A DNA stretch of 43,174 nucleotides from Synechococcales cyanobacterium bin31.maxbin.ball.101. Its GTDB lineage: Bacteria; Cyanobacteriota; Cyanobacteriia; Leptolyngbyales; Leptolyngbyaceae. Position 1 is the stretch's first letter. Each line of letters opens with the position of its first letter. Positions 1 through 43,174 of this stretch are shown piece by piece. The stretch lies in contig JAAFJU010000027.1 of NCBI GenBank assembly GCA_013298165.1, positions 1 to 43,174 on the forward strand, written 5' to 3'. Below the pieces are notes generated by a model. That model was given only the letters and a program-made list of their open reading frames with translations. It was not told where the DNA came from and ran no database searches. Both the position numbers and the translations under genes were made by a program.

Positions 1-90
1 GATCGTCGCAAAATCGCAACAGCTTAGTATCCTATCTAACAGATGTCACTTTGTCCAGTTAACCGATCGAATTTATTCAGATTTGCTGAC

Positions 91-1356
91 TTAAGGAGTT
101 TGGATGCGCAGTTGGGCTGGAACTTTCAGGGTGTTGGGCTGGGATTTAGTGTTTTGAGCCTTTACAGAAGACGGGCCAGAAGGCTGGGCTTTCAATTGGA
201 TTGGGGGGGCGGACTGGAGCTGAACGGCAGATGCTTGCGCGAGTTGAGCAGGTTTGGTGTTGAACGGCAGGGTTTGAACTGACTGGGCATTAGGCGCTTG
301 AGGCTGTTGGGCCACTTTCAAGGCTTGGCTCAGATCCGTCATGGCGACTTCGAGCTGCTGTCCCGCGTCGATCGCAATCCAAGACCCATCGGGCAACTGT
401 TGCCGCATTTCAAAGTGCAGATGAGGCCCTGTGGAGTTGCCTGTGCTGCCAACGCGACCAATGACAGTCCCCTTTTGGACGACTTGACCCGGTTTCACAA
501 ACAATTCAGACAGGTGAGCGTAGAGGGTCTGTTGACTGCCTTGACCATGCTCCAGCGCCACCGTCATCCCATATCCCCCAAGGAAATCAGCCAGCAAAAC
601 CCGGCCATTCAACGCGGCGATCACGGGTGTTCCCATGGGCGCAGCGATATCGGTTCCAGTGTGAACCCGCTGATCACCTGTAATGGGATGAACGCGCCAA
701 CCAAAAAATGACGTGATCGGCGACGGAATCGACAGCGGGAACATCATGCCCAGACTGGCCAGGTTCGGCATCTTGGGCAGCTTCAGGTTGCCACTGAAGT
801 AAGGCTTGAGGGCCGCAGGGGCCGAGAACTGAACGCCTTGCCGATCGACCGTCACAGGTCCCCAATTCACCGCTTCTGGTTCTGGGGCAGCGGATTCTGA
901 GGCTTCAGGCTCTGCCGCGACCACTTCGGGTGGCGCGATCGCAGGCACAGGTTTTACCTTGACGGGTTTTACCTTGGCGGGTTGAGCCACGGCGATGGGG
1001 GCCGGGGGCAACGGATCGGGCTTTTCGGCGACGGGCGGCAAGGGGTCCGCCTGCACCACCTCAGGAGAAGCGATCGGCTCAGGGACCGTAGGCTTAGCCA
1101 CTTGAGGCTCCGCAGGGGCCTCAGCCTGACTAGGAGCCTGTACCGCCGCCAGTCCCGCAGGTTCCAACAGCTTAATCTGAGATCCGGTCGTCTGGGCCTG
1201 GGCGATCGGCACCGCGACCATGCCTAATCCAGCCAACCCCAACCCTAGGGGATGAAACAGAGTTTGGCAGAAGCGCAAAAGCCGCCAGGGGGAGCGCTGC
1301 GCTGCGACATGCTGAGACTGAGTGGATTGGGACTGAGGCGATTGAGAAGGGGTCAT
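91..1356 (-). CDS. Secreted M23-family peptidoglycan peptidase (LytM/NlpD-like)
   Basis: Predicted zinc metallopeptidase that cuts peptidoglycan cross-bridges, or an inactive activator of amidases, outside the cytoplasm. The protein (about 421 aa from ATG 1356) has a hydrophobic signal segment ending in PIAQAQ, then a long Pro/Ala/Val/Glu-rich linker of about 130 residues, then an M23 domain. The domain shows the zinc-binding HTGTDIAAPMGTPV and HLHFEM motifs and the YAHLSEL segment, so the metal ligands look intact. A Gln/Ala-rich tail follows. An upstream in-frame TTG (1374) would add six residues, but the ATG is simpler. No LysM domain is visible, so the linker probably spans the wall. The gene is single and divergent from pgeF. 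Confidence 0.9.
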   Translation of the reverse strand: MTPSQSPQSQSTQSQHVAAQRSPWRLLRFCQTLFHPLGLGLAGLGMVAVPIAQAQTTGSQIKLLEPAGLAAVQAPSQAEAPAEPQVAKPTVPEPIASPEVVQADPLPPVAEKPDPLPPAPIAVAQPAKVKPVKVKPVPAIAPPEVVAAEPEASESAAPEPEAVNWGPVTVDRQGVQFSAPAALKPYFSGNLKLPKMPNLASLGMMFPLSIPSPITSFFGWRVHPITGDQRVHTGTDIAAPMGTPVIAALNGRVLLADFLGGYGMTVALEHGQGSQQTLYAHLSELFVKPGQVVQKGTVIGRVGSTGNSTGPHLHFEMRQQLPDGSWIAIDAGQQLEVAMTDLSQALKVAQQPQAPNAQSVQTLPFNTKPAQLAQASAVQLQSAPPIQLKAQPSGPSSVKAQNTKSQPNTLKVPAQLRIQTP

Positions 1357-1921
1357 GGAGAAATGGGGGAGCAACTAATTGATTAAAAATAATGCAGGCA
1401 ATGAATAAGGCCGATCGGCAGGGCAACGGGTGATAGAGGTTTCAGCTATTGTTGGCGATACATAGAGCATTGGAGACCTAACCGGAGAAATACTTCTCTC
1501 AAACTTATCCCCCGCGAAGGAGTTTAGCGCGAGATTTCACTCTGTCAAAGTACATAGATCACAATAAAAATATATACAGTCGTTGCAGATTCTTGAGAAT
1601 TCGTATTTTCTGTCGGGGGTTCCAACCATTAGGCTTCCCTCGGAAGAATAGAGAATATCACGGAGACTCGATCGTCCCGAGACATTTTACTCTTCCCTAC
1701 TCTAGAGGGGCAGCCGGACAAGCTGTAAGAAAATCTGATGAAGCCGGAGGCATTCCGATCGGTCTGAGCTTCATGATTGCGATCAAATTGCGATCAAAAC
1801 GGTGACGATCGGTCCTGTGGTTTTACGGATCTAACGACCCTCCATTTGATTTGACATCTTGATTTGACATCAGGTTTCAACCGCCGAGTATCATGGCCAA
1901 ACCGTTTACCGAAACAATCCC
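1357..1921. other. Intergenic region between divergent M23 and pgeF genes
   Basis: No convincing gene is seen; a 70-codon frame at 1593-1805 has no recognisable family or ribosome site. The stretch contains a possible stem (ATGAAGC at 1738-1744 with GCTTCAT at 1768-1774) and an 11-bp tandem repeat ATTGCGATCAA at 1776-1797. Promoters for both flanking genes are expected here. Confidence 0.6.
1851..1894 (+). promoter_or_regulatory. Putative pgeF promoter with duplicated -35 box
   Basis: Two perfect TTGACA hexamers (1851-1856 and 1864-1869) lie in a 13-bp tandem repeat of GATTTGACATCTT. A TATCAT -10-like box follows at 1889-1894, 19 bp after the second TTGACA. The pgeF start lies 27 bp beyond the -10 box. 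Confidence 0.5.
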
Positions 1922-2713
1922 ATGCCCCAAACTCCGTCCCACGAATGGCAATGGCAAACCTGGAACGACTTACCCTATCTAACCTGTAGTTTGCTGAATG
2001 ACTGGCAGCATGGGTGGTTTACCCAGCAGTTTTCGCCCACAACCCCGTTTAAGCTCACGGAACAGATTTATCCCGAAGCCACCGCATATCGGGTCAAGCA
2101 GGTTCATGGCAAGGTGGTTTTGGCTCCATCCGAAATGAACCAACCCCTGCACGATGACAATCTCCATGATGGCGATGGCGTCATTTCTGAAGCGGCTCAG
2201 CAGGCGGTTTGGGTCTGTACGGCGGACTGTACGCCTGTGCTGATCGCCGATCGCACCACAGGAAGAGTCGCAGCAGTTCATGCGGGCTGGCGAGGCACGG
2301 CGCAGAAGATTGTGCCCGTGGCGATCGATCGGCTCTTATCGCAGGGATCCAAACTTGAAGATTTGCTGGTGGCGATGGGTCCGGCGATCAAGGGTGAGGT
2401 CTATCAAGTGAACAACGAAGTCGGGTTTGAGACCGCCGTGACGATCGCCCCTGAGTTAGCAGAGGTCAGTTTGGAACAGGCGATCGAAACGCTGAAAGCC
2501 TTGCCCAACTCGCCCATTTTGCCGGATACAGAACCGGGGAAAGTACGGCTGGACGTGCGGCGGGTGAATGCGTTGCAGTTAGAACAGTTGGGGTTGGCGG
2601 CGGACCAGGTAGCGATCGCGCCCCATTGCACCTACGCCGATCCGGTGAACTTCTTCTCCTACCGCCGCGAAACCCGCAAAAAAGCCCAATGGTCGGGGAT
2701 TGTCAGTCGATAG
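1922..2713 (+). CDS. pgeF: Peptidoglycan editing factor PgeF (YfiH / multicopper polyphenol oxidase-like)
   Basis: Cytosolic member of the YfiH/DUF152 family. Characterised members remove wrongly incorporated amino acids from muropeptide precursors, and some act as purine nucleosides phosphorylases/deaminases. The 263-aa protein is of normal length. It shows the family signatures VKQVHG, DGDGVIS, CTADCTPVLI, AAVHAGWRGT and the C-terminal CTYADPVNFFSYRRE, which supply the conserved His and Cys metal ligands. Start ATG 1922 follows directly on the predicted promoter. It is monocistronic and is followed within 6 bp of its stop by a strong palindromic repeat that may aid termination. Confidence 0.93.
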   Translation: MPQTPSHEWQWQTWNDLPYLTCSLLNDWQHGWFTQQFSPTTPFKLTEQIYPEATAYRVKQVHGKVVLAPSEMNQPLHDDNLHDGDGVISEAAQQAVWVCTADCTPVLIADRTTGRVAAVHAGWRGTAQKIVPVAIDRLLSQGSKLEDLLVAMGPAIKGEVYQVNNEVGFETAVTIAPELAEVSLEQAIETLKALPNSPILPDTEPGKVRLDVRRVNALQLEQLGLAADQVAIAPHCTYADPVNFFSYRRETRKKAQWSGIVSR

Positions 2714-2718
2714 GGCCG

Positions 2719-2772
2719 GGGTTCGGCTCCGCTCACCCCTCAATTCGACTTGAGGTGAGCGGAGCTATTCGA
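2719..2772. repeat. Palindromic dispersed repeat, copy 1
   Basis: The left arm GGGTTCGGCTCCGCTCACCC (2719-2738) pairs with an imperfect right arm (TGAGGTGAGCGGAG at 2751-2764), giving a stable hairpin just after the pgeF stop. The left arm is the exact reverse complement of the right arm of the second copy at 3281-3300, and the following CTCAATTCG is also shared. Confidence 0.85.
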
Positions 2773-2840
2773 GTTAGATTTTTCATGCCAGAATCTACCC
2801 AAAAGATCCTTTGCTCTAGACTATAACCTTCCCAACTCGT

Positions 2841-3108
2841 CTAATTCTTCGCCTTGTAATCCTTCGCGATCGCCTGAATCCGTTTGACTGGGACATTAAA
2901 GCGTTTGGCAATTTCAGCCACGGATAACCCCGCCTGAAGTCCCATCGGCACGGCTGCAATCAATAGTTCTTCTTTACCTTCTTCTTTACCAGCTTCCCTC
3001 TCTTCTTCCTGGATTTCTTGATAGAAGCGGGTTTTCTTCAGTTCTGCTTTAGTACCTAACATAGCTTTAATCTCCTCGCGACTGAGTTTTGGGAATGCCG
3101 AAGGTATA
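2841..3108 (-). pseudogene. C-terminal remnant of an Rpn-family (PD-(D/E)XK) nuclease/transposase-like gene
   Basis: Only the C-terminal part of a cyanobacterial Rpn-type protein is left. The FPKLSREEIKAMLG stretch, the charged coiled-coil-like EEEREAGKEEGKEE segment and the AGLSVAEIAKRFNV helix-turn-helix-like end are typical of this family's tail. The frame runs upstream to about 3302, but that part (from about 3109) does not resemble the family and runs through the palindrome at 3248-3300. The nuclease core is therefore missing and no function is expected. The fragment is bracketed by two related palindromes, suggesting a deletion or mobile-element-driven decay. A short expressed regulator remains possible. 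Confidence 0.7.
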
Positions 3109-3247
3109 GCTCGTCCTTGGGGCTTTTTCCCCGAGTAGCTCAAATGCAAGCTTGGGCTTTTCTGAAAACAAGCGATAGAACAAAGAATCAGTTTCCGTTC
3201 CACACATCCGAATGGGTGAACGATCGCAGCATATCGCGAGATCGCCG

Positions 3248-3300
3248 GGGTTCGACTCCGCTCACCCCTCAATTCGCGTCGGGTGAGCGGAGCCGAACCC
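3248..3300. repeat. Palindromic dispersed repeat, copy 2
   Basis: Inverted repeat with 20-bp arms at 3248-3267 and 3281-3300 matching at 19 of 20 positions around a 13-nt loop. It shares its arms and loop start with the copy at 2719-2772. The two copies flank the truncated Rpn gene. Confidence 0.88.
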
Positions 3301-3376
3301 AACGCATAAGTTATGGGAACACTGAGCTAAACCGATTCAATGGTCTTATTTCCCATCACAAACCGCCATAATTCCT

Positions 3377-6055
3377 ATGTCCGATCGTCACTTGTTTACC
3401 CGCTGGGCCACTGTCGCATTTCTAGCTTGCTTTTTCACCACAGGTCTCCCAAAATCGTTGGCGCAGCCTCCCGAAACGGGAATCGCAGCCCAAATGCCCA
3501 ACAGTCCAACCAACAACCGCGACCTACAAGCAGCCGATCGGGAACTCGAAGCCCTCTCCAGACAACCCTTCGAAACCCCCATTTTTGCCCAAAAAAGCCA
3601 ACTCCAAAACCTCTATCGCCGCTACGAAAAATATAACCACAAACCCGGCCTCGCCCTCACGAGACTAGAACTCGCCTGGGTCGCCTACCACGACGCCGAC
3701 TACGCCGAAGCCGATCGGCAACTGCGCGCCACCGAAAATCAATTCAATCCCGCCATGAGCGCCTACTGGCGAGGCAAAAGTCTCAGAGGCTTACTCCAAC
3801 TCGAAGCAGGCAGACCCCAAGAAGCCCTGAATAACCTCCTAATGACCCAGGCCAACTTCCACTCCTGGCCCCAACAACAAGTCAAACAAGTCGGCCTCGC
3901 CAACGCCTACCGCAGCCTCGGCCAATACCGTAAATCCGCCGGATTTGCCACCAGCGCCTCCCGCCTCGGAGCCTCCCACCGCGTCCGAGCCGAAGCCCTG
4001 CAAATCCTGGGCGACACGGCCTTTGAAGTGGGGCAATTTGACGAAGCGATCGGACATTACGAAGAAGCCCTCAGCTACAGCAAAAAATTTGGCAACACCT
4101 ACGGACGCCGCAACCAATTCACCAGCATCCACCTCCTCACCCAACTCGGACGCGCCTACCAAGCGATCGGCAAAACCGCCGAAGCCGATCGCGCCACCAA
4201 CCAAAGCGTCCAACTCGCCGAACAATTCGCCACCCCACAGCAGGCGATCGTCCTGGTCCTCGCCCTCAACGCCGCCGCCATGGTCAACCTGGATGCTGGA
4301 AGACCCGCCATCGCCCTAGGCCAGCTTGAGCAAGCCCAAAAAATCGCCGAAAGCCGCAACCAAAACCTCACCGGAAACATCACCACCCTCCTCAACTTCG
4401 GCCACTATTACCAAAAAAACAACGATCTCGATCGGGCCAAACCCTACTATGAAAAAGCCCGTGAACTCGCCGATCGGATCGGCGATCGAGCCGCAGAAGC
4501 CCGCGCCAACAGCGCCCTCGGCCAACTGCAACTGAAACAACAAAAAACCAAAGAAGCCATCCAATCCTTAAGCCGCAGCATCGAACTCTTTGAAACCCTC
4601 CGTCCCGAACTCAAAGACGCCCAACGCCTGACGATCGCCGAAACCCAAACCCAAACCTACCAACTCCTCCAAACCGCCCACATTCAAGACAACAACCCCA
4701 ACCAAGCCCTCGTCACCACAGAACGCGCCCGTGCCCGCGCCCTCGTGGATCTCCTCTCACAGCGCAACATTTCCAAATCCCTCGACACCAACACCGCCAT
4801 CAGCAACCGATCGGACGGCACCAACATCCGCATCACCAGCCCCAACAGTCGTACCCTCACCTACGAAGACCTCTCTAACCCCAGCCTCCCCAGCATCACC
4901 CTAGACAGCATCAAAGCCGCCGCCAAAACCCAAAACGCCACGATCGTCACCTACGCCATCACCCGCCAACTGGATCGCCCCGACCTCGAAAGCGAACTCC
5001 ACACCTGGGTCATCCAACCCAACGGCACTATCCACTTTCGCAGCACCGACCTAAAACGTCCCCCCGACGAACTCACCACCTCAACCATCACCAGCAATAC
5101 CTCCAACAGCCGATCGAGAGGAGCCAGCCTCAAACAACTGATCACCCGCAGCAGCAAAACCCGCAACAGCCTCACCGCCGAACACGAACGCCCCGAAAAC
5201 TACGCCCGCTACAGCGAAGCCAGTCGTTCGGCTCACCAACTGTTGATCGAACCCATTGAGGCATTACTGCCAAAAACCGATCGCGATCGCGTCATCTTCG
5301 TCCCCCAAGGCGAACTCTTTCTCGTCCCCTTCCAATCCCTCCAAGACGCTCAAGGCCAATACCTAATCCAAAAACACACCCTCCAAATCATCCCCTCCAT
5401 CCAAACCCTAACGCTCCTCAAACCCAGCCCAAAAAATAGCAACAGCCCCCTCATCGTCGGCAATCCATCGCCCATGCCCACGGACTACGACGCCCTCCCC
5501 GGCAGTGAACTCGAAGCCACCGCCATCGCCAAACTCTTCAACACCAACGCCATCCTCGGAGCCAGCGCCACTAAAGACAACATCCTCAAAAAAATGCCCA
5601 GCGCCTCCCTAATCCACCTCGCCACCCACGGCACCATGGACGATCGCTCCGGCTCCGAAAGCGCCATCATCCTCGCCAACACCACCCCCAACACCGACAA
5701 AAATCCCCTGAACGAACTCAACAGCACCCTCACCGCAGCCGAAATCCTCGACCTGCGGCTGAATGCAAACCTCGTCGTCCTCAGCGCCTGCAACACCGGA
5801 CGTGGCCAAATCACCGGAGAAGGCGTCATCGGACTAACCCGATCGTTCCTCTCCGCCGGAGTCCCCAGCGTCGTCGTCTCCCTCTGGCAAGTCCCCGACA
5901 AACCCACCAGCGCCCTCATGATCGCCTTCCACGAAAATCTCAAAAAAGGCGAAGACAAAGCCCAAGCCCTCCGCCAAGCCATGCTGACAACCATGAACCA
6001 ATACCCAGAACCCACCGACTGGGCAGGCTTCATGCTGGTCGGACGATCGGACTAG
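3377..6055 (+). CDS. Secreted TPR-repeat protein with C-terminal CHAT caspase-like protease domain
   Basis: An 892-aa protein with an N-terminal signal peptide (hydrophobic TVAFLACFFTTG, likely cleavage after SLA), TPR-type helical repeats over about residues 60-430, a variable linker and a CHAT domain (about 600-890). CHAT domains are caspase-fold cysteine peptidases. The catalytic dyad is visible as His751 in IHLATHG and Cys805 in LSACNTG, followed by the conserved GEGVIGLTRSFLSAGVPSVV stretch and SLWQVPD. TPRs probably bind a protein partner and gate the peptidase, which would act in the periplasm. Such proteins are expanded in filamentous cyanobacteria (HetF is one), but this one has no adjacent partner. 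Third codon positions are strikingly C-rich throughout. Confidence 0.92.
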   Translation: MSDRHLFTRWATVAFLACFFTTGLPKSLAQPPETGIAAQMPNSPTNNRDLQAADRELEALSRQPFETPIFAQKSQLQNLYRRYEKYNHKPGLALTRLELAWVAYHDADYAEADRQLRATENQFNPAMSAYWRGKSLRGLLQLEAGRPQEALNNLLMTQANFHSWPQQQVKQVGLANAYRSLGQYRKSAGFATSASRLGASHRVRAEALQILGDTAFEVGQFDEAIGHYEEALSYSKKFGNTYGRRNQFTSIHLLTQLGRAYQAIGKTAEADRATNQSVQLAEQFATPQQAIVLVLALNAAAMVNLDAGRPAIALGQLEQAQKIAESRNQNLTGNITTLLNFGHYYQKNNDLDRAKPYYEKARELADRIGDRAAEARANSALGQLQLKQQKTKEAIQSLSRSIELFETLRPELKDAQRLTIAETQTQTYQLLQTAHIQDNNPNQALVTTERARARALVDLLSQRNISKSLDTNTAISNRSDGTNIRITSPNSRTLTYEDLSNPSLPSITLDSIKAAAKTQNATIVTYAITRQLDRPDLESELHTWVIQPNGTIHFRSTDLKRPPDELTTSTITSNTSNSRSRGASLKQLITRSSKTRNSLTAEHERPENYARYSEASRSAHQLLIEPIEALLPKTDRDRVIFVPQGELFLVPFQSLQDAQGQYLIQKHTLQIIPSIQTLTLLKPSPKNSNSPLIVGNPSPMPTDYDALPGSELEATAIAKLFNTNAILGASATKDNILKKMPSASLIHLATHGTMDDRSGSESAIILANTTPNTDKNPLNELNSTLTAAEILDLRLNANLVVLSACNTGRGQITGEGVIGLTRSFLSAGVPSVVVSLWQVPDKPTSALMIAFHENLKKGEDKAQALRQAMLTTMNQYPEPTDWAGFMLVGRSD

Positions 6056-6186
6056 CCCTAGAAAACCAACCTCAACGCCTCAATCCATTTCACACCCATA
6101 TCTGGATTGGACATAACCCAGTTAGGACGCACCGACTTGCATTACACTCATGAATTAAACTTAAGGCTGCTCCCTTGGACCCCGCA

Positions 6187-7254
6187 ATGAATTCAGACTT
6201 GTCCCCCGACGCCGAAACCAACGCCCCGATCGAACCTGCCGAGGATCTCGTCGAAGCCTTTCTGCGCGGCCAAAACAGCGGCGGAGCCTCAGACATCGAC
6301 TACGGCGTCGGCGGAATGCCCATCCCTCCAAAGGGCTTCCGATCGGGCTTCATCGGCATCATCGGACGCCCCAACGTCGGCAAATCCACGCTGATGAACA
6401 CCCTTGTCGGCCAAAAGATCGCCATCACCTCCCCCACCGCCCAGACCACCCGCAACCGCCTCAAAGGCATCCTCACCACCGACCAAGCGCAAATCATCTT
6501 CGTCGATACCCCCGGCATCCACAAGCCCCACCATCGCCTCGGTGAAGTCCTCGTCAAAAATGCCCAAAATGCCATTCACTCGGTGGATGCGCTGGTCTTC
6601 GTCGTGGATGGATCAACCGACTTAGGCGGCGGCGATCGGTTCATCTCCGACCTATTGCGCGACTGCAAAGTGCCCGTCGTCCTAGGCATTAACAAAGCCG
6701 ACTGCCAAGATCCTGCCCTGCAAGTCAAAGACCTTCCCGTGATCAACGGCAACATCTGCGATCGAGCCTACCTCGAACTCGCCCATGCCCAAAACTGGAC
6801 GATCGCGAAGTTTTCCGCGTTAACCGGAGAAGGACTAGAGGACTTACAACAAAAACTGATTGACCAACTTGAACCCGGTCCCTACTACTACCCACCTGAT
6901 TTGGTGACAGACCAACCCGAACGCTTCATTATGGGCGAACTGATTCGGGAGCAGATTTTGCTGTCTACGCGAGAGGAAGTGCCGCATTCGGTGGCAATCG
7001 CGATCGATCAAGTCAAAGAAGAAGCCAAAATCACCCGCGTCTTTGCCACCATTCACGTTGAGCGGGATTCTCAGAAAGGCATATTAATCGGCAAAAAAGG
7101 CACGATGTTAAAAAGCATTGGCACGGAAGCTCGAATGCAAATGCAAAAACTGATTGAAGGCAAAATTGATCTACAACTCTTCGTCAAAGTCCAACCCAAA
7201 TGGCGACAGTCCCGCACCCGCCTCGCAGAACTCGGATATCGCGTAGAAGATTAA
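6187..7254 (+). CDS. era: GTPase Era, 16S rRNA-binding ribosome assembly factor
   Basis: Era binds the 3' end of 16S rRNA and helps assemble the 30S subunit. The 355-aa protein has the G1 motif GRPNVGKS, switch residues TAQTTRNR, G3 DTPG, G4 NKAD and a C-terminal KH domain with VERDSQKGILIGKKG. The usual length is about 300 aa; here an acidic extension of about 45 residues precedes the G domain. ATG 6187 is chosen over an upstream TTG (6175). An internal ATG at 6316 (MPIPPKGF) would give a family-typical length and cannot be excluded. Codon choice changes visibly near 6890, from C-ending to mixed. Confidence 0.95.
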   Translation: MNSDLSPDAETNAPIEPAEDLVEAFLRGQNSGGASDIDYGVGGMPIPPKGFRSGFIGIIGRPNVGKSTLMNTLVGQKIAITSPTAQTTRNRLKGILTTDQAQIIFVDTPGIHKPHHRLGEVLVKNAQNAIHSVDALVFVVDGSTDLGGGDRFISDLLRDCKVPVVLGINKADCQDPALQVKDLPVINGNICDRAYLELAHAQNWTIAKFSALTGEGLEDLQQKLIDQLEPGPYYYPPDLVTDQPERFIMGELIREQILLSTREEVPHSVAIAIDQVKEEAKITRVFATIHVERDSQKGILIGKKGTMLKSIGTEARMQMQKLIEGKIDLQLFVKVQPKWRQSRTRLAELGYRVED

Positions 7255-7335
7255 GGACAGCTTAGAAAATGTTGATTTGCAGCATTATTGAAGAACATTA
7301 TTGAATTAGTGTGCAGTTCTACCCTAACTTGACTT

Positions 7336-8706
7336 ATGCAGCAGATTCTCAACCGATCGATCGCTTTAGGATTGATTGGAATGATCTCAACCGTGAACAG
7401 TGCGATCGCCGCGCCCGTGGTACGAGTGCCTTGGAACAAGCTTACCGGACAAACCGCAACGCCGTTGAGCTACGGACTAAATGGATTTCAAGCCTTTAAT
7501 CCCGATGTCGCAGGGAATCCCGGCAACGAAGCCTACAAAACCAATATTGCTTCTATGCGTCCCGGCATTATTCGCTATCACAACATGCAAATGCTCAACG
7601 ACTCACGCCAAGATCCCTATGGCTGGGTCATTTCGCCCAATCAAGCCACCTATCAATGGGACAAGGCCAAAATTAGCAACGCCCTGCAGAATTCCTACAG
7701 CTTTCGGCCTGTGGTGATGATGAACATTCCCAGTTGGCCCAAAGTACTGGACGATGGCACCGGAAAACTTCGCCCTCAGGACTACGACAAGTTCGCTCAA
7801 TTCTGTGCAGATTTAGTTCGCATCGTGAATATAGATTTGCAAAAAGGCGTGAAATACTGGGAAATTACCAATGAAAAAGATGGGGTTTATGGCAATAACA
7901 TGGCGGAAGTAGGCCGAATTTACACCCGCGTCGCCCAAGCCATGAAACAGATCGATCCAACCATCAAAGTCGGGGGACCTGCATTTACAAGTGTCTATCC
8001 CAGCGATCGGATTGATGCCTTTCTCACCACCGCCGCACCCTCCTTAGATTTTATTTCTTATCACAGCTATTCCACAGGATCGAAGACCGATACCCCCAAG
8101 CAGCTTTGGAACTCAGCCGCAGGATTGGGAAATTTCACAGGTCAAGTCAAACAAAGTCTGGCCAAATATCCCACGAGATTAATCGAAACCTTCCACAATG
8201 AATTCAACATCAGCTATGCCCCACCCGACGAACGCATGACCAATCAAGTCAGTGCCGTCTACGATGCCCTCGCCTTGATTTCCATTACCAATTCCGGAGC
8301 CACAGGGTCCATGGCCTGGAATGAATCCGATGGCTGGTATGGCAAACTCGACAATCAATGGGGTGCCTGGAGTCGTCGTCCGGCCTCCTACGTCTATCAA
8401 ATGTTTAACTCCCACTTACGGGGCCAAATCATCGCTGCCAAATCCACCGAACCGAACAACATCACCAGTTACGCCGTCAAAAACCAAACCCAATATTCGC
8501 TAGCTTTAGTGAATCGATCGCTCACCCATCAAACCGTCTCCATCACCTTTACCAGTTGGGACAAACCCGTCGTCCCCAGCGATCGCGTCACGGTCTACAG
8601 TGTCAGTCCCACAGGCTACAGCACCACTGACAGCACGATCGCCCAGCTCGCCACAGGCCACCCCATCCCCCCCAACACCGTCACCGTCATCACCAAAACC
8701 CGATAA
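7336..8706 (+). CDS. Secreted GH39-like glycoside hydrolase
   Basis: A 456-aa protein with a signal peptide (cleavage after SAIA) and a clan-A type TIM-barrel glycosidase. Glu180 in YWEITNE is placed as the acid/base. Glu289 in HNEFNISY matches the TEFNxSY nucleophile motif of GH39 beta-xylosidases and alpha-L-iduronidases. A C-terminal beta domain (about 370-456) containing SLALVNRS resembles the accessory domain of these enzymes. It likely trims extracellular or envelope polysaccharide. The substrate cannot be told, and related clan-A families (GH51, GH79) are alternatives. It is monocistronic, 81 bp after era. Confidence 0.75.
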   Translation: MQQILNRSIALGLIGMISTVNSAIAAPVVRVPWNKLTGQTATPLSYGLNGFQAFNPDVAGNPGNEAYKTNIASMRPGIIRYHNMQMLNDSRQDPYGWVISPNQATYQWDKAKISNALQNSYSFRPVVMMNIPSWPKVLDDGTGKLRPQDYDKFAQFCADLVRIVNIDLQKGVKYWEITNEKDGVYGNNMAEVGRIYTRVAQAMKQIDPTIKVGGPAFTSVYPSDRIDAFLTTAAPSLDFISYHSYSTGSKTDTPKQLWNSAAGLGNFTGQVKQSLAKYPTRLIETFHNEFNISYAPPDERMTNQVSAVYDALALISITNSGATGSMAWNESDGWYGKLDNQWGAWSRRPASYVYQMFNSHLRGQIIAAKSTEPNNITSYAVKNQTQYSLALVNRSLTHQTVSITFTSWDKPVVPSDRVTVYSVSPTGYSTTDSTIAQLATGHPIPPNTVTVITKTR

Positions 8707-8730
8707 GTCCCCGAGACCCCGAGACCGTAA

Positions 8731-8749
8731 GGGCGCGCTTCCCGCGCCC
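8731..8749. repeat. GC-rich hairpin with flanking CCGAGACCCC repeats
   Basis: A perfect 7-bp stem GGGCGCG/CGCGCCC closes a CTTCC loop. CCGAGACCCC occurs on both sides (8711-8720 and 8758-8767). There is no T-run, so this is more like a dispersed repeat than a classical terminator, although it sits directly after the glycosidase stop. Confidence 0.6.
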
Positions 8750-8799
8750 AGACACCACCCGAGACCCCAGATCTGTAGATAGACGATCGCACAACCCGC

Positions 8800-8805
8800 T
8801 ATAAT
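8800..8805 (+). promoter_or_regulatory. Consensus -10 box of the ligand-gated channel gene
   Basis: A perfect TATAAT lies 32 bp before the GTG start. No good -35 hexamer is visible at 16-18 bp. The short leader holds a ribosome site AAGGA at 8824-8828. Confidence 0.5.
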
Positions 8806-8837
8806 CCATGCCGACCCTGGCTTAAGGATCCAAATCT

Positions 8838-9962
8838 GTGCTTCCCACCTCCAAATTCACCCGAAATCGTCGCTTATCGCAGTTCCTCACATTCCTAGAT
8901 CTCGGCCTCACGATCGCCCACCTCATCGCCCACCTCTGGCTTGACAGCCCGATCGCCCAAGCCAAAGCCCCTGAATCCAAAGAACCCAACAAAACAGAAA
9001 GCGCAGAAACGCTCAAACTTCCACCCAAAAAGCAACCCGTAGAAGTCAGCGTCGGACTCCACATCAGCAACCTCGCCGACATCAACCAAGCCACCGAAAC
9101 CTTCGCCGTCGCAGGCTACCTCCTCTACAACTGGAACGATCCCCGCCTCGCCTACAACGCCAAAACCGCCGGGACAACCACAAAAGCCAGCAAACTCGAC
9201 GACATCTGGCATCCCAATCTCGAAATGGTCAACTTCAAATCCTCCGAAGCCTCCGACACCACCGTAGACATCGCCCCCGACGGCACCGTCACCGCCCAAG
9301 AGCGCTTTTCCAAGACCCTCTCATCCGGACTCGAACTCGATCGCTTCCCCTTCGATCGACAAAAACTCCTCGTCATCATCGAATCTCTCAAATCCCCCGA
9401 AAGCAGCGTTCGTCTGACCCACGATCCCAAGAAAATTTCGATCGGGACAGATAGCTTCGTCACCCTCTCCGAATGGACGGTCAAACAGCTAGATGGCAGC
9501 GATGGGCGATCCTTCTTCCCACCCGAACAGCAAAACTACTCCAGAGTTTCTATTGAAATCAACATTCAACGAAACTCTGGATTTTATATCTTTAAAGTGA
9601 TGGTGCCGCTGTTTCTGATTACGATCGCATCTTGGTCCGTATTTTGGATTAATCCCCAGGAATTTTCAACTCAAATTGGCATTGCATTTACAAATTTACT
9701 CACGATCGTCGCTCTATTACTAGTGATTAACGACAGCCTACCAAAAGTGGGATATCTAACGTTCATGGACGGATTCACAATGCTGTGTTTTAGTGCCATC
9801 CTCGTCGCAATTTTAGAACTCGTCGTCGCCCATCGCTGGGAAACCAACAACAAACACAACCGCGCCGAAAAAATACACCATATCGCGAGGTGGCTCGTTC
9901 CCAGCGTTTTTATGTTTGGGAATTTAATATTGTATGTCCTGATGATCGGGATCAAGGCATAG
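8838..9962 (+). CDS. Pentameric ligand-gated ion channel (prokaryotic Cys-loop receptor homologue, GLIC/ELIC type)
   Basis: A 374-aa subunit expected to form homopentamers. A signal peptide (ending near AQA, residue 42) is followed by an extracellular beta-sandwich domain (about 65-245) with the loop motif LDRFPFDRQ (167-175), which lacks the cysteines, as in other bacterial members. Four membrane helices follow: M1 249-271, M2 276-298, M3 307-330 and M4 351-371. The M2-M3 loop NDSLPKVGYLT closely matches that of GLIC. Glu275 falls at the -2' position that favours cations in GLIC. The start is GTG 8838 with an AAGGA site 10 bp upstream. Codon use changes from C-ending in the receptor half to mixed in the membrane half. 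The ligand is unknown. Confidence 0.92.
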   Translation: MLPTSKFTRNRRLSQFLTFLDLGLTIAHLIAHLWLDSPIAQAKAPESKEPNKTESAETLKLPPKKQPVEVSVGLHISNLADINQATETFAVAGYLLYNWNDPRLAYNAKTAGTTTKASKLDDIWHPNLEMVNFKSSEASDTTVDIAPDGTVTAQERFSKTLSSGLELDRFPFDRQKLLVIIESLKSPESSVRLTHDPKKISIGTDSFVTLSEWTVKQLDGSDGRSFFPPEQQNYSRVSIEINIQRNSGFYIFKVMVPLFLITIASWSVFWINPQEFSTQIGIAFTNLLTIVALLLVINDSLPKVGYLTFMDGFTMLCFSAILVAILELVVAHRWETNNKHNRAEKIHHIARWLVPSVFMFGNLILYVLMIGIKA

Positions 9963-10075
9963 TCACTATTCAGACGGCCCCACAGAAGATCTAAGCCGCC
10001 GAAGATCCAAAGCCGCACCCAATGCGGTACCCTAGAAAACTTGGAAATAACCTTGGAACAATCTAGGAACCCTGT

Positions 10076-11620
<1,545 letters not shown>

Positions 11621-11639
11621 CGCACTCGCTGACAAACCA

Positions 11640-11702
11640 CCCCCAACCCGCAATTCTGGAGGCTTCCAACCCTCATGTCCCCCCAGAATTGGGGGCTAGG
11701 GG
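11640..11702. repeat. MITE-like inverted repeat (CCCCCAAnCC type)
   Basis: Arms at 11640-11659 and 11683-11702 are inverted copies matching at 17 of 20 positions, with the shared core CCAGAATTGGGGG. The right arm is closely similar to the element at 21914-21991. It lies between the purH stop and the ureE start. Confidence 0.75.
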
Positions 11703-11745
11703 GCCGCGCAGCTCAAATCGAAGACGATCTGCGCCAAATATCCGA

Positions 11746-12210
11746 ATGCCCGCTATTGTTAATAGCGTAGGGTTTCTGCTAGATACTGTGACTATTGTTT
11801 TTACCGATCGCCTCTCTCACCAAGACCGTCTAGAACCGATCTTAACGCTGTCATTAACTGCGAAAGAGCGGACCCAGACCAGTCTGCGGGGCTATTCAGA
11901 TCAGGGACTTCCGATCGCGCTTCAGCTCACTCGCGGGACGATTCTCCAGGAAGGTGACTGGCTCAAGGCCCCCACCGGAGAACTGATACAAATTCTGGCC
12001 AAGGAAGAACCCGTCCTCACGGTCTCCTCACTTTTCCCTCTGGCCCTTCTGCAAGCCGCCTATCACCTCGGCAGTCGCCAAATCCCTCTAGAAATCACCT
12101 GCACCCACCTACGGATTCTCCCGGATCCTCGACTTCGCCAACTCCTAGAGCATCGCGGACTCTCCGTCACGGAGGACATCGCCCCGTTTCAGCCCGAGGC
12201 CAGTCTGTAG
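11746..12210 (+). CDS. ureE: Urease accessory protein UreE (nickel metallochaperone)
   Basis: UreE delivers nickel to urease during active-site assembly. The 154-aa protein shows the N-terminal domain pattern LTLSLTAKERTQTSLRG and LPRGT-like LTRGTILQEGDWL, then a C-terminal metallochaperone fold with LFPLALLQAAYHLGSRQIPLEI and HLRILPDPRLRQLLEHRGLSV. The His-rich tail of some UreE proteins is absent. The frame extends upstream to 11689 into the repeat, so ATG 11746 is preferred. GTG near 11787 (VTIVFTDRLS) would match family starts equally well. No other urease gene lies nearby; dispersed ure genes are known in cyanobacteria. Confidence 0.85.
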   Translation: MPAIVNSVGFLLDTVTIVFTDRLSHQDRLEPILTLSLTAKERTQTSLRGYSDQGLPIALQLTRGTILQEGDWLKAPTGELIQILAKEEPVLTVSSLFPLALLQAAYHLGSRQIPLEITCTHLRILPDPRLRQLLEHRGLSVTEDIAPFQPEASL

Positions 12211-12217
12211 ATGCATC

Positions 12218-12499
12218 TTAATTTCGCTTCGGCAACTGAAGGTAGGCAATAAACCCTTCTTCATGAGGCTCAACCCGCACCACAGACCCGTCTTCCTGAC
12301 GCAGCAGCAGCCCTTGCAGCGGCTCTGTTTGAATAGTTTGATTCAGAAGAGAGGCCAGACTTAGGGCTTGTAACGTTGCAGTCGCGAGCGTTCCTAGGTG
12401 GCGTGAGGTGACGATCGGAAACCCAGAGGCATCAAATTTTCCAACACAAATTAGGGTCTCTTCGCCATCATCACTCAACCGAGAAAGTTCTTCATCCAT
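12218..12499 (-). CDS. Small conserved hypothetical protein
   Basis: A 93-aa protein without signal peptide or membrane segment. It has the composition of a real alpha/beta protein: a LICVGKFDASGFPIV strand region, a helix TATLQALSLASLLNQ and a C-terminal strand pair with GLLLRQEDGSVVRVEP and GFIAYLQLPK. The pattern faintly recalls roadblock/LC7-like folds, but this is not a firm match. It converges on ureE with a 7-bp gap and lies downstream of the binding-protein gene on the same strand. Function unknown. Confidence 0.65.
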   Translation of the reverse strand: MDEELSRLSDDGEETLICVGKFDASGFPIVTSRHLGTLATATLQALSLASLLNQTIQTEPLQGLLLRQEDGSVVRVEPHEEGFIAYLQLPKRN

Positions 12500-12598
12500 A
12501 ACATCTGAGATTCATCAAAAGAAATAAATTCAACCCTAAACCAACGCTAAACAGGCCATATTTCATTGTGCCCTGATCCGAGAGAATGTGAACGGAGA

Positions 12599-13672
12599 TT
12601 AGCGGAACGGGGGCGCATACATGAGACCGCCCTTATTCCATAGGTCATTCTGGCCGCGTGGCAGATTTAGCGGCGTCTTAGGGCCGAGATTCCGATCGTA
12701 AATTTCTCCATAATTCCCCACCTGCCGAATCATCCGCACCACAAAATCATTGGACAATCCCAACCCTTTCCCCAAATCTCCCTCCACCCCCAACAGTCGC
12801 CGCACAGTCGGATCTTTACTCTGTAATTTTTGATCAATGTTCTTCGAGGTAATTCCGAGTTCTTCGGCTTCGACCAATGCGTAAATCGTCCATTTCAAAA
12901 CGTCCTGCCACCTTGAGTCGCCATCCGCGACGGCAGGGGCAAGGGGTTCTTTAGACAGGGCTTCGGCGAGAACCGTGTGGTCATCGGGTTTAGCAAGCTT
13001 GGTGCGGCGGGAGACGAGTTGCGATCGATCGGCGGTGACACCTTCACAACGCCCTTCTGAGTAAGCACTAAACACGGTGTTAATTTCTTCAAAGACGATC
13101 GGTTTAAACGGAATCTCACGCTTTCGCATTTGGTCCGTGAGGTTTTGCTCGGTGGTGGTGCCGATTTGAATACAAATGGATTTGTTTTTCAGGTCTTCTA
13201 GTTTGGTAATTTTGTCACCTTTACGCACCATAATCGCCTGACTATCATAGAACACCACAGGCCCAAACTCCAGTCCCACCGAGGTATCACGGCTCATGCT
13301 CCAAGTGGTGTTGCGACTTAAGATATCAATTTCGCCAGTTTGGACAGCGGTGAACCGTTCCTTGGCGTTCAGGTTGCGAAATTCCACAGCTTTGGCATCA
13401 TTGAACATGGCCGCTGCGATCGCCCGACAGACATCCACATCCAGCCCCACATAGTCCCCATTCGACTGCACAAAACTAAATCCCGGCAATTCCCCACTCA
13501 CCCCACACTGCAACTCACCCCGCGCCTGCACAACACCCATGCGATTACGCTGCGCTCCGCCCGTCACTTCGCCTTCAGTCTCGGCACCACAGGCGGTCAG
13601 ACCTAGGAGCAGGACGATCGCCAACGGTTTGATAGGGTTAATCCAATTCATCATAGATTTTTGAGTCAACAT
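12599..13672 (-). CDS. Amino-acid ABC transporter substrate-binding lipoprotein (AapJ/BztA/NatF-like)
   Basis: A periplasmic binding protein for amino acids. The 357-aa protein has a lipoprotein signal with lipobox LTAC (Cys28) and a solute-binding family 3 domain. Typical segments are GELQCGVSGELPGFSF, YVGLDVDVCRAIAAA, FTAVQTGEIDILSRNTTW and GLSNDFVVRMIRQVGNYGEIYDRN. The closest type is AapJ/BztA, which serves broad-range L-amino-acid permeases. No permease or ATPase gene is adjacent, so it is an orphan here and its partners are presumably elsewhere. ATG 13672 is used; in-frame ATGs at 13654 and 13651 also leave the lipobox intact. Confidence 0.92.
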   Translation of the reverse strand: MLTQKSMMNWINPIKPLAIVLLLGLTACGAETEGEVTGGAQRNRMGVVQARGELQCGVSGELPGFSFVQSNGDYVGLDVDVCRAIAAAMFNDAKAVEFRNLNAKERFTAVQTGEIDILSRNTTWSMSRDTSVGLEFGPVVFYDSQAIMVRKGDKITKLEDLKNKSICIQIGTTTEQNLTDQMRKREIPFKPIVFEEINTVFSAYSEGRCEGVTADRSQLVSRRTKLAKPDDHTVLAEALSKEPLAPAVADGDSRWQDVLKWTIYALVEAEELGITSKNIDQKLQSKDPTVRRLLGVEGDLGKGLGLSNDFVVRMIRQVGNYGEIYDRNLGPKTPLNLPRGQNDLWNKGGLMYAPPFR

Positions 13673-13772
13673 AGCGGCAACGGGTAGGGCGTGGGTTTAT
13701 TCTAATACCAAATGTCAACTCGCTTAAATCAAGTAAACTGAAGAGACGGATTAGAACGATGGAGACGTAGCT

Positions 13773-13988
13773 ATGACATTCGCCGAAGTCTTGCCCGCCG
13801 CACGACAGCTCGCCACTGCTGAAAAGCTCAAACTCATTCGAATTCTTGCAGAGGACCTAGAAGCGATCGAAGATATTTCGCCCTTGGAACCCGGTAAAAC
13901 CTACGACCTACCAACACCCTACGATTGCTTTGGTGCAGGAGCAATTCTGATGGAAGCTTTTAAAAAGTGTGATGCCAACCAACCATAA
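13773..13988 (+). CDS. Small helical protein paired with a retropepsin gene (antitoxin-like size and layout)
   Basis: A 71-aa protein with a predicted amphipathic helical first half (ARQLATAEKLKLIRILAEDLEAIED) and a C-terminal segment DLPTPYDCFGAGAILMEAFKK. The ribosome site GGAG precedes ATG 13773 by about 8 bp. Its stop is 3 bp before the start of the retropepsin gene, so the two are almost certainly co-translated. Small proteins of this kind, starting F.E.LP....L...EKL.LI..LA.DL, precede diverse short genes in cyanobacteria. An antitoxin or adaptor role is inference; no DNA-binding motif can be asserted. Confidence 0.72.
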   Translation: MTFAEVLPAARQLATAEKLKLIRILAEDLEAIEDISPLEPGKTYDLPTPYDCFGAGAILMEAFKKCDANQP

Positions 13989-13991
13989 GTT

Positions 13992-14414
13992 ATGAGACTT
14001 CACTATTCCACCACTAGCTCTACTCAAAATGAATTCGATCGCCTGCCGCGATTACCATTAACACTGCATCGAGGAAATCAGTCGATTGAGACGATCGGTT
14101 TGGTCGATAGCGGCGCAACCGTAAATGTTTTACCGTATGACATAGGTTTGACATTAGGTGGAATTTGGGACGATCGGAAGGCCATCATTCCATTGTCAGG
14201 TAATCTTGGTAATCAACTCGCCATGCCATTCTCCACGCTTGGAAAAATTGGTGAGTTTCCCCAAGTCGAATTATTGTTTGCCTGGGTGCAACGACCAAAT
14301 ATTCCCCTAATTCTGGGGCAGACGAATTTTTTCTTGGAGTTTGATGTTTGTTTCTATCGCTCTCAGTCAGCGTTTGAAGTCAAACCAAAGTCATTGTTGG
14401 AAAAGCCGAATTAA
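13992..14414 (+). CDS. Retropepsin-like aspartic protease, single-domain
   Basis: A 140-aa cytosolic protein with the retroviral-protease-type active-site motif LVDSGATVNVLP (Asp-Ser-Gly-Ala) and a downstream hydrophobic PLILGQTNFF stretch that matches the second conserved ILG motif. One-domain retropepsins act as homodimers, each contributing one Asp. No signal peptide is visible, so it would act in the cytosol. It forms a tight two-gene unit with the 71-aa protein upstream. Whether it is a functional peptidase or a retained fold is open. Confidence 0.8.
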   Translation: MRLHYSTTSSTQNEFDRLPRLPLTLHRGNQSIETIGLVDSGATVNVLPYDIGLTLGGIWDDRKAIIPLSGNLGNQLAMPFSTLGKIGEFPQVELLFAWVQRPNIPLILGQTNFFLEFDVCFYRSQSAFEVKPKSLLEKPN

Positions 14415-14428
14415 TCTACAACGTCACT

Positions 14429-15613
14429 ATGCAATTTGCCGATCGCCTCGCCCCACTTCAACAGAATGTCTTTGCCGATATCGATCGGGCTAAAGCTCGC
14501 GTCAAAGCATCGGGTCTCCCCATCATTGATTTGTCATTGGGTTCCTCGGATTTGCCGACGAGTCCGGTGATTTTAGAGACGATCGCAGAGTCTCTCCAAG
14601 ACCCCAGCACCCATGGCTATTTGCTTTTCAACGGCACCCAAGCGTTTCGAGAGGCCGCAGCGCAGCGGTATGAGCGGAGGTTTGGGATTGCGATCGACCC
14701 GGAGACGGAGGTGTTGCCGTTGATTGGGTCCCAGGAAGGGACGGCTCATTTGCCTTTGGCGGTGTTGAATCCAGGGGACTATGCACTGCTGCTTGATCCA
14801 GGCTATCCATCCCACGCGGGCGGCGTTCATTTGGCAGGCGGAAATATTTACCCAATGCCAATTTCTGTTGAAACCAATTTCCTTCCAGTTTTCAAAGACA
14901 TTCCCCAAGATGTTTTAAAGCAATCCCGAATGATGGTACTGAGCTATCCCCATAATCCAACCAGCGCGATCGCAACCCTATCTTTTTTCCAAGAAGCCGT
15001 ACAGTTTTGCCAAGATCACAATTTGGTTTTGGTGCATGATTTTCCCTATGTCGATTTGTATTTCGGCACCGATCCCATGCCATCCGTGTTGCAAGCCGAT
15101 TTAAGCAAATCCTGCTCCATTGAATTATTCACGCTGTCCAAAAGCTACAACATGGGCGGGTTTCGCATCGGCTATGCGATCGGCAATCCTGAATTAATTC
15201 AAGCCCTACGGCAAATCAAAGCGACGGTGGATTTCAATCAATACCGTGGAATTTTGGATGCGGCGAGTCTGGCCTTAACAGGTCCACAGGACAGCGTACG
15301 ACACACGGTGGAAACCTTCAGAGACCGATCGGCGACCTTCGTTAAAGCCATGGCAGCGATCGGTTGGCCTGTGGCGATGCCGGATGCTGCAATGTATATC
15401 TGGGCGAAGATTCCAGATTGTGTCGGGGAACGATATTCACAACAGTCGATGAAATTCTGTATTGATCTCATGGAAGCGACGGGCGTGATTGCTTCGCCGG
15501 GAGTGGGCTTTGGGGGAGCTGGGGAAGGATACGTCCGGTTTGCGTTAGTCTGTGCGCCGGACGTGTTGCAGATCGCAGTCGATCGGATTGGCAAGTTTTT
15601 ATCTCAAATTTAG
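14429..15613 (+). CDS. PLP-dependent class I aminotransferase (LL-diaminopimelate aminotransferase-like)
   Basis: A 394-aa fold-type I aminotransferase. The cofactor lysine is in TLSKSYNMGGFRIGYAIG. Other family features are the DLSLGSSDLPTSP substrate region, GSQEGTAHLPLAVLNPGDYALLLDPGYPSH and VLSYPHNPTSAIA, followed by the VLVHDFPYVDLYF aspartate. It most resembles the LL-diaminopimelate/aspartate-type enzymes annotated in cyanobacteria, which make lysine and cell-wall precursors, but the exact substrate cannot be decided by eye. It begins 14 bp after the retropepsin stop, so it may be read from the same transcript. Confidence 0.88.
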   Translation: MQFADRLAPLQQNVFADIDRAKARVKASGLPIIDLSLGSSDLPTSPVILETIAESLQDPSTHGYLLFNGTQAFREAAAQRYERRFGIAIDPETEVLPLIGSQEGTAHLPLAVLNPGDYALLLDPGYPSHAGGVHLAGGNIYPMPISVETNFLPVFKDIPQDVLKQSRMMVLSYPHNPTSAIATLSFFQEAVQFCQDHNLVLVHDFPYVDLYFGTDPMPSVLQADLSKSCSIELFTLSKSYNMGGFRIGYAIGNPELIQALRQIKATVDFNQYRGILDAASLALTGPQDSVRHTVETFRDRSATFVKAMAAIGWPVAMPDAAMYIWAKIPDCVGERYSQQSMKFCIDLMEATGVIASPGVGFGGAGEGYVRFALVCAPDVLQIAVDRIGKFLSQI

Positions 15614-15727
15614 GTAGTAGGGGAAATGGTTGCTGCCGATCGGTTTAATCATCATAAAAATAAGCCGACCGATCGCGTCTATTGATAAATACAGGTAGCG
15701 ACTCAGCCTTAAAATATTAAGTTGATT

Positions 15728-15756
15728 TTGAACGAACAGGCGCAGTAGTCTATAGC
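15728..15756 (+). promoter_or_regulatory. Putative promoter of the YheT-like hydrolase gene
   Basis: TTGAAC (15728-15733) and TATAGC (15751-15756) are separated by exactly 17 bp, and the start codon follows 37 bp later. Each hexamer has two mismatches to consensus. Confidence 0.4.
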
Positions 15757-15793
15757 ATTTGAATCTACCATTGCAGTCCTTAATTCCCTTATC

Positions 15794-16852
15794 ATGCGCC
15801 CTCTGACTCAACCCAAACCGACCTATCAAGCACCTTGGGGACTTCGATCGGGACTCGCGATGACGATCTACGCAGCGCTTCGCGCGAGCGATCGCTGGGA
15901 ACGGTTAACCCACGAGCCAGAACCCATTTATACCGAGCATGTGTTTGCAGGGGCGCAGGAGGTTCCGATTTTCGGAAAATTTGCTCAGCCGCCGAGTGGT
16001 AATCGTCCAACGCCAAAAGGGACGATCGTCGCAACCTATGGCATCACGGGCAGTTTGGATGATCAGTGGTTTTTAAAGATTTTGGGGCGGAAGGCGATCG
16101 CGCGGGACTATGCGATCGTGCTCTTTGACTGGCGCGCCCATGGCAAAACGGCAAAGCTTTCGCCAGTTCTGACTTCTGATGGACTGTTTGAAGGGGATGA
16201 TTTTGTTCAAATTGCCAAACAGGCAAAAGCACTCGGCTGTCCGCCGCCCTACTGGTTCATGGGCTATTCATTGGGGGGACAATTGGCACTCTGGGGCATT
16301 AAATCAGGGCAATCCGATCCGGAGTTTGTCGATGACTTTGCGGGTGGTGCAGTCATTTGTCCGAGTCTGGATTCGGAGCGATCGCTGACGGCATTAGTTT
16401 CCACGCCGATCGGTCGTTATTTAGAACGTGCTATTACTAAACAATTGCGAAAATTAGCAAATGAATTAGCAGGCTATCATCCGGGTGAATTTGATCCGGC
16501 TGCGATCGCCCGTGCCCGCAGCATTTGGACTTTTGACGAAGAATTGGTGATTGGTCGCTTGGGCTTTGCAACCGTTCCTGAGTATTACACGACCAGCAGT
16601 GCTTTAGCCATTTTGCCCAACCTGACTAAACCGACTCAGATTCTCTATGCCGCAAACGATCCGTTATTTGATGCTGCGATCGTGCCAGAACTGCAAGCGA
16701 TTGCTCAAGAGAATCCTGCGATCGATCTTTGGCTCACGGCACAAGGTGGACATGTCGGCTATTTGAGCAATAAAGCTTGTCAACATGCTTGGGGCGATCG
16801 CGATCCCTGGTGGGCTTGGAATCGGATTTTGGATGGGTGCGATCGAATGTAA
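15794..16852 (+). CDS. YheT-like alpha/beta hydrolase
   Basis: A 352-aa cytosolic serine hydrolase. The nucleophile elbow is GYSLGGQLALWG, preceded by the beta-strand/oxyanion region TYGITGSLDDQW and the DWRAHGKTA motif. The acid lies near AANDPLFDAAIV, and the catalytic His is in QGGHVGYLS near the C-terminus. This order and spacing match the YheT/EMB8 family of esterases, whose substrates are mostly unknown. The frame begins ATG 15794 after a plausible promoter and the gene is monocistronic. Confidence 0.85.
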   Translation: MRPLTQPKPTYQAPWGLRSGLAMTIYAALRASDRWERLTHEPEPIYTEHVFAGAQEVPIFGKFAQPPSGNRPTPKGTIVATYGITGSLDDQWFLKILGRKAIARDYAIVLFDWRAHGKTAKLSPVLTSDGLFEGDDFVQIAKQAKALGCPPPYWFMGYSLGGQLALWGIKSGQSDPEFVDDFAGGAVICPSLDSERSLTALVSTPIGRYLERAITKQLRKLANELAGYHPGEFDPAAIARARSIWTFDEELVIGRLGFATVPEYYTTSSALAILPNLTKPTQILYAANDPLFDAAIVPELQAIAQENPAIDLWLTAQGGHVGYLSNKACQHAWGDRDPWWAWNRILDGCDRM

Positions 16853-16915
16853 TCGTGTGATGCGATCGTTTAGCCGATGCGTTAAAATAGTAGGAAAGCA
16901 TTTAGGATAGTGACG

Positions 16916-17176
16916 ATGAGTATCACGCTAAAGCCGGAGCAAGAACAACTAATCCAACATCAGGTGACATTGGGACGGTTTAAGTCTACTGATGAAGTCT
17001 TAGAAAGTGCTCTGAGGCTCCTGGTTGAGCAATATCAAGAGTATGAAGCTTGGGTCGAAGAAGTCCGGGTTAAGGTTGATGAAGGCAAAGCTGAGGCCGA
17101 TCGGGGTGAAGTGCTTCCCTTAGAAACTGTCATGGCACAGTTACAGCAGAAGTTTCAGCAAGCACGGGAGCATTAA
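16916..17176 (+). CDS. ParD-family type II antitoxin
   Basis: An 86-aa protein. Its N-terminus (SITLKPEQEQLIQHQVTLGRFKSTDEVLESALRLL) fits the ribbon-helix-helix DNA-binding fold of CopG/ParD antitoxins. The C-terminal acidic coiled region would wrap the ParE-type toxin encoded next, 2 bp downstream. An upstream in-frame GTG (16910) exists, but ATG 16916 has the better ribosome site. Such antitoxins usually repress their own promoter together with the toxin. Confidence 0.88.
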   Translation: MSITLKPEQEQLIQHQVTLGRFKSTDEVLESALRLLVEQYQEYEAWVEEVRVKVDEGKAEADRGEVLPLETVMAQLQQKFQQAREH

Positions 17177-17178
17177 GC

Positions 17179-17478
17179 TTGAAGCGTTGTGTCATTACCC
17201 TGAAAGCAAGCCGAGATCTGAACGAGATTTCAGACTATTTTGTGGGACATAATATCGAAGCTGGAGAGCGTCTACTTCGAACGTTTAATGAGAAATGTGT
17301 GAGATTAACTCAGTTTCCCAACATGGGTAAACGTTATCTAGAGATTCATTCGTGGCTACGCGGAATTCCCTTACAAGGCTACATTATTTTTTATGAGGTT
17401 TTGGAAGATGAGATTACGATTTTGCGGGTTGTAAGCGGTCGTCAGAATTTACAGGCATTGTTTGGCGAAAGCGACTAA
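17179..17478 (+). CDS. ParE/RelE-superfamily toxin
   Basis: A 99-aa basic protein with the ParE-type pattern ITLKASRDLNEISDYF, GERLLRTF, LTQFPNMGKRY, GIPLQGYIIFYEV and ITILRVVSGRQN. Family members poison DNA gyrase or cut mRNA. The ParE subtype is favoured by the ParD partner. The start is TTG 17179, which follows the antitoxin stop by 2 bp. The weak start and tight coupling would keep toxin below antitoxin. No truncation is seen. Confidence 0.88.
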   Translation: MKRCVITLKASRDLNEISDYFVGHNIEAGERLLRTFNEKCVRLTQFPNMGKRYLEIHSWLRGIPLQGYIIFYEVLEDEITILRVVSGRQNLQALFGESD

Positions 17479-17595
17479 TCAAGCGACTCTCAACTGAAAG
17501 GCCGATTCCCGTTCCGGGAGGCGTTGCCAAAACCAAACATATTCACCATCTTCATCGTAACGAATTTCGTAGATAAACGATAAGACATCACGGAC
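17479..17595 (-). pseudogene. C-terminal gene fragment carrying the CCCGTTCCGGG repeat
   Basis: An open stretch of 38 codons (VRDVLSFIYEIRYDEDGEYV followed by WFWQRLPERESAFQLRVA) reads like real protein, yet it has no start codon and is preceded by TGA. It converges on the toxin stop. The palindromic repeat at 17503-17522 encodes part of it (RLPERES). A second protein-like stretch (about 17574-17699, plus strand, ending VYGRSSGSPVMVIKMGAFYK) lies beside it. Both are best read as debris of lost small genes; the original family is not recognised. Confidence 0.4.
17503..17530. repeat. Small palindromic repeat, copy 1
   Basis: CGATTCCCGTTCCGGGAGGC is followed by a GCCAA end. The core TCCCG-TTC-CGGGA is a perfect hairpin. 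The same 20-mer recurs at 42590-42609, inside a coding sequence. Confidence 0.8.
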
Positions 17596-17681
17596 TCACC
17601 AGCAAGCATTTAGGGATGAGATCGATCGTGCTCCATCGATTCAAGTTTATGGGCGATCGTCAGGGAGTCCTGTAATGGTTA

Positions 17682-19781
17682 TCAAGATGGGGGCATTTTA
17701 TAAGACTGGGTAGAGGTTTGGAGTGTCTGGGTGGCGATCGGCCAATTTTGTTGATTCCAAAAGTGCCGTAGGGCTTGATTGCGCCAGTTGGTTTCGACTT
17801 GGAGTTGGGTGATGCCTCGATCGTGAAGACAAGTCGATAATTGCGCTAAAAGCTGTGATCCATAGTATTGTCGTCGCCAGCGCGATCGAATATGTAACGC
17901 TATCACAGATGCTTGACGAGTTGATTTTTCATCTATTTCAGCCATGGCTAAGCCAATGAGTTCGTCATGATTAAAGAGTCCGAGTTTGATAATTTGTGGG
18001 TTTTCTAAGACTGCTAGCCAAGGCACTTCTAGAGGCGCGATCGGAAAGGCTTCGATTTCAGAGAGCCGATCGGGCGTAAGTTCAATGATTTTGATTAAAG
18101 GGTGACGTTCAGATTTTCCCTGTAAGAGGGACCACAATCCTGGCAATGTTGGAATCAATAAAACAACGATCGCAAGAATGCCGGATGCAATCAAATTAGG
18201 CTGTCCCGAACCGGCTAAAAGGCCCACACTCAACAATGAATTATAGGTAACATGGGACATGATGGTCGTAACCAAATCAAATCGAATAAAAAGAAACCCA
18301 TAAACGATCGCGGGAATCAGCAGCTCAATTCCTCGTAAGAAAAAGGGTTCTCGCACATAGGATAAATGGGCAAAGGACCATAGGACACCTGGTATCAGCA
18401 GGGCCAGCCATCGATTACGAGTGATGAGTAGAGCCAGACTGACCCCCACAAGCCTTGCCTCAAGTTCTTCAGTGACACCCGGTCCAATGCCAGAGTCAAG
18501 TGCATTTAAGAAGGGGAATTGAGTACTAAATAGATTGGTATAGTTAAACCCAAAACTCGGAGTCCAAGCGCCAAAGAGTTTGGTCGCGATGACATAGAAC
18601 AATAGCGCGTAACTTAACCACATCCCCCCAAGCAAAATGCCACGACCACTCGATCGGGCTAAGGTGAGCAGCGGGGTCGCCGATCGCGTGAGAATCTTAT
18701 CTTGATAAGGCCAGACTTTTTTAGCCAACCAGCGTCCTCCCGGCCACAGAAAGAAAACAGGCGTGGCATAGTTAAGGGAACTATAAACAATGGAATAGAG
18801 TTGATCTAACCAAAAGACCGTCATGTTCTCGGTGGTGCTATAGCCCATGATGCTGAGGGGCAATGAATTCAAATCACCCAAAATCGAAAATCCAGCAACC
18901 ACTAACGCTGGAATAATCCCTTCTCTCCAAAGAATCTGACCTTTGACCAGGCCAATGGTATAGGCGATCGCCGCACCAATCAAAGCTCCGTAATACCCCA
19001 AGTCATAACTCACTCGATTGATCGTTGAAGCAATATTTTGTTTTTTACTAAACTCCCGACCGAAGTCTTCCGGGATCTTAACCCAATACATATATCGACC
19101 CATTTGATCGCCCTGAACGGTCACAGATAACCGTAATTCAGCTTTACCGACTTTAAACTCACGCCGCTTCCAATCAAAGCTATGGTCTCTCCGCCCACCG
19201 GGATTTTCTCGACTTGATCCACCCATGGATTCCCATTGCGTCAGATCCCAGCCCCGATCGGTTTTTAGGTATTTCTCTGCAATAGCTTTGGCATCTTCTT
19301 GTTTTAATTTTGAACCGGGTCTGGTCTCTTCGATCGTGCGATTAAATCGAATGGGATTGCCCTCTGTGGAGAGTCCAAGGTCATATTCTTCCTGCTGATT
19401 CGGTTTGAACCAGCGGTAATTCCAAGAATAAATCGGGAGCTTTTCTTTTTGGATCAGGTCTTTGGTTTTCTTGACGCCGATGGTTTGTTCTAAATAGAAC
19501 ACCACCTGTCCACCGCGCCCAAAGCTCAAGGCGGATTGATAGGCTTCGGTGGGTTTTACGATCGCTTGCAGGGTACTTTGGGCGATTTGACGGATTTGGT
19601 CTGGGCTGCGTTCGAGCTTGACGGGGAGGCTGTCGTGATCGATTTGCGTCAAGAGAATCGTCGTAATAAATCCAAAAATACCTAGGACTAAAATAATCCG
19701 ATCGAGGGCATGGTTACAGGCTTTGAGAATGCTTTTACAACGGGCACAAAATGTCTGAATCCACGAATTCTGTAGAGGCAT
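17682..19781 (-). CDS. CPBP-family intramembrane glutamic protease fused to a C-terminal GNAT acetyltransferase domain
   Basis: A 699-aa multidomain membrane protein. One N-terminal membrane helix (28-45) leads to an extracytoplasmic region (about 60-250) with a PepSY-like look (AKAIAEKYLK). A multi-helix membrane block (260-550) follows. It holds all three CPBP/Abi motifs: EELEAR (438-443), FAHL (His472) and HVTYN (His510, Asn514), as in Rce1-type proteases. Residues from about 555 to 685 form a GNAT-like domain with the acetyl-CoA-type loop RSRWRRQYYGSQLL and the NxxALRHFWNQQNW ending. Each part is known; the combination is unusual. No partner gene is adjacent, and a long AT-rich upstream region (19782-20019) separates it from the next gene. 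Confidence 0.85.
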   Translation of the reverse strand: MPLQNSWIQTFCARCKSILKACNHALDRIILVLGIFGFITTILLTQIDHDSLPVKLERSPDQIRQIAQSTLQAIVKPTEAYQSALSFGRGGQVVFYLEQTIGVKKTKDLIQKEKLPIYSWNYRWFKPNQQEEYDLGLSTEGNPIRFNRTIEETRPGSKLKQEDAKAIAEKYLKTDRGWDLTQWESMGGSSRENPGGRRDHSFDWKRREFKVGKAELRLSVTVQGDQMGRYMYWVKIPEDFGREFSKKQNIASTINRVSYDLGYYGALIGAAIAYTIGLVKGQILWREGIIPALVVAGFSILGDLNSLPLSIMGYSTTENMTVFWLDQLYSIVYSSLNYATPVFFLWPGGRWLAKKVWPYQDKILTRSATPLLTLARSSGRGILLGGMWLSYALLFYVIATKLFGAWTPSFGFNYTNLFSTQFPFLNALDSGIGPGVTEELEARLVGVSLALLITRNRWLALLIPGVLWSFAHLSYVREPFFLRGIELLIPAIVYGFLFIRFDLVTTIMSHVTYNSLLSVGLLAGSGQPNLIASGILAIVVLLIPTLPGLWSLLQGKSERHPLIKIIELTPDRLSEIEAFPIAPLEVPWLAVLENPQIIKLGLFNHDELIGLAMAEIDEKSTRQASVIALHIRSRWRRQYYGSQLLAQLSTCLHDRGITQLQVETNWRNQALRHFWNQQNWPIATQTLQTSTQSYKMPPS

Positions 19782-20019
19782 AATCTAATCCTGTCGATCG
19801 CTAAGCAGAAGAAACCCTAAGGCTCTTTATGATAAACCTAGGATGACAGATTAAATATTTTCACATGGATATCTTTGTGAAGAGATGTAATTATTCTACG
19901 TAATCTTTTGCAACTGATTACTTTCAGGTGGGGAGGTCGGCGCAGAGTCTGCGATCGAAGACCGATCGGGGGTTCGGTATGTGGGATTGCTATGACGCGA
20001 TTTTTTGGCTAGGTACTGT

Positions 20020-20622
20020 TCACTTTTGTTGGGACATCCACAAGAGTTTACCTAAAATATCAGCCGTAGGCGGCAATGAATAATCATTCAAATCAACCGT
20101 AATCGTCTTCCCTTCCAATTTCAGAAATCGCCATGCCGTTCCCGTCGTAACACTGCCATAAATGGTTTCGATCGATCGTCCCCGCGCATCATTAAACTTC
20201 TGCGATGCCACCATTTCCGCCGCACATTGCCCTAATCCAGATTTAATATCTGCTTTTTTCGCTTCAATGACGACCAAGACAGGTGCTTCGACAGCGATTT
20301 GTTCCGTTGAGCGGCTGACTAAAAAATCACAATAACCATTCAATCCCGACTCGGGTTCCACATTGAACTCCTCACCCGAAAAGATACTAATCTGCGACGC
20401 CAAAATCTCCTTCACTTCAAACAATACTGGCGCAATGATCGCTTCTGACCTTGCCTTCTCCCCGCCCACCGCCATCGCCCAAGAAATCCCCCGCCGCAGA
20501 CTTTCCTGTAGCCAAGCACTCGGCTCCACAGGCGCAATCTCCGGCAAAAACGGTCCACCCTCGATCGCCCTCAGATCAAATTTTTGTTTAACGCTGGACC
20601 AAGTAAACTCTCGGTACGACAT
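20020..20622 (-). CDS. PD-(D/E)XK nuclease-fold protein, type I restriction R-subunit N-terminal-like
   Basis: A 200-aa stand-alone protein. A helical N-terminus (SEAIIAPVLFEVKEIL) is followed by GYCDFLVSRS and VLVVIEAKKADIKSGLGQCAAEMVA. These supply the Asp and Glu-x-Lys residues of a PD-(D/E)XK active site. A late strand pair (YGSVTTGTAWRFLKLEGKTITVDL) is typical of the cyanobacterial family related to the HsdR N-terminus. There is no helicase domain and no methyltransferase neighbour, so it is not a complete restriction system. It may be a DNA repair, defence or scaffold protein. It is divergent from wecB. Confidence 0.75.
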   Translation of the reverse strand: MSYREFTWSSVKQKFDLRAIEGGPFLPEIAPVEPSAWLQESLRRGISWAMAVGGEKARSEAIIAPVLFEVKEILASQISIFSGEEFNVEPESGLNGYCDFLVSRSTEQIAVEAPVLVVIEAKKADIKSGLGQCAAEMVASQKFNDARGRSIETIYGSVTTGTAWRFLKLEGKTITVDLNDYSLPPTADILGKLLWMSQQK

Positions 20623-20777
20623 CAGAGAAACCTATACTTTAGATCTATGAATTAAGAGTACCAAGGTTTAGGAGACTCAATGCAAACTCTTGCCCCAGAA
20701 AGGCGACGTTGTAGAGTGAAACCATTATCCTAGTGAAAGTTTGAAATCAATCATCATCGCCCCAACGAGTGTCAACC

Positions 20778-21890
20778 ATGCCTACCTCCCCCATTACCGT
20801 TTGCATCACCGTCGGCACTCGCCCGGAAGCGATCAAAATGGCCCCCGTCATTCAAGCCTTTAAACGATCGCCCCTGTTCAACACCCAAGTCATCCTCACC
20901 GGACAGCATCGGGAAATGGTCGATCAAGTCATGCAGCTTTTTGAACTGAAAGCCGACTCCGACCTCGCCATCATGCAACCCAAGCAAACGCTTACAGATA
21001 TCACCTGCAGCGCCCTCCGTGGCCTGGAAGAGCTGTTTATCAAACTCAAGCCCGCGATCGTCCTTGTCCAGGGCGACACCACCACCGCCTTCGCCGCCGC
21101 CCTTGCCGCTTTTTATCAAAAAATTCCCGTCGGCCACGTCGAAGCCGGACTTCGCACCGACAACATCTTTAATCCCTTCCCCGAAGAAGCCAACCGCCGC
21201 CTCGTCTCCCAAATCGCCCAACTCCACTTCGCCCCCACCAGCCTCAGCGCCGAAAACCTGCAAAAATCCGGCGTCCTATCCGGCATTCACCAGACGGGAA
21301 ACACGGTGATTGACGCATTGCTGCAAGTCGCCGATCGCAATCCCCCCTGCGACATCCCCGGACTCGACTGGTCCCAGCACCGCGTCATCCTCTCCACCGT
21401 CCACCGCCGCGAAAACTGGGGCGAACCGCTCAATGACATTGCCCAAGGCTTTCTAAAAGTATTAGAAGCTTTTCCCGACACCGCTCTGCTACTCCCGTTG
21501 CACCGAAACCCCACCGTCCGCGAACCCTTAACCGCAATGCTCGGCAGTCATCCCCGCGTTTTCCTCACCGAACCCTTAGACTACGTCGAACTCGTTGGAG
21601 CCATGAAACGATCGTACCTCCTGCTGACGGACTCCGGCGGCATCCAAGAAGAAGCTCCTAGTTTAGGTAAGCCTGTGTTGGTCCTGCGGGAAACGACCGA
21701 GCGGCCCGAAGCCATGATGGCAGGCACCGCGAAACTGATTGGGACTGAAACCGATCGGATCCTGAGTGAGGCGAGTCTTTTGCTCAGCGATCGATCGGCC
21801 TATGATGCCATGGCTGGAGCGATTAGTCCGTTCGGGGATGGAAAGGCCGCCGATCGGATTTTGGGGATTGTGAAGGACTATTTGGCTTAG
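20778..21890 (+). CDS. wecB: UDP-N-acetylglucosamine 2-epimerase, non-hydrolysing
   Basis: Interconverts UDP-GlcNAc and UDP-ManNAc for surface polysaccharide synthesis in the cytosol. The 370-aa protein has the start motif VGTRPEAIKMAPV, TGQHREM, VQGDTTTAFAAALAAFY, HVEAGLRT, FPEEANRRL, HRRENWG, LLTDSGGIQEEAPSLGKPVLVLRETTERPE and the correct length. ATG 20778 is preferred over GTG 20769. The glycosyltransferase 0.5 kb downstream may act in the same pathway. Codon use turns from C-ending to mixed near 21650. Confidence 0.96.
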   Translation: MPTSPITVCITVGTRPEAIKMAPVIQAFKRSPLFNTQVILTGQHREMVDQVMQLFELKADSDLAIMQPKQTLTDITCSALRGLEELFIKLKPAIVLVQGDTTTAFAAALAAFYQKIPVGHVEAGLRTDNIFNPFPEEANRRLVSQIAQLHFAPTSLSAENLQKSGVLSGIHQTGNTVIDALLQVADRNPPCDIPGLDWSQHRVILSTVHRRENWGEPLNDIAQGFLKVLEAFPDTALLLPLHRNPTVREPLTAMLGSHPRVFLTEPLDYVELVGAMKRSYLLLTDSGGIQEEAPSLGKPVLVLRETTERPEAMMAGTAKLIGTETDRILSEASLLLSDRSAYDAMAGAISPFGDGKAADRILGIVKDYLA

Positions 21891-21913
21891 GGTCTGCGTT
21901 TAAATCCTCTCGG

Positions 21914-21991
21914 CCCCCTAAATCCCCCAATGATGGGGGACTTTGAATCCATTCTTTCGTTCCGGTTCCCCCAGAATTGGGGGTTAGGGGG
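21914..21991. repeat. MITE-like inverted repeat (CCCCCTAAATCCCCC type)
   Basis: The outer arms CCCCCTAAATCCCCC and the GGGGGTTAGGGGG end are imperfect inverted copies. Internal segments GGGGGACTTTGA and GGTTCCCCCAGAATTGGGGG match the style of the elements at 28646-28772 and 11640-11702. It sits in the gap between two convergent genes, where it could fold and stop transcription from both sides. Confidence 0.8.
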
Positions 21992-22018
21992 CGGTTCGCC
22001 CGAGTCCCAACCGTCCCC

Positions 22019-22258
22019 TTAGCCATCCAAAAGATTATGCTTCGACTCTCGTAAATCCTTCCAAAGCTGCTTAATCTGCTCATACGCCTCCTCCGGCGGA
22101 ATCTTCCCCGCCGTCTCCAAATTGCACAAAATCGAAATCTTCTGCGCAAACTCCTGAAGATTCGCATCGAACATTAAATTCTCAGGCGAAAACTCACCGC
22201 GAAACTGTCCGTGGGGGGCAACAAAATTGTCCTTATTGATATTCGACTGTTGGTCCAT
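22019..22258 (-). CDS. Small conserved cyanobacterial protein (DUF7219-like)
   Basis: A 79-aa soluble protein. Its conserved pattern NKDNFVAPHGQFRGEFSPENL, NANLQEFAQKIS-like NLQEFAQKISILCNLETAGK and EEAYEQIKQLWKDLRESK is recalled from a small cyanobacteria-specific family without known function. ATG 22258 is chosen because a good AGGAAG ribosome site lies 8 bp upstream and the length then fits the family. An in-frame ATG at 22297 with GGGAG upstream is an alternative. Confidence 0.75.
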   Translation of the reverse strand: MDQQSNINKDNFVAPHGQFRGEFSPENLMFDANLQEFAQKISILCNLETAGKIPPEEAYEQIKQLWKDLRESKHNLLDG

Positions 22259-22441
22259 CTTGACGTCTTCCTGTAAAAAACAGCTCAAATCACTCATAAC
22301 AACTCCCATTTCGGGAATCGCCTTCAAAAAAGCCTAGCGCAAATAATTCTCCTCTGCGTTAACCCCTGTTTAACGCCACCCGTGATTCTTCCCGTGCGGT
22401 TGCCCATACTGAACCCAAGTTCCGCCGCCCACAGGTCAACC

Positions 22442-23458
22442 ATGCAAACCCCAATAGCCGTCTCCGTCATCATCCCCATCTACAACGGCACCGCAGACCT
22501 CCCCGATCTGCTCAAAACCCTATACGCCCAAACCTACCCGTCCGATCGGACCGAATACCTCCTCATCGACAACGGCAGCACCGACGAAACCTGGTCCCTC
22601 CTACAAGCGGCAAAACAACAAGCCGATCGCGATCGCTTCCCCTTACAAATCTTTCAAGAATCCCAAATCCAAGGCTCCTACGCCGCGAGAAACCTTGGGA
22701 TCCGCAACGCCAAAGCCCAACTCCTCGCCTTCACCGACGCCGACTGTCGCCCAGAACCCGACTGGTTAAACAACTTGATGCAGTGTTTTGACCCTCAGAA
22801 CCCTAATGTCCAAACCCTTGGCTGGGTCGCAGGCGAAGTCAAAGCCCTCCCCAGCCAAAACTGGCTTGAACGCTATGCCGATCGCGCCGAAACCCTCTCC
22901 CAAAAACACACGATCGCCAACCCCTTCTGCCCCTACGGCCAAACCGCCAACATCGCCATTCGGAAAGCCTGTTTTGAACAAGTGGGACTCTTTCGGCCCT
23001 ACCTGACCACCGGGGGCGACGCCGATCAATGCTGGCGAATTCTGCGACATCCCAACTCTAAGTGGCAATGGTATTTCGCCGAAACCGCGATCGTCCGTCA
23101 TCGCCACAGGTCTACCCTCCCAGAACTCCTCAGTCAATGGCGACGCTATGGCCGATCGAACCGCTTCCTCCATGACCTCCACGGCATCGAACTGATGAAG
23201 CTCCCCAGCCTCAGCTACTATGCCTATCGTCTGAGCCGTTGGGCCTTCAAAGAATTGCCGATCGCCCTCCTGCATCGCAATATTCTAGAAATCCTCTCTA
23301 CGCCTGTCGGGTTACTGTGCCTCCGATCGCGGTGGCGCGGACAACAACAAGCCCAACTCCCCAGCAACGCCCGCGATATTCCCAACTTGACGCCAAACCT
23401 GACCGAACCCCAACCCGAATACGGTGAACCGCAAACCCTTACCAACCCCTTGAGGTAA
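22442..23458 (+). CDS. Family 2 glycosyltransferase
   Basis: A 338-aa GT-A fold transferase. It has SVIIPIYNGTADLPDLL, the nucleotide-binding DNGSTDETW, the Asp-Ala-Asp metal motif in FTDADCRPEPDW, and GQTANIAIRKACFEQVGLF with a later GGDADQCWRI acceptor-side motif. The C-terminal part (WRRYGRSNRF, then a hydrophobic helix) resembles membrane-associated GT2 enzymes that build envelope or exopolysaccharide glycans. ATG 22442 is used; an upstream GTG (22382) would add 20 non-conserved residues. The donor and acceptor sugars are unknown. Confidence 0.9.
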   Translation: MQTPIAVSVIIPIYNGTADLPDLLKTLYAQTYPSDRTEYLLIDNGSTDETWSLLQAAKQQADRDRFPLQIFQESQIQGSYAARNLGIRNAKAQLLAFTDADCRPEPDWLNNLMQCFDPQNPNVQTLGWVAGEVKALPSQNWLERYADRAETLSQKHTIANPFCPYGQTANIAIRKACFEQVGLFRPYLTTGGDADQCWRILRHPNSKWQWYFAETAIVRHRHRSTLPELLSQWRRYGRSNRFLHDLHGIELMKLPSLSYYAYRLSRWAFKELPIALLHRNILEILSTPVGLLCLRSRWRGQQQAQLPSNARDIPNLTPNLTEPQPEYGEPQTLTNPLR

Positions 23459-23500
23459 AGTAAAAACAACAAACACCCATCACCTAATACAAGAACCCCC

Positions 23501-24205
23501 ATGACAGACCAACTCCTCCTCGTCGATGACGAACCCGCCCTCCGGACAGCCGTGCAAGCCTACCTCGAAGAAAGCGGCTTCTCCGTTCAGACGGCCACCA
23601 ACGGCAACGAAGGGTGGGAGATGGTCCAGCGCTTCACCCCAGATCTCGTGATTAGCGATGTCATGATGCCCCAAGTGGACGGCTATCAATTTTTGAAAAA
23701 ACTTCGGGACGACGCCAGATTTCAGGCGCTCCCCGTGATTTTCCTGACTGCGCGCGGCATGACGGGCGATCGGATCAACGGCTACGACGCCGGATGCGAC
23801 GCCTACATTTCAAAACCCTTTGATCCCGACGAACTCGTCGCCATCATCAAGAGCATCCTGACGCGACAACGCGCCGCCCAAGCCGGATCCGGTGACGTTG
23901 AAAACCCCGACGTTGCCGAACTCGCCCGCCAAATCAAAGAAATCAAAGCCCTCCTCACCCAGAAAAACGTCCTCCAACCCACCGCCCCACCCATCAACAT
24001 CGACTTCACCCCTCGTGAGCAGAGCGTCTTGGAACTCGTCGTTGACGGCTTAATGAACAAAGAAATCGCCCGCCGCCTCGAAACCAGCGTCCGCAACGTC
24101 GAAAAATACGTCAGCCGCCTCTTCACCAAAACCGGAACCAATAGCCGAACGGAACTCGTCCGCTTCGCCCTAGAGCACGGCCTGATCCCACCCCGCCAGC
24201 TATAG
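23501..24205 (+). CDS. NarL/LuxR-type response regulator (Rre1/Ycf29-like)
   Basis: A 234-aa two-domain regulator. The receiver (1-125) has the acidic pair in LLVDDEP, the phosphoacceptor Asp in LVISDVMMPQVDGYQFL, the Thr in FLTARG and the Lys in ISKPFDPDEL. A linker leads to a LuxR-type helix-turn-helix: FTPREQSVLELVVDGLMNKE, then IARRLETSVRNVEKYVSRLF. The sequence fits the Rre1/Ycf29 group, a stress-linked regulator in cyanobacteria and algal plastids that pairs with Hik34/Hik2-type kinases. No kinase is adjacent, which is usual in cyanobacteria. The Rre1 assignment is by recall, not alignment. Confidence 0.88.
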   Translation: MTDQLLLVDDEPALRTAVQAYLEESGFSVQTATNGNEGWEMVQRFTPDLVISDVMMPQVDGYQFLKKLRDDARFQALPVIFLTARGMTGDRINGYDAGCDAYISKPFDPDELVAIIKSILTRQRAAQAGSGDVENPDVAELARQIKEIKALLTQKNVLQPTAPPINIDFTPREQSVLELVVDGLMNKEIARRLETSVRNVEKYVSRLFTKTGTNSRTELVRFALEHGLIPPRQL

Positions 24206-24379
24206 TTCCAACCTCTCAAACTCCCACCCCAGATCCAGGGTTGTTCTCCCATCGATCCCCACCTGAAATGGCGATTGATTAGACGAATGACCCTGGATGT
24301 ATTACTTTATGTGAAGTCTCGATTTACACATTTCGTAAAATCTTGAACTACAGTAAGGAACATTAATAACAAACCGATC

Positions 24380-24393
24380 GTTAATTAATTAAC
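24380..24393. promoter_or_regulatory. Perfect 14-bp palindrome upstream of the PHP gene
   Basis: GTTAATTAATTAAC is fully self-complementary and sits 54 bp before the PHP start in an AT-rich stretch. Its form suits a dimeric regulator, but no regulator is identified. Confidence 0.35.
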
Positions 24394-24447
24394 TTGTGAT
24401 AAAGAACGAATTTTAAATGTGTCACTCTACATTGAGGCATCCCGACT

Positions 24448-25173
24448 ATGGCGGTTGTTTCGGCAGGACCATTGATGTGTGAAAAAACTACGGTGCAGGA
24501 TTCAGCACAGGACTCGGATTCTCTGCGTGAGGTCTTCTCTAGGCTGAATGTCGAGAGTTGCCCCTACACGTACAATTTTCACATGCACACGAACCATTCC
24601 GACGGACAGCTTTCGCCCGATCGGTTGGTGGAACAGACGTTAGAGATTGGGTTGAAAGGGTTTGCGATTACAGACCATCACTCTGTTTCTGGATTTCATG
24701 TTGCACAGCAGCTTCTGAACGCTTGGAAAGCGCAGCCTGAGAACAGTTGCAAGCCCTGTCCGCATCTTTGGGTCGGGACCGAGATTACCTCGCAGCTTCT
24801 AGACGTTGAAGTTCATATTTTAGGATTTGCCTTCGATCCCACTCATCCTGCGATCGCAAGTTACCTGCAAGGCAGTGCGCCCAAGGACGATCGGGCACAG
24901 GCGCACCGCGTCATCCGAGCCATTCAGCAAAGTGGTGGCATTGCAGTCCTCGCGCACCCAGCTCGCTACCGGAAGTCCTATGAGCAGCTCATTCCTGCGG
25001 CTGTAATGGCTGGAATTGATGGCGTAGAGACGTTCTACGCCTATGGCAATCCCAAGCCCTGGAAAGCAAGTCTGGACGAGACGTTACATATTGGGGAACT
25101 GGGCGCTCAGTACGAGTTACTCAGTACCTGCGGGACCGACACCCATGGGAAGAGCTTGCTGCAACGAGTTTAG
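24448..25173 (+). CDS. PHP-domain metal-dependent phosphoesterase
   Basis: A 241-aa protein with a nearly complete PHP fold. The metal-ligand motifs are HMHTNHSDG, TDHHS, the Glu in GTEI, VHILGF, VLAHPARY and the terminal CGTDTHG. They fit a trinuclear metal site like that of YciV/RNase AM (3',5'-nucleotide phosphatase) or histidinol-phosphate phosphatase-like enzymes. A 35-residue N-terminal extension with MCEKTTVQDSAQ has no counterpart in those enzymes. The substrate is not decidable. Transcription ends at a strong terminator 36 bp downstream. Confidence 0.85.
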   Translation: MAVVSAGPLMCEKTTVQDSAQDSDSLREVFSRLNVESCPYTYNFHMHTNHSDGQLSPDRLVEQTLEIGLKGFAITDHHSVSGFHVAQQLLNAWKAQPENSCKPCPHLWVGTEITSQLLDVEVHILGFAFDPTHPAIASYLQGSAPKDDRAQAHRVIRAIQQSGGIAVLAHPARYRKSYEQLIPAAVMAGIDGVETFYAYGNPKPWKASLDETLHIGELGAQYELLSTCGTDTHGKSLLQRV

Positions 25174-25208
25174 ATTTTTGAGGTTAGATTTTTCAAACCC
25201 GTCTCATC

Positions 25209-25236
25209 AAAAAGGCCCCGATCGGGGCCTTTTTTT
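25209..25236 (+). terminator. Rho-independent terminator of the PHP gene
   Basis: The stem AAGGCCCCGATCGGGGCCTT is perfectly palindromic, flanked by A-run and T-run extensions (AAAAA...TTTTTTT). It is symmetric, so it can also stop transcription of the 34-codon gene coming from the other strand. Confidence 0.93.
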
Positions 25237-25261
25237 AATCTTTTTTGTAACAAATGCCAGA

Positions 25262-25366
25262 TTAGAAGCGTGAGGCCGCGAGGAGAAGGAGCGCACTGGT
25301 CGCCACCAGCAGCACGACTAACCCAATGGATTGACCAAGCGGACTAGCGGTCGTTTTGCTTTGCAT
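25262..25366 (-). CDS. 34-residue single-span membrane protein
   Basis: A very short gene: ATG 25366 to TAA 25262. The ribosome site GAGGA lies 5 bp before the ATG. The peptide begins MQSKTTASPLGQSIG, has one clear hydrophobic helix (LVVLLVATSALLLLAAS) and ends RF. Size, topology and the shared bidirectional terminator support a real gene. It resembles the many one-helix subunits of cyanobacterial photosystems, cytochrome b6f and NDH-1 in form, but I do not recognise it as any of the named ones (PsbX, PsbJ, PetN, PsaM and so on). A stem AGAACTC/GAGTTCT (25399-25405 with 25431-25437) lies in its leader. Confidence 0.65.
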   Translation of the reverse strand: MQSKTTASPLGQSIGLVVLLVATSALLLLAASRF

Positions 25367-25483
25367 AGAATCCTCGCGGGGTGCATCGGTTTATGATGAG
25401 AACTCTATCAGTTTCATGAGGGGATCAGTGGAGTTCTTCATGAATGTTGAGAACGTTTGCAACAAATTTTATTCTCTATCATC

Positions 25484-26572
25484 TTAAATTGATGCATTGC
25501 CAGTATATTTTGCATCCGGCAAAATTAGCATGGCATCCCCGAAGGAGAAGAACCGATAGTCCCGATCGATCGCTTCGGCATACAGACTTAACAACCGCAA
25601 CCGACCAATCAACGCACTCACCAGCATCATCAGGCTGGATTTGGGCAGGTGAAAATTGGTGATCAGGCCATCGACGACCTTCCACTCATAGCCGGGATAG
25701 ATAAAAATGTGCGTTTTGCCGCAGTAGGGCTGGAGATGGCCGGAGATGGAGGCTCCTTCCAGCGATCGGACTGAAGTTGTACCCACAGCGATCACCCGTC
25801 CCCCTTGCGCTTTCGTGTGATTGATTTTTTCGACCACTTCGGCGGAGACATCGATCCATTCACCATGCATCTCATGGTCCGTGATGGTTTCGACTTCGAC
25901 GGGGCGGAAGGTGCCGATGCCGACATGGAGGGTAATGAAGGCGTGATCAATGCCCCGATCGCTGAGACGCTGTAGGAGTTCTGGGGTGAAGTGCAGTCCT
26001 GCCGTGGGGGCCGCAGCGGCTCCCGGCGTCTCGGCGTAGACCGTCTGGTAGCGATCGTTTTCTGAGGTGGATTCGGTAATGTAGGGCGGTAAGGGCATGT
26101 GGCCGTAGTCGTCGATCACTTCTAAGAGCGATCGTCCCTCGGACACCGTAAATTCTAAAATCCGTCCGCCACTGGATTCGTCGCGATCGATGACGACAGC
26201 GCTGAGATCGGATAAAGCGTTTGTGCTGTGGGGCGTGAAGTGAATCGTGGCTCCTTGCTGGAGTTTACGGCCTGGTTTGACGAGGGCAAGCCAACGGTTA
26301 AGGCTTTTTTCTTCGAGTAGCAGGACTTCGACCTGGCTTCCGGTTGACTTTTGGCCAAAGAGTCTAGCGGGAATCACCTTAGTATTATTCATGACCAGAA
26401 GGTCTCCCGGCTGCAAAAGCTGGTCCAGCTCGTAGAAGCGATGATGGGCTTGCTGGGTGCGAGCGGCAACGACGAAGAGTTTTGCGTGATCGCGCGGTTC
26501 TGCCGGATTTTGAGCGATGCAGTGGTCAGGAAGTACGTAATCGTAACCGGAAAGCTGGCGATCGAGGTCCAT
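25484..26572 (-). CDS. queA: S-adenosylmethionine:tRNA ribosyltransferase-isomerase
   Basis: Makes epoxyqueuosine in the wobble position of tRNAs with GUN anticodons, using the ribosyl part of AdoMet. The 362-aa length is normal. Diagnostic segments are YDYVLPDHCIAQNP at the start, the DLLVMNNTKVIPARLFG block, VNFTPHS-like IHFTPHS, GHMPLPPYI, TAGLHFTPELL, HVGIGTFRPV, HEMHGEW, TTSVRSLEG and the C-terminal NFHLPKSSLMMLVSA and FGDAMLI. It is single in orientation; the next gene upstream is divergent. Confidence 0.96.
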   Translation of the reverse strand: MDLDRQLSGYDYVLPDHCIAQNPAEPRDHAKLFVVAARTQQAHHRFYELDQLLQPGDLLVMNNTKVIPARLFGQKSTGSQVEVLLLEEKSLNRWLALVKPGRKLQQGATIHFTPHSTNALSDLSAVVIDRDESSGGRILEFTVSEGRSLLEVIDDYGHMPLPPYITESTSENDRYQTVYAETPGAAAAPTAGLHFTPELLQRLSDRGIDHAFITLHVGIGTFRPVEVETITDHEMHGEWIDVSAEVVEKINHTKAQGGRVIAVGTTSVRSLEGASISGHLQPYCGKTHIFIYPGYEWKVVDGLITNFHLPKSSLMMLVSALIGRLRLLSLYAEAIDRDYRFFSFGDAMLILPDAKYTGNASI

Positions 26573-26987
26573 GGGAAAAGCTAAAAGAATAAAGCAACCG
26601 TGTTTACCAGAGGATCATGTCATGAATTCTGTAAACATTCTGTAGAAATACTACGTCCGATCGATCCGATCTCGGCGAACATGCCGTATAGTTGCTGTTA
26701 TAAGAATTTAACGTTATCAAAACGACTTGACCAACAGAGCTTTCTTCAGCCATTAGAGCTTGTTCGTGAAGACTATAGGTTTCGCCTAAGAAAACCAAAA
26801 TTATTTTGGTTAAGAATAATTTTTTTAATGCATTTATTTCTCTAAGATCCTTACTCAGTTTGAGTTAGGAGAGGTTTCCCTCCTCTTTATTTTAGTGATT
26901 GGGGAAGCTCCCGCGCTCAGATTGGGGGAATTCCCTCTACTCGAAACGCGCAATGCGCTGAAAGATAAAAGTATTGCATTTGGCAGG
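26573..26987. other. AT-rich intergenic region between divergent genes
   Basis: No recognisable protein is seen. The stretch contains a terminator-like imperfect hairpin at about 26867-26884 (AGGAGAGG with CCCTCCT, followed by CTTTATTTT) and the palindrome GGGAATTCCC at 26926-26935. The hairpin would cut a transcript starting after queA's promoter region, so a short RNA or leader is possible but unsupported otherwise. Confidence 0.45.
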
Positions 26988-27389
26988 ATGGTCAGTTTTA
27001 TGGATTACCTCTACTACCTAGCGAATGCCAGCCTGACTTTGAGGATTGTGGAATTTCTACATGCCCGAACTCAACTGCCGCTGCGCTTTATGACTGTGAT
27101 TCACCGCTTGGATGGGTGGGTTGTTCGAGTGAAATTTTCTCAGCCGATGGATGCTCAGCAGGATGGAGATTTTAGAGCTTTTTTGAATGAGCTTGGAATT
27201 TCCCATGATCCAAACATTCGAGTGAAAATGGCCCTTTGGGGGTTAGAAAATGGTCAGAGTCCGGTGGAAGTAATGCAGCAATATCAGATTGCGGTTGTGT
27301 CCCATGGACGTCCCGATCGGATTGAAATTGAAGCCTTTCGAGAGCAGTTTGTGCAAGGTTTGGGCTATTGTCCGGAGACATTGGCTTAA
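26988..27389 (+). CDS. Conserved hypothetical protein
   Basis: About 133 aa from ATG 26988 (ATG 27000 is equally possible; GTG 26895 would add 31 residues of doubtful coding character and passes through a palindrome). Visible features are an N-terminal helix DYLYYLANASLTLRIVEFL, a central basic strand region LPLRFMTVIHRLDGWVVRVKFSQP and an acidic-helical end DRIEIEAFREQFVQGLGY. There is no signal peptide or full membrane segment. I do not recognise the family. It converges on yraN and probably ends at the hairpin at 27486-27521. Confidence 0.6.
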   Translation: MVSFMDYLYYLANASLTLRIVEFLHARTQLPLRFMTVIHRLDGWVVRVKFSQPMDAQQDGDFRAFLNELGISHDPNIRVKMALWGLENGQSPVEVMQQYQIAVVSHGRPDRIEIEAFREQFVQGLGYCPETLA

Positions 27390-27421
27390 GGATTTGAGCA
27401 GTTTCTGTTTTGAATTTTGAT

Positions 27422-27868
27422 TCAAAACCTAGGTTGCTCAAAGGCGTACACTAAGTAATTGATTAATATGAATTCATGTTCTGCGAACGTCCTAGTGAAC
27501 CCACTGGGACGTTTGTTTTTTGGAGCTGAGTTAGCGACTGGGAGCGGCTGACACTGGACGAGGGCGATGTCAAAGCGACAGTTGCGGTGGCGATGTTTGG
27601 GGTGTTTTAGCAGGAACATCTGGGCAGTTTTCCAGAGTTTGATCTGTTTCGATCGGGTGACGGAGAGGACGCCGTCTTGGTCGATGTTGCGAGGCGATCG
27701 GGTTTTGACTTCGATGAAAATGAGTTCGCCTTGAGCATTGAGGGCGATGACGTCAATCTCGCCGAGGACGCAGTGCCACCGTTGAGAGAGGACTTTGCCG
27801 CCCTTGGTGGGGACCCATTGGGCGATCAGGTCTTCGCCATATTTTCCGAGTTCGTCGATGGCGGGCAT
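27422..27868 (-). CDS. YraN/UPF0102 family endonuclease-like protein
   Basis: A 148-aa protein of the UPF0102 family, which has a Holliday-junction-resolvase-like PD-(D/E)XK fold. It shows GKYGEDLIAQW, the metal site residues in GEIDVIAL and ELIFIEVKTRS, then the helix SKQIKLWKTAQMFL and the strand CRFDIALV. ATG 27868 (MPAIDELG) matches family starts, whereas the frame continues to 27925. Near the C-terminus the gene contains a strong plus-strand hairpin within PKNKRPSGFTRTF. Function is unknown. Confidence 0.92.
   Translation of the reverse strand: MPAIDELGKYGEDLIAQWVPTKGGKVLSQRWHCVLGEIDVIALNAQGELIFIEVKTRSPRNIDQDGVLSVTRSKQIKLWKTAQMFLLKHPKHRHRNCRFDIALVQCQPLPVANSAPKNKRPSGFTRTFAEHEFILINYLVYAFEQPRF
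27486..27521 (+). terminator. Terminator for the 26988-27389 gene, embedded in yraN
   Basis: The 12-bp arms AACGTCCTAGTG and CACTGGGACGTT pair with one G-T wobble around an AACC loop and are followed by TTTGTTTTTT. The structure lies inside the coding sequence of the convergent yraN gene. Confidence 0.7.
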
Positions 27869-27934
27869 AGGTGTAATGAGGTTTGGGTGGGGTGGGATTG
27901 GCTTCAGAATGGACCCACTCGCCATAAAACCTTC

Positions 27935-27969
27935 AATCCAAAATCCAAAATCTAAAATCTAAAATCCAA
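27935..27969. repeat. Heptameric short tandem repeat (AATCYAA)5
   Basis: Five units: AATCCAA twice, AATCTAA twice and AATCCAA once. Such heptamer STRRs are typical of filamentous cyanobacterial intergenic DNA. It lies upstream of yraN and between divergent genes. Confidence 0.88.
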
Positions 27970-28080
27970 AATTCTCAAACTAAATTTCCAATTGCTTCGA
28001 TGTTCCTTTACGATCGTAAATAATCTGGAATTGAACTTCAGTCGAACGTTAAACTTATTCTTCAAGTGGATTTAGTGGTC

Positions 28081-28635
28081 ATGATGAGCCAGCTTGTTTT
28101 GGAATCGATGGGTCAGCAGTTTCTACGACGAGTGATGAGGCGGGTCATGAGTCTGTTTGTGGTGGGAGTTCTGATGACGATCGGCATGTTTGCCCTTTGG
28201 ACAGGCTTGTGGACTCCAGCGGCGATCGCGGATGACTATACGAAGGATGTGTTGATCCGGGTCGATATGTCTGGGAAAGACCTGACGGATTCGCAGTTTA
28301 ACCACACCAATTTGCGAGAGTCGAATCTCAGCAATACCAATTTGCGTGCGGTGAATATGTTTGCAGCCAATTTGGAGTTTGTGAATTTGTCTGGGGCGAA
28401 CTTGAGTTTTGCGACGCTTGAGAGTGCCCGCATTACGGATGCGAATCTGACCAATGCAGTTCTAGAAGGCGCTTACACCTCCAATGCGAAGTTCGATCGG
28501 ACGACGATCGTGGGCGCGGACTTCACCGACGTAGACATGCGAGATGATGTGCGCAAAGAACTCTGCAAGGTTGCGTCAGGCACCAATCCGACCACGCTTC
28601 GGGCGACGAGAGACACGTTGTATTGCGATGAATAG
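28081..28635 (+). CDS. Thylakoid-lumen-type pentapeptide-repeat protein
   Basis: About 184 aa. A basic start and hydrophobic helix (SLFVVGVLMTIGMFALWTGL) end in the signal-peptidase-like PAAIADD. About fifteen pentapeptide units (A[D/N]LxX) form a right-handed quadrilateral beta-helix. The C-terminal cap LCKVASGTNPTTLRATRDTLYC with its Cys pair is typical of lumenal pentapeptide proteins such as plant TL15/TL17. ATG 28081 or 28084 is preferred over GTG 28066. The gene ends 11 bp before a MITE-like element. Its molecular role is unknown; lumenal export is inferred from the leader. Confidence 0.85.
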   Translation: MMSQLVLESMGQQFLRRVMRRVMSLFVVGVLMTIGMFALWTGLWTPAAIADDYTKDVLIRVDMSGKDLTDSQFNHTNLRESNLSNTNLRAVNMFAANLEFVNLSGANLSFATLESARITDANLTNAVLEGAYTSNAKFDRTTIVGADFTDVDMRDDVRKELCKVASGTNPTTLRATRDTLYCDE

Positions 28636-28645
28636 GGTTTGAAGC

Positions 28646-28772
28646 TTAGGCTCGATCCCCCTAAATCCCCCTTGGTAAGGGGGACTTTGAGTTTTAGTAG
28701 AGATTTTAATGTGAGAGCACTGAATTTGTTCCAGTTCCCCCTTTCCAAGGGGGCTAGGGGGATCGAGCCTAA
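28646..28772. mobile_element. MITE-like element with perfect 18-bp terminal inverted repeats
   Basis: Terminal arms TTAGGCTCGATCCCCCTA (28646-28663) and its exact complement at 28755-28772 bound a 127-bp element. Inner parts AATCCCCCTTGGTAAGGGGGACTTTGA and GTTCCCCCTTTCCAAGGGGGCTAG are secondary hairpins. It has no coding capacity. The style matches the widespread cyanobacterial CCCCCTAAATCCCCC repeats. The right end supplies the TAG stop codon of the lipoprotein gene that follows on the other strand. Confidence 0.85.
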
Positions 28773-29671
28773 TTACACTGCGAAAATTCCACAACATTCT
28801 GGTCGCGCTTAATACTGATGTTGCAGTCGCCAAAAAAGTCATGGCCCAAGAGCGCCACGGGTCCGATCGCCACCGGAACCTCTTGCACAGAACTCTGGCC
28901 CACGGCGATCGAGTTGACATAGCCGACGGGGAACTTGGTTTCGCCGCTGGGGGTGTTGGCGGTGACGTAGGAGACGGTTTCGACGTTGAGGGCTTTGGAC
29001 ATGCTTTCGGTGATCATGGTGCTGCTGGCCCCGGTATCCACCATCATTTCAAAATGCACATTGCCATTGAAGGTGACATCGATCAGCGGAATGCCGCTTT
29101 TGTAGGATTTGATCGTGGCGTAGTAGGTGCGTGTTTTGACGCTAGGGGTTTGTTTGTTCTGAGCTTGTAGGCGTTGCGTCGCTTCTTCTAGGGCTTGGGT
29201 GGCTTTTGCTTGGGCGGCTTGGTTATTCTCTTGATTTTGGTCATTCTCTCGAATGCGTTGCAGCTCCGACTGCGATCGACTCATCCCTTCATTAAGCAGA
29301 TCTAAACTTTGGACGGCGGCGGCATGGTTTGGGTCTTGGGCGGGAACTTGTTTCATCAGGGCGATCGAAGCCTGCCATTGCTGAGCCACAGCTTGCCAAT
29401 CTTCAGTGGATTTGGCTTGCTTGCTGAGTTGAGTGGCGCGCTGGGCGCTGGCGATCGCCTGTTGGTACAAAGGACTGATGGGGCGGTTGGGCTTAGCGGA
29501 GAGGGGCGGCAGGGTGGGTAAAGCCGGAGGCTTCGGCGGAGTCGGTTCTGGTGTGGAGCAAGCGGTGAGAACCGAGGCACAAACCGACGCAGAAATTAAG
29601 GCTAAGACGAGACTTAGCGGAGCGTTTAGCGGGGCGATGAGGGGTGCGATCGATCGGGGCGTTCGGGTCAT
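28769..29671 (-). CDS. Retropepsin-like aspartic protease lipoprotein
   Basis: A 300-aa secreted protein. A hydrophobic signal ends in the lipobox LTAC, followed by a Pro-rich stretch (PEPTPPKPPALPTLPPL), a helical, Gln-rich middle region (about 80-190) and a C-terminal retropepsin-like domain. The active-site motif is MMVDTGASSTMITE, with a later PVALLGHDFFGD block matching the conserved hydrophobic-Gly motif. Single-domain retropepsins dimerise for activity. The membrane anchor places it at the periplasm. ATG 29671 is used; TTG 29689 is an alternative. The stop codon lies in the MITE-like repeat end, so the last residues may have been set by that insertion. Confidence 0.82.
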   Translation of the reverse strand: MTRTPRSIAPLIAPLNAPLSLVLALISASVCASVLTACSTPEPTPPKPPALPTLPPLSAKPNRPISPLYQQAIASAQRATQLSKQAKSTEDWQAVAQQWQASIALMKQVPAQDPNHAAAVQSLDLLNEGMSRSQSELQRIRENDQNQENNQAAQAKATQALEEATQRLQAQNKQTPSVKTRTYYATIKSYKSGIPLIDVTFNGNVHFEMMVDTGASSTMITESMSKALNVETVSYVTANTPSGETKFPVGYVNSIAVGQSSVQEVPVAIGPVALLGHDFFGDCNISIKRDQNVVEFSQCN

Positions 29672-29767
29672 GGGTCTGGGGGATCCCAAAACGTGAATGT
29701 TTGAATTCTAGTTCAATGAATCACGTCATGTAATAATGATCCGGATTTCATCATGCGGTAACTGTCA

Positions 29768-30919
29768 ATGGCGTCCCTCTCTTCCGCTCAACCTGCGTTG
29801 CTCGTATTGGCCGACGGTACGGCCTACCCTGGATTGTCGTTTGGGGCTGTGGGTACGACGATCGGCGAGGTCGTCTTCAATACTGGTATGACAGGCTACC
29901 AAGAGGTGCTGACGGACCCGAGCTATAGTGGCCAAATGGTGACGTTTACCTACCCAGAACTGGGGAATACCGGGGTAAATGCCCAGGACGAAGAGTCCGA
30001 TCGGCCCCATGTGAAAGGCGTCATTGCCCGCAATATTTGCGCTCGCCCCAGCAACTGGCGATCGACCCAATCCCTTCAGGACTATTTAATCCAGCATAAA
30101 GTGGTCGGCATCTATGACATCGACACCCGATCGTTGACCCGCAAACTCCGATCGTCCGGCGCAATGAATGGAGCCATCTCAACTGAAATCTTGGATCCAG
30201 CCGAACTCTTGCTCAAAGTCCAGGCCGCTCCCAGCATGGCGGGATTAAATCTGGTGAATGGCGTGACGACCCAGCAGACCTATGAATGGACGCAACCCAC
30301 GGAAGCGGAGTGGGAATTTAGCGATCAGGCCCAAACCTCTGACAGCCCTGCCAAATACACCGTCGTCGCCCTTGATTTTGGGATCAAGCGCAATATTCTA
30401 AAACGGCTGTCCAGCTACGGTTGTCGCGTGATCGTGGTACCTGCGACGACCTCCGCAGAAGAGATTTTGAGCCATAATCCTGACGGCATTTTCCTCTCTA
30501 ATGGACCGGGGGACCCGGCGGCGGTAACGGAAGGGATTGCCACGGCCCAGGCGCTCTTGGACGCGGATAAGCCGATCTTCGGGATTTGTATGGGACATCA
30601 GGTGTTGGGGCTGTCTTTAGGAGCAGAGACGTTCAAGCTGAAATTTGGGCATCGAGGGCTAAATCATCCGGCAGGCTTAACCCAAAAGATAGAAATCACC
30701 AGTCAGAACCATGGCTTTGCGATCGATCCAGACAGTCTAGCCACCGATCGGCTGGAGATTACCCATCTGAACTTGAACGATCGGACGGTGGCGGGCTTGA
30801 AGCATAAGACCTTGCCAATCTTTTCAGTGCAGTACCATCCTGAGGCGAGTCCGGGTCCCCATGATGCGGATTATTTGTTTGAGCAATTTGTTGCAGCGAT
30901 GTTGCCCAAATTACAGTAG
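29768..30919 (+). CDS. carA: Carbamoyl-phosphate synthase small (glutaminase) subunit
   Basis: Supplies ammonia from glutamine to CarB for arginine and pyrimidine synthesis. The 383-aa length is normal. The N-terminal domain has [46 protein letters not shown] and [20 protein letters not shown]. The class I amidotransferase domain has the nucleophile Cys in [12 protein letters not shown] and the His/Glu pair in [13 protein letters not shown]. CarB is not in the window. Downstream STAS and MrnC genes are unrelated. Confidence 0.97.
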
Positions 30920-30971
30920 GGTAGAGCAGGTCAGATTCTTCGCTTTCTCTAGAGGTTTATTGCGCAATCGT

Positions 30972-31001
30972 GCGACAAATCCGGATAAAACGGTGTATAC
31001 T
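30972..31001 (+). promoter_or_regulatory. Putative promoter of the STAS gene
   Basis: GCGACA (30972-30977) and TATACT (30996-31001) are separated by 18 bp. A transcript from here would begin near 31008, downstream of the in-frame GTG at 30970, and would carry the AGGAGG site at 31030-31035. Confidence 0.5.
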
Positions 31002-31041
31002 GGCTCGTCAGATTGTAAGACATCGAGTTAGGAGGCGCGCT

Positions 31042-31407
31042 ATTCCTGAGCAACTGACCTTGACCGTTAGCTTAAGAGGCACGCGCGAAGTCAAGGATAA
31101 TTACCAACTTTTTCGCCTCACCGGACTGCTTGACGCATTTTCCGAAGCGACCTTCCGTAAGGTCATTGCGAAATGCGTGGATGACAGTCTTAAAAATGTC
31201 ATTTTGGACTTGTCACAGATTGACCTAATGGATAGTTCCGGCTTAGGTGCGATCGTGCAGGTCTCTAAGAAGGTTACGTCTTCAGAAGGCGTGCTTCAAA
31301 TAGTGACGAATGCCCGAGTGACCCAGACCTTGAAGCTTGTGAAACTTGACAAAGTTTTTTCCCTTCATCCTGACCTAGCCAGTGCGGTTGAAGCCTTCAA
31401 GTCTTGA
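31042..31407 (+). CDS. STAS-domain anti-anti-sigma factor-like protein, probable AUU start
   Basis: A 121-aa protein made up almost wholly of one STAS domain. It has LRGTREVKDNYQLFRLTG, NVILDLSQIDLMDSSGLGAIV with the Ser-Ser phosphosite, and a C-terminal helix LDKVFSLHPDLASAVEAF. Such proteins are switched by phosphorylation and bind anti-sigma kinases or act in related signalling. No ATG or TTG is well placed. A perfect AGGAGG lies 6 bp before ATT 31042, which starts IPEQLTLTVSLRG. A GTG at 30970 is in frame, but it would encode a very basic non-conserved leader and lies in the predicted promoter. Confidence 0.8.
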   Translation: MPEQLTLTVSLRGTREVKDNYQLFRLTGLLDAFSEATFRKVIAKCVDDSLKNVILDLSQIDLMDSSGLGAIVQVSKKVTSSEGVLQIVTNARVTQTLKLVKLDKVFSLHPDLASAVEAFKS

Positions 31408-31420
31408 TTGACTGTGTTAG

Positions 31421-31434
31421 CTCACGATCGTGAG
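31421..31434. repeat. Perfect 14-bp palindrome CTCACGATCGTGAG
   Basis: Fully self-complementary sequence centred on CGATCG, 14 bp after the STAS stop codon. It could be a chance extension of the abundant CGATCG motif or a protein-binding site. Confidence 0.4.
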
Positions 31435-31458
31435 TTTCTCGATTTTGACGGTTGTAAC

Positions 31459-31514
31459 TACTCAGATCGTTTCACCAGCTTTAGGGCTGTTTTGAAGAGG
31501 TCTGAGTATTTTTT
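31459..31514 (+). terminator. Terminator of the STAS gene
   Basis: The 8-bp arms TACTCAGA (31459-31466) and TCTGAGTA (31501-31508) close a 34-nt loop that itself holds an AGC/GCT mini-stem, and are followed by six T residues. The mrnC start lies 12 bp further on. Confidence 0.7.
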
Positions 31515-31525
31515 ATTGTAATTTA

Positions 31526-31957
31526 ATGGACCAGCCTCTTTCTCAGCCCCTTTCTCCTTCAGATGTTCAACGCATTTCTCCCAGCGCGCTGGCCTATTTG
31601 GGCGACGCGGTGTACGAGTTGTACGTTCGGCAAGCGCTTATTTTCCCGCCGCAACGAATTCAGACCTACCATCAGCAAGTGGTGTCCTGGGTGCGGGCGG
31701 AGTCCCAAGCGGAAAAACTCGATCGGTTGATGATTCATCTGAGCGAGGCGGAACTGGCGATCGTCAAGCGCGGCCGCAATGCCGCTCCGCAGCGTCTCAA
31801 GCGGGTTGATCCCGAGATTTACCAGAAGGCCACAGCCCTGGAAACCTTGGTAGGCTATCTCCATCTGACGGATCCCGATCGGCTGGCGGGGTTGTTTCGC
31901 GAAATTGCGATGCCTCAGTCCCCAACGTTGCCCCCAAGTTTGGAAGAGCGGGCTTGA
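31526..31957 (+). CDS. mrnC: Mini-ribonuclease 3 (MrnC)
   Basis: A 143-aa RNase III domain without dsRNA-binding domain. It trims the ends of 23S rRNA precursor in bacteria. The active-site stretch [15 protein letters not shown] is present, with KRGRNA and [22 protein letters not shown] completing the fold. Length is typical. The next gene, rlmB, acts on the same rRNA, and this order is common in Firmicutes and cyanobacteria. Confidence 0.94.
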
Positions 31958-32338
31958 AATCGATCGTTTTGTAGTGGATTTTTGGAACGATTTTGATTTT
32001 GTGGTCTCATGATGAATCATTATTTCTGTCCTTGCTTTGAGATTGACATTTAATTTTTTTAACTTTTTAATCTCTTTTAGTCATTTTTTGGGCTTCTCAG
32101 ACTTAACCGAGTCCGGGATCGGTTGAAGTTAATCCCCTAAGGGTTTAGTGTGGTAGACCGCACGAATTTGGATTTAGATGAATTTGGATGAATGGGGTGT
32201 CGTCACCGGGGTGGCTTGCGATCGTCACCGTTTTGATTTCTGCTCATTAAATTGCCGGTTTTAAGTCTTTATTTAAGTGTTTCGTTCTGTTTTGTACCTC
32301 TAGTTCTCTTCAAGTTCCCTGTTGGTAGGGTGTTTCAT
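31958..32338 (+). other. Long leader region upstream of rlmB
   Basis: 381 bp without a gene. It contains short possible stems (AACCGA/TCGGTT near 32105; GTGTGG-TAGA-CCGCAC at 32148-32163), direct repeats of GAATTTGGAT and CGTCACCG, and T-rich ends. A structured 5' untranslated region is possible; no known riboswitch is recognised. Confidence 0.45.
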
Positions 32339-34291
32339 ATGGCATACGACAAGCGCAGTTCCAATGACAAACCCCGTCGCAAGCCAGCAGGTAGCGCCTC
32401 CGGTGGCAGTCGATTTAAGCGTCCTGAGGGCGGTGGTGGTGGCTACCAAGGCGGTGGCGGCGGTGGTTACAAGCGCCGTGATGAAGGTGGCGGCGGTAGC
32501 TCAGACGGTTACAAGCGCCGTGATGAAGGCGGCGGTGGCTACCAAGGCGGTGGCGGCGGTGGCTATAAAGGAAAGTCTGAAGGCGGCGGCTATCAAGGCC
32601 GATCGGAAGGCGGCTATCAAGGCGGTGGCGGCGGTGGTTATAAAGGAAAATCCGAAGGCGGCGGCTATCAAGGTCGGTCAGAAGGCGGCTATAAGGGCCG
32701 ATCGGAAGGCGGCTACCAAGGCGGTGGCGGTGGTTATAAAGGAAAGTCTGAAGGCGGCGGTTATCAAGGCCGATCGGAAGGTGGTTATAAAGGAAAATCC
32801 GAAGGTGGCGGCTACCAAGGCGGTGGCGGTGGTTATAAAGGAAAGTCTGAAGGCGGCGGTTATCAAGGCCGATCGGAAGGCGGCTATAAAGGAAAATCCG
32901 AAGGTGGCGGCTACCAAGGGCGTTCTGAGGGTGGCTATCAAGGTCGTTCAGAAGGCGGTTATAAGGGCCGATCGGAAGGCGGCGGCTACCAAGGCCGTTC
33001 AGAAGGCGGCTATCAAGGTGGCGGCGGCGGTTACAAACGTCGTGATGACAATGGTGGCGGCTACCAAGGCCGATCGGAAGGCGGCTACAACCGTGACGAC
33101 TCCCGATCGAACGATCGCCCCACCCCACGCTCCGGCGATCGGGTCGCTCCTGTGCGCCGCGACGATCGCTCCGGCAGCCGAGATACCCGGCCAAAGCGTG
33201 ACTTTGGGGATAGCCGAGGTGGCGATCGGGACAACAGAGGCGGCGGCTATAACAAGTTTGCAGGCGGCGATCGGGACAACCGAAGTGAAGGTCGTGAACG
33301 GGTCGGTTACGACAAGTTTGCGGGCGGCGATCGCAAATTTGCAGCCAAAAAATGGGGCAACCAAGACGAAGGTCAGGGCCGTTCCTTCACCGACGAGGAA
33401 AACATTGAACGCTACGAAACTAGCCGCTTAGACGCCTTCAGCGCCGCCTCTCCCGAAACGGAGAACGCCCAAGCTGAACAGAGCGACATGATCTACGGTC
33501 GTCACGCCGTCCAAGCCGCCCTCGAAACAGGCCGCACCCTTAATCGCATCTGGGTCACAGCCCGACTGCGCTACGACAACCGCTTCCACACCCTCCTCAA
33601 TGACGCCAAATCCCAAGGCACCGTCATCGACGAAGTGGAACCCAAACGTCTCAGCCAAATTACTCAATTTGCAAATCACCAAGGGATTGCGGCGCAAGTC
33701 TCTCCCCATGAATACAAAGACCTCGGCGACCTGATCGCAGAAGCCAAGGAAAAATCCACCCAACCCGTCATCGTCGTGGCCGACGGGATCACCGATCCCC
33801 ATAACTTAGGCGCGATCGTTCGGACCGCAGAAGCCATGGGTGCCCAGGGATTGGTCATTCCGCAGCGTCGAGCCGTCGGGGTCACGTCCACCGTGCGAAA
33901 AGTCGCAGCGGGAGCCTTGGAATCCTTGGCGATCGCCCGAGTCGTGAACCTCGCCCGTGCCCTTGAGGATCTAAAAGAAGCAGGCTTCTGGATTTATGGG
34001 GCGTCCGGTGAAGCCTCTGCCCAGAGTCTACAAACCGTTGAATTCGCTAAAGCAACCGTCGTGGTGATTGGCAGTGAGGGAGATGGCCTAGGTTTAGTCA
34101 CCCAGAAAGCCTGCGATCTGATGGTGTCCATTCCATTGATGGGATCAACCCCGAGCCTCAATGCATCCGTCGCCGCTGGGATGGTTTTGTATGAAGTTTA
34201 TCGCCAGAGAGCAAATTTAACCCTTGATCCCTGGAAATTAAAGGCTCATGCCATTGAAAATCCCGTGGGGAGCAAGTATAAAGAGGATTAG
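32339..34291 (+). CDS. rlmB: 23S rRNA 2'-O-methyltransferase RlmB/TrmH type with a giant Gly-rich disordered N-terminus
   Basis: A SpoU-type methyltransferase; RlmB methylates G2251 of 23S rRNA. The catalytic part starts at about residue 383 ([13 protein letters not shown]). It has [39 protein letters not shown], the cofactor knot [12 protein letters not shown] and [26 protein letters not shown]. These motifs are complete. The first 350 residues are disordered and dominated by repeats of [10 protein letters not shown] and [10 protein letters not shown] interleaved with poly-Gly, then Arg/Asp/Gly-rich stretches. ATG 32339 is chosen over TTG 32252, which would add a hydrophobic stretch. The total of 650 aa is more than double the usual 250. 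It lies 381 bp after mrnC. Confidence 0.93.
32427..33090 (+). repeat. Intragenic degenerate repeat array encoding [10 protein letters not shown]-type units
   Basis: Repeats of roughly 30 bp encode [20 protein letters not shown] and GGYQGGGGG units. Neighbouring copies are nearly identical at the DNA level, for example the block around 32740-32785 recurring near 32840-32885, which points to recent slippage or unequal recombination. Confidence 0.9.
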
Positions 34292-34312
34292 CTTTTTGAA
34301 ACAATAGAAAAT

Positions 34313-34615
34313 ATGAAAGAGTTACTGTTGAGCACGCTTGAGCGAGTTGGTCTGGCTTGGTGGGTCGAAGTGAAAACCGAAGCCCCCCACTGTACTTACT
34401 ACTTTGGACCCTTTGCTTCCTCCAAGGATGCGATCGCCCATCAGCCCGGATATCTGGAAGACCTTCACCGTGAAGGCGCTCAAGGGGTTCATTCAGAGGT
34501 TAAACGCTGCAAGCCGCAGAATTTAACCATCATTGAAGGACATGGCGACGATCGGCGAGGCGGAGACCTTCGCAACGATCGAGTCTCCTCTTCGAAGCTC
34601 TTCGGCCTGATCTAG
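34313..34615 (+). CDS. DUF1816 family cyanobacterial protein
   Basis: A 100-aa soluble protein. The family core LAWWVEVKTEAPHCTYYFGPFASSKDAIAHQPGYLEDLHREGAQGVH and IKRC-like VKRCKPQNLTIIEG is complete. The C-terminal tail of basic/acidic residues is variable. DUF1816 proteins are common in cyanobacteria and have been discussed in relation to phycobilisome linker-like domains, but no role is established. It starts 21 bp after rlmB on the same strand and may be co-transcribed. Confidence 0.88.
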   Translation: MKELLLSTLERVGLAWWVEVKTEAPHCTYYFGPFASSKDAIAHQPGYLEDLHREGAQGVHSEVKRCKPQNLTIIEGHGDDRRGGDLRNDRVSSSKLFGLI

Positions 34616-34628
34616 AGATCTCTTTTGT

Positions 34629-35477
34629 CTAATCTCCATTGCCGATTTGAGGGTAGTCCTGTAGCCAGCGTTCAATTCTGGCCATCAGGGCTTCCCGACA
34701 TTCCCAAGGAATCAAATGGGCCGCTTCAAAGGTGCTCCATTCGCAGGAACTAAACTCGCCCTGGTGAATGGCCTTCGCGGTCTCCAGACTGGCTGCCGGA
34801 GCAATATGCCGATCGTGTTCGCCGATCAGCATCAGCGCCGGACAGCGTAAATTTTTTAAATCCGGGACTCGGTTGTATCCAGCCTCGATCGCCCGATTCA
34901 ACGCCCGATCGGCCTGCCTAGAGGTCTTGAAATAGGCATAGACCGATTCCCGTCCCAAATACCGATAGACCTCCGGCGTCTGCTGTCGCACCAAATATCG
35001 AAACAGCGATCGGGATCCAAAGAAATCAATATTCCACTGCCAACCGGGGCGCAGAATATTCAAAATCCCTGCAATTCCGGTAAAAACATTGTCTGCTAGA
35101 GAGACCTTGGGATGATTGCCCCAGGGCCGAGCAGCGGTGGCGATTAGGACCAAACCGCTGACCCGCTCTGGATATCTCAACGCCAACTCCATCGCAAAAA
35201 TCCCGCCCAAAGACCAACCCAGCACTAAGACCCGATCGATCCCCCGATCGTCCAGCAACTGGATTAGATCCTCAATATGCTGCGTGATCTCAAAGTTTCC
35301 AGAGGATTTGCTCTTGCCATAGCCCCGCAAATCCGGTGCAATCACCCGAAATCGATCGCTAAATCGTGCTGCAAAAACGCCCATATTCCTCGCTGAACCT
35401 GGATGTCCATGGAGACAGAGCATTGGAAACCCATTGCCCTGTTCTTCGGTGTATAGAGAAAAATCAGTCATAGTCAT
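34629..35477 (-). CDS. Alpha/beta hydrolase of unknown substrate
   Basis: A 282-aa protein with the canonical fold. It has the oxyanion HGHPGS, DLRGYGKS, the nucleophile elbow GWSLGG, the acid Asp in LIGEHDRHI and the catalytic His in FEAAHLIPWE. Similar enzymes include haloalkane dehalogenases, epoxide hydrolases and esterases; the sequence alone does not choose. ATG 35477 or 35471 is used; TTG 35489 is less likely. It converges on the DUF1816 gene with 13 bp between stops. Confidence 0.88.
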   Translation of the reverse strand: MTMTDFSLYTEEQGNGFPMLCLHGHPGSARNMGVFAARFSDRFRVIAPDLRGYGKSKSSGNFEITQHIEDLIQLLDDRGIDRVLVLGWSLGGIFAMELALRYPERVSGLVLIATAARPWGNHPKVSLADNVFTGIAGILNILRPGWQWNIDFFGSRSLFRYLVRQQTPEVYRYLGRESVYAYFKTSRQADRALNRAIEAGYNRVPDLKNLRCPALMLIGEHDRHIAPAASLETAKAIHQGEFSSCEWSTFEAAHLIPWECREALMARIERWLQDYPQIGNGD

Positions 35478-35603
35478 CCATTCAAACAATTCAAAATTTT
35501 GGGTTCTCTCAAGGCTTCTCTCAATCCATTCGGCTCGATCGTTTATGATGAGGGTATTGACGAAAAAATTGATGAAACCACTCTTGATTCAACCACTGTA
35601 GCC

Positions 35604-36086
35604 ATGCCTGACGAAAAAAAGCCGATCGCTGAAAAAGCCCCCGAACCCTCGACCGAGGCGGTAGCGGAGAAAGCCCCTGCGGCCAAGAAGGAAAAGCCCC
35701 CGGCGATCGAAGCCAAACCCTTCCAAGATTTCATCCAGGAGCATTATCTTCCGGGTCTCAAAGCAGGCTTTGAAACGGCAGGGATCACTCAGGTGGACCT
35801 GCGCTGGGTCAAGCAGAAGCCTCAAGTCGTCGGCTATGGAAATGCTCCCGAATGTTGGCAAATTGAAGGAAAGCTGCCCACCGCTGGCAAAACTCGCCAA
35901 TTTAACCTTTACTTCTACGACGAAGACATTCAAGGTCAGCGCGGGTTTTCGGCAACCAATAATCTCGATCGGCAAGCCAGCACGCTTGAGTCGTTCCGCA
36001 TCGACGAAAAGAAAGTCACCCTGGATTTACTCCTGCTGGGCCTACTTCAACGCCTGAATGGCCAAAAATGGCTCTCTCGCAACTAA
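35604..36086 (+). CDS. DUF2996 family cyanobacterial protein
   Basis: A 160-aa protein. A disordered Lys/Glu/Ala/Pro-rich N-terminus (about 45 residues) leads to a conserved domain with FQDFIQEHYLPGLKAGF, PECWQIEGKLP, TRQFNLYFYDEDIQGQRGFS and the ending LLLLGLLQRLNGQKWL. These match the DUF2996 family found in cyanobacteria and plastids (LPA3 in plants is linked to photosystem II assembly). ATG 35604 is used; TTG 35499 would add 35 poorly conserved residues. The next gene, acsF, also serves photosynthesis. Confidence 0.87.
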   Translation: MPDEKKPIAEKAPEPSTEAVAEKAPAAKKEKPPAIEAKPFQDFIQEHYLPGLKAGFETAGITQVDLRWVKQKPQVVGYGNAPECWQIEGKLPTAGKTRQFNLYFYDEDIQGQRGFSATNNLDRQASTLESFRIDEKKVTLDLLLLGLLQRLNGQKWLSRN

Positions 36087-36279
36087 TCGGGCGTTAGACC
36101 GCATCGAAGCGGAGTACAAACTCAGGAAAGTGTGACAAAACATTAATATCCTGAAGATTGTCCTCGGATCATTCCAACGACCTTGATACAATCAGAACCG
36201 TATCTTCAAGCTTAGGCTTGAGTTCTAACCGTTTGTTTTAACCCACATCAACACCCGCCAAGCGCGCGCGATCGCACCC

Positions 36280-37356
36280 ATGGTAGATTCTCTTAAAAAA
36301 CCAGCATTAAATGAAATTCGTCCTGGAACGCTAACCCCTTCCAAGGAAACCATCCTCACGCCTCGGTTCTACACCACCGACTTTGAAGAGATGGCGAAGA
36401 TGGACATGTCGGTCAACGAAGAAGAGTTGTCCGCCCTGATGGAAGAGTTCCGCGCTGACTATAACCGTCATCACTTTGTGCGAAATGAGCTGTTCGATCA
36501 GTCCTTCGATCACATCACGGGTGAAGCTCGGCAACTATTCGTCGAATTTTTAGAGCGTTCCTGCACCGCTGAATTCTCTGGATTCCTGCTGTACAAAGAG
36601 CTTTCTCGCAAGCTCAAGGATCGCAACCCGCTCCTCGCTGAAGGCTTTGCACTGATGTCTCGCGATGAAGCGCGTCATGCAGGCTTCTTGAACAAGGCCA
36701 TGTCGGACTTTAATCTGTCCTTGGACTTGGGCTTCTTGACGAAGAGCCGCAAGTATACTTTCTTCAAGCCGAAGTTTATCTTCTACGCAACTTATATCTC
36801 TGAGAAAATCGGCTACTGGCGCTACATCACCATTTATCGCCACCTAGCTCAACATCCTGAGAACCAGCTCTACCCTATTTTCAACTTCTTTGAAAACTGG
36901 TGCCAAGATGAAAACCGTCACGGCGACTTTTTTGATGCCGTGATGCGCGCCCAGCCCTACACATTGACGGGCTTAAAATCTCGTCTGTGGTGCCGCTTCT
37001 TCCTGCTGTCGGTGTTTGTCACGATGTATTCCAATGACTTACAGCGCACTGGGTTCTATGAGATGTTGGGCTTCACCACTCGGGACTTCGAACGTGAAGT
37101 GATCGAAAAAACCAACGAATCCGCAGGTAAGGTCTTCCCAGTGATCTTGGATGTGAAGAATCCCAAGTTCTACGCTGGCCTTGAGAAATGCGTCAGCAAC
37201 AACGCAAAACTCGCAGTCATCGGTCAGTCCAATGCGCCTGCCCCTGTGAAGTTCTTGAAGAAGCTGCCTCATTACGTCAGCACCGTGACTCAGTTGCTCA
37301 GTCTGTATCTGATCAAGCCGATCGATATGGAAGCTGTTCATGGCACGGTTCGCTAG
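36280..37356 (+). CDS. acsF: Mg-protoporphyrin IX monomethyl ester oxidative cyclase
   Basis: Oxygen-dependent di-iron enzyme that forms the fifth ring of chlorophyll. The 358-aa length is normal. The iron ligands appear in [11 protein letters not shown]...[13 protein letters not shown] and in [15 protein letters not shown]. Typical stretches [18 protein letters not shown] and [19 protein letters not shown]-like [16 protein letters not shown] confirm the family. A -10-like TACAAT lies near 36187 in the 193-bp upstream region. A terminator follows at 37428. Confidence 0.97.
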
Positions 37357-37427
37357 ATGGGAGTTTGCTCAGGTCGTTGAATCGTTGATTCTGAGCCACT
37401 TGGGCAGATAAAAATTGATAGGATAAG

Positions 37428-37457
37428 AGGACTTTGCCTTTGGGTGAAGTCCTTTTT
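37428..37457 (+). terminator. Terminator of acsF
   Basis: Arms AGGACTT (37428-37434) and AAGTCCT (37447-37453) are followed by a five-T run. It lies 71 bp after the acsF stop. Confidence 0.8.
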
Positions 37458-37485
37458 ATTGTGATGAGTTGGATGTGTTCCTCCT

Positions 37486-38070
37486 ATGCCGATCGATCTG
37501 CCACCCCAAATTCGCACCAGCCCAACCCTTCAGAAATGGCTTCAACAAGCCCCCGATGTCCGCCGTGAAATTGCGAACGATCCGAGTTTTCGGACCAGAT
37601 TCCGTGTGGGTTATGGGTTGAGTAATCCTGGTGCGTCTAGTGCAGTGGTCTTTGGAATGGAGGATTTGCGTTTGGGGCAGACTCCGATCGTCCTCAGCGC
37701 CCATGGAAATTCTGGTGGGACCGTCAGCAGTTGGGGGGCGGAGGCTCAGGCTTACCTGTTGCCCTTAGGCGGATATGTGAATGTTGCGCCTGTGGTGGGC
37801 TGGCGATCGCTCTCCACCTCCAGCGCCCAAAGCCAAGGTGTGAATCTAGGAGCCAAGCTGTTATTGGTTCCGTCGCGGGGTGGTGGCACAGATATTTCGT
37901 TGCAGCAAACTTGGGTCAATCCCGGCAATGAGCAAGAAGTGGGCATTGGGAAAGTTTCGGTGGGCTATGCGATTACCCCAAAACTTCGTCTAGCGACAGA
38001 TATTGAACGGTGGCAAGGCCGATCGATTTTCGAGACTCGTGCTTCGGTGCTATTGGAATGGATACCTTAA
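37486..38070 (+). CDS. Conserved cyanobacterial hypothetical, predicted beta-rich
   Basis: A 194-aa protein without signal peptide. A helical start (TLQKWLQQAPDVRREIANDP) is followed by a run of Gly-rich amphipathic strands (FRVGYGLSN, AYLLPLGGYVNVAPVVGWR, LGAKLLLVPSRGG, VSVGYAITPKLRLATDIERW, SVLLEWIP). This pattern recalls a small outer-membrane barrel or beta-clam, yet no export signal is visible. Some cyanobacterial homologues are described only as hypothetical. It converges on the kinase gene with 9 bp between stops. Confidence 0.7.
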   Translation: MPIDLPPQIRTSPTLQKWLQQAPDVRREIANDPSFRTRFRVGYGLSNPGASSAVVFGMEDLRLGQTPIVLSAHGNSGGTVSSWGAEAQAYLLPLGGYVNVAPVVGWRSLSTSSAQSQGVNLGAKLLLVPSRGGGTDISLQQTWVNPGNEQEVGIGKVSVGYAITPKLRLATDIERWQGRSIFETRASVLLEWIP

Positions 38071-38079
38071 TGGCCCAAA

Positions 38080-39678
38080 CTACCAGCCACTGCCTCGTTT
38101 GCCATTGGGCTTAACCGTCATCCAATTGGTTTTGGCCATGGCTAGTTGCTCGGGGGTGACTTTGGTGCCTGTTAGGTTTGCACCGCCTAAATTGGTGCCT
38201 CGGAGATTCGCATTGAGCAAATAAGCCCCTCGAAGATCGGCTCCGCGCAAATCCGCATCTTGCAGGTCAGCATTACTCATATAGGCTTTCATCAAGCTGG
38301 CATCCCGGAGATTGGCTCCTTGAAGGTTGGCCCGTCCAAAATCCACATTGGTCAATACAGATCCTTGTAAGTTCACCTGTTTGAGGTTGGATTGGTGGAA
38401 GGTAGCTTCGGCTAGATCCGTCCGAGGAAGCTGCAATTTTTCCAGACTGTGGGACGCAAAATCTCGTCTGCCCTTTGCGTAATAGTTTTGGACATCTGCT
38501 GCATCTAACCGGGCAGGCGTCGCCGCTCGTCCGCCAGTGGTGTTACTTTTGCCCTTCGAGTCCCCCAACCGCATCGAACTCGAAATCGATCGAGCCGCCC
38601 CCGATCGCTGCCGATCGTTAACGGGCGTATGAAGCGTGGTGCCTTCCTTCGGTTGTTGACGAGCTTGAATGGCCATGGCCGTCCGCGCTGCCGGGGAAAT
38701 CCCCCCCGAGGAAGCGGGAAGAGGATTGGCCGTGCTGTTGTTACGAGTGGTGGTCATATTGGCCGTCAGGCTATCGAGATAGGGTTCCAAATCTAAGGCT
38801 CGAAATACCTCAGTGGCGGTCTGATAGCGATGACGAACCGAAATCTCCAGCATTTTCGAGAGAACTGAAGCAAAATGTTCGCTGACATTGACATGTTCTC
38901 GCCAAAGCATCTCTCCGGTCATGGGGTCATAGGCGAGATCCTTCGGTGCTTTTCCGGTGAACATATAGACACAAGTGACCCCCAGCGCATAGATGTCACT
39001 GGCAAACACAGGCCGCATCGCCATCTGTTCAGGGGGCGCAAAGCCGGGAGTGCCGATCGCGTAGGAGGTGAAGGCCGTGTTTTCAGAAGCACCCGCGACG
39101 GTGGTTTGGACGTGGTTTTTGACGGCACCGAAGTCGATCAGGACGAGCTTTTGGTCGTGCGATCGACGGATCAGGTTAGCGGGCTTGATATCTCGATGAA
39201 TCACCTGCTGACTGTGAATATAATCCAACACCGGAAGAATTTCACTCAGGAAATGTTTGACCTTCAGTTCGCCCATGCAGCCATGACGCTTGACTTCTTG
39301 CTGAATCGTGGAGCCACTCACATATTCCTGAACCAGGTAAAATTCCTGACTGGATTCAAAATAATCTAACAGTCTAGGCACCTGAGGATGGTTGCCAATG
39401 CGACCTAAGGTTTCGGCTTCGCGCTCGAAGAGTTCTCGCGCCATCTGCATCACATGAGGTGCGGTGGTGTTGGGGCGAAGCTGCTTAATCACACAGTTGG
39501 GTTGACCAGGGAGGACTTCATCCCTGGCTAAATAGGTCGCCCCAAAGCCGCCCTGCCCCAGCGCATGGAGGACCCTGTAACGCCCACGCAGCAGTAGAGA
39601 CGCACCACAAGCTTGGCAGGTTTCAGCATCGATTAAATTTTCTGGATTAGGACAACCTGGACTCAAGCAGTAGCTCAT
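38080..39678 (-). CDS. Ser/Thr protein kinase with N-terminal Cys motif and C-terminal pentapeptide repeats (SpkB-like)
   Basis: A 532-aa Hanks-type kinase. The N-terminus has C4-x4-C9-x11-C21-x2-C24, a zinc-ribbon-like or redox-sensitive motif. The kinase domain (about 34-295) has the glycine loop GQGGFG (41-46), Lys65, HRDIKPANL and DFGAVK. A low-complexity linker follows and then about eight pentapeptide repeats (ADLQDADLRGADLRGAYL). This order matches SpkB of Synechocystis, which is linked to oxidative stress and needs the Cys motif. The start ATG 39678 lies directly on the Cys motif. The target here is unknown. Confidence 0.88.
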   Translation of the reverse strand: MSYCLSPGCPNPENLIDAETCQACGASLLLRGRYRVLHALGQGGFGATYLARDEVLPGQPNCVIKQLRPNTTAPHVMQMARELFEREAETLGRIGNHPQVPRLLDYFESSQEFYLVQEYVSGSTIQQEVKRHGCMGELKVKHFLSEILPVLDYIHSQQVIHRDIKPANLIRRSHDQKLVLIDFGAVKNHVQTTVAGASENTAFTSYAIGTPGFAPPEQMAMRPVFASDIYALGVTCVYMFTGKAPKDLAYDPMTGEMLWREHVNVSEHFASVLSKMLEISVRHRYQTATEVFRALDLEPYLDSLTANMTTTRNNSTANPLPASSGGISPAARTAMAIQARQQPKEGTTLHTPVNDRQRSGAARSISSSMRLGDSKGKSNTTGGRAATPARLDAADVQNYYAKGRRDFASHSLEKLQLPRTDLAEATFHQSNLKQVNLQGSVLTNVDFGRANLQGANLRDASLMKAYMSNADLQDADLRGADLRGAYLLNANLRGTNLGGANLTGTKVTPEQLAMAKTNWMTVKPNGKRGSGW

Positions 39679-40052
39679 GCAGTCTTACCCGCGCTTAGCT
39701 CAACGGTGAAGTGGATCTCGAAATGATATGAACTGATTTCCTAGGTGGAAGCAGGATAACTTTAGGTTTCCCATTATTCCATAATGGATATAGGGTTTGG
39801 TATGGGAAATTTATGCAAGATTATCGGTAGTTGATCCCTACATCTATTATTCACCCTTATTTCCGGAACGGGGGCACTTCGTCAAGTTTTTACGTAATCG
39901 AGATTATATACAATACCGTAATGTTGACCGATCGCAGCCCGTATCCACACCTATTGTCTGAACTTAGGCCCTCACTCAGGTCTGACAGACTCGGGAGAGC
40001 CTAGAAGCGTTACAATAGTCGGGTTTTCATACTCTCCCCCGTAAGCAGTCCG
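39679..40052. other. Intergenic region between the divergent kinase and pheT genes
   Basis: 374 bp without a gene. A TACAAT box at 40011-40016 fits a pheT -10 element but lacks a good -35. A TATACA-like box near 39906 is another candidate. The stretch TTTCCGGAACGGGGGCA near 39861 resembles part of the dispersed GC-rich repeats. Confidence 0.5.
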
Positions 40053-42497
40053 ATGCGTATCTCTTTATCCTGGCTTCAAGAACTTGTCGATATTTCCCTA
40101 CCCCCCGAAGATCTGGCGCATCTGTTGACCATGGCCGGGTTTGAGGTAGAAGACATCGAGAATCGACGGACTTGGGCGGAGGGCGTCAAGGTGGGACGGG
40201 TCGTCAGCCGAGAGCAACATCCCAATGCGGATAAGCTCAGTGTCTGCCAAGTGGACCTAGGAACGGGCGAACTGCAACAGATTGTCTGTGGGGCATCGAA
40301 TGTGCGGGCGGATATCTTCGTAGCGGTGGCGACGGTGGGATCCTTCTTGCCGAAGTGCGGCGCGGAGGGGCTGAAGATTAAGCCTGCCAAACTGCGCGGT
40401 GAGCCATCTAATGGCATGATTTGCTCTCTTGCTGAGGTGGGGTTAACGAAGGATGCTGATGGGATCCACATTTTTGAAGCGTCTGAGGATTTAAAACCGG
40501 GTATGGATGCTCGGCCTTTGTTGGGCTTAGATGATGTGATTTTGGACTTGAGTTCGACGGCGAACCGGGCGGATGCCTTGAGCATGATTGGCATTGCCCG
40601 TGAAATTGCGGCGATGACGGGTGTGACGATCAAAATGCCCGTGACCCAGCCTGTGGTTGCGCCGGATTCCGATCGGTTGGCTGTTCAATTATCAGATGGG
40701 GCTGCTTGTCCTACTTATATTGGGACGGCGATCGATGGCGTGACGATCGCCGATTCTCCCCTCTGGCTACAGCGGCGCTTGCAGGCGGCAGGCGTGCGGC
40801 CCATTAGTAATATTGTCGATGTGACCAACTATGTGATGTTGGAATGGGGGCAGCCGCTTCATGCCTTTGATGGCGATCGGCTCTCTCAAGTCGCAGGTGC
40901 CTCTCCCGTGGTCTTGGGTGCCAGGTTAGCAAATCCTGGGGAAACGCTGAAAACCTTGGATGGTCAGGTGCGGACTTCTGCAGAAGCGACCCATTACATC
41001 ACCGCTAACGACAAACCGATCGCGATCGCAGGCGTGATGGGCGGCGAGGATACGGAAGTGTTTGATGGCACGCGGAATTTGGTCTTGGAGGCGGCAATTT
41101 TTGACTCTGCGGTGACACGACGATCGGCCCGCAGTCAGGGCTTGCGATCGGAAGCTTCGGCCCGCTACGAACGCGGTGTGAATCATGCTGAATTGGAACT
41201 AGCCCAGCAGCGCGCCGTGCAGCTCATTCTCGAATTGGCAGGGGGAACCGTCACGGCTCAGGCCATGGAAGATCATCGGCCCGAGACCTTGACCCGATCG
41301 ATCGATTTGCGGTTGACTCGGATCCATCAGGTGTTGGGATTGGTGGAGCGCGGTGAGGATGATTTGGGCGAACTAGAATCTGCCGAAGTCGAGAAGGCAT
41401 TGCGATCGTTGAACTGCGAAGTCACTTCCACTGGCGTCGGGACTTGGAGCGTGACCGTTCCACCCTATCGGTTCCGTGACTTGGAACGGGAAATTGATTT
41501 GATTGAAGAAGTTGCTCGTATGTACGGCTTCAATAATTTCTGCGATACGTTGCCGGAAAAAGGCGAAGCGGGTGCCTTGTCGTTAGAACAAATCGTGTTG
41601 CGTCGCCTCCGATCGGCTCTGCGCGGTGCAGGTTTGACGGAACTGATGCACTACTCCTTGAATAAGTCTGGCAACGATCGCGAAGTAGTTTTGAGTAATC
41701 CCCTATTGGTGGAATACTCTGCATTGCGGACAAATTTGATGGATGGGGCGATCGATGCGTTTCAGTACAACTGGGAACAGGGCAATGGCGCGCTGAATGG
41801 CTTTGATATTGGCCATGTGTTTTTCCAGGACGAAGAAGGCTTTGGGGAAGCGGAAGTCGTGGGTGGCATTATGGGCGGGGATATTTCCCGAGGTCGTTGG
41901 CCACGCAGTGGGAAAGAGTTGCCCATCACTTGGTACGAAGCGAAAGGGTTGCTGGATTCTGTGTTTGATGTCTTAGGCTTAGCGGTGGAATATCAGCCCG
42001 ATGGCCGGGATACGACGAAACTTCATCCTGGACGCACGGCTTCTCTCTGGCTCAAGGGTGAACGGCTCGGGACTCTAGGTCAATTGCACCCACAGTTTGC
42101 TCAAGAGCGGGGATTGCCTGACGGCGTGGTGGTGTTTGAATTTGATTTAGACATCATTTACAAGCATTTTGAAGAAGAGTCCTCTATGGTGCCGATTTTG
42201 ACGCCGTTCTCGACCTATCCCGCTAGCGATCGCGATCTAGCTTTCTTCGTCGATACCAAGACTTCGGTTTCAGAGCTGGAGCGGGCAATGCGGAAAGCGG
42301 GTGGGACGCTGCTGGATTCGGTCGAACTCTTTGATGAGTACAAGGGCAAAGGCGTTCCTGACGGTAAACGCAGTTTGGCATTCCGCATGGTGTATCGGAC
42401 GATCGATCGGACGTTAACGGATGCGGACGTCGATCCGTTGCAGCAGGAGATTCGAGACGTGTTGGTCGATCGGTTCCAGGTGGAGTTGCGGAGTTAG
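40053..42497 (+). CDS. pheT: Phenylalanyl-tRNA synthetase beta subunit
   Basis: The beta chain of the (alpha-beta)2 synthetase that charges tRNA-Phe and edits Tyr-tRNA-Phe. The 814-aa length is normal. In order it has an N-terminal segment [11 protein letters not shown], the tRNA-binding OB domain (about 40-150; [19 protein letters not shown]), the B3/B4 editing domain ([22 protein letters not shown]), the B5 domain, a catalytic-like core and the anticodon-binding FDX-ACB domain ([16 protein letters not shown] ending in DRFQVELRS). pheS is not nearby, as is usual in cyanobacteria. Confidence 0.97.
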
Positions 42498-42514
42498 GGA
42501 TATTTTAATTCGCT

Positions 42515-43093
42515 ATGACCCAAAATCCATTGGATGCCTTTTCAAAGGAGTTTCTGGCTGATTTGTTAACGCCCTATGGGACGGTGGAGCGATTCCCGTT
42601 CCGGGAGGCTGCGCCAACGTTTGAAGTACCAGGAGAATCGAAATATATTGATCTCCTGTTTCTTCCGATCGCCTCATCCATCGCCATCGCAAAACCGAAA
42701 GTCACGGGATCTCTCAAGCAAGTAGTCTCGACGCCCAGTGTGTTAGAGATTTATAGCGGTTCGCCCTCAGAAGATGAAGTATTTACCTGCATAACTAAAC
42801 TCTGTTGGCTGCGGGAAGATATTGTTCGCAAAGCGAATAGAGACGATCGTAAACTCAAGGACAATGAATATCCTCGGCTTTGGATTCTGGCCCACTCACT
42901 CTCTGCGCCTGTGCGGAAAAAGTTTGGGGTGATTCGGAAGCCTCGATCGGCCCCCGGTATTTATCATTTTCCAAACCCCGCATTGCGATCGGTGATGGTT
43001 TCTCTCAAAGACTTGCCTGAAAGGCCCGATATGCTCTGGATGCGATTGTTAGGTGCGATTCGTTCTTGTCTAAAATGGCTGAAAAGCTTATAG
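42515..43093 (+). CDS. Rpn/DUF4351-related cyanobacterial protein, probably C-terminally shortened
   Basis: A 192-aa protein. The pattern FSKEFLADLLTPYG, ESKYIDLLFLP, PSVLEIYSGSPSEDEVFTCITKL, EYPRLWILAHSLSA and DMLWMRLLG matches a large cyanobacterial family related to PD-(D/E)XK Rpn proteins. Usual members are about 280 aa and continue beyond the LLG motif with a helical tail; here the frame ends 15 residues later in unrelated sequence. Residues 27-36 (RFPFREAAPT) are encoded by the palindromic repeat and interrupt the usual VE-(x)-FEVPGE junction. It starts 17 bp after pheT and may be read through from it. It may be a decaying gene. Confidence 0.65.
   Translation: MTQNPLDAFSKEFLADLLTPYGTVERFPFREAAPTFEVPGESKYIDLLFLPIASSIAIAKPKVTGSLKQVVSTPSVLEIYSGSPSEDEVFTCITKLCWLREDIVRKANRDDRKLKDNEYPRLWILAHSLSAPVRKKFGVIRKPRSAPGIYHFPNPALRSVMVSLKDLPERPDMLWMRLLGAIRSCLKWLKSL
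42590..42619. repeat. Small palindromic repeat, copy 2, inside a coding sequence
   Basis: The 20-mer at 42590-42609 is identical to that at 17503-17522 and is followed by TGCGCCAACG. The 30-bp unit is a multiple of three and keeps the reading frame open. Confidence 0.8.
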
Positions 43094-43174
43094 GGCAGGG
43101 CTTCTGAGAGATAACCCTTCATGGGTCGAGTTCGCACTTAAATCTCTCTCAGATGACAACTTGATGTTCTTGTA

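Follow-up and report, generated by a model that had tools for sequence, protein, structure and literature searches.

A cyanobacterial membrane protein with PepSY-like, CPBP protease and GNAT-fold parts in one chain

The window analysed here, the whole 43,174-nucleotide stretch, carries on its minus strand an open reading frame that occupies exactly 17682–19781, begins with ATG and encodes 699 residues without an internal stop. An earlier note on this DNA had the position exactly right and left the strand unstated. The gene occurs once in its genome, a 5.39-Mb draft of 356 contigs, and its product joins a PepSY-like region, a CPBP protease core and a GNAT-fold domain, an architecture that is supported by profile matches, predicted folds and conservation in other species. 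The features are listed in Table 1.

Table 1. Features of the gene and its product, with positions in the window and the evidence for each
Feature	Position	Strand	Evidence
Coding sequence, 699-residue PepSY-like/CPBP/GNAT membrane protein	17682..19781	-	ORF translation; single copy in genome
TM1, residues 28–47, N-terminal anchor, N-in by charge	19641..19700	-	hydropathy peak 2.4; charge counts
PepSY-like region, residues 53–240, probably extracytoplasmic	19062..19625	-	AF2 block means 60–88; YpeB 5boi fold match; DUF4901 in orthologs
TM2–TM5, residues 259–400	18582..19007	-	low-confidence model helices; hydropathy peaks for TM2, TM3, TM5
CPBP (Rce1-like, PF02517) core, residues 423–515	18237..18515	-	E 3.9e-7, above cut-off
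Motif 1, E438-E439-x-x-x-R443 (EELEAR, residues 438–443)	18453..18470	-	invariant in three full-length sequences
Motif 2, F470-A471-H472	18366..18374	-	invariant in three full-length sequences
Motif 3, H510-x-x-x-N514 (HVTYN, residues 510–514)	18240..18254	-	H510 and N514 invariant in three full-length sequences
TM10, residues 528–551, runs into tail	18129..18200	-	hydropathy peak 2.33; charge counts
GNAT-fold domain, residues 556–695, probably cytosolic	17697..18116	-	PF00583; Z 14.5 (3g8w), 13.7 (RimI 2cnm); Foldseek E 6.4e-6; low confidence after ~660
Altered acetyl-CoA loop R636-R-Q-Y639-Y-G641	17859..17876	-	Tyr at first Gly position, 4/4 fused proteins

A ParD/ParE-like toxin–antitoxin pair (16910–17478) adjoins the gene, and the other neighbour is a PD-(D/E)xK nuclease-like protein (20020–20622; PADLOC PD_DExK, E 4.7e-52), to which similar DNA is found at many places in this genome and three congeners. 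About 32 bases between the ParE-like and CPBP–GNAT genes (17499–17530) recur in one other contig of the genome and in four contigs of the congener G001; at 21890–22015 lies a dispersed repeat of ~90 bases, of which the window's genome has dozens of copies and G001 a few. In G001 and a further congener, G002, WecB and the genes to its right are kept in order, and the open reading frames left of WecB, in the stretches taken, have no match in the window; the gene sits in a stretch that differs between congeners. As regards an anti-phage role, PADLOC returned no match for the CPBP–GNAT protein.

The central part of the protein matched the Rce1-like/CPBP profile of Pfam with 30.7 bits against a cut-off of 22.4. 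All three CPBP motifs that had been read from the translation (EELEAR, FAH and HVTYN) are present, and E438, E439, R443, H472, H510 and N514 proved invariant when the three full-length fused proteins were aligned. The profile also passed its cut-off in one ortholog (P0002, E 1.8e-5); it was unreported at E up to 1 in the ortholog P0003 and the fragment P0004, though the same motifs are present there. A second structure model, of the core by itself, predicted helices at a mean pLDDT of 42.9, and a sequence search of the core against solved structures gave no match at E up to 1. Between the window protein and its two full orthologs the core is the best-conserved part, with 63–64% identity as against 40–41% in the N-domain and 24–27% in the GNAT domain, which suggests that proteolysis is what stays constant in its function. 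The protease part is apparently intact, and its sequence predicts a glutamic intramembrane endopeptidase. Four other CPBP genes are present in the same genome; BLASTP against open reading frames of at least 150 residues at those loci revealed no paralogue of the fusion, all matches being at chance level (E 0.25 or worse). PMC11980579 describes the CPBP proteases of prokaryotes as largely unexplored.

In the tail, PF00583 (GNAT) matched residues 599–676 (E 1.7e-5, 25.5 bits against a cut-off of 20.7) and the ortholog tails with E-values of 3.6e-9, 7e-7 and 2.7e-7. The proposal of the earlier note that CPBP and GNAT parts share one chain is thus borne out, both Pfam profiles scoring above their curated cut-offs and the two parts following in the same order in other assemblies; because that order recurs, the fusion is more than chance. 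Structure prediction, which had been named as a way to check the tail, gave a GNAT core, with low confidence in the last 30–40 residues, after about residue 660. The predicted tail superposed on 3g8w with an rmsd of 2.3 over 107 aligned residues, RimI scoring slightly lower, and a Foldseek search with the model again led to GNATs, which made up all of the best 50 matches listed.

The canonical GNAT acetyl-CoA loop has the form R/Q-x-x-G-x-G/A. In the fused proteins the loop reads R-R-Q/C-Y-Y-G, so that Tyr replaces the first Gly in all four, and the tail departs from the canonical loop. All 13 related GNAT stretches that fell within the limits of the comparison have Gly at this first Gly position; they come from 12 open reading frames that were chosen by similarity, and this difference is therefore a contrast rather than a census. 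Of the C-terminal GNAT-like acetyl-CoA loop claimed for this protein, the GNAT core, the loop Arg and the second Gly stand, but the first Gly of R-x-x-G-x-G does not. From its sequence we have filed the tail as a GNAT-fold domain rather than a canonical acetyltransferase. The loop change may alter ligand or activity, and Tyr at this position does not prove inactivity; acetylation by the tail is uncertain, since each of the four fused proteins has the altered loop and the charge counts given below put the tail and the protease site on opposite membrane faces. Among the larger parts GNAT shows the lowest conservation, TM1 (20 codons) being about equally variable in the pair of carriers G229 and G367. 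In that pair dN/dS was about 0.06 for the CPBP core, 0.05 for the N-domain and 0.17 for GNAT, rough values given that dS is near saturation, and the GNAT tail is under constraint.

GNAT modules also occur C-terminal to unrelated N-parts at nine of the compared loci (L024, L026, L027, L007, L009, L008, L003, L022 and L025), with a second, weak GNAT stretch in seven of them. The seven open reading frames scoring best against the tail among the compared loci hold two GNAT stretches each, the second weak (domain E 0.021–5.7), and a profile comparison of the tail with one of these seven gave E 9.3e-9. By eye, L024, L026, L027, L007 and L009 have one N-part domain in common, which may be TIGR03032-like, with TPR-like repeats added behind it in L009; L008 has a glycosyltransferase-like part before its GNAT. 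L022 was considered as a further CPBP–GNAT fusion, with a match over model positions 493–663 and four stops, and was rejected as a GNAT gene, tblastn rising above chance in the GNAT stretch only.

The N-terminal region resembles PepSY domains in its predicted fold. Residues 56–240 aligned to the PepSY-containing C-terminal domain of YpeB, 5boi (Z 13.2, rmsd 5.0, 143 residues aligned), the sole such match among the best 50 listed, and PMC10653890 names 5boi as a PepSY structure; a PepSY-type fold is accordingly predicted from one fold match. The Foldseek search with the model showed no match to the N-domain among its best 50 listed. The DUF4901 (YcdB/YcdC) profile, whose cut-off is 27 bits, fell below that value in the window protein (residues 119–174, E 0.023, 15.2 bits) and in P0002 and P0003 (20.1 and 22.2 bits, E 7.3e-4 and 1.6e-4), and passed it in the piece from Leptolyngbya cf. 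ectocarpi LEGE 11479 only (29.3 bits, E 1e-6). The PepSY-like extracytoplasmic region of the earlier note therefore holds as regards the fold match and the DUF4901 match in one ortholog piece; in the window protein itself the profile is below threshold, and the outside location is suggested by charge.

To place these parts relative to the membrane we relied on hydropathy and charge for the helix count, the cavity geometry and the side, because the transmembrane part was modelled poorly. The AF2 model (five rows) had a mean pLDDT of 53.7, with block means of 60–88 over residues 51–240, 56–80 over 561–660 and 26–53 over 661–699, and mostly below 50 through the helices. Model helices, hydropathy and relatives together suggest that there are probably ten helices. 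The evidence for TM4 varies: its hydropathy never peaks above 1.2 in the window protein, whereas P0002 shows a weak peak of 1.22 and the Paenibacillus relative P0007 a clear one of 2.09. With an N-in start, Lys plus Arg residues in the short loops were distributed inside to outside as 13:2, 10:4 and 9:3 in three of the fused proteins, and the Paenibacillus relative had 11:3; helix ends were set by hand for these counts, and the long N-domain loop and the tail were excluded. The counts place the N-domain outside, the GNAT domain inside and the Glu-Glu end of TM6 near the outer face. We infer that the protease site would lie at the outer face and the GNAT domain inside, on opposite sides of the membrane, an arrangement in which the helix count is not certain: one helix more or fewer would turn over the parts behind it. 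There is precedent for an outward-facing CPBP protein in myxosortase, which according to PMC11980579 acts on exported proteins.

The fusion is rare: four of the 388 genomes of the class, the window genome included, carried it. The class search gave 10 matches at E 0.001 or better, comprising the window genome, three with a CPBP part (G229, G367 and G252) and six in GNAT only. In three further sets, which overlap and each include the window genome (58 relatives, 42 genomes from the order, 386 from the phylum), the full protein was found in the window genome only; the other matches (2, 2 and 6, respectively) were all in the GNAT part. The phylum set, which was searched with a profile, thus gave seven matching genomes, the window's along its entire length. 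The GNAT-only matches in other genomes of the phylum were considered as further CPBP–GNAT fusions and discarded, since they are GNATs, often two in a row, alone or behind unrelated N-parts. In the family of G229 the protein is present in three of 63 genomes, the search of its order covering the same 63 and finding the same three. The three other carriers are Leptolyngbyaceae cyanobacterium MAG.088, uncultured cyanobacterium R4_Bin_Bin_126 and LEGE 11479. Two other cyanobacterial assemblies hold the whole fusion (678 and 687 residues, 42 and 41% identical to the window protein); LEGE 11479 has the gene in pieces on two contigs, its GNAT out of frame with the CPBP part. The G229 locus contains Trypco1, a trypsin-like protein and a response-regulator/kinase protein, and the loci of the other two carriers, which together with it form the g103 loci, look similar by eye. 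A small open reading frame lies divergently upstream in the three g103 loci by eye (L004, L005 and L011), identified by Pfam as Trypco1 in L004, and beyond it is a trypsin-like gene in L004 and, by eye, in L005. No conserved partner gene was common to the window, with its ParD/ParE-like pair and PD-(D/E)xK protein, and the g103 loci.

Relatives were also sought among genome contigs, in a scan with two N-domain patterns only, so that relatives without those stretches would escape; another contig scan found no relative, and viral contigs held no stretch matching the patterns. Plasmids gave two records, a Paenibacillus CPBP protein without the tail and an Anoxybacillus protein annotated as CPBP. 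The Paenibacillus cellulosilyticus protein (L020, P0007, 542 residues) is colinear with residues 203–517 (hhalign E 7.1e-14). The tail, whose presence in homologues the earlier note had singled out as a check, is carried by all three of the close relatives found in cyanobacteria, although one has it in another frame, and is absent from this distant one. From this single example it appears that the tail-less form is older and that the GNAT tail was gained in cyanobacteria.

We tentatively propose an intramembrane endopeptidase that faces outward and is gated by its PepSY-like region, with a cytosolic domain that binds acyl-CoA and may be regulatory; this is the likeliest of the explanations weighed, though we hold it with considerable doubt. 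Residues 1–27 would lie in the cytosol and TM1 would export the PepSY-like region (53–240) to the outer face; TM2–TM10 would form the CPBP glutamic intramembrane endopeptidase, its Glu438/Glu439–His472–His510/Asn514 site toward the outer face, and residues 556–695 would return to the cytosol as the GNAT-fold domain. The PepSY-like region would most likely gate the protease cavity, controlling the entry of a substrate that is either exported or in the membrane. From the cytosolic side, the GNAT domain would bind acetyl-CoA or another acyl-CoA via its modified loop and either regulate the protease or serve as a transferase of weak or altered activity. This proposal draws support from the invariant catalytic residues, the high conservation of the CPBP core, the agreement of the charge counts, the precedent of myxosortase and the constraint on a GNAT tail whose loop has changed. 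Against it stand the poorly modelled membrane part, the small number of carriers (four species found, one with GNAT in another frame) and the want of a gene partner common to the window and g103 loci. In favour of gating, the first description of PepSY was as an intramolecular peptidase inhibitor (PMC10653890); the same paper indicates that the PepSY domains of YpeB and CopD apparently do not make this contact with the enzymes they partner, a point against simple gating. In a more specific form, which we consider unlikely, the protein would be a two-faced switch, with a PepSY-like gate outside and an acyl-CoA-sensing GNAT domain inside, such that envelope proteolysis follows the acetyl-CoA state. 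The weak evidence for TM4 lowered our confidence in both the proposal and the switch and raised it for an Rce1-like orientation.

An Rce1-like orientation would open the protease cavity to the cytosol, on the side of the GNAT domain, and let the tail act on substrates at the cavity. The cavity of MmRce1 is described as opening to the cytosol in PMC12067869, and the helix count here comes without a confident model, TM4 being weak by hydropathy; however, the charge counts of all four proteins favour the outward arrangement, and an Rce1-like site between an N-domain outside and a GNAT domain inside would require errors in the helix count on either side of TM6, so that we regard this orientation as quite unlikely. 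The same charge counts bear on the coupling suggested by the earlier note, taken here to mean that an external signal triggers proteolysis and the GNAT domain then acetylates the same substrate, for example at its cytosolic end, both enzymes being active and coupled. That both Pfam domains pass their thresholds, that a GNAT core is predicted, that the loop Arg and second Gly are kept and that the tail is under purifying selection would all fit two working enzymes. The two sites are nevertheless placed on opposite faces, all four fused proteins have Tyr instead of the first loop Gly, and no other large part is as poorly conserved as GNAT; we think a coupling of proteolysis to acetylation fairly unlikely.

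Were the CPBP part to anchor and regulate only, as has been proposed for LyrA/SpdC and LnsB, the chain would be a non-proteolytic scaffold. CPBP proteins without catalytic residues do exist (PMC7387801), yet these residues are absent or diverged in LyrA/SpdC and LnsB and invariant here, which makes such a scaffold very unlikely. We give next to no credence to an accidental fusion or an assembly error joining two genes. The different frame of GNAT in LEGE 11479, where the gene lies on two contigs, could be taken in its favour, but the window and two other assemblies have continuous open frames with their parts in one and the same sequence, and the tail is constrained; because those two assemblies hold the whole fusion, and a third its pieces, we reject an artefact or chance joining. 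The PepSY-gated endopeptidase with a cytosolic acyl-CoA-binding domain is the reading that we tentatively retain. As a natural PepSY-like/CPBP/GNAT fusion, the protein names two candidate control inputs to the protease, and if the altered GNAT domain binds acyl-CoA it would represent a case of metabolic control over intramembrane proteolysis.

A literature search, devoted mostly to papers outside subscription journals and preprint servers, found no CPBP–GNAT fusion by title or opening of the abstract, in line with the remark of the earlier note that it knew of no described function for this architecture; the parts are known and, as far as our searches go, the combination is new. With CPBP/Rce1-type endopeptidases such as MmRce1 and the myxosortase MrtX, the window protein shares EExxxR, the motif-2 His, HxxxN, a predicted many-helix core and a PF02517 match above cut-off; it differs in adding the PepSY-like domain and GNAT, and the orientation described for MmRce1 is opposite to that favoured here. 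The predicted fold of residues 56–240, and the DUF4901 profile that passes its cut-off in one ortholog piece, recall the YpeB C-terminal domain (PepSY, 5boi) and YcdB/YcdC, although YpeB serves a separate cortex-lytic enzyme (PMC10653890), whereas here the region is on the same chain as an intramembrane protease. Likewise, the tail has the fold and PF00583 profile of GNAT acetyltransferases (RimI, AAC(6')) and of the tandem-GNAT proteins of the same phylum, but carries Tyr at the first loop Gly and is joined to a CPBP protease. The Paenibacillus cellulosilyticus protein is alike in its N-terminal transmembrane helix and the long region ahead of its CPBP helices, and differs from the window protein in being without the GNAT tail.
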